NCBI RefSeq assembly: GCF_004340205.1
Contig: NZ_SLWB01000001.1
Location: 62,001 to 126,000, forward strand
Source of the DNA: Acetobacteroides hydrogenigenes
Lineage (GTDB): Bacteria > Bacteroidota > Bacteroidia > Bacteroidales > ZOR0009
Direction: 5' to 3'
DNA length: 64,000 bases
Each line of letters starts with the position of its first letter. The first letter of the stretch is position 1. Below, in pieces: positions 1 to 64,000 of this stretch. The notes below the pieces were generated by a model. That model ran no database searches. It was not told the origin of the DNA and was given only the letters and a program-made list of their open reading frames with translations. The translations under genes were made by a program, and so were the position numbers.

Positions 1-505
1 GATACGAGCATCCGCCAGTAGACACCACCAAATACTCGCACGTGTAAGTATCCGTAGGGGTAGTAACAACAAAGCGATCGCCGTTTTTAGCCACGCCAAC
101 AACCGTACTGTTGCTGGCAACATCCACCTTTCGTGCTGCGCACTCGTTGAGCAGCACGTTAAGCACATCGCGCGACTTTTCGGTAGATGGAAAAACCTTT
201 CCATTCTTATCGGTAATGGTTGGCAATCCTCTTTGCGAAAAGAAGGAAACGACATCCGAGTTCGAAAATTCGTACAGAGCCTTCTTCAGGAAGCGCCCAT
301 TTCCACCGTACTTGGCGATAAAATCGCCGACATCGCCCTCGTGCGTAATGTTACACCGACCGGTGCCCGCAATTAGCAGCTTCTTGCCCAAGCTTTCCTT
401 CTTTTCGAGAATAAGGGTAGAGCCCACAGGCAGGTTAGCGGCAGCAAATAGCCCCGCAGGACCGCCCCCAACTACAATCGTACAGTATGATTTATGCTTT
501 GCCAT
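1..505 (-). CDS. BaiN/HI0933-type NAD(P)/FAD-dependent oxidoreductase, N-terminal part
   Basis: I translated the minus strand from the ATG at 503-505; it stays open to the window edge (168 codons), so the 3' part of the gene lies outside. Residues 13-18 (GGGPAG) are the dinucleotide-binding loop after a beta strand. Glu34 ends the second strand, as expected for FAD ribose binding. Residues 40-54 (GKKLLIAGTGRCNIT) are the signature of the HI0933/BaiN flavoprotein family, whose physiological role is mostly unknown (one member, BaiN, has been linked to bile-acid reduction). A cytoplasmic redox flavoprotein is a safe call; the substrate is not known. The start codon directly precedes a short basic stretch and the FAD fold, which supports it. 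Confidence 0.85.
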   Translation of the reverse strand, partial: MAKHKSYCTIVVGGGPAGLFAAANLPVGSTLILEKKESLGKKLLIAGTGRCNITHEGDVGDFIAKYGGNGRFLKKALYEFSNSDVVSFFSQRGLPTITDKNGKVFPSTEKSRDVLNVLLNECAARKVDVASNSTVVGVAKNGDRFVVTTPTDTYTCEYLVVSTGGCSY

Positions 506-830
506 AGTTGGATGCAAAGTTAATCCGAATAGCCGAATCGGCACCACGCTGCTCCGCGAACCTGCATCAGCGCCTCGATGCACCTCTCGGCTCGAAAAAG
601 GACATCAGCCCTGCCGCCGATAGAATGTAGCAGCACGAAGCAAGTCGCCACGCCCTCCCCCACCTTTTTCGGCCCGAGGTTAGCCCCAGCGGGCTTACGG
701 CATGGCTAATTGGCAATGCCGTTGGGCGTATCCGAATCCCCGCCAAGGCTTTTCCTTCCTGCAATTCCGGTAAACGAGCCTTCCAATCTAAATATCGGGC
801 CGAAGCTTTTGGTAGATGCACGGCCGAATG
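506..830. other. intergenic, no gene seen
   Basis: GC-rich spacer between the flavoprotein start and the palindromic array. The short open frames on both strands have no recognisable domain and overlap each other. It probably contains the flavoprotein promoter, but I could not pick out a convincing -7 box. Confidence 0.4.
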
Positions 831-1097
831 CAAAACCTCCATGCTCGGAAAAGGCATTCCTACCTAAAAGCCATTTCCGAGCATGCTCAGAAATCACAAT
901 CAAGCGTCAAAATCATTTCCGAGCATAATCAGAAACTACCTTCGGACATAAATCGTATTTCCGAGGTTGCTCAGAAGCAAAATCAACCCTTTAAAACAAT
1001 TTCCGAGTTAGATCGGAAACAACTTTCTTACAAGAAGCTGATTTCCGAGCATGCTCGGAAATCATTTTAAACCCTCAGCACCATTTCCGAGCACGCC
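831..1097. repeat. 42-bp-period array of ATTTCCGAGC..GCTCGGAAAT palindromes
   Basis: ATTTCCGAG-type half sites begin at exactly 873, 915, 957, 999, 1041 and 1083, a strict 42-bp spacing. A right half only (ATGCTCGGAA, 841-850) fits a decayed unit at 831. The best unit, 1041-1062, is a perfect 22-bp palindrome, followed by about 20 bp of unrelated sequence. Inter-palindrome sequences differ from unit to unit, while the period is kept to the base. Because 42 is a multiple of 3, an 84-codon frame stays open through it with a 14-residue repeat; I regard that frame as a by-product. No gene is seen between 831 and the terminator near 1219. Confidence 0.85.
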
Positions 1098-1218
1098 AAA
1101 TACACCCCCCAGCATCCGCCAACCCACTTCTAAGCCAGCAGCCGATGCCGCGGGCGTGGGTCTACGGCAAATGCTGAGATCCATCAGCCCCACAGCCGCA
1201 CCGGAACTTCAAACAAAC

Positions 1219-1246
1219 AAAAAGGGCCGCCAATCCGGCAGCCCTC
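1219..1246 (-). terminator. Rho-independent terminator after the alpha-oxoamine synthase gene
   Basis: Read on the minus strand: an imperfect stem AGGGCTGCC / GGCGGCCCT with a short loop, followed by TTTTTGTTTG. It lies 23 bp beyond the stop codon of the gene that ends at 1269. Confidence 0.65.
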
Positions 1247-1268
1247 TACTGTATTCTTATGAAGATTT

Positions 1269-2513
1269 TTACATTGGCTGAACAACGGCCTCGCCAACGT
1301 ACTTGCCGGCAGCAAGCTTTTCGCGGCAGGCGGCAAAAGCCTTAATGGTACGCTCAACATCCTCGTGCGTATGAACGGCAGTTGGAATAAGGCGTAGGAG
1401 GATTTGCCCCTTAGGAATAACCGGATACACCACGATTGAGCAGAAAATACCGTAGTTCTCGCGAAGGTCGAGCACCAGGTTGGTTGCCTCGGGCACCTCG
1501 CCGTGCATGTAAACAGGCGTTACCGGCGACTGGGTAACCCCGATGTCGAAACCTTCCTTCTTAAGGCCCGATTGAAGGTCTTCCACGATCTCCCAAAGCT
1601 TAGCCTTAAGCTCGGGACGCGTTTGAAGAAGATCAAGACGCTTTAGCGCACCGAATACCATAGGCATTGGGAGCGACTTGGCGAATATTTGCGAGCGAAG
1701 GTTGTAGCGAAGGAAGTTGATGATATCGGCATCGCCGGCAACAAAACCGCCGATTCCGGCCATCGATTTGGCAAACGTTGAGAAGTAAAGGTCTATTTGA
1801 TCCTGAACCCCGTAGTGCTCGCCAATACCAGCACCCATCTTACCCATGGTTCCAAATCCGTGAGCATCGTCAACGAGCAGGCGGAAGCTAAAGCGATTTC
1901 TTTTCTCAACGATTCCGGGAAGGTAGCCAAGGTCGCCAGCCATACCAAATACGCCCTCGGTGATTACCAGGATACCACCCTTTGTCTTTTCGGCATAGCT
2001 GGTAGCGTGCTGCAGCTGCTTTTCTAGGCTATCCATATCGTTATGGGCGTACACAAAGCGCTTTGCAGGCGACAGGCGAAGGCCGTCGATAATACAAGCG
2101 TGCGCCTCCGAATCGTACACAACAACATCGTTACGGCCAGCAAGGCAGTCGATGATGGATACCATTCCTTGGTAGCCGAAGTTGAGAAGATAAGCGTCTT
2201 CCTTATTTTCGAACTGAGCCAAACGCTGCTCGAGCTCTTCGTGCTTCGTAGTTTGACCCGACATCATACGAGCGCCCATAGGATAAGCCATCCCGTAAGC
2301 AGCAGCGGCATCGGCATCGGCCTTGCGCACTTCTGGATGGTTGGCCAATCCAATGTAGTTATTCAAGCTCCAGTTAAGCACAGGCTTTCCACGAAAGATC
2401 ATATGAGGTCCAATCTCCCCTTCCAACTTTGGAAAAGCGTAGTAGCCGTGTCCTTCCTTCTCGTACTTTCCGATAGGACCACGGTTTTTTCTTATCCTCT
2501 CAAATATGTCCAC
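1269..2513 (-). CDS. spt: serine palmitoyltransferase-like alpha-oxoamine synthase (PLP)
   Basis: 414 aa fold-type-I PLP enzyme of the KBL/BioF/SPT group. Residues expected for the family are visible: His138 (SEAHAC) stacking on PLP, Asp215 and His218 (VDDAHGFG), and Lys249 (STFAKSMAG), which forms the Schiff base. The N-terminal part (GPIGKY, then FPKLEGEIGP, NWSLNNYIGLANHP) matches the Bacteroidales version that makes 3-ketosphinganine from L-serine and palmitoyl-CoA for sphingolipids. No bioF or kbl partner genes (bioA/bioD, tdh) are next to it, which fits SPT better than biotin or threonine metabolism. It stands alone, divergent from bamD, with its own terminator. KBL or another acyl-CoA specificity cannot be excluded from sequence alone. 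Confidence 0.75.
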   Translation of the reverse strand: MDIFERIRKNRGPIGKYEKEGHGYYAFPKLEGEIGPHMIFRGKPVLNWSLNNYIGLANHPEVRKADADAAAAYGMAYPMGARMMSGQTTKHEELEQRLAQFENKEDAYLLNFGYQGMVSIIDCLAGRNDVVVYDSEAHACIIDGLRLSPAKRFVYAHNDMDSLEKQLQHATSYAEKTKGGILVITEGVFGMAGDLGYLPGIVEKRNRFSFRLLVDDAHGFGTMGKMGAGIGEHYGVQDQIDLYFSTFAKSMAGIGGFVAGDADIINFLRYNLRSQIFAKSLPMPMVFGALKRLDLLQTRPELKAKLWEIVEDLQSGLKKEGFDIGVTQSPVTPVYMHGEVPEATNLVLDLRENYGIFCSIVVYPVIPKGQILLRLIPTAVHTHEDVERTIKAFAACREKLAAGKYVGEAVVQPM

Positions 2514-2673
2514 GATTAAATATTTTAAGTTCTACAATAACTTAGTGCTAAGTTGCGTTATTTTAAGTACGCAAAACTATGCATTTTTTTGTTGCAACGT
2601 TCGTACATTGCCCATAAGTTGAGCGCCGAACAATTGTTAAGACAAAAAAATTTCACAGTTCATCGAAAAAAAC

Positions 2674-2681
2674 TAATTTTG
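2674..2681 (+). promoter_or_regulatory. Bacteroidota-type -7 box upstream of bamD
   Basis: TAATTTTG matches the TAnnTTTG -7 consensus of Bacteroidota and lies 20 bp before the bamD ATG. No clear TTG -33 element is seen at the right distance, so the call rests on the -7 box and position. Confidence 0.5.
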
Positions 2682-2701
2682 CCAATTATTTTACCATAAC
2701 C

Positions 2702-3505
2702 ATGAAAAGAAAGTACGAAGTCATCCTTATAGTATCGGTAATTGCTCTGTTCTTAAGCAGCTGCAGTGGGTTCGACAAAATACTCAAAAGCAACGACTAC
2801 GAATTAAAGTACAAGAAGGCTATCGAGTATATGAATAAAAAGGACTTCTACCGTGCTTCTCAGCTCTTTGATCAGATCACAACGGTTTACCAAGGAACCA
2901 ACAGAGATGACTCCGTTAACTACTTCATGGCCAAGTGCGAGTTTGGAATGGAAAACTACGAAGGAGCGGCCACCCTTTTCGACTCGTTTAGGAACAAGTT
3001 CCCACGAAGCGTTTTCACCGAAGAGGCCGAATTCCTGTTCGCGTACAGCTACTACAAGCAGTCGCCACGCGTAGAGCTCGATCAAACATCGACCAGCAAC
3101 GCCATCATTCAAATGCAGGAGTTCTGCTACAAGTACCCACAAAGCGCCAAGGTTGTCGAGGCTAAAAAGATAATCAAGGAAATGAGGGAAAAGCTGATGG
3201 AGAAATCGTACATTAGCTCTAAGCTGTACTTCGACATGGGAGGCGAGTACTATAAATCGGCGATTGTTGCCATAAAACGAGCCATCAACGAGTTTCCAGA
3301 CTCAAAGCATCACGAAGAGCAGCTGTACATGATTGTAAAAGCTTCCTACGAATACGCAAACAACAGTATTCCGGAAAAAAAGAAGGAGCGCTTCCAGGAA
3401 GTGGTAGACCACTACTACACCTTGATTGCTGAATACCCTGAAACCAAGTACAAGAAGGAAGTTGACGAAATGCTCAGCGTAGCAACCAAAATTATTAAGA
3501 ACTAA
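2702..3505 (+). CDS. bamD: outer membrane assembly lipoprotein BamD
   Basis: 267 aa. The N-terminus is a lipoprotein signal ending in the lipobox LSSC with Cys21. The mature part has TPR-like helical repeats (residues ~35-130 with YKKAIEYMNKKDFYRAS, then ~165-260 with pairs of aromatic/hydrophobic helices), as in BamD/YfiO. BamD is the essential lipoprotein partner of BamA in inserting beta-barrel proteins into the outer membrane. First gene of a tight run with omega, coaBC, porD and recN, an arrangement common in Bacteroidota. Length is normal for the phylum. Confidence 0.92.
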   Translation: MKRKYEVILIVSVIALFLSSCSGFDKILKSNDYELKYKKAIEYMNKKDFYRASQLFDQITTVYQGTNRDDSVNYFMAKCEFGMENYEGAATLFDSFRNKFPRSVFTEEAEFLFAYSYYKQSPRVELDQTSTSNAIIQMQEFCYKYPQSAKVVEAKKIIKEMREKLMEKSYISSKLYFDMGGEYYKSAIVAIKRAINEFPDSKHHEEQLYMIVKASYEYANNSIPEKKKERFQEVVDHYYTLIAEYPETKYKKEVDEMLSVATKIIKN

Positions 3506-3525
3506 ACTTAAGTTGTAAATTCCAT

Positions 3526-3855
3526 ATGGACTACAAGAAAGCAGGCGCAGCCAGCACAACAATTACCCGCGATTCGCAAAAGATAGATGCCCCAAGCGGA
3601 AACCTATACGAATCGGTAGTTATCATTGCAAAACGCTCTAACCAAATATCGGTAGAGATGAAGCAGGAGCTAAGCCGTAAGCTCGAAGAGTTTGCCACCG
3701 TTTCGGATAATCTCGAAGAAGTATTCGAAAATCGTGAGCAGATCGAAATTTCGAGGTACTACGAAAAGCTTCCAAAGCCAGTACTAATTGCAACTCAAGA
3801 GTTTCTTGATGGCAAAGTATACTTTCGCCACAGCGGAGAAGAAGCAAAACAATAA
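3526..3855 (+). CDS. rpoZ: RNA polymerase omega-like (Rpb6 family) subunit
   Basis: 109 aa. The core GNLYESVVIIAKRSNQIS followed by a helical ELSRKLEEF stretch is the Rpb6/omega signature in its Bacteroidota form, which helps assemble the beta' subunit of RNA polymerase. It lies 20 bp after bamD and 8 bp before coaBC, so the three are very likely co-transcribed. The C-terminal NREQIEISRYYEKLPKP is typical of the phylum-specific extension. Confidence 0.88.
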   Translation: MDYKKAGAASTTITRDSQKIDAPSGNLYESVVIIAKRSNQISVEMKQELSRKLEEFATVSDNLEEVFENREQIEISRYYEKLPKPVLIATQEFLDGKVYFRHSGEEAKQ

Positions 3856-3863
3856 GCACTACA

Positions 3864-5069
3864 ATGCCTTCAGTACTTAAGGATAAGCACATAATAGTCG
3901 GAATAACCGGCAGTATAGCAGCCTACAAAGCTGCTATACTTATTAGGTTACTAGTTAAAGCAGGTGCCGAGGTAAAGGTAATAATGACCCCTATGGCCAA
4001 GCAGTTCATTACCCCACTAACCCTTGCAACGCTTGCCAAAAACCCAATTTTGGTAGACTTCTACAATCCCGAAAATGGGGATTGGAACAGCCATGTCGAT
4101 CTTGGGATGTGGGCCGATCTATACCTCATAGCCCCAGCATCGGCAAATACCATTGGCAAAATGGCCAACGGCATTGCCGACAACCTTCTTCTTACCACCT
4201 ACCTTTCGGCCAAATGTCCAGTTTGCGTTGCACCAGCAATGGACCTCGACATGTACGCCCATCCGGCCAACCTCAAGAATCTTGAAACGCTGAAATCGTA
4301 CGGCAACAAGATCATTGAGCCAGCAGCAGGCGAACTTGCCAGCGGATTGGTAGGAAAAGGCAGAATGGAAGAGCCAGAAGCTATTGTTAAGTATCTCGAA
4401 GATTTTTTTTTTCAACCCCAAGAGCTTAGCGGAAAGCATTTCCTAGTTACGGCTGGGCCTACCTACGAAGCCATCGATCCGGTAAGATTCATTGGCAACT
4501 GGTCGTCGGGGAAGATGGGGTATGCATTAGCTGAAGAGTTGGCCGCTCGAGGCGCTAACGTTACACTTGTTAGCGGTCCAACCAACCTTTCCACCATCCA
4601 TCCCAACATCAACCGAGTTAACGTAATTAGCGCCGAGCAGATGCACCAAAAGTGTATAGAGGCGTTTCCGCACACCAACGGTGCGATAATGTGCGCTGCC
4701 GTAGCCGACTACCGTCCCGAAAGCTACTCCGATGTAAAAATTAAGCGTAAAAGCGACGATTTAACCATCAACCTTACCCCCAATAAGGATATTGCCGCCG
4801 AACTTGGCAAAATGAAAACAGGCAATCAAGTACTCGTAGGTTTTGCCCTCGAAACCAACGAAGAAGAGCAAAACTCCTTCAAGAAGCTAAAGAGCAAAAA
4901 CCTTGATTTCATCGTTTTAAACTCTTTGCGCGATAAAGGAGCAGGATTTCATCACGACACAAACAAAATTTCGATTATATTCAAGGACGGGGAAATTGAG
5001 CATTTTGATCTAAAATCGAAGGTGGAGGTTGCTCAAGACATCGTGAATCAGGTTGTTCGTTTTCTTTAA
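3864..5069 (+). CDS. coaBC: bifunctional phosphopantothenoylcysteine decarboxylase / phosphopantothenate-cysteine ligase
   Basis: 401 aa. The N-terminal half is the FMN-dependent CoaC decarboxylase: GITGSIAAYKA near residue 13, active-site His in WNSHVDLG, ASANTIGKMANG, and CPVCVAPAMD with the substrate-binding Asn/Asp loop and Cys. The C-terminal half (from about 190) is the CoaB ligase: VTAGPTYEAIDPVRFI, NWSSGKMG and later VGFALETNE, the nucleotide and phosphopantothenate sites. The enzyme carries out two consecutive steps from 4'-phosphopantothenate towards coenzyme A in the cytoplasm. Full length and no sign of damage. Starts 8 bp after the omega gene. Confidence 0.95.
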   Translation: MPSVLKDKHIIVGITGSIAAYKAAILIRLLVKAGAEVKVIMTPMAKQFITPLTLATLAKNPILVDFYNPENGDWNSHVDLGMWADLYLIAPASANTIGKMANGIADNLLLTTYLSAKCPVCVAPAMDLDMYAHPANLKNLETLKSYGNKIIEPAAGELASGLVGKGRMEEPEAIVKYLEDFFFQPQELSGKHFLVTAGPTYEAIDPVRFIGNWSSGKMGYALAEELAARGANVTLVSGPTNLSTIHPNINRVNVISAEQMHQKCIEAFPHTNGAIMCAAVADYRPESYSDVKIKRKSDDLTINLTPNKDIAAELGKMKTGNQVLVGFALETNEEEQNSFKKLKSKNLDFIVLNSLRDKGAGFHHDTNKISIIFKDGEIEHFDLKSKVEVAQDIVNQVVRFL

Positions 5070-5084
5070 CTTGGACATATTGAG

Positions 5085-6002
5085 ATGAAAAAGCTGCTAC
5101 TCCTTGCACTTGTTCTTTTTATCGGTAGACTTGCCCATGCACAAGATCTGAGATGCAACATTTCGGTAAATGCCTCTCAGATACAAGGCACCTATCGACA
5201 GGTATTTCAAACCATGCAAACCGACCTTTACGAGTTCATGAACAACCGTTCGTGGAGCAACAACGTATACTCGGTAGACGAGCGCATCGAATGCAACTTT
5301 CTCCTTAATATCACCGAACAGGTTGGCCCCAACGAATACAAAGGAACCCTTCAGGTACAGGCGCGCCGACCCGTTTTTGGGTCGTCCTATACCACCGTGC
5401 TCTTTAACTTTAACGACAACGATGTTCAGTTCAGCTACCAAGAATTTAACAAGCTCGAGTTCAACGAAAATTCATATGGATCTGCGCTAACATCGCTGCT
5501 CGCATACTACGCCTATATTGTCATTGGACTTGACTACGATTCGTTCTCGCCCAAAGGTGGCACCGAGTTCTTCAAAAAAGCGGAGAAGATTGTAAGCAAT
5601 GCGCAAACAGCTCCAGAAAAAGGGTGGAAATCCTACGAGTCATCAAGAAAAAATCGCTACTGGTTGGTTGAAAATCTTCTCAACCCAAAGTATTCTCAAG
5701 TTAGAAATGCCATTTATACATACCATCGGCTAGGCCTAGACCAAATGGGCACAAAGGTATCCGAAGGTCGCGACGAAGTAACCAACAGCTTACTTAGCAT
5801 CCAAAAGGTGTTTAGAGACAAACCCGATCCTCACCTATTTCTCCTAAAAATATTTTTCGATGCAAAATCTGATGAAATAGTAAACGTATACTCGGAGGCA
5901 TACGCATCGGAAAAACAGCGAGTATACCAGATGCTTTCCGAAATTGACCAAGCCAACGAGCCCAAGTACAAGAAAATCACAGAAGAGAAAAAGACAAACT
6001 AA
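5085..6002 (+). CDS. porD: DUF4835 / PorD-like T9SS-associated protein
   Basis: 305 aa with a signal peptide (cut near AHAQ). The mature N-terminus LRCNISVNASQIQGTYRQVF, the ERIECNFLLNI stretch, RRPVFGSSY and later GLDYDSFSPKGGTEFF are hallmarks of DUF4835. In Porphyromonas this family is called PorD and is linked to the type IX secretion machinery. Its usual place, between coaBC and recN, is kept here. The presence of T9SS-sorted proteins at 40852 and 49029 makes a T9SS role credible, though the molecular function is not established. The two flanking genes are 15 and 9 bp away. Confidence 0.85.
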   Translation: MKKLLLLALVLFIGRLAHAQDLRCNISVNASQIQGTYRQVFQTMQTDLYEFMNNRSWSNNVYSVDERIECNFLLNITEQVGPNEYKGTLQVQARRPVFGSSYTTVLFNFNDNDVQFSYQEFNKLEFNENSYGSALTSLLAYYAYIVIGLDYDSFSPKGGTEFFKKAEKIVSNAQTAPEKGWKSYESSRKNRYWLVENLLNPKYSQVRNAIYTYHRLGLDQMGTKVSEGRDEVTNSLLSIQKVFRDKPDPHLFLLKIFFDAKSDEIVNVYSEAYASEKQRVYQMLSEIDQANEPKYKKITEEKKTN

Positions 6003-6011
6003 CGTTCAGCC

Positions 6012-7664
6012 ATGCTCCAATCGCTATCTGTAGAAAACTATGCCCTAATCGACAAGCTCAACATTGAGTTTAAGCAGGGGTTGAATATCATCACGGGTGA
6101 AACGGGTGCTGGAAAATCTATTCTACTAGGTGCACTCGGACTCATTTTAGGTCAACGTGCAGACATATCAACGCTAAAAAACCCAGAGAAGAACTGCATT
6201 GTCGAAGGTACCTTCAACATAGAGAAGATGAACCTTGCGCTGTTCTTCGAAGAAAACGACATAGAATACGAAAAGCAAGCTGTTGTTAGACGGCTTATAA
6301 CCCCTAGCGGAAAGTCGAGGGCCTACATCAACGACACCCCCGTGAATCTCTCCACCTTACGAGATTTAGGGCTAATGCTGATTGATATTCACTCGCAGCA
6401 TGAAACGTTGCTTCTCTCCAATCAGGACTTTCAGCTAAACGTTCTAGATGTAGCAGCAGGTTGCAATACGCTCCTTTCTAAGTACCAGCAAACCTTTGCA
6501 TCATATAAGAAGGAGAACAGTAAGCTACAAGAACTTGTAGAGGAGCAAAAAAAGTCTTCTGCCGATTTCGACTACTATACCTTTCAGCACCAGCAGCTTG
6601 TTGATGCAAAGCTCACCGAAGGAGAGCAAGAGGCGCTCGAGGAAGAGGAAAAGGAGCTGTCGAATGCCGAAGCCATAAAGGTTGAATTGCAGTTTTGTAA
6701 CGAAGCCATTTCGGAATCCGATATGGCGATCATTCACTCTCTAAAGAGTTGCCAGCAGTCGCTCAAGCGCATCAAAGATGTATTCCACAAATCTCAATCA
6801 ATTTTAGAACGTCTCGACAGCGTTACCATCGAACTAAAGGATATTAGCGATGAGATAGAAGGAATCAACGAGAAAATAGAGGTGAACCCAGATAGGTTAC
6901 AGCAGATAAAGGAGCGCCTCGATCTGCTCTATACCCTGCAGCAAAAGCATCGAGTTTCATCGATTGCGGAACTCATATCTCTACGCAACGAACTCGAAAG
7001 CAAGCTTTCTCGCATATCCAATTTCGAAGATCAAATAGAAAAGCAACGCATACTTACAGAAGAGCTACATGCTCAAGCAAAAGAACTAGCTTACCAGCTA
7101 TCAGATAAGAGGAAGAACATTACAGAGCACATTCATACCCATATAGAGCACCTACTCTCCGAACTAGGAATGCCGCATGCAAAAGTACAAGTAGAAATTA
7201 TAGAAACAGAGTTAACCCGCACAGGCATTGACAGAGTAGAGCTCCTCTTTTCAGCAAATAAGCTACTCCCCCTTCAGAATGTTTCCAAAGTTGCCTCTGG
7301 TGGCGAAATGTCGCGTTTGATGCTTAGCATAAAAACCTTACTTGCTAAAAAGGGAGATTTACCAACCATCATTTTCGACGAAATCGACACGGGAGTTTCA
7401 GGAGAGGTAGCAGATAAGATGGGCACTATTATAAAAGAGGTTTCACAGAACATTCAGGTAATTAACATTACCCACCTTCCTCAAATTGCGAGCAAAGGCG
7501 ACTACCACTTCTTTGTTTACAAGGAAAGTGGAGATGCGGCAACATCTACACAGATTAGGCAACTAGACGAACAAGAGCGTATAACGGAGATTGCCAAAAT
7601 GCTTAGCGGCAAGAGTCTTACCGAAGCTGCAATTCAAAACGCAAAGGCTCTACTCAAAAGCTAG
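6012..7664 (+). CDS. recN: DNA repair protein RecN
   Basis: 550 aa SMC-like ATPase. Walker A GETGAGKS is at residues 29-36; a long coiled-coil middle region runs roughly from 150 to 370; the ABC signature ASGGEMSR and Walker B TIIFDEIDTG follow near 425 and 453; the D-loop/His-switch strand INITHLPQIAS is present. RecN acts early in double-strand-break repair. Last gene of the bamD run; 9 bp after porD. Length matches the family. Confidence 0.95.
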   Translation: MLQSLSVENYALIDKLNIEFKQGLNIITGETGAGKSILLGALGLILGQRADISTLKNPEKNCIVEGTFNIEKMNLALFFEENDIEYEKQAVVRRLITPSGKSRAYINDTPVNLSTLRDLGLMLIDIHSQHETLLLSNQDFQLNVLDVAAGCNTLLSKYQQTFASYKKENSKLQELVEEQKKSSADFDYYTFQHQQLVDAKLTEGEQEALEEEEKELSNAEAIKVELQFCNEAISESDMAIIHSLKSCQQSLKRIKDVFHKSQSILERLDSVTIELKDISDEIEGINEKIEVNPDRLQQIKERLDLLYTLQQKHRVSSIAELISLRNELESKLSRISNFEDQIEKQRILTEELHAQAKELAYQLSDKRKNITEHIHTHIEHLLSELGMPHAKVQVEIIETELTRTGIDRVELLFSANKLLPLQNVSKVASGGEMSRLMLSIKTLLAKKGDLPTIIFDEIDTGVSGEVADKMGTIIKEVSQNIQVINITHLPQIASKGDYHFFVYKESGDAATSTQIRQLDEQERITEIAKMLSGKSLTEAAIQNAKALLKS

Positions 7665-7790
7665 CGCCACCATTCACATCCCCATCGCAGAAAGACGATG
7701 AACATTATTACACCTTGTTGGTTTAAGGGAAGAAATGCCGATTTAATCTAAGTTAATAGATGCAAGTCGGGTTCATCGGGCATTTATCCC

Positions 7791-7798
7791 TATATTTG
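7791..7798 (+). promoter_or_regulatory. -7 box of fabI
   Basis: TATATTTG is a perfect TAnnTTTG match, 22 bp before the fabI start. The 155-bp gap after recN and this box suggest fabI has its own promoter. The -33 element is not obvious. Confidence 0.5.
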
Positions 7799-7820
7799 TC
7801 ATCAACTAAACTAAAAATCA

Positions 7821-8699
7821 ATGTCATACAACCTACTGAAAGGCAAGAGAGGAATCATTTTTGGAGCACTAAATGATAAATCTATTGCATGGAAAGTTGC
7901 TGAAAAGGCACATGAAGAAGGAGCAACATTTGTTTTAACGAATACACCTGTCGCCCTACGCTTAGGCGAGCTTGACGAGCTGGCAGAAAAAACAGGATCC
8001 ATAGTTATTCCAGCAGATGCAACTAACGTAAAGGATCTAGAGAAGCTTATCTCCGAAGCAATGAATGTTCTTGGCGGAAAGCTTGACTTTGTACTTCACT
8101 CCATCGGAATGTCCCCAAATGTTCGTAAGGGAAAAACCTACGACGACCTCGACTACGACTATCTTCAAAAAACGCTAGATATATCCGCCATCTCATTCCA
8201 TAAGGTTATTCAAGTTTGCAGAAAACTTGATGCCATGAACGAATGGGGATCAATCGTTGCCTACTCGTATGTTGCCGCCCAGCGCACGCTTTACGGGTAT
8301 AACGACATGGCAGATGCCAAAGCGCTTCTTGAATCGATTGCACGTAGCTTCGGGTACATCTACGGTCGCGAAAAGCATGTTCGCATCAATACCATTTCGC
8401 AATCGCCAACAATGACTACCGCAGGAGGTGGCATTATGGGATTCGATGGTTTGATGGACTTCTCGGATAGGATGTCGCCACTAGGGAATGCAACGGCAGA
8501 AGAATGTGCTGACTATACCATTGCCCTATTCTCCGACCTCACCCGCAAGGTAACCATGCAGAACCTGCTTCACGACGGAGGGTTCTCTAGCATGGGTATG
8601 AGCGCCCGTGCTATGGCCATATACAACAAGAGCCTAGAAATAGAGTACACCGATATCGAAAACAGGGCTAAAAAGGGAAAAGAAAAGAAGCACGAATAG
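7821..8699 (+). CDS. fabI: enoyl-[acyl-carrier-protein] reductase (NADH) FabI
   Basis: 292 aa SDR-fold enzyme of fatty-acid elongation. Residues 9-20 (KRGIIFGALNDK) form the divergent NAD-binding loop of FabI. HSIGMSP follows as the strand-4 motif. Catalytic Tyr160 and Lys167 are in the YX6K spacing that separates FabI from ordinary SDRs. QSPTMTTAGGG and LLHDGGFSSMGMS complete the family pattern. The C-terminus is longer than in E. coli FabI and ends in a lysine-rich tail, as common in Bacteroidota. Monocistronic, ending at a strong bidirectional hairpin. Confidence 0.93.
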   Translation: MSYNLLKGKRGIIFGALNDKSIAWKVAEKAHEEGATFVLTNTPVALRLGELDELAEKTGSIVIPADATNVKDLEKLISEAMNVLGGKLDFVLHSIGMSPNVRKGKTYDDLDYDYLQKTLDISAISFHKVIQVCRKLDAMNEWGSIVAYSYVAAQRTLYGYNDMADAKALLESIARSFGYIYGREKHVRINTISQSPTMTTAGGGIMGFDGLMDFSDRMSPLGNATAEECADYTIALFSDLTRKVTMQNLLHDGGFSSMGMSARAMAIYNKSLEIEYTDIENRAKKGKEKKHE

Positions 8700-8745
8700 T
8701 TGCGGATGCCTACTTGAATTTTAATACAAAGGCTACAGAATCATA

Positions 8746-8779
8746 AAAAGGGCGTTGCATTAAGCTGCAACGCCCTTTT
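8746..8779. terminator. bidirectional terminator between fabI and the S46 peptidase
   Basis: A perfect 14-bp stem AAAAGGGCGTTGCA / TGCAACGCCCTTTT with a 6-nt loop. A-tract on one side and T-tract on the other let it serve both convergent genes. Confidence 0.9.
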
Positions 8780-8808
8780 CGCCCAATTAAACAAACATAA
8801 TAAACTAT

Positions 8809-10947
8809 CTAATCCATAAGCATTTCATCAACTAACCACTTTGCGCCACCAACCTTATCTATTGAAAACAATACGTAGCGAATATCTACACATATTGTTC
8901 TATTTTTGGCAGGTACGTAAATTATATCATTTGATAAAGACTCCCAAACGCCATCAAAAGCAATTCCTACTAGCTCTCCATTCCCGTTCATTACCGGGCT
9001 ACCAGAGTTTCCTCCTGTAATATCATTATCGGTTAGAAAGCAAACCCGCATGGTTCCATCCTTTTCACCATAGGGACCGTAATCACCTTTTAGAATAAGC
9101 TCCTTCTCCTTTGCTGGAACTTCAAATTCAAAATCTTTCGGATTTTCCTTTTCCAAAATTCCCTTAGTAGTAGTAAAAGGCTTATTCCACTGACCATCCT
9201 TAGGTTCGTAACCAACAACCTTTCCGTAAGTTAAACGCATAGTGAAGTTGGCATCAGGATAAAACGCCTTTTTCGAATCCATTTCCTGTATTCCCTTAAT
9301 AAACAGCGTACGGGCATTCCTAAATGCATCATTATCTTCGCCGTTAATATTCTTTAATTTGATTAGCATCTCATTATGAGACTTTGCCATCTTATACGCC
9401 AAATCGTTATCTAAAACACCTAGCACAGGATTCTTTAAGAAAGCAAAGTATCGAGAAGAGTCGCAAGCAATTGATGTTTCAAACATCTTACTTACAAAGG
9501 CGCTAATGTTTCCACTAAAATCCTTATCAATTATATTAAAGAAATCAGGCAAATATTTCTTGTCGACATTCTTCTTTACCAGCTCAAGCAGCTTAATAGT
9601 AGCACGTCGATCGGTTGCAGGGTTGTAATCCTTAAAGAACTCCAACGCATTTTTCCTTTGCTGAGCAACCGATTTGTCGGTGATCTTTTGACCATCGGCA
9701 AGACCTCGCTGCAATCCTTGAAGGCGAATGGCGCTTACAAAGACCTCTGTACTACGCGTAATAGCCTCCTCTAGGTAGGTGTAGTTCCACATGGTATTTC
9801 TACGCTTCTCGATGGTAGAGTTAATGGTAGAAAGCACATTGCCATAGGTTGCCTTTGCTGCAGGAGTTGAGTTTACCCACTTGGTGAAGCGCTGCTCTAA
9901 TGCCCTCTTTTGTTCGAAAGCACCCGTGGAAGCGATTGTTGCAACAATTCCTTCCGAAAGCTTTTGCGCGTTGCAAGAATTAAAGTATTTAGAGGCGTAC
10001 ATCAGCTGAATCCTGTCATCAGCACGCATATCCTCCATCATTATACGCTGACGGGCATCACGAACGGTAGAAGTAATGGTATGCTTTACCTCAATCTGCT
10101 CCTGCAGCTCGCTTTCGGTAAGGTAGCGCACGGTAGACCCAGGATACCCCATGACCATCGTAAAATCGCCCTCTTTCAATCCCTTTAGCGACACCTTTAA
10201 ATGCCCCTTTGTTTCTAATGGAACATTATTAGGCGAGTACTCCACAGGATTCCCATTCTTATCGCCGTAAACCCGGAATACCGAAAAATCGCCGGTTTGG
10301 CGAGGCCACATCCAGTTATCGGTATCGCCGCCAAACTTACCAATACCTTGTGGAGGAACACCTGTTAGACGAACGTCTGTATAGGTTTTATAGTAAAATA
10401 GGTAGTACTGATTCCCTCTATCGAACACTTCGAGGCTTACGCTACAGCTTGGATCGCTCGATGGATACTTCTTCGACATAATCTTATCGAGTTTGCGCGA
10501 AGCAAACGCCTTGTTCTTTATGGTATCGGCTATAGCTTTTGCCTCCTTGGTGACATCAACAATCTTTACCAAGAAGGAAATGGAAAGATCCTGAATAGGA
10601 ATTTCTTCGGCGTACGATTTTGCCCAGTACCCATTCTTTAGAATATTCTTTTCGTAGGTACTAATCTTTTGGAAGATGTCGACCCCACAGTGGTGATTGG
10701 TTAGAATTAACCCCTTAGAGGAAACAATCTCTCCTGTACACCATCGGCCAAACATTACCACCCCATCCTTAAGGCTCGAGGTGTTGTAGCTGTAGATGTC
10801 CTTAGCCGAAAGCTTTAATCCCATTTTTTTCATGTCTACCATCTTCTGCTTTTCGAGAAGAGGCAAGAACCACATGCCTTCGTCAGCATATAGCCGACCT
10901 GCGAATGCAACGGTTATAACGAGCAGTGTTAAAATGCGCTTATGCAT
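8809..10947 (-). CDS. S46 family dipeptidyl peptidase, DPP7-like
   Basis: 712 aa, signal peptide ending near LYADEG. Chymotrypsin-fold serine peptidase: LTNHHCGVD (His at 85/86) and TGGNSGSP (Ser about 649) are the S46 triad motifs, and the C-terminus keeps VDIRYVLFSIDK. S46 enzymes remove dipeptides from the N-terminus of oligopeptides in the periplasm of asaccharolytic Bacteroidota. Where DPP11 has an arginine that selects acidic P1 residues (FDR.WE), this protein has glycine (FDGVWE, near 666), which fits the DPP7/hydrophobic-P1 type; that is family knowledge applied to one residue. Single gene, convergent with fabI. Confidence 0.9.
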   Translation of the reverse strand: MHKRILTLLVITVAFAGRLYADEGMWFLPLLEKQKMVDMKKMGLKLSAKDIYSYNTSSLKDGVVMFGRWCTGEIVSSKGLILTNHHCGVDIFQKISTYEKNILKNGYWAKSYAEEIPIQDLSISFLVKIVDVTKEAKAIADTIKNKAFASRKLDKIMSKKYPSSDPSCSVSLEVFDRGNQYYLFYYKTYTDVRLTGVPPQGIGKFGGDTDNWMWPRQTGDFSVFRVYGDKNGNPVEYSPNNVPLETKGHLKVSLKGLKEGDFTMVMGYPGSTVRYLTESELQEQIEVKHTITSTVRDARQRIMMEDMRADDRIQLMYASKYFNSCNAQKLSEGIVATIASTGAFEQKRALEQRFTKWVNSTPAAKATYGNVLSTINSTIEKRRNTMWNYTYLEEAITRSTEVFVSAIRLQGLQRGLADGQKITDKSVAQQRKNALEFFKDYNPATDRRATIKLLELVKKNVDKKYLPDFFNIIDKDFSGNISAFVSKMFETSIACDSSRYFAFLKNPVLGVLDNDLAYKMAKSHNEMLIKLKNINGEDNDAFRNARTLFIKGIQEMDSKKAFYPDANFTMRLTYGKVVGYEPKDGQWNKPFTTTKGILEKENPKDFEFEVPAKEKELILKGDYGPYGEKDGTMRVCFLTDNDITGGNSGSPVMNGNGELVGIAFDGVWESLSNDIIYVPAKNRTICVDIRYVLFSIDKVGGAKWLVDEMLMD

Positions 10948-10969
10948 AAAATTAGGTTTTAGTGCAAAA

Positions 10970-10977
10970 CAAATGTA
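10970..10977 (-). promoter_or_regulatory. -7 box of the S46 peptidase gene
   Basis: On the minus strand TACATTTG, a TAnnTTTG match 22 nt before the ATG. No clear -33 TTG. Confidence 0.45.
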
Positions 10978-11165
10978 TTATCTGCGATGTATAGTATTGT
11001 TAAGTAGATGTTAATGGGCGAAAAGTCAACCATTTTTGTGCTTAACCTAAACCAAGACAGCACGCTACAGCCTGCGGCAATAAAACGGCCACAGCAACCT
11101 GCGCTTGGAACAAACGATGATGTTGACAGGATTAAAAAAAGAGCAAGCAGCCTTAAGCTGATACG

Positions 11166-11861
11166 CTAGTGCTCTACCAGCTTAAAACCTTGACCGTGGA
11201 TTGTTTCTATGGAGACGGTGTTCAACGGCTTTAATATCTTTCGCAGCTTAGCCACGTGCACATCCATGCTGCGCCCAAGAAAGTAATCGTTCTCTCCCCA
11301 AATAGTTTTTAGCGCTGTTTCGCGCGATATGATGCTATTCTTATTAATGCAGAAAAGGCGCAAAAGCTCGGCCTCCTTTTTGGTAAGCTTTACAATTTTA
11401 CCAGAGCAGCTTATAGCCATATTGGTAAAGTCGAAAAAGGCTTCTCCGAGGATAAACTCGGTGTAGCTTTTCATTTCGGGAATAATGCTTTTGGTACGGC
11501 GAAGAACAGCTTCGATACGCAGCTTAAGCACTTCGGTGTTGAAAGGTTTCGTAATATAATCATCGGCACCAAACTTGAACCCCTTCACCATATCGGAGCT
11601 CATATTCTTAGCCGTTAAGAACACGATAGGGATGTGCTTATTCTGCTTCTTTATTTCTTTAGCCAGCGTAAAACCGTCCATCTTTGGAAGCATAATATCG
11701 AGCAATGCCAAATCGTAGGCGTTATTCTGGAAAGATTTCAATCCTGCCATACCATCGCTTTCTAGTTCGACAAAGTAACCTTCCGATTCTAAAAACTCCT
11801 GGCATATAAACCCAAGGTTTTTATCATCTTCTACCAAAAGTATCATAGCCTTGCTCTTCAT
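11166..11861 (-). CDS. OmpR/PhoB-type response regulator, RprY-like
   Basis: I place the start at the ATG at 11859-11861 (MKSKAMILLVEDD), because upstream codons encode a stretch unlike any receiver domain. The receiver has the acidic pair in VEDD, phospho-acceptor Asp in ALLDIMLPKMDG, the Thr in IVFLTAK and the Lys in ITKPF. A winged-helix DNA-binding domain follows (KEAELLRLF, GRSMDVHVAKLRKIL, IHGQGFKL). It lies directly downstream of the histidine kinase gene, so the two form one system. The similarity to Bacteroides RprY is by overall pattern; targets are unknown. Confidence 0.9.
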   Translation of the reverse strand: MKSKAMILLVEDDKNLGFICQEFLESEGYFVELESDGMAGLKSFQNNAYDLALLDIMLPKMDGFTLAKEIKKQNKHIPIVFLTAKNMSSDMVKGFKFGADDYITKPFNTEVLKLRIEAVLRRTKSIIPEMKSYTEFILGEAFFDFTNMAISCSGKIVKLTKKEAELLRLFCINKNSIISRETALKTIWGENDYFLGRSMDVHVAKLRKILKPLNTVSIETIHGQGFKLVEH

Positions 11862-11917
11862 AATAGTAAAACAGCGTTTATGTTTGATTCGAAAGAAATA
11901 CTCACAACAGCCTAACA

Positions 11918-13225
11918 CTATCCCCTTAGGTAAGGAAACGTAACTATAAAAGTTGTCCCCTTTTTCTTCTCACTTTCAATTCTTATTGTTCCATTATGGT
12001 CGTCTACAATTTTGCTCACATAGTGAAGCCCTAAACCAAAACCTTTAACATCGTGCCTATCCCCTGTATGGCAGCGAAAAAACTTCTCAAAAATGTACTT
12101 TAAATCTTCCTTGCCAATGCCTATACCATTATCCTGAATTTCTAGGGTAACAGCTCCATTCATATCAAAGGTTCTAACCGTAATGCAGACCTCATCGTAG
12201 GAGTACTTAACCGCATTTTCAAAAAGATTCGAAAGAAGTATGCGCAGTAGGAACGGATCCGCTTCTATCAGCTTTACGTTATCGTCTAAATGGGTGCGCA
12301 CCTTTACCAGCTTCTCGTGCACCATCCGCTCGAAGCAGCAAACATACTCCTGCACCAGGTCGTTTATGTTTATCGCCTTGTAGCTCGATCGGCACCGCCT
12401 ACCCATATCCAGCTTGGCTATTTCGAGGATGTATTCGGTTTGCGTTTTTAGCCGATTGGCCTCTTCACCGATAATTTCGCCGTACTTCTTTACCTTTTCT
12501 ATTGGCGTATCGCCAGTAATTTTTTCAAGACTACCCGCGGTGAGCACAATAGTAGATATCGGAGTCTTAAACTCGTGCGTCATATTATCAATAAAGTCAT
12601 CCTTAATCTGATTTAGCTTCTTCTGAGATATGGTAACATATAAAATAGAGCAAAACAGGAGTAGCATCACCAGAATAAACACGAACGACAGCACGATCCA
12701 AAACATCATCTTCCCTAAAAGGAAGGCGTTCTTTTCGGGAAAGTAGAGCTTCAGGTAAAAGTTTTCCTTTTTAAAATCTAAGCAGGTTTCGTGAGGCTTA
12801 AGGGCAAGCGGAGAGCTGAAGATTCCGTCGTCAGATTTCTTAGAGGTATCCTTTTGGGTACTTAAGATAAACTCGTAGTTAGGGTCTAAATCGTATGCCG
12901 ATATTTTTTTTTCTATGATTTCCCGGATATTCTTATCATCCAGAACATCGGTTATGGTTCGGTAGTGCTCCTTATGCCTAGTGCACGAGGTATGCGTGCA
13001 CCCGTTATACGACGATAGCTTTCCGTTTATTTCTTTGGATATTTCGTTCAGGCATAGCGTTAGCCGATGGTCGAACTGGTACCTCGACAACCTGAGCGCA
13101 TTGCTAATCCAGAAGTACTGCGTAGCAATTAGCCCCAAAAAAGCAACTGTAGATAGGATTCCTCCCCAAGTTAACGCCAGCCTGCTCAGCCTTCTTATGT
13201 TCCCTCGCTTAAATCCCTTTAACAT
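11918..13225 (-). CDS. membrane sensor histidine kinase, RprX-like
   Basis: 435 aa. TM1 (residues ~18-37) and TM2 (~172-197) flank a periplasmic sensor of about 130 residues. The sensor has an unusual Cys/His cluster (CTHTSCTRHKEHY). The cytoplasmic part is a HisKA domain (NMTHEFKTPIST, phospho-His in THEFKTP) followed by an HATPase_c domain: N box NLFENAVKYS, G1 DNGIGIG, F box FEKFFR, G2 KGFGLGLHYV. Partner of the regulator at 11166-11861, 56 bp downstream. The signal sensed is not known. Confidence 0.9.
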   Translation of the reverse strand: MLKGFKRGNIRRLSRLALTWGGILSTVAFLGLIATQYFWISNALRLSRYQFDHRLTLCLNEISKEINGKLSSYNGCTHTSCTRHKEHYRTITDVLDDKNIREIIEKKISAYDLDPNYEFILSTQKDTSKKSDDGIFSSPLALKPHETCLDFKKENFYLKLYFPEKNAFLLGKMMFWIVLSFVFILVMLLLFCSILYVTISQKKLNQIKDDFIDNMTHEFKTPISTIVLTAGSLEKITGDTPIEKVKKYGEIIGEEANRLKTQTEYILEIAKLDMGRRCRSSYKAININDLVQEYVCCFERMVHEKLVKVRTHLDDNVKLIEADPFLLRILLSNLFENAVKYSYDEVCITVRTFDMNGAVTLEIQDNGIGIGKEDLKYIFEKFFRCHTGDRHDVKGFGLGLHYVSKIVDDHNGTIRIESEKKKGTTFIVTFPYLRG

Positions 13226-13606
13226 TCACACTCTCCCCCTTAAGTATTCAAAAACACAAGCCCTAGAATATCCCGTTTTCAGAATCGCAAGTTCATCAAT
13301 TCTCAAAGCAAAACAAGATATCGCAAATCTTTAACATCTAATTAACCTTCCATATGTTCAGCCAAGAATAGGCTTGCCCGTTAGTACAAACCTACTAGTT
13401 TGATAAGCAAACCGATACACGCCATACATTCTTTTACAACACGAAGCTAATTCGCCATAAAGGCAAATTGCTCATCCTACAAATGCAGCCATCTGTATTA
13501 ACATTTAATAGCCGATTTTCAGGTTACTCTTCTACTTTATAGCTTATCTTACAATATCCAGTTCAAGAGCAATATCCCTCCGAGCCCTTTTTGCCGAATG
13601 CACTCC

Positions 13607-13800
13607 ATTTCTTAAAAGAAATGGCTTATTCCTTGAAAGAAATAAGCCATTTCCTCCAAGAAGTAATCCATTCCATATAAGAAATGGCCCATTTCTTATA
13701 TGGAATGGACTATTTCTTACCAGAAATGAGGCATTTCTTATATGGAATGAAGCATTTCTTTCCAGAAATAGGTCATTTCTTATAAGAAATGACCCATATA
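13607..13800. repeat. 21-bp-period array of ATTTCTTATAAGAAAT-type palindromes
   Basis: ATTT/ATTC half sites start at 13607, 13628, 13649, 13670, 13691, 13712, 13733, 13754 and 13775, exactly 21 bp apart, with a decayed tenth at 13796. Units are palindromes such as ATTTCTTATAAGAAAT, alternating with ATTCCATATAAGAAAT variants. The 7-residue repeat that appears in the minus-strand frame is a result of the period being a multiple of three. The array lies in an 825-bp gap (13226-14050) that holds no other gene I can support; 13900-14050 is very AT-rich and probably holds the promoter of the FN3 gene. Confidence 0.88.
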
Positions 13801-14050
13801 TCCATAGAAACAGGGAATCACATGCTATATTTACAACACTCATATACAAGCTTTTATCAAGAACAAACAACATATAAATCGTTTATTTCAGCATTAAGAT
13901 TTGGCCTATATAATAAGCAAGAATACTTACCGTTTTGTATAAATAGAACATAAATATGTTTTATAACATATTTTCAGTTTGAACATTTCTTACCCTAAAG
14001 TGTATTAATACTTGTAACCGTTTTTTTAATATTCTAACACTTGAATTTTT

Positions 14051-14674
14051 ATGACTAGACAAGAAGTTATTATCAGCTATCACAAATCGCCTGATAGCGA
14101 ACTTTCTCCTCTTTTTTACAACGTAATTGAAAGGTTAACCGGTAATGTTAACTTTAAATTTGAGGCAGAAAGAATGATTACCTTTAAGGAGTACGTTGCT
14201 GACTTTGATAAAAAGTTGATAAAGGCTCAAAATGGTACTTCGCAGGATATAGCGGTGAAGAATGCTTCGAAGAAGATTCTATGTGACTTTGTTCGTGAGG
14301 TTGCCAGTGAAGTTAACCTTCAGGCAAAGGGTGATCCTATAAAGCTCCAATCTACAGGTTTTACGCTCTCGAAGGAACGTAAAAAAGTAGGCATTCTCGA
14401 AAAGCCCGAAAACTTTAAGGTTAAAAGTGGTGCTAACCAGGGCGATTTTCTTCTAGAGGTAGATGTTAATAAGAATGCTTCATTCTACAATTTCTACTCG
14501 GCACCAGTTCCTGCTCCTGCAAACATTCAAGAATGGAGGCTAACCCCTTCCACTTCGCATAAAAAAAATATCTCGGGCTTTACGCCGGGTAAGGAGTACG
14601 AGTTTAAGTGCGCCTATCAAGGTTCGGAAGATACGCTACTCTACAGCGACTCTATAAGAGCGTTTGCACATTAA
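14051..14674 (+). CDS. small protein with C-terminal fibronectin type III domain, function unknown
   Basis: 207 aa, no signal peptide. The first ~115 residues are helical (ERMITFKEYVADFDKKLIKA, then DFVREVASEVNLQAKGD). The C-terminal ~85 residues look like one FN3 domain, with a strand pattern ending FTPGKEYEFKCAYQG. Proteins of this architecture recur in Bacteroidota genomes without known function. Expressed as a single gene, with an AT-rich leader and its own terminator. I do not assign a role. Confidence 0.75.
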   Translation: MTRQEVIISYHKSPDSELSPLFYNVIERLTGNVNFKFEAERMITFKEYVADFDKKLIKAQNGTSQDIAVKNASKKILCDFVREVASEVNLQAKGDPIKLQSTGFTLSKERKKVGILEKPENFKVKSGANQGDFLLEVDVNKNASFYNFYSAPVPAPANIQEWRLTPSTSHKKNISGFTPGKEYEFKCAYQGSEDTLLYSDSIRAFAH

Positions 14675-14698
14675 CATACTGCTACAACAAATCACGAC

Positions 14699-14737
14699 AG
14701 ACGGCAGCTTGGCAACAGGCTGCCGTCTAATTTTTTA
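14699..14737 (+). terminator. terminator of the FN3 gene
   Basis: Perfect 10-bp stem AGACGGCAGC / GCTGCCGTCT, 10-nt loop, then AATTTTTTAT; 24 bp after the stop codon. Confidence 0.9.
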
Positions 14738-14779
14738 TAGTTGAATAAGGTCGCTTATGAAAAATCCCTCTCCCGGAGT

Positions 14780-14923
14780 GTCATTCCGTGCTTGTTCCGG
14801 AAACGATAGTTTGGCATAGCCAACTTAGCAAGTTTCCCGAATGGCTTCTTTTTTGGGATTTATTGGATTCCGATTTTAAACTGACTCCATCGAAATAAAG
14901 ATTCCGGAACAAATCCGGAATAA
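14780..14923. repeat. inverted pair of a TCATTCCG..TTGTTCCGGAA element
   Basis: Arm 14780-14802 (GTCATTCCGTGCTTGTTCCG...) recurs in reverse at 14901-14923 (ATTCCGGAACAAATCCGGAA...). A related single copy is at 60577-60600 (TCATGCCGGACAAGTCCCGG). This looks like a dispersed intergenic repeat family. The gap 14738-15155 has no gene. Confidence 0.6.
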
Positions 14924-15155
14924 CAGCGCTGATTGAACTATATGCTCAACGTAGCTGCATACCTCCCTACCATCGGTTGATATATGTTACGCTATGATAT
15001 GCTGATTCCCTAATGTCTTCTTTTCTTATAATCTTAAAATGGGAACTCTTTAGAATAGCTATCCTTCGTGACAGTAGAGAAAACAAAAAGGATGGAGGAT
15101 GGCCCATAAGTCCACCACATCCATCCCGGAGACAGCTCTAATAAAACAACCAGCA

Positions 15156-17750
15156 CTATAACATCCAGTCCGGCTTCTCCCCTCCCTTTAGGTAAAAGCG
15201 AAATAACCCCATCACCTTTTCTGTATAATCCCTCTTATTCGATTCAAAATTGAGCACATGAGCGTCTCCCTTATAGTTTACCATCCAACAGGGCTTCTGT
15301 AGCCTTCGCATCCCCAAGAAAATCTCCATTCCCTGCTCGTATGGCACAGCGCCATCATTATCGTTGGCAACAACGAGAAGCGGTGTGGCAATTCTATCGG
15401 CATAGAGAATGGACGAATGCTTAATGTAAGCTTGCGGTTTCTCCCATAGGGTACTCCCGATGCGGCTTTGCCCCGATTCGTACTGGAACATGCGGCTGCT
15501 GCCTACCCCTCTGCGTAACGAACCGTATCCGCTTATCATATTCACAACCGGAGCCATGGCTACAGCAGCCTTAAAGAAATTCATTCGCGAAAGGAGGTAT
15601 ACCGTTTGAAAAGCCCCCCAGCTATGTCCCTGAACGCCTAAGCGCTCCATGTCAATCTGTGGATAGCGCTTAGCTAGATGCTCCAGCGCACTTTTCATGC
15701 ACGAGTAGCTGCTTTCGCCAGGCTCGCCCACCTTAAACTTTATATCTGGAATAAAAACGGCAAAACCATTCTGCACATAGAAAGGAACGTTAATGTTGCA
15801 ATCGGATAAGGCCACCTCTCTAAAAACATTCAGCTCATTCGATTGCTGCTCGTAAAAGTTAACAACGCAAGGATACGGAGGCTTAAAGCGGGTGGTATCG
15901 GGTAAAAAGAGCATTCCCTGTAGGGTTCCAAAATCCTTATTCTCCCACGATAGCAGATGAGCGCTTCCGCGCAACGAATCGGATGGCGAAATGGTCGTAA
16001 GCTGCTTAGGCCTATCTGCGCCATACTTTACCCAAGCATTCGGATAGTCGGAATAGGACTCCTGCCTCCAAGCAACAACCTTAGACGATGCAGCATACTC
16101 AACCGACGAGAACTTATATCCTCCAGCAACTAGCTCTTTAGGCTGTTGCTTACCAGTTAAATCGATCAGATACAACCCCGACTCCTTTGACGAAAGGTTA
16201 AATCGTTCGGCAACTACCTCTTTTCTGTTATTCAGAAAATCTTTTTCGCTGCTCACCACCCTAAACTGAGAGTTCGTTTGCTTTCCTAGCTGATGCGTTA
16301 CCGAAATCGGAGCCTCCTTGCCCGATAGGTCGCAAATCCAAAGATCGTAATACGACTTCAGCAAAATCTTATCGCTATTCAGCCACCCTTCGGGCGCAAA
16401 ATTCGAGCTAGAGGAAGGTTCATCGCTGCTTATATCGAAAAAGCTATCGGAAATTCCCTTGCTAAAGGGGGTAAGCTTGCCGTTCTCCAAGTTATAGCCG
16501 TACCACAACATGTCGGAAGCCACCCAGTAAAGATACTTGCCCGATGGCGATATGATAACGTAGTATGGCGATGACTTTACGATCAGCTTCATCGATTCGT
16601 TTTCCATATCCATCAGGTAGTAGTCGGCAATCTTGCCCGATTGCCACGAGCGCTGAAGCATATATGGATATTCCACGATACCCACCATATACTTCGAACC
16701 ATCGCCAACAGGGCGCAGGTTGTAAAGGGTATCGCTCTCCAAAGGGGTGAATTTCTTAAGATCTCTACAGATCCAAAGCCTCTTTTCGATCTGGTTTCGC
16801 TGAGCCTTCTTGTTTTGAACCGATACCAGCTCAATAGCTTTCCAATCCCACACCTCAACGCCAGCAGTCGAATCGGTCTTTACCGTACCCTTCTGCTTTT
16901 CCTGAAAGTAGGCAAAAATACTCTTTCCATTTGCGGTGAAACGAGGAGGTGTTGCCTTAAAAATGCTAAGGCCAGAAGGAATCTCGATCTGGGCATACTT
17001 TTTTGAAAGCGTATTATAGGTAATAATAAACGGTTTCCCTTCGTCTTTTAAAGGTTCCATCAGCAAATCGTTCTTTGCCGAAATGCTGTAGAAAGAACGT
17101 ATCGGAGTAGGCAGCTCACCAACAAGCTCCGATTTCAAGGTGCCTATGCTTACCTTATAAAGACTTTTCTGGTTGGCTTCGCCATATTTTGTGTAGATGA
17201 TGCTCTTAGAATCGGGAGCAATGGTGTATAGCCCAATTGTATCTGCAAGCACCTTGGCCTGATGACCGTTTACAAGCGAAATAAGGATGGAAGCGGTGTT
17301 CTTTTGCCCATTTCGCTTCGAAAGAGCAGCAACGATACCGGCATCCCCCACCTTACTATAAGAGGTGACATTTTCAACTTGCGTCAGAGCTTTACTCTTG
17401 GCAAGGTCAAAGAGAACCATGTAAGAGTCCTTACCTTTTCCAGCAATAAAAGCTACGGTATGGTTACCAATAAATGAAAAGTTTTTACTGTAGCAGTCAG
17501 AAATAACCTCAGTCTTACCTTTTGTCACCACTTCGAGGGAAGTTGCTTTCTCAGAAATCTCTTTTGCCAGAATAGTATAGTCGCCAGCTGGGGATAGCTT
17601 TACAAAAGACAGCTTTTCGTTTGCGCTATGGCCATATAGTAAGATAGAAGAATAAAGTAGCAGAAAAGAAAAAATCGAAACCTTTGCAAGAAAGCCTGTC
17701 AAAGGCTTAAAACGGACTAAAGCGGCAGGGTTAATAATTCTACAATCCAT
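15156..17750 (-). CDS. S9 family (prolyl oligopeptidase-like) serine peptidase
   Basis: 864 aa. An N-terminal hydrophobic segment (~20-42) suggests export or membrane anchoring. Residues ~45-600 are beta-rich, propeller-like, with WD/PD40-type strands. The C-terminal ~260 residues are an alpha/beta hydrolase: GHSWGAF with the nucleophile near 709, Asp in ANDNDGAVPYEQG, and His in GDAHVL. The DAHVL and DNDG.VP motifs match large Bacteroidetes S9 peptidases that cut short peptides in the periplasm. Single gene; the substrate cannot be read from sequence. Confidence 0.88.
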   Translation of the reverse strand: MDCRIINPAALVRFKPLTGFLAKVSIFSFLLLYSSILLYGHSANEKLSFVKLSPAGDYTILAKEISEKATSLEVVTKGKTEVISDCYSKNFSFIGNHTVAFIAGKGKDSYMVLFDLAKSKALTQVENVTSYSKVGDAGIVAALSKRNGQKNTASILISLVNGHQAKVLADTIGLYTIAPDSKSIIYTKYGEANQKSLYKVSIGTLKSELVGELPTPIRSFYSISAKNDLLMEPLKDEGKPFIITYNTLSKKYAQIEIPSGLSIFKATPPRFTANGKSIFAYFQEKQKGTVKTDSTAGVEVWDWKAIELVSVQNKKAQRNQIEKRLWICRDLKKFTPLESDTLYNLRPVGDGSKYMVGIVEYPYMLQRSWQSGKIADYYLMDMENESMKLIVKSSPYYVIISPSGKYLYWVASDMLWYGYNLENGKLTPFSKGISDSFFDISSDEPSSSSNFAPEGWLNSDKILLKSYYDLWICDLSGKEAPISVTHQLGKQTNSQFRVVSSEKDFLNNRKEVVAERFNLSSKESGLYLIDLTGKQQPKELVAGGYKFSSVEYAASSKVVAWRQESYSDYPNAWVKYGADRPKQLTTISPSDSLRGSAHLLSWENKDFGTLQGMLFLPDTTRFKPPYPCVVNFYEQQSNELNVFREVALSDCNINVPFYVQNGFAVFIPDIKFKVGEPGESSYSCMKSALEHLAKRYPQIDMERLGVQGHSWGAFQTVYLLSRMNFFKAAVAMAPVVNMISGYGSLRRGVGSSRMFQYESGQSRIGSTLWEKPQAYIKHSSILYADRIATPLLVVANDNDGAVPYEQGMEIFLGMRRLQKPCWMVNYKGDAHVLNFESNKRDYTEKVMGLFRFYLKGGEKPDWML

Positions 17751-18017
17751 AAATTGTCGCGAATTTTAAGGGTTTACGGTAGCAAACATAGCCCATACAA
17801 ACCGCCACTAAGCACGAAATATCACAATTAACAATTTTATTACAATTCCTTCCCCCATTCACGATCAGCAGCAGTAGGCCAATCTGCTTATAGGCATGTA
17901 ATAACATAGCCTTCGTCATCTTTTACGCCTTTATAGGAAGAAAAAAACGCACGACACCGAGATGTTAAGCATTTGTTAACTCTGTAAACAAGTGTAAAAG
18001 GGCCTTTTTCTATTGCT

Positions 18018-19976
18018 ATGTTTGACCAAAATCAAATTTTAAAATCGGCTATGAACTTAAAACGAAACAACTGGAGACTTATCCTACAACTAGGGCTTCT
18101 ATTTGGCATAGTTGGACTAGTCATCATTAATTTATTCCGCCCCGAGACAATAAAAGACTTTGAAGCGTACTGCGCATTTGGAGGCATACAGTCTTTTATT
18201 AGATACGCGGTTGCAGGCTCTTTAGCATGCTCAATGACGACTACTCAAATATTTATCGGATTGGCTTTCTTTGGAGGAATACTCCTTTTTAGCAAGCTAT
18301 TCTGCAGCTTCTTATGCCCCCTTGGAACAATAACAGAATGGTTGGGCAAATTCGGACGAAAGTTCAAGGTTAACTTTAATATGCCTTCCGCTGCCGATAA
18401 AGCATTGCGCTCCGTTAAGTACATTTTAGCATTTCTTGTAATCTACAAGACAGGAACAACAAGCGAACTATTCTGTAAAGTATTCGACCCCTACTTTGCA
18501 AGCGTTAACCAAATGGGTCCAGACACCTCAGTACTCTGGGCTTCGGTTGCAATTATTGCTCTTATTGTAGGATCGCTATTTGTTCGCCAGTTTTGGTGTA
18601 GGTATGCCTGCCCAATGGGAGCGCTTTCCAACATATTCTCCTATTTTGTGATGGCCTCTACTGTTGTTCTGGTATATCTGGCAATTGCTGCCCTAGATGT
18701 TGATCTTCAATGGTGGTGGGCGTTAGCAGCATGCTGTCTGCTAGGATATATTCTGGAAATATCCAACTACAATCGAAAGATATTCCCTCTAGTAAAGGTT
18801 CAAAGAGATGGCAATGCATGTAGCGGATGTACGCTTTGCGATAAAGCCTGCCCTCAAGGAATTAAAGTATCGTGTGCTAACAAGACCGTAACCTCTATTG
18901 ACTGTACCCTTTGCGGCGAGTGTGTTGCTGCATGTGGTAAGGAAAAGGCGCTTAGCTTTAACGGTAAGCGCTGGCAATGGCTTCCATCAGCAATGGCGGT
19001 TCTTTTTGTGGCGCTCGGAATAACTTGGGGGGCAATAACCGAAATTCCAACAATCGACGAAAGATGGGGAAGCGAAGAGCAGTTCGAAAACGCGAAGGTT
19101 CTTACTCAGTATAAGACCGACAACGTTAAATGCTATGGTAGCTCTATGGCATTCGCTAACCAAATGCAAAAGGTAAAGGGAATCCTAGGTGTGGCAACGT
19201 ATGTTGGAACTAAGCATGTGAAAATATTCTACAACCCCAACGTTATCTCAGAAAAAGAGGTAAAGAAGGCTATTTACTCTCCCTATACCAGCTGGTTAAA
19301 CAAGCCTAAGGATAATAATACCGTAATGAGCTCTCTAGAAATTGGCATTAACAACTTCTACGGCCGTAACGACTACAAGATACTCGGAAGAATGCTCAAA
19401 TCCGAAAAGGGAGTTTACGGATTTGAGACCGAATGGGGGGAACCTGTTTTAGTGCGTATTTTCTACAATGCTAAAGCATTCAATCCTGCCAAACTAAAAG
19501 ATATAGTATCTACTAAAGAGTTTACCTATGTCGATGACGAAGAAGGAGGAACCGGTAGAGAAGTGAGCGTTGATCTCGACTTCAAGTTTATGTACATGCA
19601 TCTAACCAATGTAGCATTCGACAAGCTTCAAATCGAACGTCGCTGGTTTAAGCCAGTTTCGCTAACCTTTAACGAAGAGAACATCTCCACGAACAATCTC
19701 GATTCGCTAGTTGTGAATCTACCTCAAGCAAAAATTCCAAAGTTCAGCCGTCAGGTAACATTCTTAGGACGCCACTTATCGAATGACAAGGCGGTGGTAG
19801 GCTTTAATACCAAGTTTACGGATCAAGAGCCACAAGCCGTTGTAACATTCATGAAGAATAAAACTACTAAGGCTGACCTGATAAAGATGATGAAAGCAGA
19901 CACCTTGGTTGTTAACTTCTCCGATGGATCTATCAACAAGTTTGCGAATGAGCTAAAAATCAACGCTGCCCTATAA
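18018..19976 (+). CDS. membrane 4Fe-4S protein (NapH/CcoG-like) with degenerate HMA-like region
   Basis: 652 aa. The N-terminal membrane part contains FCSFLCPLGT (Cys96, Cys100) and CRYACPMGAL (Cys194, Cys198), the CxxxCP loops of NapH/NosR/CcoG-type electron-transfer proteins. Two ferredoxin clusters follow: CSGCTLCDKACP (from Cys268) and CTLCGECVAAC (from Cys296). After a further TM, residues ~370-440 resemble an HMA fold with a single Cys (VKCYGSSMAF), and the rest is unrecognised. It probably passes electrons across the inner membrane, perhaps for metal reduction; that is inference. The first ATG lies inside a TATGTTTG sequence that matches a -7 box, so Met12 (18051) may be the true start. 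A strong hairpin and then a TonB receptor gene follow. Confidence 0.8.
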   Translation: MFDQNQILKSAMNLKRNNWRLILQLGLLFGIVGLVIINLFRPETIKDFEAYCAFGGIQSFIRYAVAGSLACSMTTTQIFIGLAFFGGILLFSKLFCSFLCPLGTITEWLGKFGRKFKVNFNMPSAADKALRSVKYILAFLVIYKTGTTSELFCKVFDPYFASVNQMGPDTSVLWASVAIIALIVGSLFVRQFWCRYACPMGALSNIFSYFVMASTVVLVYLAIAALDVDLQWWWALAACCLLGYILEISNYNRKIFPLVKVQRDGNACSGCTLCDKACPQGIKVSCANKTVTSIDCTLCGECVAACGKEKALSFNGKRWQWLPSAMAVLFVALGITWGAITEIPTIDERWGSEEQFENAKVLTQYKTDNVKCYGSSMAFANQMQKVKGILGVATYVGTKHVKIFYNPNVISEKEVKKAIYSPYTSWLNKPKDNNTVMSSLEIGINNFYGRNDYKILGRMLKSEKGVYGFETEWGEPVLVRIFYNAKAFNPAKLKDIVSTKEFTYVDDEEGGTGREVSVDLDFKFMYMHLTNVAFDKLQIERRWFKPVSLTFNEENISTNNLDSLVVNLPQAKIPKFSRQVTFLGRHLSNDKAVVGFNTKFTDQEPQAVVTFMKNKTTKADLIKMMKADTLVVNFSDGSINKFANELKINAAL

Positions 19977-19980
19977 AAGT

Positions 19981-20017
19981 TGTGCTGCTGGGTCATAACG
20001 CAAAGCCCAGCAGCACA
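19981..20017 (+). other. strong hairpin between 4Fe-4S gene and TonB receptor
   Basis: 12-bp perfect stem TGTGCTGCTGGG / CCCAGCAGCACA with a 13-nt loop, 4 bp after the stop codon. No T-tract follows, so it may protect the 3' end of the message or limit read-through rather than terminate. Confidence 0.6.
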
Positions 20018-20109
20018 TAAACCTCACACGATAGATGCGAGATAAAGAAAAGGCAGCAATAAAAGACAGTATTAGGAACTCAACTTGTAAACCAAATAAC
20101 CTAAATCCA

Positions 20110-22803
20110 ATGCTTCTTGCCAAGTTTAGATACTTCATCGCTATCAGCGTAGTAGCGCTAATAGCACTAACTCCAGCAGTTGCTCAAAAAGGGCAAAAAA
20201 AGAAATGCGGAACAGTGGTACTGCAAGGAGTTGTAGTTAACAAAACGACCAAAGAACCGATTGATGCTGCCGTTGTGAACATTGTTCAATATGGCCTTTG
20301 GAATGTTACGTGCAAAGAAGGAAAGTTTTGTTTTAAAAATGTTCCTTCAGACAAAGTAGACCTTGTTGTTCAAGTTTTGGGATATAAAACGCTGCAAATC
20401 CCTATTGACATAAAGGAAGACCGCACCTACGACTTAACGCTAGCTCTTGAAGAGTCTAACTTTGCAATTAAGGAGGTTACTGTTGTTGCAAAAGAGAGTA
20501 AAACAGGTAGCAGTACCAGTTCGTCCATCGAAAAATCCGTTCTGGAGCATATTCAACCTACCAATTTAGGCGATGTAATGCAGCTACTACCTGGACAAAT
20601 TGCCAACAATCCGGATTTACAAAACAACGCTCAGCTAAGCTTAAGGCAAGCGGTTTCAACTGAGAACAACTCCTTCGGATCATCTATTGTAATGAACGGT
20701 GCTCCAATGTCGAATAATGCCAACATGCAAACATCCAATAAGGGAGGAATTGATCTTCGACAGATATCTACGGACAACATCGAATCAATAGAGATCATCA
20801 GAGGTATTCCTTCAGCAGAATACGGAGACCTAACCTCAGGAGCAGTTATTATCAACACAAAAGCAGGAAAAACACCTTTAGAATTACTTGCTCGCTTTAA
20901 TCCTAATACCGTTCAATCATCCATCAGCAAAGGTTTTGATCTGAAAAAAGATCGCGGCTTCTTAAATATCGATGGAGGCTATACCCAGTCTTATGCCGAC
21001 GAAAGAACCGTTTCTGGCTCTTACGAAAGGATAAATGGGCAGTTAACCTACTCTAAAAGCAATCTTTTGAAAGGCATTCTCAATTTAAATGTAACCGCAG
21101 ACTACTACCTCAGCAACGACATGTCTAAGCCAGACCCTGACGCCATTAAGGCAATGACAGAAGAAGGGATGAAAGATCAAGGTGGACACGTTGCCATATC
21201 CAGCCGTTTTAATTTCAACAAGGAATGGGCAAGAACTGTAAAGTTTGACATATCGTTATCGTATGCTCATCAGAAGGATTATCTTCACCAATTCATGACG
21301 CCAAGTCCTTATGGATTGGTAAACGTTGCTCGTAAGGACACTCTTATTCAAAACAGCTTCACACCTGGAACTTATTGGGCAGAAAAAACAGTTGACGGAA
21401 AACCTATCAACTTCTACACAAAGCTGTCCAACAGCTTTTACAAAAAAATTGCAGGAGGAACACACAGATTCCTCGTGGGCGCAGAGTATAAAATCGATGG
21501 CAATGTAGGAGAAGGGTATATTTTTGACGAAATGCTTCCTCCAAACCTATCAGCCAACATGGCACGACCTCGTCCTTTTAAGGATATCCCTCTACTTAAC
21601 CAATTCTCGAGTTACATTCAGGATGAGCTATACTACAACATAAAAAAGATGACCTATAAGGCTCAAGTTGGTGCTAGATACGACATGGTTCAGCCAACCA
21701 CTAAGTATCAAAAGCAGATGATATCTCCACGTCTTAACGTTTCCGCTTGTTTTAATAAGACATTAACCGCACGATTTGGTTATGGTGTCAACTACAAGGC
21801 TCCTTCGCTTAGGTATCTTTATCCAGATTATGCATATGTAGATTTACTAAGCGCCAACTACTACGATCCGAATACAGGTGACAAGTATGCTTTCACCACT
21901 ACCCGCGTATTTAATGTAGAGAATCCCGACCTCAAACCTTCGAGAAACCGCAAGATTGAAATTGGGTTTGATTACAGAATCAAAAAAATGACTTTTGGCA
22001 TTACCCTCTACGATGAAAAGCTTACTAATGGTTTCACGATGAGTGACTCTTTTATTCCTATCTCCTATCAAAAGTCAAATGTCATTATTGTTGATGGAAG
22101 CCCCAAGTTCGACTATGCAAATGCCGAAAATGGAATCTACATGGCTTCGCTTGATAAACCAAGTAACGATGCTAAAGAGTTCAATAAAGGAGTTGAGTTC
22201 GACTTCAACTTTGGTAGAGTTGATGCTATTCGTACCTCCTTCATCCTAAGTGGAGGATATATGAAAACTACTAACACAAAAAATGGGCTCGACTACTTTA
22301 TGTACACATACAAAGTTCATAGTCGACCTACTACTGTAGGAATATATCCAGAAGGTTCCGATGAAAAAAACTTTTCTCGCTTTACTACTGCCCTACGATT
22401 GGTTCATAATATTCCTGAACTACGATTTGTTATCTCATTTACAGCTCAAACCATTTGGTCAGAAAAAAATTGGTACACTACTGACAAAATTCGTAAGTAT
22501 CCAATCGGCTACATGGGGTCTGATGGTTCCATCAATATGCTTACCCCTGAAGAGGCTAAACTTCCCCAGTACGACTACTTAGTTCTAATTGTTAACGACA
22601 ATAAGTACAAAACCACTTCGTACGATCCGCTTTGGCTGTACAACATTAGAATTACTAAAGAGATGAAAAACGGTATAAACTTCTCGTTTTATGCCAACAA
22701 CTTTCTCTTTCATCAACCAATTCAGAAATCGAGCATAGGCAACTATACGATGAGAAATCCGGCGCTGTACTTTGGAACAGAGCTGTCTATTAAACTCTAC
22801 TAA
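20110..22803 (+). CDS. TonB-dependent outer membrane receptor with carboxypeptidase-like domain
   Basis: I start at the ATG at 20110 (MLLAKFRYF...), since it begins a good signal peptide ending TPAVAQ; 25 more codons are open upstream without coding signs. Residues ~35-125 of the mature form are a CarboxypepD_reg-like domain (LQGVVVNKTTKEPIDAAVV...). The plug follows (IQPTNLGDVMQLLPGQ, IEIIRGIPSAEYGDLTSGAV). A 22-strand-type barrel ends in the aromatic PALYFGTELSIKLY. No SusD partner is present, so it is not a glycan SusCD pair. It is followed by DUF4876, DUF6850 and M16 genes, a set that recurs in Bacteroidota and may serve metal, cofactor or peptide uptake. Confidence 0.9.
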   Translation: MLLAKFRYFIAISVVALIALTPAVAQKGQKKKCGTVVLQGVVVNKTTKEPIDAAVVNIVQYGLWNVTCKEGKFCFKNVPSDKVDLVVQVLGYKTLQIPIDIKEDRTYDLTLALEESNFAIKEVTVVAKESKTGSSTSSSIEKSVLEHIQPTNLGDVMQLLPGQIANNPDLQNNAQLSLRQAVSTENNSFGSSIVMNGAPMSNNANMQTSNKGGIDLRQISTDNIESIEIIRGIPSAEYGDLTSGAVIINTKAGKTPLELLARFNPNTVQSSISKGFDLKKDRGFLNIDGGYTQSYADERTVSGSYERINGQLTYSKSNLLKGILNLNVTADYYLSNDMSKPDPDAIKAMTEEGMKDQGGHVAISSRFNFNKEWARTVKFDISLSYAHQKDYLHQFMTPSPYGLVNVARKDTLIQNSFTPGTYWAEKTVDGKPINFYTKLSNSFYKKIAGGTHRFLVGAEYKIDGNVGEGYIFDEMLPPNLSANMARPRPFKDIPLLNQFSSYIQDELYYNIKKMTYKAQVGARYDMVQPTTKYQKQMISPRLNVSACFNKTLTARFGYGVNYKAPSLRYLYPDYAYVDLLSANYYDPNTGDKYAFTTTRVFNVENPDLKPSRNRKIEIGFDYRIKKMTFGITLYDEKLTNGFTMSDSFIPISYQKSNVIIVDGSPKFDYANAENGIYMASLDKPSNDAKEFNKGVEFDFNFGRVDAIRTSFILSGGYMKTTNTKNGLDYFMYTYKVHSRPTTVGIYPEGSDEKNFSRFTTALRLVHNIPELRFVISFTAQTIWSEKNWYTTDKIRKYPIGYMGSDGSINMLTPEEAKLPQYDYLVLIVNDNKYKTTSYDPLWLYNIRITKEMKNGINFSFYANNFLFHQPIQKSSIGNYTMRNPALYFGTELSIKLY

Positions 22804-22816
22804 CAAAAAAGCTATT

Positions 22817-24004
22817 ATGAAGAAAATTGCACTGTTACTGGCAACTCTTTTTCCGCTTCTAATTTCAAGTTGCGTAAAAGACGACGAAACACCCAAATTT
22901 GATGTAAAGGTAAACCTATCTTACCCATCCGAATTTACGGGTAAACCTTCGGGAATAGAGGTTATTCTTGTCAATCAACAATCGGGAAATGAAATCACTG
23001 TTAAGTCGGACGAGAATGGAATTGCACTATTCCCTAAAATTGAGCGTGGTTTGTACAACATTAAAGCAACACGCTATTTTTCAGCTCAAGACGCTGAAAA
23101 GGTCTCTACCATTTCGAAGGATATTAATGTTGGAGGCATTCTAACAGATAAGCTTATAGATAGCGAAGCTAATGCAACCTTCGATCTTAATCTTTCTGTT
23201 TCCTACTTCTCCTCCATTATTATTAAACAGGTATACTACTCTGCATGCCTTACCCCTGAAGGAGCTAAGTTTACAGGGAAAGATCCATTCGTAGAACTTT
23301 ACAACAACTCAGAACACACTGTATACCTCGATGGTCTTATTTATGGTGAAGTATATGGAAATCCTACAGGAACTACCGCATCGTTCTTTAGGACAGATCA
23401 AGATAACGTATACATTTACAATGCTTTTAAGATTCCTGGAGAAGGGACTCAATATCCTCTGGAGCCCGGTAAATCAGTAGTTATTGCAGTATCTGCATAC
23501 GATTTCACTAAGGATAATGTCAACTCCATCAACCTATCTAAAGCTCAGTTTGAATTCTTTATGGACAAAGGAGCAGATACAAAAGATATTGACAACCCTA
23601 ATGCTGTCAATATGGTATATGTACACCAAGGTTATCCTACCATTCCTAGCGAATATATCCCAAACATTAATGGTCCTGCTATCGCTATTTTCAGGGCAAA
23701 GGACTTTGCCTCATTAGAAAAAGTTAAGGACACGTCAAAACCAGCACAAACTTCCCTAATCCTAAAGGTTCCCAATGCTTACGTTTTAGATGCAGTTGAA
23801 TGCCTTGGCGGAGATACTCCTAACTTAAAGCGTATTCCAACCTCGTTAGATCAATCCTTTATTTTCAATATTGCAGGTTCTGGATCTGGGAAAGCCATCA
23901 TTCGCAAAGAAAAGGAAACAAAAGATGGAAGAATAATTTACGTTGACAACAACGATACTGCAAATGACTTTAAGCTTATCGACAAGCCTGTTCTGCAACT
24001 TTAG
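22817..24004 (+). CDS. DUF4876 lipoprotein
   Basis: 395 aa from the ATG at 22817 (MKKIALLLATLF), 13 bp after the TonB gene. Lipobox LISSC with Cys near 19, so a surface or periplasmic lipoprotein. Residues ~25-130 form a Cna-B/SpaA-like beta sandwich (VNLSYPSEFTG... KIERGLYNIKATR). From ~145 it resembles a lamin-tail-type domain (PFVELYNNSEHTVYLDGLIYG, LEPGKSVVIA). DUF4876 proteins go with TonB receptors and DUF6850 barrels; function unknown. Confidence 0.82.
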   Translation: MKKIALLLATLFPLLISSCVKDDETPKFDVKVNLSYPSEFTGKPSGIEVILVNQQSGNEITVKSDENGIALFPKIERGLYNIKATRYFSAQDAEKVSTISKDINVGGILTDKLIDSEANATFDLNLSVSYFSSIIIKQVYYSACLTPEGAKFTGKDPFVELYNNSEHTVYLDGLIYGEVYGNPTGTTASFFRTDQDNVYIYNAFKIPGEGTQYPLEPGKSVVIAVSAYDFTKDNVNSINLSKAQFEFFMDKGADTKDIDNPNAVNMVYVHQGYPTIPSEYIPNINGPAIAIFRAKDFASLEKVKDTSKPAQTSLILKVPNAYVLDAVECLGGDTPNLKRIPTSLDQSFIFNIAGSGSGKAIIRKEKETKDGRIIYVDNNDTANDFKLIDKPVLQL

Positions 24005-24008
24005 AATT

Positions 24009-24040
24009 AGAGGGGAGGCATAGCCTCCCCCCTCTAAAAA
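24009..24040 (+). terminator. intra-operon hairpin after DUF4876
   Basis: AGAGGGGAGGC ATA GCCTCCCCCCTCT followed by AAAAACAATAG: a very strong stem with a 3-nt loop but only A residues after it on this strand. It could act as an attenuator or mRNA-stabilising hairpin that lowers expression of the next genes. Confidence 0.55.
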
Positions 24041-24064
24041 CAATAGCTTTAACACTGAACTACT

Positions 24065-25681
24065 ATGAGTAAAATTGCATCCCGTCTTATTGCAAATCTG
24101 GGAATACTTGGTTTACTATGCCTCTATTCCCAAAATGCAGCGGCAAGCGATTTAAAAGATAGCGTCAAAACTTCTGTAAAACTTGCCACCTCCGACGACC
24201 TTAAGACTGCTAGAAACATATGGCTCTCAACTTCAAATGCTGCAGGATTTGCTCTTTATGGATTTGAGTCAATCGGGGATATTTCGCTGTCGATGTCCCG
24301 AAAAAGCGGGGATTTCAAACAAATTCAAGACGCAGGAAGCATCAACGATTTTACGATTAATGCTAAGGGATACGACAAAGTAAAAAACTTCTCCTTTTAC
24401 GGTAACTTCTACTACAAGAGAGAGTGGGAGAAGAATAAGGAGTATACGAATGTACTATTCCCTCACAACGATTTCCCATATCATCTTGTTGATACTACCG
24501 GCGGCGATTGGAAAAACCACGAATTTTCATTAAGTGCGCTAGTTGCTTCACCTAAATATTTCAACTCCATCAATGCTGGCATTGGAGTAGACTATACAAA
24601 TATTTCGGCGGCAAAACAGCTGGATCCTCGTTCGTTAAATAGATACTACTCCATTAGCTTAAAGCCTTCGCTGATTTACAATCCAAACGAGCGCTGGTAT
24701 ATAGGAGCAAATGGAAACTTAGACTTCTTTAGAGAATACATTCACTTTAAGCTAATCAACGCCTCGCAGACTTATATATACTACAACCTCTGCGGGCTTG
24801 GCGCTGCCAACGAAATGGGTACCCTTACCAATAACCTAACTGTTGACCTCAGGGGTCATGCGCTAGGAGGTAATGCACAGCTAGCATATAGCGCAAATAA
24901 CTTTAAGGTAATCGGAACAGCAGGTATCCAAAGCTACTTCCAAGATCTTATCAACGACGAAACAACGCTGAAAAAGGGTGGCGAAATGAAAAAGATGCTC
25001 TACAATGGAGGGATTTCTTTCAATCACGCATCGCAGAATTTAGTTAACAACTTAGCCATTACTCTTAATATGATTGATGGAGCAGGTTACGAATTCACCA
25101 ACATTAGCATAAAGGACGAAAATGGCTTTACAAGAAGCAAAGTAGTAGACAAAAAACAATCGTACAAAATAACCCGAAGCACGATTTGCGCCACCTACGA
25201 CTTGTGGAAATTACGCCAAGGATTAAACTACAATTTCATGGCAAAGGTATTTGGAGGAGTAAACTCAAACAAGGAGTCGTACTCGAATACGCCAGTTTAC
25301 ATCACCCAAAACTATACCACAACTTTTTATGGAGCAAAGTTTGGGAAAATGGTGAAGTTAGGGAAGTGCTTTATTGAAGGATCACTGCAAGGAACGCTCT
25401 ACTCAAACCTCGACAAAACGTTTGAAAAGCCAGCGGCACCGGCACCCAAGAAGCCCTACCAACTCGACTTATACCGCGCAATAACCATCCCTGATTACTA
25501 CTACTTAACCTCGAGTAAAATTAAAATGGATATTGATGTAAAGGTATCAGTCCCCCTATCTCCCATCTACATTGGATATCTCAGGGTTTACTGCGGAAGC
25601 TTAAGCAAAAATGTTGGAGATATTCTTAAATCAGAAGCCAGCCGTAATTGGGCTGGGATATCCATAGGCTTGCAGTACTAG
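24065..25681 (+). CDS. DUF6850-type outer membrane beta-barrel protein
   Basis: 538 aa, signal peptide ending near NAAAS. The mature protein is made of alternating beta strands rich in Tyr/Asn/Phe (KNFSFYGNFYYKREWEK, SLSALVASPKYFNS, NERWYIGANGNLDF) and ends in the barrel-closing ISIGLQY. It matches the DUF6850 family found beside DUF4876 and a TonB receptor. Probably an outer-membrane partner of the receptor at 20110. No catalytic motif seen. Confidence 0.8.
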   Translation: MSKIASRLIANLGILGLLCLYSQNAAASDLKDSVKTSVKLATSDDLKTARNIWLSTSNAAGFALYGFESIGDISLSMSRKSGDFKQIQDAGSINDFTINAKGYDKVKNFSFYGNFYYKREWEKNKEYTNVLFPHNDFPYHLVDTTGGDWKNHEFSLSALVASPKYFNSINAGIGVDYTNISAAKQLDPRSLNRYYSISLKPSLIYNPNERWYIGANGNLDFFREYIHFKLINASQTYIYYNLCGLGAANEMGTLTNNLTVDLRGHALGGNAQLAYSANNFKVIGTAGIQSYFQDLINDETTLKKGGEMKKMLYNGGISFNHASQNLVNNLAITLNMIDGAGYEFTNISIKDENGFTRSKVVDKKQSYKITRSTICATYDLWKLRQGLNYNFMAKVFGGVNSNKESYSNTPVYITQNYTTTFYGAKFGKMVKLGKCFIEGSLQGTLYSNLDKTFEKPAAPAPKKPYQLDLYRAITIPDYYYLTSSKIKMDIDVKVSVPLSPIYIGYLRVYCGSLSKNVGDILKSEASRNWAGISIGLQY

Positions 25682-25735
25682 CAATTGCAGTCCATCATAA
25701 TTTGAACTGAAAACAAAATTAACACATACCGACCT

Positions 25736-28552
25736 ATGAATAAAATGCTAATAGCATGTTGGTTATCTGTCTTCTCTTTTTCCTCATTTGCTGCCACAAA
25801 TCAGAATCTGGCAATTGAGAATAAAGTAAAAACCGATCCAACATTTAAGATAGGAAAACTCAGCAACGGGCTCACCTACTACATCAAAAAGAATCCGAAT
25901 CCAAAAGATTTGGCCGACTTCTACATTATACAAAATGTTGGAGCCATCCTCGAAAATGATGATCAAAATGGGCTTGCTCACTTTCTTGAGCATATGGCCT
26001 TCAACGGAACCAAGAATTTTCCCGGCAAACGCCTCCTAGACTACTTCCAATCTATTGGAGTAAAGTTTGGAGCCAACATCAACGCCTATACCGCTAAAGA
26101 CGAAACGGTATACTATCTTGCATCAGTTCCAACAACACGCAAAACCATTGTAGATTCGGCGCTGCTTGCACTACACGATTGGTCTAGTTTCATCAGTCTT
26201 GAGGATAAGGAAATTGATGACGAAAGAGGTGTTATTCGCGAAGAATGGCGCATGCGAAGCGGTGACGGAACCCGTCTGAAAAAGGCCATTGAACAGGCGC
26301 TATACCAAGATTCGAAGTATGCCATCCGCGATGTAATTGGAGATACTGCTGTTATCAACAACTTCAAGCATCAGACATTAAAGGATTACTACCAGAAGTG
26401 GTATCGCCCCGATTTACAGGCTATCGTTATTGTTGGCGACATCAATCCGGTAGAGGTTGAAGCAAGAATTAGCAGCATTTTTGCAGATATCTCAAAGCCA
26501 ATCAACCCAACTCCTCGCCCAACTTTTGAGCTCCCCGACAACAGGGAACCCATATATTACGTTACCGCCGACCCTGAAGCAAAAAACTGTAACGTTAGAA
26601 TTTACCATAAGTTCACCCCCTTCCCAAAAGAGAAAATGGGATCAGAGGAGTATACTAGGTACCAAACCACCAACAAAATTGTAGAAACTTTGCTAGTTAA
26701 TCGTTTCGATGAAATACAGCAATCCCTTCATCCCGATTTCTTAAGCAGTAAAATTCGCATTGGCGATTTGGTTCCTACAAAAAAACTCTTCTTTGTGGGA
26801 GTTACTACCAAGAATAACGGGATGGCAAAAGGCTTCCATCGAATGCTCACAGAACTCAAGCGTATCAAAGAGTTCGGTTTTACCGCATCAGAGATCGACG
26901 TTGTAAAAAAGAACATTCTTCGTTCTTACGAATCGAGTTTTACCGAAAGAGAAAACTGCAAAAATGACGCTTACGTTATCTCTGCCAAAAACAACTTTCT
27001 TAATGGAGATCCAATAGTAAATATTGAGTATCTATACCAATGGCATAAGGATAACCTGCAATCAATAAGCCTCGATGAGATCAACAAAATCGCAGCGACC
27101 TACATAACCAATGATAATAACATAATAGTTGCCACAGGTCCACTCAGCCAAAATGTTAGCATGATTACGGTGGATTCGCTTAAGTCCATTATTAAAGAGG
27201 TAACTGCAAGCAAAGTAGAACCCTACAAAAATAAGCTAGCAGTACCCCCACTAATGGCACAAAAACCCGCAAAAGGCAAAATTATAAAGGAGACAACAAA
27301 CTCCGATCTTGGCACAACCGAATGGATACTCTCCAATGGGATCAAGGTGGTGCTTAAGCCTAACGACCTTCGTAAAGATCAAATCACATTTACAGGCTTT
27401 AGCAAGGGAGGGTACTCCAACAGCTTACTAGAAGACCTTCCTTCTGCCTACTATGCTGCTGGATTCATCAACAGCAGCGGCATCGCCGACCATTCTGCAG
27501 CCGAACTTAAAAGAATACTCTCGGGAGCAAAACTCTCTGTGCAACCCGAGATTTCGGAATTCTACCAGGGTATATCGGGCTACGCATCGCCCAAAGATGC
27601 AGAGACCATGTTTCAACTCATCAACCTATATATTGCAAAACCTAGAATCGACACTGCACTGTGCATCTCTTTGATCAACCGCAAGAAGGCCTCCTCCGAA
27701 AATGAGTTGAATAGTTCTAAAACGGCATTTGCCGACACTATCAATCAAGTGCTCTTTAACCGAAGTCCCTACCGCTACCACGAAAATGGCAAAATGCTGG
27801 ACAAGATTAATCCTGTTAAGAGCTTCCAATTCTATAAAGAACGCTTTGCTTCTATGAAAGGTTTCACCTTCATCTTTACCGGAAATATTGATAAAAATGA
27901 ACTTAAGCCGTACATCGAAACCTACATAGCAAGCATTCCAACAACCAACAAAAAGGATAGTTGGAAGGATAACGGGAAACGATTGGCCACTCAAAATTAC
28001 AAGGTGCACTTCGCTTCATCGATGTCTACCGATAAAACCTCCATCTACCTGGCCTACGTCAACAAAGCCAAGGATGACCTCGCGACACAGATAGTGGCCT
28101 CTGCGATTTCCTACGACCTACGCATGCGCTTTTTAGCCACTTTGCGCGAACGCGAAGGTGGAACGTACAGCGTTACCGTTAAGAATAGCATGCTGAGCGA
28201 ACCCATTTCACAATCGTTCATTGCCATACGCTTCGATACAGATCCAAAAATTGCAGATAGAATGCTCAGCCTTCTTTACAACGAGGTTAATAACCTCCTA
28301 AAAGATGGTGTTTCAGATGAAAACCTAAAAAGAATAAAGGAGAGCGCTATTAAAAACCATAAGAAAAATCTGCAATCGCCAGACTACTGGCAGGAGGTGC
28401 TTACTACCTATTATATGAAAGGGAAAAACATAAATAAGGATTACGAAAAAATTGTTTCGGAATTGACTTCAGCATCAATTCAAAAAGCAGCCCAAGACCT
28501 TATCGGGAAGGGACAATTAGTGGAAATCGTTATGAATCCTAAACAGCAATAA
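25736..28552 (+). CDS. M16 family zinc metallopeptidase (pitrilysin/PqqL type)
   Basis: 938 aa with signal peptide (cleaved near SFAA). Zinc motif HFLEH at 82-86 followed by Glu163 (DDERGV), exactly the HxxEH-X76-E spacing of M16. The second half has an inactive M16 domain (LSNGIKVVLKPNDLRKDQITFTG..., no HxxEH) and ends with REREGGTYSVTVKNS, the Arg-Tyr substrate motif of the family. Periplasmic proteases of this kind degrade peptides or imported proteins; PqqL-type enzymes process substrates brought in by TonB receptors. It lies 54 bp after the DUF6850 gene and ends at a terminator, which makes it the last gene of the TonB operon. Confidence 0.9.
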   Translation: MNKMLIACWLSVFSFSSFAATNQNLAIENKVKTDPTFKIGKLSNGLTYYIKKNPNPKDLADFYIIQNVGAILENDDQNGLAHFLEHMAFNGTKNFPGKRLLDYFQSIGVKFGANINAYTAKDETVYYLASVPTTRKTIVDSALLALHDWSSFISLEDKEIDDERGVIREEWRMRSGDGTRLKKAIEQALYQDSKYAIRDVIGDTAVINNFKHQTLKDYYQKWYRPDLQAIVIVGDINPVEVEARISSIFADISKPINPTPRPTFELPDNREPIYYVTADPEAKNCNVRIYHKFTPFPKEKMGSEEYTRYQTTNKIVETLLVNRFDEIQQSLHPDFLSSKIRIGDLVPTKKLFFVGVTTKNNGMAKGFHRMLTELKRIKEFGFTASEIDVVKKNILRSYESSFTERENCKNDAYVISAKNNFLNGDPIVNIEYLYQWHKDNLQSISLDEINKIAATYITNDNNIIVATGPLSQNVSMITVDSLKSIIKEVTASKVEPYKNKLAVPPLMAQKPAKGKIIKETTNSDLGTTEWILSNGIKVVLKPNDLRKDQITFTGFSKGGYSNSLLEDLPSAYYAAGFINSSGIADHSAAELKRILSGAKLSVQPEISEFYQGISGYASPKDAETMFQLINLYIAKPRIDTALCISLINRKKASSENELNSSKTAFADTINQVLFNRSPYRYHENGKMLDKINPVKSFQFYKERFASMKGFTFIFTGNIDKNELKPYIETYIASIPTTNKKDSWKDNGKRLATQNYKVHFASSMSTDKTSIYLAYVNKAKDDLATQIVASAISYDLRMRFLATLREREGGTYSVTVKNSMLSEPISQSFIAIRFDTDPKIADRMLSLLYNEVNNLLKDGVSDENLKRIKESAIKNHKKNLQSPDYWQEVLTTYYMKGKNINKDYEKIVSELTSASIQKAAQDLIGKGQLVEIVMNPKQQ

Positions 28553-28592
28553 AGCATAGCTGCTGCAATAAGCGATTCGTAAAATTGAATAG

Positions 28593-28626
28593 AAAGGAGA
28601 GGATGTATGTTCCTCTCCTTTTTTAG
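28593..28626 (+). terminator. terminator of the TonB/M16 operon
   Basis: Stem AAAGGAGAGGA / TCCTCTCCTTT, 7-nt loop, then TTTTTAG; 40 bp after the M16 stop codon. Confidence 0.9.
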
Positions 28627-28705
28627 TTCAAACTCCAACCTATTACTGCAAATAAAGAACAGACATTCAGCACCCCCCATTTTCATTATCTTATTTTGCA
28701 AATGC

Positions 28706-28733
28706 AAAAAATGCCCGCTGGTGTTGCGGGCAT
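28706..28733 (-). terminator. terminator of the sigma factor gene
   Basis: On the minus strand ATGCCCGC AACACCA GCGGGCAT followed by TTTTTTGC; 23 bp after the stop codon. Confidence 0.9.
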
Positions 28734-28756
28734 CAAGTAAATTCCATAAATATCTT

Positions 28757-29617
28757 CTAGCCAAGGAAGCTTTTAAGATGCTTGCTGCGGGTGCTGTGAC
28801 GAAGGCGGCGAATTGCCTTTTCCTTTATCTGACGAACACGTTCGCGGGTAAGCCCAAACTTCTCTCCAATCTCTTCAAGTGTCATTTCGCTGCAGCCGAT
28901 ACCAAAGAATAGGCGGATAATATCACGCTCTCTGTCAGTCAAAGTCGACAATGCACGCTCAATTTCCTTAACTAAGGATTCATTAATTAGGCTACGATCT
29001 GCATTTGGCGAATCAGGATTAACAAGCACGTCCAAAAGACTGTTGTCTTCTCCATCGACGAATGGGGCATCCACCGATACATGGCGACCAGCAACGCGAA
29101 GAGTATCCGACACCTTTTCCTTTGGAAGATCAAGTGCATCAGCTAACTCCTCAGGCGATGGAGTGCGCTCGTTTTCCTGCTCAAACTTTGCAAACGCCTT
29201 GTTGATCTTGTTGAGTGATCCCACCTGGTTAAGAGGAAGACGTACAATACGCGACTGCTCAGCTAAAGCCTGAAGGATTGATTGACGAATCCACCAAACC
29301 GCATAAGAGATGAATTTAAAACCACGGGTTTCATCAAACTTCTCAGCAGCCTTAATCAAACCAAGGTTACCCTCGTTGATAAGGTCTGGTAGGCTCAACC
29401 CCTGATTTTGATACTGCTTCGCTACCGACACCACGAAACGAAGGTTAGCGCGGGTAAGCTTTTCGAGGGCTACCTGATCGCCTTTTTTGATTCGTTGTGC
29501 CAACTCAACCTCTTCTTCAACAGTAATAAGTTCCTCCTTGCCAATTTCCTGTAGGTACTTGTCAAGCGATGCACTCTCTCTGTTGGTAATCGATTTGGTG
29601 ATTTTAAGCTGTCTCAT
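28757..29617 (-). CDS. rpoD: primary sigma factor (RpoD/SigA), short Bacteroidota form
   Basis: 286 aa. Region 1.2 ([20 protein letters not shown]), region 2 with [17 protein letters not shown], the core-binding [18 protein letters not shown] and the promoter-melting/-10 stretch [17 protein letters not shown], region 3 and region 4 with [17 protein letters not shown] are all present. There is no region 1.1, as usual for primary sigma factors of this phylum, which read the TTG/TAnnTTTG promoters. Stop near a clean terminator; HtrA lies upstream in the same direction, 37 bp away. Confidence 0.93.
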
Positions 29618-29654
29618 GAAAATATTAACTTTGTGTTTAGTTTAATCTAACAAA

Positions 29655-31115
29655 CTAAATGCCTATACTATACAAAGCCTGCAACCCATTAGGATATACT
29701 CCTTCAATAATAATAACCTCTCGCTGTCGAGCACTAGCAAACACTTCAGCTAAATCTTCCACGCTGCTAATTGGTTGTCGGTTTATACGTAGTATTATTA
29801 GCCCTTTTCGGATGCCTTGAGACTTTAACTTCCCATTCTCTAGTTCTACTATTTGAACTCCTCCCTTAAGCCTTAAGCTACTCTTTAGTTGGGGACTAAC
29901 ATTGGCATATGTGGCACCCATTGCAGTAAAGGCACCGCTTACAGCAACCTCCTGATTATCGCCACTTGATGTTTTACGTAAAGTGACCTTAAAATGTTTC
30001 ACTTTCCCATCACGAATTAGCGAAATATCAACATTATCGCCAGGACGATAACGGGCAACCTGCTCTTGAACCTGAGCCATAGAGTTGATAGATATACCAT
30101 TAATAGATTCTAGCACATCTCCCTTTCGTATTCCAGCTTGGGCTGCTCCACCACCTTCGGTTACTTCGGCCACATAAACGCCCGAAATCACATCCTTCAA
30201 ACCTAGCTTGCCTGCATTATCGGAGGTTATATCGCTCATTGATATACCTAAGAAGCCTCTTTGAACAGAGCCATACTCCATGAGGTCGTACACCACTTTT
30301 TTCACGATACTAGCCGGAATTGCAAACGAATACCCATTAAACACCCCATTTTGCGTGTAAATTGCAGTGTTAATGCCTATTAACTCTCCCTTTAGATTTA
30401 CTAAAGCACCTCCAGAATTCCCAGGATTAACAACAGCATCTGTTTGTATAAAAGATTCTACCTGATACTGATTCATATCCTCTCGAACAGGAAGGTTCCT
30501 GCCTTTTGCGCTAACAATACCTGCGGTTACCGTAGAGGTAAGATTAAATGGATTACCAACGGCAATCACCCACTCTCCGATGCGAAGGTTATCAGAATCT
30601 CCAATGCGCATAAAGGGTAAATCAGCTTGATCAATTTTAAGTAAGGCTATGTCCGAGTTAGGATCTACCCCCACTACTTTTGCATCGTAAGATCGCTTAT
30701 CATTTAATGTAACTTTAACCTTTTCAGCACCATCAATAACGTGATTATTTGTGACAATATAGCCATCTTTTGAGACGATGACTCCCGATCCTGCACCTCG
30801 TTGCACCGGCTGATTGTTGTAACTACGCGAAGATGGCTGTCCAAAGAAAAATTCGAAGAACGGATCGACTTGTGGTACCTCTGTTGTGTAGGTTTTGACG
30901 TGAACTACGCTGTTAACAGATTGTTCTGCAGCATAGGTAAAATTCACATTTCCAGCCGTACTACCGGCCTGTTCGCTAACTAAGCTAAGCTGAGGGTTTA
31001 GCAAATCTTGGGTGGTAACAAATCTTTTTTGCATAATGGTAATTGCCAAAATTGACGAAACGGCACCACCAAGTAATGCAGCAGCAACAATTGCAAATAA
31101 ATTTTGTCTTTTCAT
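29655..31115 (-). CDS. degP: periplasmic serine protease HtrA/DegP-like (Do family)
   Basis: I use the ATG at 31113-31115 (MKRQNLFAIVAAALLGG), the start of a signal/anchor segment. A trypsin-like domain carries His (VTNNHVIDG), Asp (NSDIALLKI) and Ser (NPGNSGGALV). Two PDZ domains follow: one complete (GFLGISMSDI, AGIRKGDVLESINGI) and a second, more diverged (ANVSPQLKSSLRLKG, KGLIILRINRQPI). It degrades or refolds misfolded envelope proteins. It lies upstream of rpoD, with which it may share a transcript. Confidence 0.92.
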   Translation of the reverse strand: MKRQNLFAIVAAALLGGAVSSILAITIMQKRFVTTQDLLNPQLSLVSEQAGSTAGNVNFTYAAEQSVNSVVHVKTYTTEVPQVDPFFEFFFGQPSSRSYNNQPVQRGAGSGVIVSKDGYIVTNNHVIDGAEKVKVTLNDKRSYDAKVVGVDPNSDIALLKIDQADLPFMRIGDSDNLRIGEWVIAVGNPFNLTSTVTAGIVSAKGRNLPVREDMNQYQVESFIQTDAVVNPGNSGGALVNLKGELIGINTAIYTQNGVFNGYSFAIPASIVKKVVYDLMEYGSVQRGFLGISMSDITSDNAGKLGLKDVISGVYVAEVTEGGGAAQAGIRKGDVLESINGISINSMAQVQEQVARYRPGDNVDISLIRDGKVKHFKVTLRKTSSGDNQEVAVSGAFTAMGATYANVSPQLKSSLRLKGGVQIVELENGKLKSQGIRKGLIILRINRQPISSVEDLAEVFASARQREVIIIEGVYPNGLQALYSIGI

Positions 31116-31400
31116 ATGCGTTCGATTTAACATTACACTCTAAACATGTCAACTGACAAAATAGCAGCCAAACTCCTGAAAAATTTCACCTATAGACATA
31201 TTGATCTAAACTTTCGAGGTGTAAGTCAAAATTCAGAGCCCCTTATCATAGATTTTCAGGATAACACAATAACTCAAAAGTGGTGCCTTTTATTACATCC
31301 GTTACCTCAGTCTAACACAGATTAACCCAAATAAAAAGAAGGGATTATCTCGGTTATTCGAATCAAACAGCTACCTTAGGAACATTAAACGCGAACAAAA

Positions 31401-32195
31401 ATGATATTGAAGTTTGAAAAATACCAAGGTGCAGGTAACGACTTTGTCATTATAGACAATCGAGAAGGTAAATTCCAACCAAGTATAGACACCGTTGAAA
31501 TGCTATGTGACAGAAACTTTGGAGTAGGTGCTGATGGCCTAATGCTCCTTGAGAAGGACGAAAAGAACGATTTCTACATGCGCTACTTCAACGCCGATGG
31601 TAAAGAATCTACAATGTGCGGTAACGGAGGACGATGCATTTCCGTTTTTGCAAAATCGCTAGGTCTTGGTTCTCCCGAGAAAGTTGTTTTTAACAGCATA
31701 GACGGCCTACACGAGGCTTTTTTTATCGAAGAAGACGGAGAAATTTTCGTAAAACTTAAGATGATCGATGTAAAAGAAATCGAAGAACACGACGATTACT
31801 ACTTCATAAACACAGGGTCACCTCACTATGTAAAGTTTGTCGAAGACCTTGAAGAGATGGATGTTTTTGAAGAGGGACAAGCAGTTAGAAATGACCCCAA
31901 ATTTGCTCCAGGAGGAACAAATGTAAATTTTGTGGAAATTTTTGACGACGAAATCTTCGTACGCACCTACGAACGTGGAGTAGAAGATGAAACCCTAGCC
32001 TGTGGAACAGGATCGACAGCGGCTGCAATTGCAACAGCCCTTTTCCTAGAGTCGGATCAGAATAATTGGGATATTGAAGTTATGGGAGGAAATCTTCACG
32101 TATCATTCGACAGAAGAGATGATGGAACCTTTGAAAACGTATGGCTTACAGGTCCTGCCGAAAAAGTTTTTGAAGGGACAATCAACGTAGATTAA
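31401..32195 (+). CDS. dapF: diaminopimelate epimerase
   Basis: 264 aa. The two catalytic cysteines are Cys73 (MCGNGGRC) and Cys201 (LACGTGSTAA), each in its family motif, and YQGAGNDFVIID opens the protein. It converts LL- to meso-diaminopimelate for lysine and peptidoglycan synthesis. The 266-bp gap upstream presumably holds its promoter. Single gene with a terminator. Confidence 0.95.
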   Translation: MILKFEKYQGAGNDFVIIDNREGKFQPSIDTVEMLCDRNFGVGADGLMLLEKDEKNDFYMRYFNADGKESTMCGNGGRCISVFAKSLGLGSPEKVVFNSIDGLHEAFFIEEDGEIFVKLKMIDVKEIEEHDDYYFINTGSPHYVKFVEDLEEMDVFEEGQAVRNDPKFAPGGTNVNFVEIFDDEIFVRTYERGVEDETLACGTGSTAAAIATALFLESDQNNWDIEVMGGNLHVSFDRRDDGTFENVWLTGPAEKVFEGTINVD

Positions 32196-32227
32196 AAAAA
32201 GTAGAATAAACATTATAGGCTTAACGC

Positions 32228-32260
32228 AAAAAGGTTCAAACAACGATTTGAACCTTTTTT
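32228..32260 (+). terminator. terminator of dapF
   Basis: Stem AAAGGTTCAAA / TTTGAACCTTT with a short loop and T-tract; 33 bp after dapF. The following gap to 32478 shows no gene. Confidence 0.9.
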
Positions 32261-32478
32261 ATTGTATTACAACTAAAATTTCTTAGACCCTCCACTCTCT
32301 CAACTACACGAAAGCATGCCTTTGTGTAATTCATAACATCCTAAATAAAAGCAAACTAACAAACTTAAAGTAGCTAATTATTTCATAAATCAAGCTACAA
32401 AGCACGGTTTTACTCAGAGTCCTTGTAACCTTTCCTTAGTGCAAGCGTCCTAAAAGAGTTAAAACACCAGAAAGTGCA

Positions 32479-33150
32479 ATGATAAAACTTGAAGACATCA
32501 ATAAAACATACTACAACGGTAGTCCGTTGCATGTACTAAAGGGCATAGATCTAGACATTCATAAAGGCGATTTCGTTTCTATCATGGGGGCTTCTGGATC
32601 GGGAAAATCAACTCTGCTCAACATCTTAGGCATTCTCGACAACTACGACACTGGGGTTTACCGCCTAAACGACGTTTTAATCAGCAATCTAAGCGAAAAA
32701 CGAGCGGCAGAATACCGCAACCGAATGATTGGATTTGTCTTTCAATCCTTCAACCTCATTAACTTTAAGAATGCCATGGAAAATGTAGCGCTACCGCTAT
32801 ACTACCAAAAGATAAGCCGCAAAAAGCGCAACATCATGGCGATGGAGTATCTAGACATGCTTGGGCTTAAAGAATGGGCACATCATATGCCCAACGAAAT
32901 GTCGGGAGGACAAAAGCAACGTGTGGCCATTGCCCGAGCGCTAATTGCCAATCCACAAATAATCCTTGCCGACGAACCTACGGGGGCACTCGACAGCAAA
33001 ACCTCCGAAGAGGTTATGAGCATCCTTAAGGACGTTAACAAAAAGGGGATGACGATGATTATCGTAACACACGAAAAAGCGGTTGGTGAAAAAACGGATA
33101 GGACCATCCATCTAAAAGATGGCATTATCGAATCGATAACCCAAAACTAG
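32479..33150 (+). CDS. ABC transporter ATP-binding protein, MacB/LolD type
   Basis: 223 aa. Walker A GASGSGKS (37-44), Q-loop FVFQSFNL, signature [15 protein letters not shown], Walker [14 protein letters not shown] and switch His (IVTHEK) are all intact. This is the type that powers MacB-like exporters by mechanotransmission rather than substrate transport through the membrane part. First gene of a five-gene operon with two FtsX-like permeases, an HlyD-type adaptor and a TolC-like protein. Confidence 0.93.
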
Positions 33151-33156
33151 CAAACC

Positions 33157-34410
33157 ATGCTGGATTTATGGCAAGAGATTATGGCCACCATTAAGGCCAA
33201 TAAGCTTCGAACATTTTTTACAGGATTTGCCGTAGCATGGGGTATCTTCATGCTCATCATTCTTTTAGCTTCAGGGAATGGTCTTAGCAACGGGGTAAGC
33301 ACCAACTTTGCATCTGAATCGAAGAATGCCATATACTTATGGCCTGGGATTACCACCATGGCACACGAAGGCTACCAAAGTGGACGCCGAATGAAAATGT
33401 CGGAAAAAGACATCTTCCTTTCCGAAAAGCAGCTACCCTACGTTGATACTGTTGCCTACAAGTTCTACGCATCGGAATCGGCAACATTTTCTAACGGAAA
33501 TAAAACAGGAACATATGGGCTTCTTGGAGTTACCACCAACTACGCAGCACTCGAAGGTATAGAGGTTCTCCCTGGAATGGGCAGATTCATCAACCTGATG
33601 GACATCCGCGAATCGAGGAAGGTTATAGCCATCAACGATAAGATTAAGGACGTTCTATTCCCAAAGCAGAACCCAGTAGGCCAATATGTAACCGTTAACA
33701 ACGTTATGTACAAGGTTGTTGGAGTGGTAAAATACCTTACAGGCAACGATAGCCGCGAAGGGTACATTCCCATCTCTACGGCAAAGAGCATCTACAACTT
33801 CGGAGAGAACGGCTACGATGGCATTATCCTATCGGCTAAAAGCCTAAAAACGGCAAAGGAAAACGAGGAGTACAACACCACCATACGCAAAGGGTTTGCA
33901 AAGCTTCACTCGTTTAACCCCGATGACAGATCAGCACTAGGCCTATGGAACAACTCGGAGAACTACATCCAAACCATGAAGATTTTTTGGGCAATAAAGC
34001 TTTTTGTATGGATTGTTGGCATCGGAACCCTTATTGCCGGAATTGTAGGCGTGAGCAACATCATGCTGATAACGGTAAAAGAGCGGACCAAGGAATTTGG
34101 CATTAGGAAGGCGCTAGGAGCATCGCCTACCTCTATCATTAAGCTAATTCTTCTCGAGTCGGTACTCATAACATCGGTTTTCGGATACATTGGGATGATG
34201 CTTGGCATTGCCATAACCGAAATCATAAACTTTATCATAAACCAAACCCCAGCCGAAAGCGGTAACGTAATCTTCCGAAATCCAACGGTAGACGTCGGCA
34301 TCATCATAGTAGCCCTCCTTATCCTAATTGTTTCGGGACTTATTGCCGGATACATTCCGGCCAAGCGAGCCGTAAGCATAAAGCCTATTGAGGCGCTAAG
34401 AAGCGAATAG
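33157..34410 (+). CDS. MacB-like ABC transporter permease (first of two)
   Basis: 417 aa, starting 6 bp after the ATPase. MacB topology: TM1 (~18-42) with TFFTGFAVAWGIFMLI, a large periplasmic domain (~45-280), then three TM helices ending in PAKRAVSIKPIEALRSE, the FtsX-family C-terminal signature. ERTKEFGIRKALGASPTSI is the coupling helix that contacts the ATPase. It and the next gene probably form a heterodimer. Likely substrates of such systems include peptides, lipids or drugs; not predictable here. Confidence 0.9.
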   Translation: MLDLWQEIMATIKANKLRTFFTGFAVAWGIFMLIILLASGNGLSNGVSTNFASESKNAIYLWPGITTMAHEGYQSGRRMKMSEKDIFLSEKQLPYVDTVAYKFYASESATFSNGNKTGTYGLLGVTTNYAALEGIEVLPGMGRFINLMDIRESRKVIAINDKIKDVLFPKQNPVGQYVTVNNVMYKVVGVVKYLTGNDSREGYIPISTAKSIYNFGENGYDGIILSAKSLKTAKENEEYNTTIRKGFAKLHSFNPDDRSALGLWNNSENYIQTMKIFWAIKLFVWIVGIGTLIAGIVGVSNIMLITVKERTKEFGIRKALGASPTSIIKLILLESVLITSVFGYIGMMLGIAITEIINFIINQTPAESGNVIFRNPTVDVGIIIVALLILIVSGLIAGYIPAKRAVSIKPIEALRSE

Positions 34411-34430
34411 TAAAATCTAAAAAGCAAACC

Positions 34431-35690
34431 ATGTTTGACCTAGACCGTTGGCAAGAGATATGGGAAACCATCACCAAGAATAAGATGAGAAGTGCCCTTA
34501 CCGCCTTTGGCGTGTTTTGGGGAATTTTCATGCTCGTTGTGATGTACGGATCGGGAAACGGACTCCGCAATGGCGTCATGAATGGCATCAAATCGGTTGC
34601 AACCAACTCCGTATTCTACTGGACAAACAACACAACTGAACCCTACAAGGGATTCCGTAAGGGTAGATCATGGAGCATGCGCTCGAAAGACATCGAGATC
34701 ATAAAGAGCAAAATTCCCGAAGTTGATGTGGTATCGCCCATGCTTTTTGGCGGGATGAGAACCCCAAAGAACACCATCCGCGGCGAGAAGTCGGGTTCGT
34801 ACCGTATTAAGGGGCTTAACCCCGACTACGTAAAAATTGACAAGCCCGAAATTATTTACGGTCGCTACATTAACGACATCGACATTCAGCAACGCCGTAA
34901 AGTGGTTGTTATTGGTTACAAGGTTTACGAAGACTTGTACAAAATCGGAGAAAAGCCTGTAGGCACCACCATAAAGGTAAACGGAATATACTACACCGTT
35001 ATTGGCGTTGTAAAGGGCAACTCGCACATGAACATTAACGGTCCAATGGATCAAAGCGTGCTACTCCCCTATACCACCATGCAGGTAGCCTACAACATGG
35101 GCGATCAGGTGCACGTGCTGGCCATAACCTCTAAGCCTAGCACAAACGTATCGTCGTTGGAGGATCGAATTAAGAATATCATCAAAAAGGAGCACGACAT
35201 ATCGCCCACCGATCCAGAAGCGGTATCGGGCTTTAACCTAGAACGCCAGTTTAAGATGTTTGCCAACCTTTTTCTTGGCATTAAAGTGCTTATACTGATA
35301 GTTGGTTTGGGCACCCTTTTCGCCGGGGTAGTGGGCGTAAGCAACATTATGATGGTGACCATCCGCGAGCGCACACAGGAAATCGGAGTTCGTCGCGCCC
35401 TAGGAGCAACCCCATTCAACATTCTTAGCCAAATTATGATGGAGAGCCTTGTGCTAACCCTTATTGCAGGAATTGCAGGAATGAGCTTTGGCGTATTTAT
35501 CCTCAACATTGTAGACAACATTATTTCGTCGGGATCGAGCGATGAGATGTTCTTCATGAATCCACAAATCAGCCTCGACCTCGCCATTTTCGCCACCCTA
35601 GTGCTCGTTATATCAGGGCTCTTTGCGGGAATGATACCCGCCAGAAAAGCGCTTAGGATTAAGGCGATTGATGCGCTGAGGGACGAGTAG
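34431..35690 (+). CDS. MacB-like ABC transporter permease (second of two)
   Basis: 419 aa, same design as the previous gene: TM1 with TAFGVFWGIFMLVVMYGSG, a periplasmic MacB_PCD domain, and a C-terminal FtsX domain with ERTQEIGVRRALGATPFNI and PARKALRIKAIDALRDE. The two permeases are clearly paralogous but diverged, so an old duplication. 20 bp separate it from the first permease. Confidence 0.9.
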   Translation: MFDLDRWQEIWETITKNKMRSALTAFGVFWGIFMLVVMYGSGNGLRNGVMNGIKSVATNSVFYWTNNTTEPYKGFRKGRSWSMRSKDIEIIKSKIPEVDVVSPMLFGGMRTPKNTIRGEKSGSYRIKGLNPDYVKIDKPEIIYGRYINDIDIQQRRKVVVIGYKVYEDLYKIGEKPVGTTIKVNGIYYTVIGVVKGNSHMNINGPMDQSVLLPYTTMQVAYNMGDQVHVLAITSKPSTNVSSLEDRIKNIIKKEHDISPTDPEAVSGFNLERQFKMFANLFLGIKVLILIVGLGTLFAGVVGVSNIMMVTIRERTQEIGVRRALGATPFNILSQIMMESLVLTLIAGIAGMSFGVFILNIVDNIISSGSSDEMFFMNPQISLDLAIFATLVLVISGLFAGMIPARKALRIKAIDALRDE

Positions 35691-35695
35691 ATCTC

Positions 35696-35790
35696 TTGAA
35701 GAAGTTAAACGGGAGTTATTCGGAAGTTAAACTGAAGTTAGACGGAAGAATTTTGAAGTTAAAGGAGTCAAAGAAGTTAAAGAATAAGCA
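35696..35790 (+). repeat. degenerate GAAGTTAAA direct repeats
   Basis: GAAGTTAAA or close variants occur at least six times between the second permease and the adaptor gene, with 10-20-bp spacing. They are followed by AACATCTAAAATCTAACGTCTAACATCTTA, a run of ~10-bp ATCTAA-type repeats that also occurs at 47300-47400 and 53660-53770. Low-complexity intergenic sequence inside the operon. Confidence 0.65.
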
Positions 35791-35861
35791 CAAAGCTTTT
35801 CTAACATCTAAAATCTAACGTCTAACATCTTAAAAATAGGAACCAGTAAAAAATAAATACG

Positions 35862-36980
35862 ATGAAAAAAGCTAAACGAATCATTTTCATTGCCATCATT
35901 GCCATCATGTTTATTGGCACATTCGCCTTCCTTTGGAAAAAGGCAAATCCTCCAAAGGATCAGTTCGAGGTGGTTGTCCCCAAAGTTGGCAACATCGAAC
36001 GAAAGACAATTGCAACCGGAAAGATAGAGCCCCGCAACGAGGTGCTCATCAAACCACAGATTTCGGGCATCATCACCGAGATATACAAGCAAGCGGGCGA
36101 CAAGGTTACAACCGGAGAGATCATTGCCAAGGTAAAGGTGATACCCGAGATGGTGCAGATCAACTCGGCCGAGAGCCGCCTAAACCAGGCCAACATAACC
36201 CTCGAGCAGGCTCAGGACGACTACAACCGCGTAAACAAGCTCTACAACTCGGGCGTAGTATCGAAGGAGGACTTTCTAAAGTCGCAGTTCCAGCTAAAGA
36301 AGGCCAAAGAGGATAAGGAGAACGCTCAGGATGCGCTTACCATTATCCGCGAAGGCATATCCAAGAAGTCGGCCAGCTACAGCACCACCCAAATCCGCTC
36401 TACCATATCGGGAACCATTCTTGACGTTCCGGTAAAGGTTGGGAACTCGGTAATCCAATCGAACACCTTTAACGATGGCACCACCATTGCCAGCGTTGCC
36501 AACCTTCGCGATATGATCTTTAAGGGAAAGATAGACGAAACAGAGGTGGGCCGAATCAAGGAAAGAATGCCGATAGCGCTAACAATGGGCGCACTTCAGG
36601 AGAAGAAGTTCGATGCTATTCTTGAGTACATCTCGCCCAAGGGAGTAGAGGAGAACGGTGCCATCCTATTCGAGATTAAGGCAGCCGCCAAAATCCCCGA
36701 AAACGTATTCGTACGCGCAGGGTATAGCGCCAATGCCGAAATCATTCTGGATAAGCGCGAGAAGGTGCTCACCATTCCCGAAAGCGTGGTGGAATTCGTT
36801 AACGACACCTCGTACGTCAACGTGCTGAAAAAAGGCGGTAAGGAGCAGGAGTTCATCCGTAAGGCCGTAAAGCTCGGACTATCGGACGGCATTAACATCG
36901 AGGTTAAGTCGGGTATTACCCCTAAGGATAAGCTTAAGGGAGCCCTGATTAAGAAAGACGAAGCTAAGAAGCAAGAGTAA
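35862..36980 (+). CDS. HlyD/MacA-like periplasmic adaptor (membrane fusion protein)
   Basis: 372 aa. N-terminal membrane anchor (~6-24); split lipoyl domain (VLIKPQISGIITEIYKQAGDKVTTGEIIAKV and ISGTILDVPVKVGNSV); helical hairpin ~95-165 (ESRLNQANITLEQAQDDYNR...); beta-barrel and membrane-proximal domains to the end. It would link the MacB-type permeases to the outer-membrane channel encoded 3 bp downstream. The 171-bp gap upstream makes an extra promoter possible. Confidence 0.92.
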   Translation: MKKAKRIIFIAIIAIMFIGTFAFLWKKANPPKDQFEVVVPKVGNIERKTIATGKIEPRNEVLIKPQISGIITEIYKQAGDKVTTGEIIAKVKVIPEMVQINSAESRLNQANITLEQAQDDYNRVNKLYNSGVVSKEDFLKSQFQLKKAKEDKENAQDALTIIREGISKKSASYSTTQIRSTISGTILDVPVKVGNSVIQSNTFNDGTTIASVANLRDMIFKGKIDETEVGRIKERMPIALTMGALQEKKFDAILEYISPKGVEENGAILFEIKAAAKIPENVFVRAGYSANAEIILDKREKVLTIPESVVEFVNDTSYVNVLKKGGKEQEFIRKAVKLGLSDGINIEVKSGITPKDKLKGALIKKDEAKKQE

Positions 36981-36983
36981 GCT

Positions 36984-38318
36984 ATGAAGAAAGGATTAAC
37001 CATAGTAGCCGTTCTGCTGATGGGGCTAATCGGCCCATCGGCAATAGCGCAAGAGAGCTGGAGCCTCGCCAAGTGCATCGAGTACGCCAAGCAGCAAAAC
37101 CTCGACGTGAAGCGCCGCACCAACGACATGAAGAGCGCCGAGGTAAACCTCAACACGGCAAAGAACAGCCGTCTGCCCAACTTAGGCGCAAACGTAAACC
37201 AAAACCTGACGTTTGGTCGCTCGCTAGGCTCGGAAAACACCTACTTAAACCAGAACTCGGCAACCACCTCGTTTGGCATCAGCGCCAACGCGCCAATCTA
37301 CCAGGGGAACTACATCAACAGCCGTATGAAGTATACCGACTGGAGCCTGAAGGCTGCCGTAGAGGATATCAACCAAATGGGCGACGACATTACCATACAG
37401 GTTACGCTGGCCTACCTTCAGGTACTCTACAACAAGGAGCTGGTAAAGGTTGCCCAGGAGAACGTCGATCAGGGCAAGCTTCAGCTCAAGAAAACCGAGG
37501 AGCTGGTAACGGGCGGTCGTCTGCCCAAATCGGAGCAGTACGAGAGCAAGGCGCAGCTGGCCAAGGAGGAGTACGCCCTCACCAAGGCTCAGGGCGACCT
37601 AAAGATTGCCCTACTGGCGCTCGGGCAGCTGATGGAGCTGCAATCCATCGAAAGCTTCGATGTTGAAGTACCCGCAACCGACAAGGTGGCCATTAACAGC
37701 GATGCCGTACTGGCGCTTAGTTCGGGCAGCATAGAAAAAGCCTACACCATACGCCCAGCAGTAAAAGCTGCCGAGTACCGCCTACAAGCCGGCGAGGAGT
37801 ACATCAACATGGCAAAAGCAGCGTACTACCCATCGCTTAGCGCCATTGCCCAGTACGGCAACAGCTACTACAACGGGTTCAACATCTCGAACCGTTCGTT
37901 TGGAACACAGCTAAAGAACAACGGAGAAAAGATGCTTGGCCTACAGCTGAACATTCCCATATTTAGCCGATTCGAAAACCGTAACAACATCAGCCTTGCC
38001 CGCATAGAGCAGGAGCAGCGCAAACTGGCCCTTAGCGATGCCAAGAAGACGCTGTTTAAGGAGATGCAGCAGGCCTACTACAACGCCATGACGGCCCAGC
38101 AGAGCTTCCTCTCGGCCAAGCAGGCGCTGGAGGCATCGACCGTGGCCTACCAGTACGCGCAGGAGAAGTTCGGCGCAGGCCGATCGACCACCTTCGAGCT
38201 AAACGAGACCAAGAAGCGCTTGGCCACCTCACAGTCGGAGCTGGCGCAGGCCCGCTACGAGTACATCTTCCGCACCAAGCTGCTCGACTACTACAATGGA
38301 ACGGCGATTACCTTATAG
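36984..38318 (+). CDS. TolC-like outer membrane efflux protein
   Basis: 444 aa with a signal peptide cut near AIAQ. It has the two-fold OEP repeat: SLAKCIEYAKQQNLDVKRR at the N-terminus, long helices with NTAKNSRLPNLGANVNQN, and the second repeat with MAKAAYYPSLSAIAQYGNSYY and YQYAQEKFGAGRSTTFE. It completes the tripartite exporter. Last gene of the operon; codon use is GC-richer than in the dapF area. Confidence 0.92.
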   Translation: MKKGLTIVAVLLMGLIGPSAIAQESWSLAKCIEYAKQQNLDVKRRTNDMKSAEVNLNTAKNSRLPNLGANVNQNLTFGRSLGSENTYLNQNSATTSFGISANAPIYQGNYINSRMKYTDWSLKAAVEDINQMGDDITIQVTLAYLQVLYNKELVKVAQENVDQGKLQLKKTEELVTGGRLPKSEQYESKAQLAKEEYALTKAQGDLKIALLALGQLMELQSIESFDVEVPATDKVAINSDAVLALSSGSIEKAYTIRPAVKAAEYRLQAGEEYINMAKAAYYPSLSAIAQYGNSYYNGFNISNRSFGTQLKNNGEKMLGLQLNIPIFSRFENRNNISLARIEQEQRKLALSDAKKTLFKEMQQAYYNAMTAQQSFLSAKQALEASTVAYQYAQEKFGAGRSTTFELNETKKRLATSQSELAQARYEYIFRTKLLDYYNGTAITL

Positions 38319-38399
38319 AATCTAGATATTAGACTAAAGGATCTTTTGCTGGGAGCAGACTTAAATCGGCTCTGTTTTTACAACCACACAATGAAGGAG

Positions 38400-38430
38400 G
38401 GCGCAAACCGATTAGGTTTGCGCTTTTTTC
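38400..38430 (+). terminator. terminator of the efflux operon
   Basis: GCGCAAACC GATTA GGTTTGCGC then TTTTTTC: perfect 9-bp stem with T-tract, 82 bp after the TolC-like gene. The terminators at 47421 and 53790 have the same GCGCA..TTTGCGC theme. Confidence 0.92.
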
Positions 38431-38554
38431 ATTGGTAGAGCTGCACAGCGCGCAGGTATACCTTCAGAGATTTCGCCTTTTAAAAACATAGAATCAATAT
38501 ACATTAAAAAAAATATCATATGCTCGTTGATAAACCACGACATTATTTCGAAGG

Positions 38555-38702
38555 TTATCCCCCGCTGGCGGGGGTTAGGGGGTGGAATTCTGAGTAACAC
38601 TTATTAGCGCTGCTTTCTATTCGAACTACTATATCCTCAAAAAAGGGATATTAATTTCATTAACGATGCATTGTCCACCCCCTACCCCCGCCAGCGGGGG
38701 AT
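38555..38702. repeat. inverted pair of TATCCCCCGCTGGCGGGGG element
   Basis: Arm 38555-38585 (TATCCCCCGCTGGCGGGGG plus TTAGGGGGTGGA) is repeated in inverse at 38674-38702, one base shorter. Each arm contains its own CCCCCGC/GCGGGGG hairpin. Related copies are at 40359-40443 and 47596-47615, always in long intergenic regions, so this is a dispersed repeat family. The gap 38319-38873 has no gene. Confidence 0.8.
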
Positions 38703-38770
38703 ACGCTTCTCGCAAATAATTTTTTTAGAGAAATCCATGGTTCGACCTCCCTAATGTGCCTGCATTAAAA

Positions 38771-38839
38771 GAGCCGCACGCCGTGCGGCTCTACTCCCCC
38801 CCCTTCAACGAACAAAGCCAACCTTGCGGGTTGGCTTTG
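38771..38839. other. two hairpins between the convergent efflux operon and DUF6261-like gene
   Basis: GAGCCGCACG / CGTGCGGCTC at 38771-38791, and CAAAGCCAACC TTGCG GGTTGGCTTTG at 38813-38839. The second lies 35 bp beyond the stop codon of the minus-strand gene and could end its transcript, though no clear T-tract follows. Confidence 0.5.
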
Positions 38840-38873
38840 CGGTTAACCTATGGCTGTTAGCATTCTGGGTTTG

Positions 38874-39620
38874 CTATTTGGTGGAGTCGGGGTTCTTCTT
38901 CTCCTCCTCCTTTTTCTTTTCGGCGATGGTGGCCCGCGTCTTTATCTGCTCTACCAGCGGTGCAATGGCTACGTTTAGCGCATCGATAGCCGATTCCACC
39001 TCGGGGTAAACGCCCGACACCGAGTTCAGGTAGCCAAAGATGGTCTGAATGGTAGCCTGAAGACGGCGCACCGCCTCTACGCTGGTTACGCTGCCCACCT
39101 CGCCGTCGTTCCTTTTCTTCTCGTTATCCTTGAAGCGCTGGTTGCACAGGCCGAGCATATCTAACAGGCTGGTAATGCCAACCGTTGCCGAATCGCTGGT
39201 TAGCTGAGCGGATCCCTTTATGTCGTCCAACAGCTGATCGACAAGGGTGGTCTCGGAGCTGTAGCTCTCGTCCTGCATCGACCAGCCCCGATGGCGAATG
39301 GCCTCCTCCAGGCGTCGGCCGGCAGTGCGGATATTCTCCTCGGGCCGATACTTGGTAGAGAGCACCACTCCCTTTATGGCCAGCTCGATGTTACCGCGCT
39401 CATCATCTATACTCTTTGCCAGCTCGGCGAGCTCCGATGGCGTCAGCGCTCCAACCGAACGGTTGTACACCACAACGGCAGCGTCCAAATCGTCTGCCAA
39501 TTTTTGTGGAATAAGCTTCACGGAAAGCAAGCCCTTAACCGCATTCTGAACGTTTCGGGCTAGAGTACCCAGCTCCGTTACTAGGAGCCGAGCCATGTTA
39601 AAAGATATTATCCTTTTCAT
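38874..39620 (-). CDS. DUF6261-like protein of unknown function
   Basis: 248 aa, no signal peptide, no catalytic motif. Mostly helical with a conserved-looking core (LDAAVVVYNRSVGALTPSE, then KYRPEENIRTAGRRLEEAIRHRGW) and a charged tail (KKKEEEKKNPDSTK). The pattern resembles DUF6261, a Bacteroidota family found near repeats and in lineage-specific regions, but I cannot confirm it here. The start could also be Met9 (MARLLVTE). Confidence 0.6.
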   Translation of the reverse strand: MKRIISFNMARLLVTELGTLARNVQNAVKGLLSVKLIPQKLADDLDAAVVVYNRSVGALTPSELAELAKSIDDERGNIELAIKGVVLSTKYRPEENIRTAGRRLEEAIRHRGWSMQDESYSSETTLVDQLLDDIKGSAQLTSDSATVGITSLLDMLGLCNQRFKDNEKKRNDGEVGSVTSVEAVRRLQATIQTIFGYLNSVSGVYPEVESAIDALNVAIAPLVEQIKTRATIAEKKKEEEKKNPDSTK

Positions 39621-39790
39621 TTTTTATAGTTTAAGCCATATTGTCAACACCCTAAAATTAAATAATCCAAATATTTTATCAAATTTTTAGCTTAAATATT
39701 GCGAATAATACATCGCTCGCATTAAATATCCATAAACAACACATCCAAATACGCCATCGCACAAGAAATGAAAGGAGGTTGAATACTCAG

Positions 39791-40262
39791 TAGCGTACCC
39801 CAGCGGCGAGACCCGGAGGGTACAAAACTCAGTAGCGTACCCAAACCGCGAGACCCGAAGGGTACAAAACTCAGTAGCGTACCCCAACCGCGAGACCCGA
39901 AGGGTACAAAACTCGGTAGCGTACCCCAACCGCGAGACCCGAAGGGTACAATACTCGGTAGCGCACCCAAACCGCGAGACCCGAAGGGTACAAAACTCAG
40001 TAGCGTACCCAAACCGCGAGACCCGGAGGGTACAAAACTCAGTAGCGTACCCAAACCGCGAGACCCGAAGGGTACAAAACTCAGTAGCGTACCCCAACCG
40101 CGAGACCCGAAGGGTACAAAACTCGGTAGCGTACCCAAACCGCGAGACCCGAAGGGTACAATACTCGGTAGCGTACCCAAACCGCGAGACCCGAAGGGTA
40201 CAATACTCGGTAGCGTACCCCAGCGGCGAGACCTGGAGGGTACAAAACTCGACAGGATACCC
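39791..40262. repeat. 42-bp tandem repeat array with inverted GGGTAC/GTACCC half sites
   Basis: Eleven well-kept units start (TAGCGTACCC) at 39791 and every 42 bp up to 40211, with a decayed twelfth at 40253. Units differ at only a few positions (CAG/CAA, GGCGAG/CGCGAG, GAAG/GGAG, CTCAG/CTCGG). Each unit holds GTACCC and GGGTAC facing each other, with centres about 19 and 23 bp apart, i.e. again near 21 bp. Minus-strand frames across it stay open because 42 is divisible by 3. The array lies upstream of the DUF6261-like gene and before a 500-bp gene-free stretch. Confidence 0.92.
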
Positions 40263-40358
40263 GAATATCGAGCATTGGAGAGTACCCCTGCTACGCTTTA
40301 GCAAAGATTTTTTGAAAGAAAAAGACAGATATCAAGTACTAACCCATGATTGAAACAG

Positions 40359-40443
40359 GTTATCCCCCCGTTTGGACGGGAGGCAGGGGTGGGTTAAGAC
40401 GTTATCACCCACCCCAACCTCCCGCTTTGGCGGGAGGATAACG
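40359..40443. repeat. inverted repeat GTTATCCCCCCG...CGGGAGGATAAC
   Basis: A long imperfect palindrome: GTTATCCCCCCGTTTGGACG at the left end pairs with CGCTTTGGCGGGAGGATAAC at the right, and AGGGGTGGGT with CACCCACCCC inside. Same family as 38555-38702. The remainder of 40444-40724 holds no gene; it has a GGCCGAAGGCC hairpin near 40548 and a GACGGTTATGG / GACGGCTATGG repeat pair (40490s, 40660s). Confidence 0.7.
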
Positions 40444-40724
40444 TACCTTGATTATGCATTTAGGTGTTAACAAAAATCCTTAGCTTGACGGTTATGGGAT
40501 CTCCCCGCTACGCTTCCCACGAACCGCATCAACCGCACCGGGTACGGCCGAAGGCCGCGCGCCCCCAAGCTTAGCTAGGACGCTAAGCGTAGCAAAGGCA
40601 AATATTAAGCAACATCGCACAATTGAAGCTGGTCATCCTTTATGATTTCACCATAGTCTGACGGCTATGGCTCCCCACTTCCCCTCTTTTTCACCATTTC
40701 TTTAGCCCCTCTTTTTCAGCCATT

Positions 40725-40758
40725 CGCCAAATCGTAAGCTGAAATTTACGATTTGGCG
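40725..40758. promoter_or_regulatory. 34-bp palindrome upstream of first giant surface protein (possible operator)
   Basis: CGCCAAATCGTAA, 8-bp spacer, TTACGATTTGGCG: perfect 13-bp arms, about 94 bp before the ATG. The same palindrome with the same spacing is at 48903-48936, before the paralogous gene. The surrounding promoter region is also conserved between the two (CTGTAGCATCGAAA.CCAACAATCAA just before the start). A binding site for a dimeric regulator is a reasonable reading. Confidence 0.65.
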
Positions 40759-40851
40759 CCCCTGTTTCCGCCTCTTTTGCCACCTTCGCGCGATTTACAT
40801 AGGAGTGGAAGCTCCTAGCTGTAGCATCGAAACCAACAATCAACGTAATAC

Positions 40852-43800
40852 ATGAAAAGATTTCTACTAATCCTAGCCCTATGGCTCTCCTCCTCTGTGG
40901 GGGCGCTGGGGCAAACCGCCGCACCGGCACGGGCAGCGGTACCCAAACGAAGGAGCATCAGGCTACCGCTGGCTGCCCTGCTGCTGGCTGCCCTGCTGGC
41001 GCTAGGCGGACAGGCAAGCGCACAAACAATTACATTCCAAGGAGGAACAGCAAACCCTCCCATCTTTAACGGCGGCGACACCCAGTATACCGAAAACGGC
41101 ATAACGTTGGGCATTAAGATGTCGAATGCAGATAATAATCCTTCCAACGGGTTCAATAAGGATACTAATGGATGGGGAATATACAGCACCAACACCGGAA
41201 CCCCAACAACGGTTACCATTACCTGCCCAGGCTACACGTTCAACCTTGACCGTTTGGCATTAGAAAAGCTTGAAGAAGGCGATATACGCTATACCGTCAC
41301 CACCTCCAAAGGAGTTTCTCAAGAGGTGGACTTCCGAGAAGGCCTTTGGATTAGCGATATCTCAAACCCCGACTTGTTCAAAGGAATAGACAGTTTTACC
41401 ATCACGTTAAAAACCTCTGCCCTCAATCTCCTTTTGCAGATAAATACGCTTGAGCTGAGCGGCTTAACCCTCATAGCTTCCCCATCGGCCCCCACGGCCG
41501 TTACCGCCACACCCGGCGATGGAATCGCTACGGTAAGCTTCACCCCTCCAACAAACGACGGCGGAGCACCCGTTACGGGCTACACGGTAACCTCCAGCCC
41601 TGGTAGCATTAAGGCAACGGGCACCCAGAGCCCCATCGTCGTAACCGGGCTTACCAACGGAATCGAGTACACCTTTACCGTTACGGCCAGCAACATAGCA
41701 AAAGTGAGTGCACCTTCAGCGGCGTCGGCTCCCGTAACGCCCGTCTACAAGCCCGACGTGCTAATCGTTTCGAACAATAATTATGACGAAACGCAAGCAA
41801 CCGCGCAGCTGCAAAAAGATTTCGCCGACCGCTACGACGTAACCGTGAGCACCACAGGGGTACCCTCTTATCCTTATAGCTACTCGCAGATTTACGACGT
41901 AAGGGTAAGAGAGGCGATTACAGACAATGATCTGAATCAATACTACTACTTTTTACGTCAGGCGCCGGGCAAATCGGTCTTTGTAGTAGGAGAACGCAAC
42001 GATAATACCAGTTTCACGGCCAGAAATCAGAGCATCAGCAAGCTTATCGAGAAGCTAGGTGGAGGCACCGTAGCCCCTCCTAGTAAAATATCGATAGAAC
42101 CCGTAGCGCTGAAAACCCCCTTCAACACGGGCGCAAGCAGCGTTTCAACCGTAACGCTTACCTCACCTGGGCTTGTAACCTCGTCGGGGAAGGGCTCCTT
42201 TATTGCCACCGAAGCCGATGGCACCTCGGGCGCTGGGATTTACTTTCCCCATAACACGCTAGCATACGCCCCCCAGGGGTGTCTGGTGGTGATGTACGAT
42301 GTCAACTTCCTCTACAATGATCTTTTGGTAGACTCCTATGGTAATGAAATGAATTACGATCCTCTTTCGAACCAGAAAGAACTCCGAGCGAATCTGGAGC
42401 AGGTAATGGCCGCCGGAGGAACGCTGCCAGGCCCCAGCACCTCCAGCGTTAGCCTGAGCGCGAATCCTAACCCCGTAGGCGTATCGGCACCAGTAACGAT
42501 TACCGCCACCGTAACCGGGGGAGTTAGCGGGAAGGTGCAGTTCATAGAAGATGCTAAGATTTTTGGCAGGTACACGCTAGAGAATGGCGTTGCCACCCTT
42601 ACCACCAATTCATTAGAATTAGGCACCCACACCATAACGGCGCAATACTCTGGCGATGCAGAGCACAATGCATCCACTTCGGAGGCGTTTAAGTTTGTTG
42701 TCTGCACCGCACCCGATGCCCCAACCATTGGAGCCGCCACCGCTGATGATGGGCAGGCTACCGTAAGCTTTACCCCACCCGCATCCGACGGAGGATCGCC
42801 AATTACGGGCTACACGGTAACCGCTACACCCGGCAACATTACGGCAACAGGCACAACGAGCCCCATCGTCGTAACCGGTCTTACCAACGGAACAGACTAC
42901 ACCTTTACCGTTACGGCCAGCAACGCGGCCCTAACAAGCGCACCATCGGCGGCAACGAATAGCGTTAAGCCCCAAAAGAGTCAAACCATCAGCTTTACCA
43001 ACCCCGGCGCGCAGCTCTACGGCACAACGCCAACCCTTACGGCTACGGCCACCTCGGGGCTACAGGTTACGTTTACCACCACCACGCCCAACGTGTGCAC
43101 CATCAGCAGCGGCGGTACGCTAAGCTTTACCTCCGCAGGAACCTGCACCGTAGTGGCCGATCAGGCAGGCAACGCCCCCTACAAGGCTGCGCCATCCGTA
43201 CCGCAAAGCTTTGCGGTAAACCCTGTGGCACCAGCCGCCCCAATCGGCGTTACCGCCATCGCTGGCGACGAGCAGGCGAGGGTGGAATTTTTCCAACCAG
43301 CTAACGATGGCGGAGCGCCCGTTACGAGCTACACGGTAACCGCCACCCCCGGCGGCATTACGGAAACGGGCACTATGAGCCCCATAGTCGTAACCGGGCT
43401 TACCAACGGAATCGAGTACACCTTTACCGTTACGGGCAGCAACATAGCCAAAGAGAGCGCACCATCAGAGGCATCGGCTCCTGTAACGCCCTTCTACAAG
43501 CCCGATGTGCTAGTTGTTTCGAACAACCAGTGGGACGAAAAGGGTGCAGCCCACCAGCTGCAAATGGATCTCTCCAACCGCTTCGACGTAACCGTAAGCA
43601 CATCTGGGGTTCCCGCTTCGCTGGATGGCTACGCGCAGATTTACGACGTCCGAGTAACCGAACCCATTACATCTAGCGATGCAACCCTATACGCCGACTT
43701 TTTGAGGAACAACCCTAAAAAATCCCTCTTTTTGGCAGGAGAATGCCTCTGGTTTAAGTACCGCAACCAGAGCATTAGCAGCTTTATTCAGCAGCTCGGC

Positions 43801-46422
43801 GGCGGCACCATTGCCCCTCCTGTAGCAGAATCAGATCCTAAAAAAGTAGCGCTTAAGGTTCCCTTTAATGCGGGGGCAAGCAGCATATCAACCGTACATC
43901 TGGACGGATACGGAATCGTCACCGAATCGGGTAACGGCTCCTTTATTACCACCGAGGCCGATGGAACCTCGGGTGCGGGGCTCTACTTCCCTCAAGGAAC
44001 GCTAGCCAACGCCCCTACGGGAAGCCTAGTGGTGATGTACGACATTACATTTTTAGCTTCTGCTGCCAGCTATAACTATGCCTTCCGAATGAACCTGGAG
44101 CAGGTAATGGCAGCCGGAGGAACGCTCGCTGGCCCTAGCGCCTCAACCATCAGCCTGAGCGGAACGCCCAACCCAACCGCTAAGCATTCGCCTGTAACCT
44201 TTACAGCTACCGTAACACCTGGGGCAACCGGAGAAGTGCAATTCTCGGAAGACGGAATTGTCTTAGAAAATGTCACGATAGACAACGGCGTTGCTACCTA
44301 TAGCTACCCATCCATAGGCTTAGGAGAGCGCTCCATAAAGGCCAAGTACATTGGCGATGCCAGCTACAACTCATCTACTTCGGAGGTGTTTAAGCTGAAC
44401 GTTTACGACGTCCCCGATGCCCCAACCATTGGAACCGCTACCGCAGGCGATGGACAGGCTACCGTAAACTTTACCCCATCGGCATACGACGGAGGATTGC
44501 CAATTACGGGCTACACGGTAACCGCTACCCCCGGCAACATTACGGCAACAGGCACAGCAAGTCCAATAACCGTAACCGGACTTGCTAACGGAACGGAATA
44601 CTCCTTTACCGTTACTACCAGTAACGCAGTAGGCACAGGCGCGGCTTCGGCGGTTTCGAACAGCATAAAGCCAATGCATACCTCCGTAATCGCATGGAGC
44701 AATCCTGCCGATATCACCTACGGCACTGCACTAGGCGATGCGCAGCTCAACGCTACTGCCGATGTACCTGGAACGTTTGCCTATACCCCTGCCGCAGGCT
44801 CCGTGCTCAACGCAGGCAATGCTCAAGCGATCACCGCAACCTTTACCCCCACTGATAAGGGGAACACCACGGAAAGCAAAACGCTTACCATTAGCGTGGC
44901 GAAGGCACCGCTTACCGTTACCGCCAGCAGCCACACCATCACCAAGGGCGAGGCAATACCTGTTCTCACCGTTAGCTACAGCGGATTCGTGAACAGTGAG
45001 GACCAGAGCGTGCTCGACATTAAGCCTACCGCTACCACCTCCGCAACCGCTACCAGTCCCGTGGGCGAGTACGCCATCATTGCTGCAGATGGTATCGATG
45101 GAAACTACAGCTTTACCTATGTTGATGGTAAGCTTACCATTCTCGACAAGCGCATACCTACGATTACCTGGGCCGAACCAAATGGCATAACCTACGGTAC
45201 GCCTTTAAGCGATGAGCAGCTCAACGCCACCGCATCGTACAGCGGAGCAGCCGTTGCTGGCTCCTTCACCTACACCCCTACCGCAGGCACAACCCTAGCA
45301 GCAGGCAAACACGAGCTGAAGGTGACCTTCACCCCCACGGATGGCGACCACTACATCAGCGTGGAAAAGACAGTAGCCATCACCGTAGGCAAGGTGCCGC
45401 TTACCGCTACCGCCACCAGCTACAGCATCCGCGAGGGAGAGGCCATACCAGTCCTAGGCGTTACCTACAAAGGGTTCGTGAACGGAGATACCGAGGCGGT
45501 GCTCGACACCAAGCCTACCGCAACCACCACCGCAACCGCTACCAGCCCTACTGGAGTTTACGATATTACGGTAGCAGGCGGTGCCGACGATAGCTACGAG
45601 TTCGCCTACGTTGCCGGCAAGCTTACCATATCGAACCCAATTGTGGTGAATGCGCTAAAGGCTCCACAGCCAGCCTGCGAGGGCGACAAGCTAAGCCTTG
45701 CCTACACCCTTACCAGCGGCAGGCCTACCGAGTACCAGATCGTATTCGACGCCAAGGCCCTAACGGCAGGCTTCAGCAACAGCGGCTACGCTGCGCTGCC
45801 TACCGATGACGGTACCGTTTCCTTCAGCATACCCGCAAGGGTGACCGACGGCACCTACCAAGCCACGCTGCAGCTTCGCGACGGTTACGGCAACATCAGC
45901 GAACCAGCAGCCTTCCAGGTAACCGTTAACGTATCGGCTGACGTCATCGTTCCCAAGTTTGGCAGCGTGGTGCTGATCGACAACCACAATGGCCGCTTTA
46001 CCGGCTACCAGTGGTACAAGAACGGTAGCGCCATAGGCGGGGCTACCAGCCAGTTCTATAAGGACCCCAACGGTCTTAGCGGAACCTACTACGCGCAGCT
46101 AAAAACGGCAACGGGACAAACCGTGAACACCTGCTCCAAGGCGCTAAGCATAAAGAAGAGCGCACAGGCTAGCGTGAGCGTTTACCCCAACCCTGCCCGT
46201 GCAGGACAGGAGCTCACCGTTAAGCTTTCTGGCTTCGCCGACGAGGAGCTGCAGGGCGCCGTGCTAACGGTGTACAGCACCCAGGGCGTACCCGTGCTCA
46301 CCTCGCGTAAGGTGGAGCAGGAAAACCGCATCACCCTGTCGGGAACCGACGGCGTGTACATGGGCCGCATCGCCACCGCCGATGGGCAGGTGCTCACCTT
46401 TAAGGTGGTTTTGGCCAACTAA
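40852..46422 (+). CDS. giant multidomain surface protein, T9SS type A sorting domain
   Basis: 1856 aa. Signal peptide MKRFLLILALWLSS... (cut after GALGQ), then a basic linker and a second hydrophobic segment ending GQASAQ (~37-58). Unrecognised beta domain to ~205. FN3 (~211-298). A domain opening KPDVLIVSNN with QIYDVRV and LGGGTVAPP (~301-525). Ig-like (~528-618), FN3 (~620-705), a YGTTP-type Ig domain (~710-790), FN3, then a second copy of the KPDVL domain (~883-1090), Ig-like, FN3. MBG-type YGT repeats run from ~1280 to 1600. A C-terminal module follows, with the T9SS sorting domain (VSVYPNPARAGQ ... ending VVLAN) at ~1777-1856. Likely secreted by T9SS and anchored at the cell surface; adhesin or matrix role is inference. 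The 3' end is shared with 49029-52781. Confidence 0.88.
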   Translation: MKRFLLILALWLSSSVGALGQTAAPARAAVPKRRSIRLPLAALLLAALLALGGQASAQTITFQGGTANPPIFNGGDTQYTENGITLGIKMSNADNNPSNGFNKDTNGWGIYSTNTGTPTTVTITCPGYTFNLDRLALEKLEEGDIRYTVTTSKGVSQEVDFREGLWISDISNPDLFKGIDSFTITLKTSALNLLLQINTLELSGLTLIASPSAPTAVTATPGDGIATVSFTPPTNDGGAPVTGYTVTSSPGSIKATGTQSPIVVTGLTNGIEYTFTVTASNIAKVSAPSAASAPVTPVYKPDVLIVSNNNYDETQATAQLQKDFADRYDVTVSTTGVPSYPYSYSQIYDVRVREAITDNDLNQYYYFLRQAPGKSVFVVGERNDNTSFTARNQSISKLIEKLGGGTVAPPSKISIEPVALKTPFNTGASSVSTVTLTSPGLVTSSGKGSFIATEADGTSGAGIYFPHNTLAYAPQGCLVVMYDVNFLYNDLLVDSYGNEMNYDPLSNQKELRANLEQVMAAGGTLPGPSTSSVSLSANPNPVGVSAPVTITATVTGGVSGKVQFIEDAKIFGRYTLENGVATLTTNSLELGTHTITAQYSGDAEHNASTSEAFKFVVCTAPDAPTIGAATADDGQATVSFTPPASDGGSPITGYTVTATPGNITATGTTSPIVVTGLTNGTDYTFTVTASNAALTSAPSAATNSVKPQKSQTISFTNPGAQLYGTTPTLTATATSGLQVTFTTTTPNVCTISSGGTLSFTSAGTCTVVADQAGNAPYKAAPSVPQSFAVNPVAPAAPIGVTAIAGDEQARVEFFQPANDGGAPVTSYTVTATPGGITETGTMSPIVVTGLTNGIEYTFTVTGSNIAKESAPSEASAPVTPFYKPDVLVVSNNQWDEKGAAHQLQMDLSNRFDVTVSTSGVPASLDGYAQIYDVRVTEPITSSDATLYADFLRNNPKKSLFLAGECLWFKYRNQSISSFIQQLGGGTIAPPVAESDPKKVALKVPFNAGASSISTVHLDGYGIVTESGNGSFITTEADGTSGAGLYFPQGTLANAPTGSLVVMYDITFLASAASYNYAFRMNLEQVMAAGGTLAGPSASTISLSGTPNPTAKHSPVTFTATVTPGATGEVQFSEDGIVLENVTIDNGVATYSYPSIGLGERSIKAKYIGDASYNSSTSEVFKLNVYDVPDAPTIGTATAGDGQATVNFTPSAYDGGLPITGYTVTATPGNITATGTASPITVTGLANGTEYSFTVTTSNAVGTGAASAVSNSIKPMHTSVIAWSNPADITYGTALGDAQLNATADVPGTFAYTPAAGSVLNAGNAQAITATFTPTDKGNTTESKTLTISVAKAPLTVTASSHTITKGEAIPVLTVSYSGFVNSEDQSVLDIKPTATTSATATSPVGEYAIIAADGIDGNYSFTYVDGKLTILDKRIPTITWAEPNGITYGTPLSDEQLNATASYSGAAVAGSFTYTPTAGTTLAAGKHELKVTFTPTDGDHYISVEKTVAITVGKVPLTATATSYSIREGEAIPVLGVTYKGFVNGDTEAVLDTKPTATTTATATSPTGVYDITVAGGADDSYEFAYVAGKLTISNPIVVNALKAPQPACEGDKLSLAYTLTSGRPTEYQIVFDAKALTAGFSNSGYAALPTDDGTVSFSIPARVTDGTYQATLQLRDGYGNISEPAAFQVTVNVSADVIVPKFGSVVLIDNHNGRFTGYQWYKNGSAIGGATSQFYKDPNGLSGTYYAQLKTATGQTVNTCSKALSIKKSAQASVSVYPNPARAGQELTVKLSGFADEELQGAVLTVYSTQGVPVLTSRKVEQENRITLSGTDGVYMGRIATADGQVLTFKVVLAN

Positions 46423-47416
46423 ACGTAAAGGGATGGGCGGCGCTGCCGCTCATCCTTCAAACTAAAAAGAGTAAAATGATGATAAAAGAGATCCTTATAG
46501 CCGCACTGGCGCTCGGCGCCACCGCTGCGGCGCAGGCCCAGAAGGGAGACACGTTCCTCTCGCTTAGCGCGGGCGGCGGCCTCCACCAGCTGGGCTACAG
46601 CATCGACAACGGCAGTCGTAAAGGGAATGCCGGATTTACCCTTGGCGCGGGGTACACCTACTTCCTCAGCGCCAGCTGGGGCATCAGCACGGGCGTGGGC
46701 GTGCAATCGTTCAAGGCGACCGCCACGCTGAACGCCCTAACCAAGACCCCCAGCGTGGATGCCGAGGGCGACGCCGACGAGCTCCGCACCCGCTACAGCG
46801 GCTGGAAGGAGGAGCAGCGCGCTACCCTAATCGATATTCCCTTTGCGGCCACCTACCGACATGCGCTAAACCCTAAGGTTGGGCTGATGGCCTCGGCGGG
46901 CATCAAGCTCTCCATCCCAACCAAGAGCCGCTACAAGGCCACAGGCGGCACCATTACCACCACGGGCTACTACAGCCAGTGGGACGTGGAGCTGGGCGAC
47001 CTGCCCGAGCAGGGACTAAGGACGTACGGAGATAGGCCCTCGGACGACATCACCCTCCGCGCCACCGTAGCGCTGCTGGCTGATGCCGGAGCTACCTACC
47101 AGCTTACCGATGCCATCAGCCTGTACGGCGGCGCCTACGCCAGCTACGGCCTAGGCAGCATGCTCAAGGCCGACAACAAGCCCATTTACCTAAAGGACGG
47201 CACCTACAACGGCCTATTTGCCTCCAATGCCGTGGGCAAGGTTAGGCCACTTGCCGTGGGTGTTAAGTTGGGTGTAATGTGGAACTTTATGAAATGAGAT
47301 TTTAGACATTAGACGCTAGATGGTGATGCTTGATATTTTGAGGAAGGACGATTAGGCGTACTTCTAAAATCTAATATCTAGCATCTAATGTCTAGTTCTA
47401 GCACATCCATACAATG
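45366..47416 (+). repeat. 2.05-kb direct duplication, copy 1
   Basis: From AAAGACAGTAGCCATC on, this copy is nearly identical to 51725-53784, at a constant offset of 6359 bp through both coding regions. It covers the last ~352 codons of the giant protein, the intergenic 53 bp, the whole barrel-protein gene and about 115 bp downstream. Differences are a handful of substitutions and a few small indels in the ATCTAA-type repeats after the barrel gene. Confidence 0.95.
46476..47297 (+). CDS. outer membrane beta-barrel protein, copy 1
   Basis: 273 aa, signal peptide cut near AAAQAQ. Alternating amphipathic strands typical of an 8-10-strand barrel of the PorT/OmpA-like group (FLSLSAGGGLHQLGYS, GFTLGAGYTYFLSASWGISTG, FAATYRHALNPKVGLMASAGIKL, ending VKLGVMWNFMK). 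It starts 53 bp after the giant protein, so the two are probably co-transcribed, and the barrel could anchor or assist its partner. It differs from copy 2 at five residues (Asp/Tyr near 93, Leu/Phe near 210, Asn-Ala/Asp-Gly near 251, Met/Val near the end). Confidence 0.88.
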   Translation: MMIKEILIAALALGATAAAQAQKGDTFLSLSAGGGLHQLGYSIDNGSRKGNAGFTLGAGYTYFLSASWGISTGVGVQSFKATATLNALTKTPSVDAEGDADELRTRYSGWKEEQRATLIDIPFAATYRHALNPKVGLMASAGIKLSIPTKSRYKATGGTITTTGYYSQWDVELGDLPEQGLRTYGDRPSDDITLRATVALLADAGATYQLTDAISLYGGAYASYGLGSMLKADNKPIYLKDGTYNGLFASNAVGKVRPLAVGVKLGVMWNFMK

Positions 47417-47420
47417 AGAG

Positions 47421-47453
47421 AGGCGCAGCCCGATGGGGTTTGCGCCTTTTTAT
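47421..47453 (+). terminator. terminator after barrel gene copy 1
   Basis: AGGCGCAGCCC GATGG GGTTTGCGCCT followed by TTTTATTGG. It lies just beyond the duplicated segment. The rest of the gap to 47656 holds one copy of the TTATCCTCCCGC...GGCAGGAG element (47596-47615) and no gene. Confidence 0.85.
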
Positions 47454-47656
47454 TGGTAGAACCGCACTAGGTGCTACCTCAGACAAACTTTTATCGACAC
47501 TACCCAAGTTTAGCGGGTATGCTAAACAGGTCCAAGGCTAAGAGCAAATCTTGAACAGGAAAAGTTTCAATCAAGCACTACCGTTTGATTGAAGCTGGTT
47601 ATCCTCCCGCTTAGGCAGGAGATAGGACAAATTGATTTAATCGAGATCCCTATACC

Positions 47657-48784
47657 CTACACCTCCACCTTCTCGGCCACGCGCAAGAAGCTGCGGTAGC
47701 TGCTGAAGCCGGCCATCTCCGAGAGCTCGAGCTTGCTCCGTCCCTCGTTGGCGGGGTCGGCCAGCAGCTGCTGGTACTCCTGCAGGCGGCGCTGGTTGAT
47801 GTAGGCGCTAAAGTTGACCCCATACTCGGAGTTGACGAACGCGGAGATGTAGGTACGGTTGACCCCCAGCGCCTCCACCAGGTCGGTAATCTTGAGGTTG
47901 GGGTTCAGATAGGGGCGCTCAGCCTGCATGTACTCCTCGAAGCTCTCGCGGGTGAGCTGGCTCTTCTTCGGCAGTGCTGTACTATCATACTCGGAGGTAT
48001 GCCCCCCCAGCAGCGGAGGCTCGTCCTCCACAATCGTTACATAGTGCCCCGCAAGCACGTAGTAGCAGAGGTAGCAGTACTGAACCAGCAGCACCACGAC
48101 GTGGATGCCCATTACGAAGGAGTTCAGTACGGTGTTGCGCGAGTAGATGAGCGTTAGGGAGGGGATAACGAACAGGAGAACCGAAAGAATGAGAAACCCC
48201 AGCACCCATCGTAGCAGGTTGGGATGCCCGCTGGCGTGAGCGGCAACAAAGCGTCGGTAGCGCGCTAGCCGACCAAATGCCAGCATGGTGTACACTACCG
48301 TAAAGACCAGCCGCACGACCATCTTGCTGTTGGAGTAGAAGAAGAAGAGGCGCTCGCTCCCGTTATACTCGCCGCGGCCCATCACCACCCGCAGCTGCTC
48401 GGCCTCGGGCGTTACCAGCTGCAGCACCAGCAGGCCCAGCGTGATAAGGCCCGGCAGCAGGTAGTGCCACCACGAAAAGCGCTCGGACGCGTCGATGCGC
48501 GTAACCTTAAAGATGAAGCCGTAGAAGTACACCTGGATGAGCATAAACGCCAGGTAGGAAAGCCAGTTAATGCGGACGAAAATCTCTGGAACATGAAAGT
48601 AGAGCAGCAGGGTTACCCAGCTAACCAGCGTGCTGCCAAAGTAGAGGAACACCCTCGAGCGAAGCCGCCACTCCCCCGTTCCACCGCGCATGGTGTCGAA
48701 GGTAAGGATCAGCAGCGCAGCAAACGAGGTAATAGCCGGAGCCAGAATTATAAAAAGAGCGTAAAGGTTTTCGAGTGATATCAT
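47657..48784 (-). CDS. seven-TM membrane protein with C-terminal AraC-type HTH (regulator)
   Basis: 375 aa. Seven hydrophobic helices fill residues ~4-245 (for example LFIILAPAITSFAALLILTF and YLAFMLIQVYFYGFIFKV). A cytoplasmic AraC-family HTH follows: ITDLVEALGVNRTYISAFVN, FSAYINQRRLQEYQQLL and LELSEMAGFSSYRSFLRV. It ends soon after the second helix pair, as in many Bacteroidota members of this class. The gene is divergent from the giant protein at 49029 (244-bp gap with the 34-bp palindrome) and lies between the two paralogous units, so it is the best candidate to control both. Confidence 0.88.
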   Translation of the reverse strand: MISLENLYALFIILAPAITSFAALLILTFDTMRGGTGEWRLRSRVFLYFGSTLVSWVTLLLYFHVPEIFVRINWLSYLAFMLIQVYFYGFIFKVTRIDASERFSWWHYLLPGLITLGLLVLQLVTPEAEQLRVVMGRGEYNGSERLFFFYSNSKMVVRLVFTVVYTMLAFGRLARYRRFVAAHASGHPNLLRWVLGFLILSVLLFVIPSLTLIYSRNTVLNSFVMGIHVVVLLVQYCYLCYYVLAGHYVTIVEDEPPLLGGHTSEYDSTALPKKSQLTRESFEEYMQAERPYLNPNLKITDLVEALGVNRTYISAFVNSEYGVNFSAYINQRRLQEYQQLLADPANEGRSKLELSEMAGFSSYRSFLRVAEKVEV

Positions 48785-48902
48785 AGGTTAGCCGCCCAAT
48801 AAAAAGAGGAGCAAATGTACCAAATCTGCCAGCATAAGCCTTCACGCGCAAACCCTAAAAATCCTTAGGGGATACGAATTTCACCGCTTTCTTTCAGCCA
48901 GT

Positions 48903-48936
48903 CGCCAAATCGTAAGCTGATTTTTACGATTTGGCG
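48903..48936. promoter_or_regulatory. 34-bp palindrome upstream of second giant surface protein (possible operator)
   Basis: CGCCAAATCGTAA, 8-bp spacer, TTACGATTTGGCG; arms identical to 40725-40758 and spacer differing slightly. It sits in the divergent promoter region shared with the AraC-type regulator gene, 92 bp before the start of the giant gene. Confidence 0.65.
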
Positions 48937-49028
48937 CCCCCATTTACGCCGCATTTGCCTCCTTTGCGCGAATTAAAGGGAGCGGTAGCTCCCATCTGTA
49001 GCATCGAAAACCAACAATCAAATAATAA

Positions 49029-52000
49029 ATGAAAAGATTTCTACTAATCCTAGCCCTATGGCTCTCCATTGTAGCCGGGGCAGTGGCGCAAACCGCCAAG
49101 CCGAACATCCTAATTATTACGGGATCTGGGACGATTGAAAAAGAGATCGCCGACAAGATGGAGGCCGAACTCTCCGACCGCTACAACATAACCAGACATT
49201 CTACAGGCAGTATTGCGCTGGATGGCTTCTCCCAAATCTACGATCTTCGAATAAACATTAACGATCATGATTACCCTCAAGCATGGCAGCGCGAGGCGTT
49301 TTTAAAATTTCTGAATGCCGCCAAGGGGAACTCCCTGTTTTTGCTGGGGGGGCCGATGTCGAACTACAACCTCCGCGGTGTGAGAATTAATAGTTTTATT
49401 ACGGAAGCAGGAGGAGGCCCCGTTAAGAACATCCAGAATGACAACCCCGGGGACCCCGAAATTCTGAAGGCTCCCTTTGCCTCCGGGCCAAACAGCTTAA
49501 CCACCATTTCGCTTGGCGAAAAAGGAGGAACTCCCCCCTTATCAGGTACGGGCACCTACTTATCCACCCACTCCGACGGCACACCAGGATGCGGGCTTTA
49601 CTTTGCCCAGAATACGCTTACCAACGCCCCCAACGGCTGCTTGGTAGTACTATACTCGTTCGCCCTTATGCGCGATAACGATGCCTTGCGGGCCAACATA
49701 GAGCACGTTATGGCTGCCGGCGGAACGCTGCCAGGCCCTACCGCCTCCAGCATCAGCCTGAGCGTTACCCCCAACCCTACTGCCAGGAGTAGTAAAGTAA
49801 CCTACACCGCCACCGTAACACCAGGAGCCACTGGATCCGTGATGTTTAAGAGGGGAAATGCCGAGAACCTAGTTTCGCTAAATAGTAATGGAACGGCCAC
49901 CTATGTAGGTAATACTCTACCATACGCTGGAACCATATCCATGACGGCTCAATACTACGGCGATGCAAACTATAACCCATCCGGCAAAGAGACAGTTAAT
50001 GTGGTTGTTTGCGGCACGCCAATGTACCCTACTGGTGTAACCGCCACCGCTGGCGATGGACAAGCCACCGTAAGCTTTACCCCACCAACAAGCGACGGCG
50101 GGGCGCCAATTATAAGCTACACGGTAACCGCCAGCCCAGGGAACATTACGGCAACGGGCACATCGAGCCCCATAACCATAACCGGGCTCACCAACGGAAC
50201 AGCCTACACCTTTAAGGTTAAGGCCAGCAACGGACCAAATACTAGCATGGATTCGCCCTCGTCGAATAGCGTAACGCCAATGCATACCTCCGTAGTTACA
50301 TACCCAACTGAAGCCCCCTACGGCACCGCTATAGGAGAGGGAGCGCTAAGCGCCACAGCCGACGTGCCGGGAACGTTTGACTACACCCCTGCCAAAGGCA
50401 CCATGCTGAACGTAGGAAATAACCAAGCGCTCAGCGTAACCTTTACTCCTACCGATAAAGGGAACACCACGGCCAGCAAAGCGGTAACCGTTAACGTAAC
50501 CAAGGCGCAGCTTACCGTTACTGCCAGCAGCCACATCATTACCAAGGGCGAGCCCATTCCGACACCGAACATTACCTACAGCGGATTCGTGAACGGCGAG
50601 GACGAGAGCGTGCTCGACATCAAGCCTACCGCTACCACCATCGCAACCAACACCAGCAACGCTGGCACCTACGATATCGTAGCAGCAAATGGTAGCGACG
50701 ACAACTACGAACTCGCCTATGTGAAGGGTACGCTTACCATCAGCAAGATTACCCCAACTATCACCTGGGCAGAGCCTGCCACCATCACCTACGGTACGCC
50801 AGTAAGCGACATGCAGTTCAACGCCACCGTAATGCACAACGGAGCGGCAGTGCCAGGTACGCTCACCTACACCACCGAGGGCAAAACCCTAAAGGCGGGC
50901 GATATTCTTGCCGCAGGCGATCACATCCTAAAGGTAACCTTTACCCCTACCGATGCGGTTAACTACAGCAGCGTGGAAAAAACCGTAAGCCTTACCGTAG
51001 AAAAGGCAACACCGACCATTACATGGGAAGCCCCATCGGCCATTACCTACGGAACGCCTGTTAGCAACGTGCAGCTTAGCGCCAACGTGTCGTTCAACGG
51101 AGCGACAGTGGCAGGTGCAACTTCCTACACCGATAACGGAAACGCCGTGAAGGAGGGCGATATACTTATCGCAGGCGAGCACATCCTAAAGGCAACCTTT
51201 ACCCCTACCGATGCAGCCAACTACATTAGTATTGAGAAAACCGTAAGCCTTACCGTAGAAAAGGCTACACCGACCATTACATGGGAAACGCCTTCGTCCA
51301 TTACCTACGGAACGCCTGTTAGCAACGTGCAGCTTAGCGCCAACGTGTCGTTCAACGGAGCGGCAGTGGTAGGAGCAACTTCCTACACCGACAACGGAGA
51401 CGCCGTGAAGGAGGGCGATATACTTATCGCAGGCGAGCACATCCTAAAGGCAACCTTTACCCCTACCGATGCAGCCAACTACATTAGCATTGAGAAAACC
51501 GTAAGCCTTACCGTAGAAAAGGCTACACCGACCATTACCTGGGAAGCCCCATCGACCATTACCTACGGAACAAAACTGGACGACGAACAACTCCGCGCCA
51601 CCGCCGATGCAGAGGGAACCTTTACCTACACCCCTGCAACAGGAACCGTGCTGAACGCAGGGCTAGATCAAACGCTCAGCGCGACCTTTACCCCTACCGA
51701 TAAGGTCAACTACAACGAAGTTACAAAGACAGTAGCCATCACCGTAGGCAAGGTGCCGCTTACCGCTACCGCCACCAGCTACAGCATCCGCGAGGGAGAG
51801 GCCATTCCAGCCCTAGGCGTTACCTACAAAGGGTTCGTGAACGGAGATACCGAGGCGGTGCTCGACACCAAGCCTACCGCAACCACCACCGCAACCGCTA
51901 CCAGTCCTACTGGAGTTTACGATATTACGGTAGCAGGCGGTGCCGACGATAGCTACGAGTTCGCCTACGTTGCCGGCAAGCTTACCATATCGAACCCAAT

Positions 52001-52781
52001 TGTGGTGAATGCGCTAAAGGCTCCACAGCCAGCCTGCGAGGGCGACAAGCTAAGCCTTGCCTACACCCTTACCAGCGGCAGGCCTACCGAGTACCAGATC
52101 GTATTCGACGCCAAGGCCCTAACGGCAGGCTTCAGCAACAGCGGCTACGCTGCGCTGCCTACCGATGACGGTACCGTTTCCTTCAGCATACCCGCAAGGG
52201 TGACCGACGGCACCTACCAGGCCACGCTGCAGCTTCGCGACGGTTACGGCAACATCAGCGAACCAGCAGCCTTCCAGGTAACCGTTAACGTATCGGCTGA
52301 CGTCATCGTTCCCAAGTTTGGCAGCGTGGTGCTGATCGACAACCACAATGGCCGCTTTACCGGCTACCAGTGGTACAAGAACGGTAGCGCCATAGGCGGG
52401 GCTACCAGCCAGTTCTATAAGGACCCCAACGGTCTTAGCGGAACCTACTACGCGCAGCTAAAAACGGCAACGGGACAAACCGTGAACACCTGCTCCAAGG
52501 CGCTAAGCATAAAGAAGAGCGCACAGGCTAGCGTGAGCGTTTACCCCAACCCTGCCCGTGCAGGACAGGAGCTCACCGTTAAGCTTTCTGGCTTCGCCGA
52601 CGAGGAGCTGCAGGGCGCCGTGCTAACGGTGTACAGCACCCAGGGCGTACCCGTGCTCACCTCGCGTAAGGTGGAGCAGGAAAACCGCATCACCCTGTCG
52701 GGAACCGACGGCGTGTACATGGGCCGCATCGCCACCGCCGATGGGCAGGTGCTCACCTTTAAGGTGGTTTTGGCCAACTAA
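49029..52781 (+). CDS. large multidomain surface protein, T9SS type A sorting domain (paralogue)
   Basis: 1250 aa. Signal peptide MKRFLLILALWLSI... cut after GAVAQ, here without the second hydrophobic segment. A KPNILIITGSG domain (~23-235) with SQIYDLRI and ITEAGGG, homologous to the two KPDVL domains of the first protein. Ig-like (~240-330), FN3 (~334-415), then MBG/YGT repeats (~420-985), two of which are almost identical 86-residue copies. The last ~350 residues are the same as in the first protein: CEGDKLSLAYTLTSG module and T9SS sorting domain (VSVYPNP, ending VVLAN). Expected to be T9SS-secreted and surface-attached. Followed by barrel gene copy 2. Confidence 0.88.
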   Translation: MKRFLLILALWLSIVAGAVAQTAKPNILIITGSGTIEKEIADKMEAELSDRYNITRHSTGSIALDGFSQIYDLRININDHDYPQAWQREAFLKFLNAAKGNSLFLLGGPMSNYNLRGVRINSFITEAGGGPVKNIQNDNPGDPEILKAPFASGPNSLTTISLGEKGGTPPLSGTGTYLSTHSDGTPGCGLYFAQNTLTNAPNGCLVVLYSFALMRDNDALRANIEHVMAAGGTLPGPTASSISLSVTPNPTARSSKVTYTATVTPGATGSVMFKRGNAENLVSLNSNGTATYVGNTLPYAGTISMTAQYYGDANYNPSGKETVNVVVCGTPMYPTGVTATAGDGQATVSFTPPTSDGGAPIISYTVTASPGNITATGTSSPITITGLTNGTAYTFKVKASNGPNTSMDSPSSNSVTPMHTSVVTYPTEAPYGTAIGEGALSATADVPGTFDYTPAKGTMLNVGNNQALSVTFTPTDKGNTTASKAVTVNVTKAQLTVTASSHIITKGEPIPTPNITYSGFVNGEDESVLDIKPTATTIATNTSNAGTYDIVAANGSDDNYELAYVKGTLTISKITPTITWAEPATITYGTPVSDMQFNATVMHNGAAVPGTLTYTTEGKTLKAGDILAAGDHILKVTFTPTDAVNYSSVEKTVSLTVEKATPTITWEAPSAITYGTPVSNVQLSANVSFNGATVAGATSYTDNGNAVKEGDILIAGEHILKATFTPTDAANYISIEKTVSLTVEKATPTITWETPSSITYGTPVSNVQLSANVSFNGAAVVGATSYTDNGDAVKEGDILIAGEHILKATFTPTDAANYISIEKTVSLTVEKATPTITWEAPSTITYGTKLDDEQLRATADAEGTFTYTPATGTVLNAGLDQTLSATFTPTDKVNYNEVTKTVAITVGKVPLTATATSYSIREGEAIPALGVTYKGFVNGDTEAVLDTKPTATTTATATSPTGVYDITVAGGADDSYEFAYVAGKLTISNPIVVNALKAPQPACEGDKLSLAYTLTSGRPTEYQIVFDAKALTAGFSNSGYAALPTDDGTVSFSIPARVTDGTYQATLQLRDGYGNISEPAAFQVTVNVSADVIVPKFGSVVLIDNHNGRFTGYQWYKNGSAIGGATSQFYKDPNGLSGTYYAQLKTATGQTVNTCSKALSIKKSAQASVSVYPNPARAGQELTVKLSGFADEELQGAVLTVYSTQGVPVLTSRKVEQENRITLSGTDGVYMGRIATADGQVLTFKVVLAN
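51003..51518 (+). repeat. two adjacent 258-bp (86-codon) MBG repeats
   Basis: Segments 51003-51260 and 51261-51518 differ by only a few bases (for example GAAGCCCCATCGGCC against GAAACGCCTTCGTCC). More diverged units precede and follow. Such near-identity points to recent unequal crossing-over or slippage, a source of length variation in the protein. Confidence 0.92.
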
Positions 52782-53784
52782 ACGTAAAGGGATGGGCGGC
52801 GCTGCCGCTCATCCTTCAAACTAAAAAGAGTAAAATGATGATAAAAGAGATCCTTATAGCCGCACTGGCGCTCGGCGCCACCGCTGCGGCGCAGGCCCAG
52901 AAGGGAGACACGTTCCTCTCGCTTAGCGCGGGCGGCGGCCTCCACCAGCTGGGCTACAGCATCGACAACGGCAGTCGTAAAGGGAATGCCGGATTTACCC
53001 TTGGCGCGGGGTACACCTACTTCCTCAGCGCCAGCTGGGGCATCAGCACGGGCGTGGGCGTGCAATCGTTCAAGGCGACCGCCACGCTGAACGCCCTAAC
53101 CAAGACCCCCAGCGTGGATGCCGAGGGCGACGCCTACGAGCTCCGCACCCGCTACAGCGGCTGGAAGGAGGAGCAGCGCGCTACCCTAATCGATATTCCC
53201 TTTGCGGCCACCTACCGACATGCGCTAAACCCTAAGGTTGGGCTGATGGCCTCGGCGGGCATCAAGCTCTCCATCCCAACCAAGAGCCGCTACAAGGCCA
53301 CAGGCGGCACCATTACCACCACGGGCTACTACAGCCAGTGGGACGTGGAGCTGGGCGACCTACCCGAGCAGGGGCTAAGAACGTACGGAGATAGGCCCTC
53401 GGACGACATCACCCTCCGCGCCACCGTAGCGCTGCTGGCCGATGCCGGAGCTACCTACCAGTTTACCGATGCCATCAGCCTGTACGGCGGCGCCTACGCC
53501 AGCTACGGCCTAGGCAGCATGCTCAAGGCCGACAACAAGCCCATTTACCTAAAGGACGGCACCTACAACGGCCTATTTGCCTCCGATGGCGTGGGCAAGG
53601 TTAGGCCACTTGCCGTGGGTGTTAAGCTGGGCGTGGTGTGGAACTTTATGAAATGAGATTTTAGACGTTAGACATTAGACGCTAGATGGTGATGCTTGAT
53701 ATTTTGAGGAAGGACGATTAGGCGTACTTCTAAAATCTAATATCTAGCATCTAATGTCTAATATCTAGCACATCCATACAATGA
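51725..53784 (+). repeat. 2.05-kb direct duplication, copy 2
   Basis: Counterpart of 45366-47416. In-frame in the second giant protein, continuing through its barrel gene and about 125 bp beyond. The left boundary falls inside an MBG repeat, where the two proteins switch from clearly different to nearly identical sequence within a few codons. Confidence 0.95.
52835..53656 (+). CDS. outer membrane beta-barrel protein, copy 2
   Basis: 273 aa, almost identical to the protein at 46476-47297, with the same 53-bp spacing to the giant gene upstream. Distinguishing residues: Tyr in DAYELR, Phe in YQFTDA, Asp-Gly in SDGVGK and Val in GVVWNF. Signal peptide and strand pattern are the same. Conservation of the pair suggests the barrel works with the surface protein encoded just before it. 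Confidence 0.88.
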   Translation: MMIKEILIAALALGATAAAQAQKGDTFLSLSAGGGLHQLGYSIDNGSRKGNAGFTLGAGYTYFLSASWGISTGVGVQSFKATATLNALTKTPSVDAEGDAYELRTRYSGWKEEQRATLIDIPFAATYRHALNPKVGLMASAGIKLSIPTKSRYKATGGTITTTGYYSQWDVELGDLPEQGLRTYGDRPSDDITLRATVALLADAGATYQFTDAISLYGGAYASYGLGSMLKADNKPIYLKDGTYNGLFASDGVGKVRPLAVGVKLGVVWNFMK

Positions 53785-53789
53785 AGAGA

Positions 53790-53820
53790 GCGCAGACCAC
53801 AACAGTTTGCGCCTTTTTTT
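53790..53820 (+). terminator. terminator after barrel gene copy 2
   Basis: GCGCAGAC CACAACA GTTTGCGC followed by CTTTTTTT; same position relative to the gene as 47421-47453 but different inner sequence. Confidence 0.85.
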
Positions 53821-53851
53821 GTAACCTTGTAGCACCAAAAAACATCAGAAA

Positions 53852-54718
53852 ATGTGCAGATATTTCGTAATGCTAGCACTAGCCCTCTCGTGGGTAGCAG
53901 CTATCAGCCAGAGCAACTTAAAGGTATCAACGTTTAACATTCGTAACAGCGGCGCCAACGATGGCATCAACCGCTGGGAAAACCGCAAGACCATAGCGAC
54001 CGAGTTCATCAACACCGAAAAGCCCGATATTGTTGGGATGCAAGAGGTGCTTCAGGATCAACTCGAGTACCTAAACTCAAGCCTGAAAGACTACAGTTAC
54101 GTTGGTGTTGCCCGCGAGGATGGCAAGCAAAAGGGTGAGTACGCTCCAGTATTCTTTCGAAATGATCGCTTTACAGAAAAGAATCACCAGACCATCTGGC
54201 TATCGGAAACCCCATCGGTAGTTGGCAGCGTTGGCTGGGACGCTGCTCTAACACGCATTGCCACCATCGTTACGCTATACGACAAAAAAGCAAAGCAAGA
54301 GGTGACGGTTATTAATACCCACTTCGATCATATTGGGGTTAAAGCCCGCGAGGAGTCAATAAAGTTGATCCGCCAAAAGGTGAAGGAGATCGACGCGAAG
54401 AACTATATCGTAATGGGTGACCTGAACTCGCTGCCCAACGAGAGCGCCTACCTTACCGCCATCAAAGCGCTAGAGGGATTTCCTCCGCTTATTGATGTTC
54501 GTACTACAGCAAAAAACAGGATGGGGACATCGGATGACGGCATTACCTTCCACGAATACGGTAAGATCAGCAAAAACTACATTATCGACTACATCTTCAC
54601 CGGAAAGTCCTTCGAGACTAAAGACTATAGGGTAATGGCAACCAAGAAGGGTGACATATTTATCTCCGACCACTATCCGGTTGTTTCTACGCTACTCTAC
54701 AGGAAGAACAAGAAGTAG
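53852..54718 (+). CDS. secreted endonuclease/exonuclease/phosphatase family protein
   Basis: 288 aa with a signal peptide (~1-20, cut near AISQ). The fold signatures are KVSTFNIRN (first strand with the metal-site Asn), DIVGMQEVL (metal-binding Glu), INTHFDHIG (His), VMGDLNSLP (Asp/Asn) and ISDHYPVV (Asp-His pair). Such enzymes cleave phosphodiesters or phosphomonoesters of nucleic acids, sphingolipids or inositol phosphates. Many small exported Bacteroidota members are of unknown substrate. Single gene with a clear terminator. Confidence 0.88.
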   Translation: MCRYFVMLALALSWVAAISQSNLKVSTFNIRNSGANDGINRWENRKTIATEFINTEKPDIVGMQEVLQDQLEYLNSSLKDYSYVGVAREDGKQKGEYAPVFFRNDRFTEKNHQTIWLSETPSVVGSVGWDAALTRIATIVTLYDKKAKQEVTVINTHFDHIGVKAREESIKLIRQKVKEIDAKNYIVMGDLNSLPNESAYLTAIKALEGFPPLIDVRTTAKNRMGTSDDGITFHEYGKISKNYIIDYIFTGKSFETKDYRVMATKKGDIFISDHYPVVSTLLYRKNKK

Positions 54719-54748
54719 AAGCATCAAAAACCAATAATGCCTTAAACG

Positions 54749-54801
54749 AATACGGACAGCCGAGGTGAGAAATCACCGTTGACTGTCCGTATTGCTTTTT
54801 T
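54749..54801. terminator. terminator between exonuclease-family and GH16 genes
   Basis: AATACGGACAG / CTGTCCGTATT, an 11-bp perfect stem enclosing a smaller GGTGA..TCACC stem, then GCTTTTTTGG. Placed between convergent genes. Confidence 0.88.
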
Positions 54802-54811
54802 GGAGCTTAGG

Positions 54812-55621
54812 CTATTTCAGTCGGTATACCCGAACGTAATCTATGTAAAACTTTTGAGGGAAGATGCTATCGTCTATGGCACCACCCCACGAGCCACCAA
54901 CTGCGGTATTTATCAGCAGGTACATGGGCTTTTCGAAAATCTTGGGTAGGGCCGATGCTGGAGGAGTGAAGGTAAAGTATACATTATCGTCCACGAATAG
55001 CGAAATCGTATTGCCCCTGCGCTCTAAACCATACACATGAAAATTATCGTGCAGATCGTTAAAATGAAGCTTATCGCCCTTGCTGCTGTGGTGCGACTTG
55101 CTGGTAGATAAGGAATCGTACCAGTGAAGCGTTCCCCATACGGTGTTTGGAGTGTTGCCCACAAACTCCATGATATCCATCTCGCCACAGCGAGGCCATC
55201 CCACCTCGGGGCGGTTGCTACCCATCATCCAAATAGCTGGCCATATGCCCTTACCCTGGGGTAGCTTAGCCGACACCTCTATCCTAAAGTCGCCATCGAA
55301 CGAAGCCTTACCCAAGGTATTGATGCTTGCCGATGTGTAGTTAAACCCCTCGAAAGGTTCCTTTAACGATTCGATTACCAGATAACCGTTTTCGACATGG
55401 GCATTCTCGATTCGAGCATTGGTGTAGTACTGCTTCTCGTTGTTACGAATCAGCCCCACCTCGTAGCCCCACTTCTTAGGATCAGGCAGACCCTTATAGC
55501 TAAACTCGTCAGCCCAAATTAGCTTAGCCTTTGAGCGGCTAGCAACATTATGAGAGGAAGAGCACGATGCAAAAAGCGCAACCGTCCCTACCAATAGTCC
55601 ACATACAAGTCTATTATTCAT
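54812..55621 (-). CDS. GH16 family glycoside hydrolase lipoprotein (laminarinase/beta-glucanase-like)
   Basis: 269 aa. Lipoprotein signal with Cys20 (LFASC). The GH16 jelly roll starts at LIWADEFSYKG. The catalytic motif GEMDIMEFVG has the ExDxxE arrangement of nucleophile, assisting Asp and acid/base, with the beta-bulge Met. GIWPAIWMMG precedes it and YLLINTAVGGSWGG closes the fold. GH16 enzymes with this motif cut beta-1,3 or mixed beta-glucans; agarase or carrageenase activity is possible but less likely. Single gene, 94 bp from the kinase gene upstream. Confidence 0.92.
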   Translation of the reverse strand: MNNRLVCGLLVGTVALFASCSSSHNVASRSKAKLIWADEFSYKGLPDPKKWGYEVGLIRNNEKQYYTNARIENAHVENGYLVIESLKEPFEGFNYTSASINTLGKASFDGDFRIEVSAKLPQGKGIWPAIWMMGSNRPEVGWPRCGEMDIMEFVGNTPNTVWGTLHWYDSLSTSKSHHSSKGDKLHFNDLHDNFHVYGLERRGNTISLFVDDNVYFTFTPPASALPKIFEKPMYLLINTAVGGSWGGAIDDSIFPQKFYIDYVRVYRLK

Positions 55622-55715
55622 ACGAGTAAAAATTTAAAGCGGATCTAACCTGTAACAGTAAAATCCGCTTTATAAACTATCCTATCTATTAAAAAGTTTA
55701 AAGCACGGTGCTATG

Positions 55716-56807
55716 CTAGCACGAGTACTCCTTCGATACGCGCTCAACAACGCTGCGCATCTCGTCGAACTGCTCTTCGATACTGCTAAGCAGCTTGTAC
55801 TGTGCACGAGTTCTCTGAAGGTTGTGCTCCTTGTGCTTTACCTTATAGTAGTTATCGCCATCGATGTAGTCCATCAGGAAGCGAAGCACCTGCTCGTAGG
55901 TAATATACTTAGCCGAGAAGGCAAGGTACTCCAGCTCTGCATGAGTTAAGAAGCAGCTAGTTTGAGAAAGATATCCACGGGTGTACGCCTCGAAGATAGG
56001 CATACTCATTGTTACGTTATCAAGATTTTCATCATCCTCAAGACCTGTATTGGTGTACGAGCGAATGGCATCGCCAAAGTCGTTAAGACAGGTACTGTTG
56101 AGCACAGTATCGAGGTCGATTACGCAAAGCACCTCTTCGTTTTGGTCGAAAAGAATGTTGTTGATCTTGGTATCGTTGTGGGTAACTCGGGTAGGAATGG
56201 TCCCATCTTCCACCAACGACCAGAAGCGAAGCATCTCCTCGCGACGGCTTTCAACCCAGGCAATCTCGGTAGCAACGCTAGCCTTACGACCTACAGGGTC
56301 TTTTGCCAATACAGCATCCCACTGCTGAAAGCGGTAGCGAATGTTATGAAATCCGGGAAGAATGTCGGTAAGCGGAGTCTTTAAGTCGGACACCATTGCC
56401 TGAAACATACCAATACCTTTTCCACCTTGGAATGCCAACTCGGGAGTGCAAGCCGACTGGTAGGTAAGGTTATCCTTAATGTAAAGACATACCGCCCAAA
56501 ACTCGCCTTGCTCATCCTGATAGTACAGTTTACCATCGTGAGTAGGGATAACCGTCATCGCCTCGCGCATAGGATCACCTCCCCTTGCAGCCACCTTTGC
56601 CTTAATGTGATTGCACACTGCTTCAATATTATCCATCATTGCAGGTACGTTGGTAAAGATATTCTTATTCTTACGCTGCAACAGGTAGCTATCGGCATTG
56701 GTAGATATAATGTACGTATCGTTAATAAACCCCTCTCCAAGAGGTTTTACTTCAATAGGCGCACCATTTAGGGCAAACTGACTACTGATTGCCAAAAGTT
56801 CCTTCAT
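55716..56807 (-). CDS. phosphotransferase, N-acetylhexosamine 1-kinase (NahK)-like
   Basis: 363 aa APH-fold kinase. The catalytic loop VTHNDTKINNILF and the metal-binding VIDLDTVLN motif match the bifidobacterial NahK pattern, as do the N-terminal SSQFALNGA/PLGEGFINDTYI and the C-terminal HNLQRTRAQYKL. NahK phosphorylates GlcNAc or GalNAc at C1 for salvage from host glycans. The adjacent divergent GH31 gene could supply the sugar. Plain aminoglycoside-kinase annotation would be misleading. The exact sugar is not proven. Confidence 0.78.
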   Translation of the reverse strand: MKELLAISSQFALNGAPIEVKPLGEGFINDTYIISTNADSYLLQRKNKNIFTNVPAMMDNIEAVCNHIKAKVAARGGDPMREAMTVIPTHDGKLYYQDEQGEFWAVCLYIKDNLTYQSACTPELAFQGGKGIGMFQAMVSDLKTPLTDILPGFHNIRYRFQQWDAVLAKDPVGRKASVATEIAWVESRREEMLRFWSLVEDGTIPTRVTHNDTKINNILFDQNEEVLCVIDLDTVLNSTCLNDFGDAIRSYTNTGLEDDENLDNVTMSMPIFEAYTRGYLSQTSCFLTHAELEYLAFSAKYITYEQVLRFLMDYIDGDNYYKVKHKEHNLQRTRAQYKLLSSIEEQFDEMRSVVERVSKEYSC

Positions 56808-57004
56808 GTTAGGTTGTTTAGAGATTTATCCGAAAGATTTTATGAAACCTTTCAAGCTCCAAAGATGAATAAAAAAGGCGAAAGGCCGATGGCAGCCTTA
56901 ATTCGAAATACGCCCGATTTAACACTAAAACTTTACCCTGTGCAAGTATCAGTCATTGTGCTGAAATTTTATCAATGGATGCACACCGAATAGCCGGAAT
57001 TTTA

Positions 57005-57035
57005 TTGTGCGATTGGCGTTGTAGGTCTATATTTG
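57005..57035 (+). promoter_or_regulatory. promoter of the GH31 gene (TTG - 20 bp - TATATTTG)
   Basis: TATATTTG at 57028-57035 is a perfect TAnnTTTG -7 box; TTG at 57005-57007 is at the right distance for the -33 element. The box covers the TTG at 57033, which could be misread as a start codon, so translation very probably begins at the ATG at 57057. Confidence 0.65.
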
Positions 57036-57056
57036 GCCAACTCAAACACCATATTT

Positions 57057-60000
57057 ATGAAAAAGTTAGCACTATTTGCACTGTTGCTTTCCGCTTCGTA
57101 CGCTCTATGGGCTCAAAAGGTTGTAGATAAAACCTTCTGGAAAGAGAGCTTTAACGAAGGAACGCTCCCAAAAGGATGGAAAGCTGTTGCACAAAACGAC
57201 AGTAGCGTAAATTGGATTATCACCGACCAGCCATTCCCCGGCTCGTACGGACGAAACTACCAAGCGCCACCTATTGCCTCAAACAGTAGAGGCTACCACC
57301 TGCAATACTCTCCTGCAGTTAAGGTAGACCGCCACTACCGTAAGTGGAAGAAGGCTGGCAAATACCCCAACGCATACGTAGAAACCGATGCCATAGATTG
57401 TTCTAAGAAGAATTCGGTGGTGCTTAAGTTCCAGCAGAACTTTTACTGGAACGATAGAGAAGCCGACGCTAAGGGCGGTTTGATTGTTTCGGTAAGCAAC
57501 GACGGTAAGAACTGGACCGAATACGATGTGCGTAAGAACGTAGGTGCAGGCGAAGATTGCCTAAACCCTATGAACGTTGAGATTAACATCACCCGCACCG
57601 CTGCCAAACAAAAAAACGTGTACCTGCGCTTTACCTGGCGCGGTCTATACCACTGGTACTGGATGATTGACGATGTTGAGCTTTCGGAGGCTTTCGATGC
57701 CGATATGCTAGCCTACAGCCTAGCATCGCACAACGATACCGGCAACAAGTTCACCAGCAACGACGAGCTGGTATTTAAGGTGGTTAACCTCAGCTCTACC
57801 AAAATCACCAAAGATTTCACCTGCCAGCTCTTCGTCGACAAGCGCGATCCTATTACGGTAACCGTTCCCGCATCTAAGAAGAAGCCTATTGGCATTATCG
57901 ATACCGTATTGGTTCGCTTCCCAAATCTCGACCTTACCGATGTTGGTCTTCATAAGATCCGCTTCATAAGCCAGCTACCCGGCGATTTGAGAACCTCTAA
58001 TGACACCATTACCAAGCTGCTTTACTCCGGAGCATACGAGCTAGGCGCTATCACCAACTTCACCTCTAGCAACGGTGAATACGAAATTACCTGCAACAAG
58101 GCCAAGGTTAAGCTGCAGTTCCCTCGTGCCGACATCTTCCGCATTTGGATGGCCTACGATGGCGACTTTACCAACCCTGCCGGTAACGATATCGTTATAA
58201 ACCTCCCTGAAAAGGCTGCCGCCGTTAACCAATCGGACGAGGGCGACTACTACCTCTTCAAAACTGCCGACATTGCGCTTCGCGCCTACAAGAATCCGCT
58301 TCGCTTTGCGCTATACCGCGCCGACAACCAAACCCTTGTTTGGGAGGAAAAGAAGGGAATGACCTACGGCGAGCAAACCATGCAGTACATCACCCGTGGC
58401 GAGAACGAGTACTACTACGGTGGCGGTATGCAAAACGGCCGTTTCTCGCACCGCGGCAAGACCATCGAAATGGATATCGACTACAACTGGGAAGATGGCG
58501 GCAACCCCAACCCTGCCCCATTCTTTATGAGCAGCAACGGCTGGGGTGCGCTACGCAACACCTACGCTCCCGGCAAGTACAGCTTCGAGGATACCGTTAA
58601 GCTAGGCCACACCGAGCCTCGCTTCGACTCGTACTACTTTGTCGGCAGCTCGATGAAGGACGTGCTTAACGACTACACCGACATCACCGGAAAGCCTTTC
58701 CTTATGCCTCGCTGGGGACTAAGTATGGGCGATGCCAACTGCTACAACCGCGGCGCTAAGTCGGGAAAAACGATTGGAACCACCTCAACCGGCTTTAAGG
58801 GCCTTACTCCAAGCGTAATCAACCTGATCGCCGATAAGTACATTGAGCACAACATGCCCCGTGGATGGATCCTCCCTAACGACGGCTACGGCTGCGGATA
58901 CACCCGTCTTGACTCGGTGGTTACCGAGCTGCACAAGCGCGGCTTCCATACCGGACTTTGGACAGAAAACGGTGTTGAGAAGATTGCCCGCGAGGTGGGC
59001 GAATACGGTAGCCGCCTCTGCAAGCTCGACGTAGCTTGGGTTGGCCCTGGCTACAAGTTTGCCCTCGATGGCGCTAAGGCTGCCTACGAAGGCATCGAAA
59101 AGAACTGCGATGGCCGTGGTTTCGTATGGATGGTATGCGGATGGGCCGGTTCGCACCGCAACGCCGTACTCTGGACCGGCGACCAATCGGGCAACTGGAA
59201 CTACATCCGCTGGCATATCCCTACCGTTATCGGTTCGGGACTATCGGCTCAGAACTGCGCCACCGGCGATATCGACGGTATCTTTGGCGGTAGCGACTCT
59301 ACCTTCACCCGCGATCTACAGTGGAAGTGCTTCACCCCTGCCCTTATGTCGATGTCGGGATGGGCATCCAACAATAAGAATGGTATTGTTGATAAGCAAC
59401 CATACCTGTTTGGAGAGCCATTTACCAGCATCAACCGCAAGTACCTTATGCTGAAGCAGCGCCTTACCCCATACATGTACACCCACTGCGCTGAGGCCAA
59501 CAAAACTGGCGTACCTGCAGTTCGTGCCCTTGTGCTCGAATACCCCGAAGACCCAAACACCTGGGGCGAGGAGACTACCCGCTACGAGTTCCTTCTGGGC
59601 AAGGATATCCTTGTTGCACCAGTGTACAAGTCGGAGAATAAGCGCGACAGCATCTACTTCCCCAAGGGAACCTGGATCGACTTCTGGGATGGCACCCAGT
59701 TTAAGGGTAACACCACCCTTAACAGCTACCCTGCTCCGCTCGATAAGCTTCCTCTATTCGTTCGCTCAGGCGCCATCATCCCCATGTACCAGCAGATGAT
59801 GTACGACGCACAGCGCCCTGCCGATACATTGACGCTACGCATCTTCCCTAACGGAAAGTCGAACTACGAGATGTACGAGGACGATGGCCTTACCCGCGAG
59901 CACCGCAAGGGCGTATTCGCTACAACCACCTTCGAGGTTAACGCCGTTGATGGCGGCGTAGGCCCAATGGATGTTACGATGAACCCTGCCAAGGGCGACT

Positions 60001-60227
60001 TTAACGGACGCCTGAAGGAGCGCACCTACCTGCTCGAGGTGATCACCAAGCTTGCGCCTAAGTCGGTTGCGGTTAACGGCAAGCCTATGAAGAAAGCAAA
60101 ATCGGAGGCCGACTTCGAGCGTGCTGCCGAGGGCTGGTACTACGACACCTGCACCATGGGCGGAACCATCAAGGTAAAAACCGCTAAGGTTTCTACCGAT
60201 GCTAAGACATCCATCCAGATAAAGTAG
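57057..60227 (+). CDS. GH31 family alpha-glycosidase with N-terminal jelly-roll domain
   Basis: 1056 aa from the ATG at 57057; signal peptide cut near ALWAQ. Residues ~15-200 form a choice-of-anchor/MAM-like jelly roll (FNEGTLPKGWKAV ... MIDDVELSEAF), then a linker Ig-like domain. GH31 starts near 330: galactose-mutarotase-like domain, TIM barrel with PRWGLSMGDANCY, nucleophile Asp in KLDVAWVGPGY, acid/base Asp in WTGDQSGNW, and C-terminal beta domains. KLDVAWVG differs from the classical W.DM.E of alpha-glucosidases. I recall it as closer to GH31 enzymes acting on alpha-GalNAc or alpha-Gal. With the NahK-like kinase next door, alpha-N-acetylgalactosaminidase is a fair hypothesis, not a demonstrated fact. 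No T9SS sorting domain. Confidence 0.88.
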   Translation: MKKLALFALLLSASYALWAQKVVDKTFWKESFNEGTLPKGWKAVAQNDSSVNWIITDQPFPGSYGRNYQAPPIASNSRGYHLQYSPAVKVDRHYRKWKKAGKYPNAYVETDAIDCSKKNSVVLKFQQNFYWNDREADAKGGLIVSVSNDGKNWTEYDVRKNVGAGEDCLNPMNVEINITRTAAKQKNVYLRFTWRGLYHWYWMIDDVELSEAFDADMLAYSLASHNDTGNKFTSNDELVFKVVNLSSTKITKDFTCQLFVDKRDPITVTVPASKKKPIGIIDTVLVRFPNLDLTDVGLHKIRFISQLPGDLRTSNDTITKLLYSGAYELGAITNFTSSNGEYEITCNKAKVKLQFPRADIFRIWMAYDGDFTNPAGNDIVINLPEKAAAVNQSDEGDYYLFKTADIALRAYKNPLRFALYRADNQTLVWEEKKGMTYGEQTMQYITRGENEYYYGGGMQNGRFSHRGKTIEMDIDYNWEDGGNPNPAPFFMSSNGWGALRNTYAPGKYSFEDTVKLGHTEPRFDSYYFVGSSMKDVLNDYTDITGKPFLMPRWGLSMGDANCYNRGAKSGKTIGTTSTGFKGLTPSVINLIADKYIEHNMPRGWILPNDGYGCGYTRLDSVVTELHKRGFHTGLWTENGVEKIAREVGEYGSRLCKLDVAWVGPGYKFALDGAKAAYEGIEKNCDGRGFVWMVCGWAGSHRNAVLWTGDQSGNWNYIRWHIPTVIGSGLSAQNCATGDIDGIFGGSDSTFTRDLQWKCFTPALMSMSGWASNNKNGIVDKQPYLFGEPFTSINRKYLMLKQRLTPYMYTHCAEANKTGVPAVRALVLEYPEDPNTWGEETTRYEFLLGKDILVAPVYKSENKRDSIYFPKGTWIDFWDGTQFKGNTTLNSYPAPLDKLPLFVRSGAIIPMYQQMMYDAQRPADTLTLRIFPNGKSNYEMYEDDGLTREHRKGVFATTTFEVNAVDGGVGPMDVTMNPAKGDFNGRLKERTYLLEVITKLAPKSVAVNGKPMKKAKSEADFERAAEGWYYDTCTMGGTIKVKTAKVSTDAKTSIQIK

Positions 60228-60246
60228 GTTTACCTACATCATATAT

Positions 60247-60284
60247 AAAAGGGGCTACCTGTTGGGGTGGCCCCTTTTGTTTTG
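60247..60284 (+). terminator. terminator of the GH31 gene
   Basis: AAAAGGGGCTACC TGTTGG GGTGGCCCCTTTT then GTTTTGG; 13-bp stem with one wobble pair, 20 bp after the stop. Confidence 0.9.
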
Positions 60285-60437
60285 GTGGGGTAGAGACGCA
60301 TTGTATGCGTCTCCAGCACCTTGAGAATAAACGAAACCGACAAGTTTTAAAGAGGCCACACAACCTACTTCAACGAGAGACGCGAGCATCGCGACTCTAC
60401 ACCTCTACGGCCAACATCCAACCATCTTAGGACACCA

Positions 60438-60466
60438 GTAAAGCCAAGGCAGTGCCTTGGCTTTAC
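60438..60466. repeat. near-perfect 29-bp palindrome
   Basis: 14-bp arms GTAAAGCCAAGGCA / TGCCTTGGCTTTAC with a single central base. Too tight for a normal hairpin loop, so it may be a protein-binding site or a cruciform-prone repeat. Confidence 0.6.
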
Positions 60467-60772
60467 AACCCATCCATAAAACACCACAGGCCAACCTCAT
60501 CGGTTAGCCTGGCGCTTTATAGATTACGGCTAGTATCTCAATGTCTTTTAGCTAAGCACATCCCTCAATCAAGGCTGTCATGCCGGACAAGTCCCGGCAT
60601 TTAAATTAGAATTCAATAGATTCTATACAGGCTCCCGCTTCTCGTGATTTGCGCTTCGCTACAACCTTCGAGCAATTCGTTAGATTAGCAGAGTTCGCTC
60701 TGTTCACCAGCTAAGCCTAGGCTTTTATTCCTTACGGACTCCGACCGCACTGTGGCAGGATAGAAGACTTGG

Positions 60773-60808
60773 CTACTTGAGCGTAGCAAGGACGCTACGC
60801 TCAAGTAG
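60773..60808. terminator. 15-bp-stem hairpin downstream of the RDD gene
   Basis: CTACTTGAGCGTAGC AAGGAC GCTACGCTCAAGTAG, perfect arms. It lies 66 bp beyond the RDD stop codon on the minus strand and could stop transcription coming out of the cassettes. No strong T-tract. Confidence 0.5.
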
Positions 60809-60873
60809 AGGGCTGCAGTAGAATACAGCTATTTATATACAGGCAATACCGAGCCTTGCACTCGAATATACGC

Positions 60874-61419
60874 TTAAAAGGGTAAATAGAAATTCTCATT
60901 ATAGCTTCTGAACATAAAAAGGTAAATCGAAAATATAAGAGCGATATAAATTCCACCTAAAACAAGTGAAACAAAGTACTCTATAGGTTTACTTTTCGAT
61001 TTCAACTCCGTGTTTAAGCATTCTACTCTAGTTCCTGCTATTAAATCGCCTAGTCTTCTTTGTGGATTTATTAGAACAAATGGTATTTCAATAATCCAAA
61101 TAGGGATCGTCACATTTCTGATGAAACATTTTATCGGTGAAGCGATTTCTCCCGTCTTAACATCAATCACTTGATTGTTGAGAATTCTTTTTGCGACACT
61201 TTGTCCTTTAACAGCATCTTTGTTCAAATATATCGAGAATGCCAATGGAGATAGAATTAGAATTATAATACTTAATGCAGCTTCAGCATTCAACAAATAG
61301 ATGCATAGTGCTCCCAATGCAATGCAAATTCCCATCGCAATGCCACAAATGAAAGTCATAGCAAAATGGTCAACAAGCATCGAAGTCAATCTCATTCCTC
61401 TTGTAATCTCATTTCTCAT
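60874..61419 (-). CDS. RDD family membrane protein
   Basis: 181 aa. Starts MRNEITRGMRLTSMLVDHFAM, the RDD-domain opening with its Arg and Asp-bearing first helix. Three to four TM helices follow, with the second signature RRLGDLIAGTRV near 125. RDD proteins are small membrane proteins of uncertain role (transport or ion exchange in some). It is AT-rich compared with the genes to its left. It starts 40 bp after the palindrome 61459-61590, but no such element follows its stop codon. It is therefore the terminal gene of the array, or its own element has been lost. Confidence 0.85.
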   Translation of the reverse strand: MRNEITRGMRLTSMLVDHFAMTFICGIAMGICIALGALCIYLLNAEAALSIIILILSPLAFSIYLNKDAVKGQSVAKRILNNQVIDVKTGEIASPIKCFIRNVTIPIWIIEIPFVLINPQRRLGDLIAGTRVECLNTELKSKSKPIEYFVSLVLGGIYIALIFSIYLFMFRSYNENFYLPF

Positions 61420-61458
61420 ATTAAAAAATTCCTTTTTTTAGGACGGGTCAAAATGTTT

Positions 61459-61590
61459 GCTAACGTTTGGCGGTATGGGCAACAAGCGCCTGCGGGCTTC
61501 CGTTCTCACAGCCTGCACTGCGGCTGCTGCGGTGCAGCAAGCAACCGCCTACCACTTCACCCGCTTGTTGACTATACCGTGTGTTGGCGG
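61459..61590 (-). repeat. attC-like cassette recombination element 1
   Basis: 132 bp. Left arm GCTAACGTTTGGCGGTATGG plus GCAACAAGCG; right arm, read in reverse, GCCAACACACGGTATAGTCA plus ACAAGCG. The arms pair over ~26 bp with the left arm 3 nt longer just inside the GCTAAC core, giving a bulged stem. The loop of about 73 nt holds GCGGGC and a GCAACC box shared in part with elements 2 and 3. It lies 12 bp after the stop codon of the gene at 61603 and 40 bp before the RDD start, the usual place of attC at the 3' end of a cassette. Confidence 0.75.
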
Positions 61591-61602
61591 TAGTTTTTTT
61601 CT

Positions 61603-62046
61603 TTATTCTGTTGGGTTTTGTTCTATATCATTTGCCTGTGTTCTTACCATACTCCAAATAACTAATATTGCTAATGGAAAGATTGTATAAACTAAAAACT
61701 CTGTTATATCATAATAATTTACTTCATTTAAATCTGCATAATCGCCTAGTGGCCAAAATCTTTTCGCACCCATATTGTCTCCATCAAAAATCCCGTCAGA
61801 ACCAATTAGTAGAAGGCCCAAATGGAGTAATACCCATGCTAGATACCAACCCATAACTTTTTTCAAAAATTCAAAGTCAATAGAAGTTTTATGTTCTTCA
61901 ACAACTTGTCTTGTAATCTCTTTTTCAATTATTACTTCTGCTAATTTTTCATTTAATGAAGGTTCTCCTTCGATTTGTTTGTATCCACAGTGGGAGCAGA
62001 ATTTTGAGTTGTTAGGGATTTGTGCCCCACATTCTATACAATACAT
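61603..62046 (-). CDS. zinc-ribbon membrane protein of unknown function
   Basis: 147 aa from the ATG at 62044-62046, which directly gives MYCIECGAQIPNNSKFCSHC, a CxxC-x10-CxxC zinc ribbon (Cys3/6/17/20). A helical linker follows, then two TM helices (~70-88 WYLAWVLLHLGLLLIG and ~115-135 FLVYTIFPLAILVIW). Upstream codons in the same frame overlap the neighbouring gene and look non-coding. It starts 11 bp after the Abi_C-like gene with no palindrome between, so both ride in one cassette. No enzyme motif. Confidence 0.75.
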   Translation of the reverse strand: MYCIECGAQIPNNSKFCSHCGYKQIEGEPSLNEKLAEVIIEKEITRQVVEEHKTSIDFEFLKKVMGWYLAWVLLHLGLLLIGSDGIFDGDNMGAKRFWPLGDYADLNEVNYYDITEFLVYTIFPLAILVIWSMVRTQANDIEQNPTE

Positions 62047-62057
62047 AGTCTTTAAGT

Positions 62058-62798
62058 TTAGATGAAATTTAAAAGCATTTTTACAATTGAGTTTACGTTG
62101 TCTCTTAAGTAAACAGCAAGCCACTTTTCCGCTCTGTTTCCGCTATGAGAGTCACTGAAATTATTCCTGGCATTACAAACTGCATTTGTTACTGTTGAAA
62201 TTAGTGTCAATACTTGATCTGGGTAAGCTATACCATTAGCGTCTAATTGGCTTTTGATATAGTTTCTGATATGAACTGACATTGGGGTCAATTCTGTTAA
62301 TGCTATTTGAGCAGGTATTTTCTCTCGTATGAACGACTTATAAAACCCTTCAAGGCAAGTATAAGCTAAGGTCAAGGTGTATTCATAGTTTACCTCCGTA
62401 ATTGCATTATCCATTCCTTCCAAATATTCGGTAAGTCGGTCAGCATTCCAAAGGTCTTGAGGAATCGCAGCTTGAGGTCCTTGTACTTGTTGGGGATGTC
62501 CTAAAAGTTGTCGAATGGCAGCCTCTTTTTCTGGTAGTAAGTGTCCAACCGTATCAAGAATTGAATTTGCAATTTGTAGTCTGTCAGGCTCTGTTTGTTC
62601 CATAAACAAATCAAAGTAATAATCCCTTCGACTTGTGCTTTTATTTTGTTCTCGTCTTTGGTCAATATAGGTCTGATAGTTAGGAACACCATAATTTACT
62701 TCTCTAATAGTGTCAAGAAACCTTGTTCCACCGTAATAGGTTTCACCCTGTGTGTTTATTATTTCAAAAAGTCTGTTGAAAATTGCAACCCAATTCAT
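62058..62798 (-). CDS. Abi_C-like (abortive infection C-terminal) protein
   Basis: 246 aa, soluble, helical. The C-terminal third carries NARNNFSDSHSGNRAEKWLA followed by VYLRDNVNSIVKMLL. This is the RN..(S/G)D.H...(A)..A pattern of the Abi_C domain, which in many phage-exclusion and toxin-type proteins forms the conserved end. The middle contains a motif LAYTCLEGFYKSFI typical of the same proteins. A defence function is inferred from the domain and from its cassette context; no partner nuclease or reverse transcriptase is visible. Start 34 bp after element 2. Confidence 0.68.
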   Translation of the reverse strand: MNWVAIFNRLFEIINTQGETYYGGTRFLDTIREVNYGVPNYQTYIDQRREQNKSTSRRDYYFDLFMEQTEPDRLQIANSILDTVGHLLPEKEAAIRQLLGHPQQVQGPQAAIPQDLWNADRLTEYLEGMDNAITEVNYEYTLTLAYTCLEGFYKSFIREKIPAQIALTELTPMSVHIRNYIKSQLDANGIAYPDQVLTLISTVTNAVCNARNNFSDSHSGNRAEKWLAVYLRDNVNSIVKMLLNFI

Positions 62799-62831
62799 TT
62801 ATTGTTTTTTTGTAGTGTCGTTTTAAAATTA

Positions 62832-62963
62832 CCGCCAACGTGTAACAATATGGCCAGAAAGGAATTGCGGGCGATTACCTATCAAGTTACACGAAAAGTT
62901 AAAGCGGGCTGCAAACCTCCGTATACCACCGAAACCCTTATTGGCTATATTGTGTGTTGGCGG
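62832..62963 (-). repeat. attC-like cassette recombination element 2
   Basis: 132 bp, the same length as element 1. Left arm CCGCCAACGTGTAACAATAT plus GGCCAGAAAGG; right arm in reverse CCGCCAACACACAATATAGC plus CAATAAGG. Perfect CCGCCAAC cores at both ends, and again 3 extra nt in the left arm directly inside the core. Loop with TTGCGGGC and GCTGCAAACC. It lies 10 bp after the stop codon of the gene at 62974 and 33 bp before the Abi_C-like start. Confidence 0.8.
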
Positions 62964-62973
62964 TATGTGCATT

Positions 62974-63687
62974 TTATTTACTTATTAATCCAAGTCCTTT
63001 TATATCTGTCCGTTTGTCAAGTAAAGTCGGGTCAATACTCCAATTACCTGCAATAGTCATTACTAATTGTTCGTCTGGAAATACTAAATCTTCTCGGTCA
63101 AAATAATTATCCTTTTTTGCTTCTTCGGAAAAAGTATCAATCAAGTTGTATTTTTTCTCAATTTCGGTTGGTTGACCTTTAATCACAATATTTTCTCCCC
63201 TCTCTCCAAGATAAGAGTATATCCTATCAATCTTGCCGTTTGTTGATTTAATCCAACAATGATACTCTACAACTCTATGAGTACAGAAGAATTGAGCTTC
63301 TCCAAATTGTTTGCTTAATCGGTTTAATAAATCAGAAACTTGGTCAATACTTTCTTTACTGTCTCCTGTCGGTAAGCCCATTCCTACAATCAGTGTCCAA
63401 TTATCAATCACTGGCGTTATAAATATTGCATCCTTGTAGGCTTTATCAATCCCGTTTTTCCAATTTGAAGGTTTAGTCTTTTTTAATCCAATCGTTTGAG
63501 CGACTAATTCTTGGCTGTCTGTTTTAACAGCAATCCACATTATTTTATATCCAAAACCTACAGGTGTATCAGGATTAGATTGAGCTTTTAATTGACCAAA
63601 TCCTTTATTAATCAATGGAACTATCACAAGAAATACAATCACCCAGATTATTATTGACCCAATATTCATTCTCTTATTTTTAATCAT
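62974..63687 (-). CDS. membrane-anchored protein of unknown function
   Basis: 237 aa if started at the ATG at 63685-63687 (MIKNKRMNIG); an ATG 21 bp earlier is also open. One N-terminal TM segment (~8-26, IGSIIIWVIVFLVIVPLI), then a ~210-residue soluble domain with FFCTHRVVEYHCWIKS, IYSYLGERGENIVIKG and PDEQLVMTIAGNWSIDP. I do not recognise the family. The soluble domain probably lies outside the cytoplasm. Single gene of its cassette, ending 10 bp from element 2. Confidence 0.72.
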   Translation of the reverse strand: MIKNKRMNIGSIIIWVIVFLVIVPLINKGFGQLKAQSNPDTPVGFGYKIMWIAVKTDSQELVAQTIGLKKTKPSNWKNGIDKAYKDAIFITPVIDNWTLIVGMGLPTGDSKESIDQVSDLLNRLSKQFGEAQFFCTHRVVEYHCWIKSTNGKIDRIYSYLGERGENIVIKGQPTEIEKKYNLIDTFSEEAKKDNYFDREDLVFPDEQLVMTIAGNWSIDPTLLDKRTDIKGLGLISK

Positions 63688-63720
63688 AATGTTACAATTT
63701 TGTAGCATCTTTTTGCATTA

Positions 63721-63853
63721 CCGCCAACGTTCGCGGGTATAAAACGTGCCGGATTGCGTGCTGCGTCTGTATCCGCCGTAACAAACCACGATGCGGGACG
63801 AAATGTTGCAAACCCACTTAAACCGGCATGTTTTATGACCCGTTGTTAGCGGC
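63721..63853 (-). repeat. attC-like cassette recombination element 3
   Basis: 133 bp. Left arm CCGCCAACGTTCGCGGGTAT plus AAAACGTGCCGG; right arm in reverse CCGCTAACAACGGGTCATAA plus AACATGCCGG. The stem is the best paired of the three and again has 3 unpaired nt in the left arm next to the core. Loop with ATTGCGTGC and GTTGCAAACCC. It lies 4 bp after the stop codon of the partial MFS gene and 33 bp before the next gene's start. Confidence 0.8.
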
Positions 63854-63857
63854 TGCC

Positions 63858-64000
63858 TTATTTTTTCATTTTGTTTTTTTTGAAACTTTTAATCAACAAA
63901 ATTAAACTAATCAGTGTAAGTAAGGCTGCAATTAAAAAAGAAATGCCTGGAAAATAAATTGCAGAATTCTTACCTGTAAAATATGAGAAGCTACTTGTCA
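63858..64000 (-). CDS. C-terminal end of a TCR/Tet-like MFS transporter (partial)
   Basis: I translated the minus strand from the window edge to the TAA at 63858-63860; 46 full codons are open. The end reads SYFTGKNSAIYFPGISFLIA, then a hydrophobic helix ALLTLISLILLIKSF and a basic tail. The FTG....IYFPG..F turn before the last TM helix is the pattern seen at the C-terminus of Tet(A)-type MFS efflux pumps. The identification rests on this short end only. The stop codon is 4 bp from element 3, as in the other cassettes. Confidence 0.6.
   Translation of the reverse strand, partial: TSSFSYFTGKNSAIYFPGISFLIAALLTLISLILLIKSFKKNKMKK

Follow-up and report, generated by a model that had tools for sequence, protein, structure and literature searches.

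The window analysed here, a 64,000-nt stretch of the Acetobacteroides hydrogenigenes genome, contains two giant surface protein genes arranged in tandem. Each of them is followed by a small gene coding for an outer-membrane beta-barrel, and a gene for an AraC-type regulator is located between both units on the opposite strand. The individual features of the locus are:

40725–40758, no strand assigned: 34-bp perfect palindrome (13-bp arms) 5' of giant gene 1, a putative operator (genome and window scans)
40852–46422, plus strand: giant gene 1, 1856 aa, T9SS type A-CTD surface protein with Fn3, Big_3_5 and MBG_2 modules (ORF and translation, Pfam, NCBIfam)
45366–47297, plus strand: copy 1 of the 3' unit (last 352 codons, spacer and barrel gene), 16 differences in 1932 bp to copy 2
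46476–47297, plus strand: barrel gene 1, 273 aa, PF13568 outer-membrane beta-barrel (Pfam; AlphaFold model of the copy-2 protein)
47298–47407, plus strand: downstream tail of copy 1, with an inverted repeat related to short dispersed sequences
47657–48784, minus strand: AraC-type regulator gene between both units (HTH_18), orthologue of AraC2 of a sister species
48903–48936, no strand assigned: second copy of the 34-bp palindrome, 5' of giant gene 2 (genome and window scans)
49029–52781, plus strand: giant gene 2, 1250 aa, T9SS type A-CTD surface protein (ORF and translation, Pfam, NCBIfam)
51725–53656, plus strand: copy 2 of the 3' unit, 16 differences in 1932 bp to copy 1
52835–53656, plus strand: barrel gene 2, 273 aa, 98% identical to barrel 1 (Pfam; AlphaFold model)
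53657–53774, plus strand: downstream tail of copy 2, with a 7-bp insertion relative to copy 1

Both giant genes encode Fn3, Big_3_5 and MBG_2 modules, and both proteins end in a C-terminal domain (CTD) matching TIGR04183 with 31.4 and 31.5 bits, respectively (NCBIfam cut-off 23). NCBIfam assigned these CTDs to type A only, with no match to the type B model (TIGR04131). SprA and two PorV-family proteins of the T9SS translocon are encoded in the same genome. The barrel encoded by copy 2 was modelled with AlphaFold at a pLDDT of 87, and a fold search with this model retrieved generic small barrels, e.g., OmpA, OmpW and OmpX. Two further repeated elements were observed in the giant proteins. A module of about 210 aa without a Pfam match, opening with KPDVLIVSNN/KPNILIITGS, is found at residues 300–520 and 883–1110 of the gene 1 product (P0001) and at residues 24–235 of the gene 2 product (P0002). 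Within gene 2, a 258-bp tandem repeat (50892–51571, 2.6 copies, 92%) is a recent expansion of an MBG module.

The palindrome CGCCAAATCGTAA-N8-TTACGATTTGGCG exists in just two exact copies genome-wide, situated about 95–125 bp 5' of each giant gene, while the window scan gave 0.1 arm matches expected by chance. It was also found 5' of gene 2 in the sister species and is likely to serve as a dedicated operator. Upstream of giant gene 1, no AraC gene is present; a tandem array of a 42-bp sequence (39785–40250, 11 copies, 94% matches) and another gene occupy the place where the sister species carries its extra AraC gene. A suspected paralogy between 54812–55621 and 38874–39620, outside the two units, was dismissed as BLAST returned no match.

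At their 3' ends, the two units are almost the same. Positions 45366–47297 and 51725–53656 differ at only 16 of 1932 positions (99.2% identity, offset 6359), which bears out the near-identity described in an earlier note on this DNA. The shared unit comprises the final 352 codons of the giant genes, the 53-bp spacer, the entire 273-codon barrel gene and approximately 110 bp of downstream sequence. The offset of 6359 bp, taken by the earlier note to be constant throughout, holds up to position 47297; beyond it, a 7-bp indel 3' of the barrel stop codon changes it to 6366. The downstream match, put at about 115 bp, likewise exists for about 110 bp and includes this indel, and similarity fades past ~47407/53774. 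Ten of the differences between the copies are silent and six change an amino acid. They are clustered (largest-gap test, P = 0.0005): the final 295 bp of the barrel gene contain 11 of the 16, and a 1456-bp core (45547–47002) only two. This clustering, together with a longest identical run of 914 bp, excludes a chance match. In the 300 bp immediately 5' of 45366, identity between the copies drops to 35%. Outside the unit, the two genes are nevertheless not different throughout, as an upstream block of about 190 bp together with the start of the signal peptide is 84% common to both giant genes, and the gene bodies have Fn3/Big_3_5/MBG modules in common at roughly 43–60% amino acid identity. A whole-genome search for additional copies of the shared end, as proposed in the earlier note, yielded only the two close copies already present in the window, each within an intact gene. 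The next relative in the genome is a 33%-identical barrel gene on a different contig, which is likewise located 3' of a CTD gene.

Downstream of both barrel genes (47303–47394 and 53669–53760), inverted 19-bp arms (TAGACATTAGACGCTAGAT ... ATCTAGCATCTAATGTCTA) were observed. Single arms resemble about 20 short sites genome-wide, and the element is possibly a small dispersed repeat.

In a sister species of the same genus (G002), whose genome is complete in a single contig, the locus is syntenic and comprises two units as well as two AraC genes; its own two 3' ends are 92% alike. At the DNA level, the AraC gene of the window is 82.6% identical to AraC2 of the sister species vs. 75.7% to AraC1. 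The dS of the AraC2 orthologues is 0.39, and that of AraC1 vs. AraC2 is 0.48–0.54. The 3' ends group differently: 209 informative sites support grouping by species, 14 by position and none crosswise. With the genome G001 as outgroup, the by-species tree of the 3' ends has a lead of 453 log-likelihood units, and both orthologous trees are rejected in the AU test. Most of the sites that group by position lie at the margins of the unit: 11 of 14 fall within the first 100 columns and another two within the last bin. Within the window genome, dS between the copies is 0.012 for the CTD and 0.035 for the barrel, compared to 0.16 and 0.14 within the sister species and 0.31–0.44 for the 3' ends between species.

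These data, a limited basis for the conversion test, cover the two species with the pair that were available. The two-unit locus of the sister species and the orthology of AraC2 place the duplication before the species split, and the within-genome paralogues of the 3' end are closer to each other than the orthologues are, relative to the flanks, which is the pattern of concerted evolution. As the AraC gene follows species history while the 3' ends group by species, the comparison indicates that the tandem pair is old and predates the species split, and that its 3' ends were homogenised separately in the two lineages, more recently in the window genome. Of the two origins offered by the earlier note, recent duplication or gene conversion, the former is probably incorrect for a pair that was present already in the common ancestor, whereas the latter is strongly supported by the site counts (209:14:0), the dS values, the AU test and the AraC gene.

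The N-terminal parts have followed another course. Over residues 1–1339, the gene 1 product aligns colinearly, at 58% identity, with gene 2 of the sister species. For the signal-peptide region of gene 2, the closest counterpart is gene 1 of that species. The MBG module just 5' of the shared end is again syntenic between the species (74% and 76%). This crossed colinearity of the fronts, followed by a syntenic MBG module, leads to the conclusion that front blocks swapped places in one lineage. By comparison of the two genomes, the N-terminal bodies occupy opposite positions, and the fronts are mosaics.

A constant end with variable fronts, and fronts found at opposite positions in two species, might also be expected if the locus were a switch or archive that produces antigenic or phase variation by recombining N-terminal cassettes onto the constant end, and the 84% block common to the 5' ends could support such an exchange. 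We consider this unlikely, however. The 3' units are direct repeats, and consequently a single crossover between them deletes or amplifies 6.4 kb and is unable to swap the fronts. Furthermore, the whole-genome search found no silent copies of the shared end, both giant genes are intact, and only a single positional change separates the species at a dS of about 0.4. Variable N-terminal parts on a constant end, as described in the earlier note, therefore fit the anatomy of the locus and the opposite positions across species, but their exchange by a cassette-like design for surface variation exceeds the evidence, given the direct orientation of the repeats and the lack of further shared ends in the genome.

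Two other explanations concern the origin of the near-identity itself. A recent tandem duplication in this species and a separate one in the sister species, without gene conversion, would likewise leave the 3' ends more similar within a species than between species. It is rejected as very unlikely because the intervening AraC gene is no recent copy but orthologous to AraC2, and because orthologous signal persists at the unit edges. In addition, for the MBG module 5' of the unit, similarity between species (74%, 76%) exceeds that between the copies, and the gene bodies are far more diverged than the ends. An assembly artefact, in which one 3' end was written twice, must be weighed for a draft genome of 32 contigs with an identical core of 914 bp, longer than short reads, and a similar repeat did break the assembly of another genome (G229). 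Yet 16 differences are resolved across the unit, the contig runs for 691 kb through it, and the complete genome of the sister species displays the same layout with ends that are 92% alike. As this independent genome has an identical layout, an artefactual origin of the two-copy arrangement is regarded as highly improbable. An old pair whose 3' ends were homogenised by recombination is, in our assessment, very probably the correct evolutionary reading.

The arrangement of a CTD gene followed by a barrel gene extends beyond this genus. Among 35 loci with relatives of the barrel, 27 exhibit a type A CTD gene directly upstream, at a gap of −4 to 85 nt (53 bp in the window), and all 27 of these genes match TIGR04183. 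Another ORF lies upstream in two of the 35 loci, and a simple scan identified no clear upstream ORF in the other six. A conserved Ig-like stalk is located 5' of the CTD, and stalk and CTD together were predicted at a pLDDT of 90. The stalk does not represent a new fold, since Ig-like domains with solved structures are matched by its profile. Of the CTD proteins inspected in the window genome, three bear the stalk and are accompanied by a barrel gene, and five others have neither. A stalk model, for which only the window genome, G001 and eight MAG loci served as training data, was used to search 295 genomes of the order. Thirty-five of 42 strong matches were found to have a barrel gene 248–1116 bp downstream (29 of 36 outside the genus), and seven of 42 had none, a point against a dedicated barrel. 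Distances between CTDs are correlated with those between barrels (r = 0.92, permutation maximum 0.46), which partly reflects shared ancestry. Taken together, the comparison points to Ig-like stalk, type A CTD and barrel as a conserved genetic unit recurring across the order.

None of 12 barrels matched the PorP/SprF profile at E values up to 1. The window barrels showed no match to the PorV_fam profile; one distant barrel scored weakly (23.4 bits vs. a cut-off of 90), and seven of the eight family barrels closest to the window had no PorV_fam score at any level. Membership in either PorP/SprF or PorV is thereby ruled out by the profile scans, with the fold search pointing to generic small barrels. 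The PorV genes of the window genome are located elsewhere, away from the barrel genes. Some family barrels, for example at L047 (G000:C16:4500-5861) and L048 (G002:C1:200 kb), carry a C-terminal extension that ends in an OmpA-like motif (RRVEIIIK, RRVELKIH), and this extension could add peptidoglycan binding to the barrel.

A second homogenised pair, in another family, is apparent from the sequence of G229. Here, two giant genes diverge upstream, and their last residues, the spacer and the barrel gene show 96–100% identity in each 100-bp step along the first 600 bp of the contigs. In two copies, the assembly is broken at the same position of the barrel gene (contigs C3, C19, C21 and C22; L092–L095), and paralogous units may consequently be concealed by repeats of this kind in other draft genomes. 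Concerted evolution was also considered for G020, G030 and G057, where the paralogue pairs are just 28–65% identical and nothing recent has occurred. G270 has multi-copy barrels, but the four loci compared there displayed no DNA similarity.

The closest known counterpart is the pairing of type B CTDs with PorP/SprF, i.e., SprB-SprF of Flavobacterium johnsoniae and PG1035-PorP of Porphyromonas gingivalis, in which the gene of a large T9SS substrate is immediately followed by the gene of a small-to-medium outer-membrane barrel, the C-terminal region is extended and each substrate has one dedicated barrel (PMC9143113; PMC12618676). In contrast, the window CTD is of type A (TIGR04183), its barrel is PF13568-like without a PorP/SprF match, and the physical partnership is putative. 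Type A CTDs are assigned to PorV in the literature (PMC12618676), and PorV-family proteins are present in the window genome, both of which argue against a dedicated barrel partner. A precedent is, however, provided by the type A CTD of PorZ, which is retained on a barrel of its own, PorQ (PMC10202324; PMC10994853), although PorV and PorQ are larger, FadL-type barrels, unlike those of the window. RgpA, Kgp and HagA of P. gingivalis are likewise type A-CTD surface proteins with identical stretches between genes and modular adhesin rearrangement (PMC5266723). They have their adhesin domains in common, whereas in the window the adhesive fronts differ and the common part consists of the tail and a second gene. 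As in other cases of concerted evolution of bacterial paralogues, same-genome paralogues are closer than orthologues (PMC6053082; PMC8022953), but conversion in the window covers a complete gene together with a spacer and part of another gene, and ends at a variable front. Our literature search, with most subscription papers outside its scope, found neither a pair of type A CTD and PF13568 barrel nor gene conversion in the T9SS.

In the proposed model, the locus is an old tandem pair of two-gene units, in each of which a giant protein with a terminal Ig-like stalk and T9SS type A CTD is paired with a small barrel encoded just downstream. Homologous recombination, presumably gene conversion by the general recombination machinery, would repeatedly overwrite one 3' end with the other and thereby keep the block of stalk, CTD, spacer and barrel near-identical within a genome. 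Meanwhile, the N-terminal adhesive parts diverge, grow through internal repeats and have swapped positions. The giant proteins would be exported via the T9SS present in the genome. On the basis of genetic linkage, and by analogy, the barrel might be the cognate outer-membrane partner, either anchor or shuttle, of the stalk and CTD, a role for and against which we give equal weight. Homogenisation would then keep each barrel compatible with each adhesin. It may be a mere consequence of homology, or it may have been retained because the tail needs a matching barrel; the pattern is sufficiently explained either by plain homology-driven conversion or by homogenisation of a CTD and a barrel that function together. 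The account as a whole, with an old tandem pair homogenised at its 3' ends and stalk, CTD and barrel acting as a unit, is considered probable. More tentatively, and with doubt prevailing, the pair might belong to an unnamed, widespread class of T9SS surface anchoring or shuttling, whose substrates, with an Ig-like stalk and type A CTD, would rely on small PF13568-type barrels of their own in place of PorV or following it, with gene conversion keeping tail and barrel interchangeable between the paralogous adhesins of a cell.

Type A substrates have been described with the common shuttle PorV, and dedicated barrels are known for type B. The conserved unit of stalk, type A CTD and barrel across the order suggests that a further dedicated pairing exists, for which it offers simple gene pairs for testing. 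At the locus itself, the adhesive front and the export tail of one protein have evolved apart from each other, and homogenisation has acted jointly on the tail and its partner gene, across a gene boundary.
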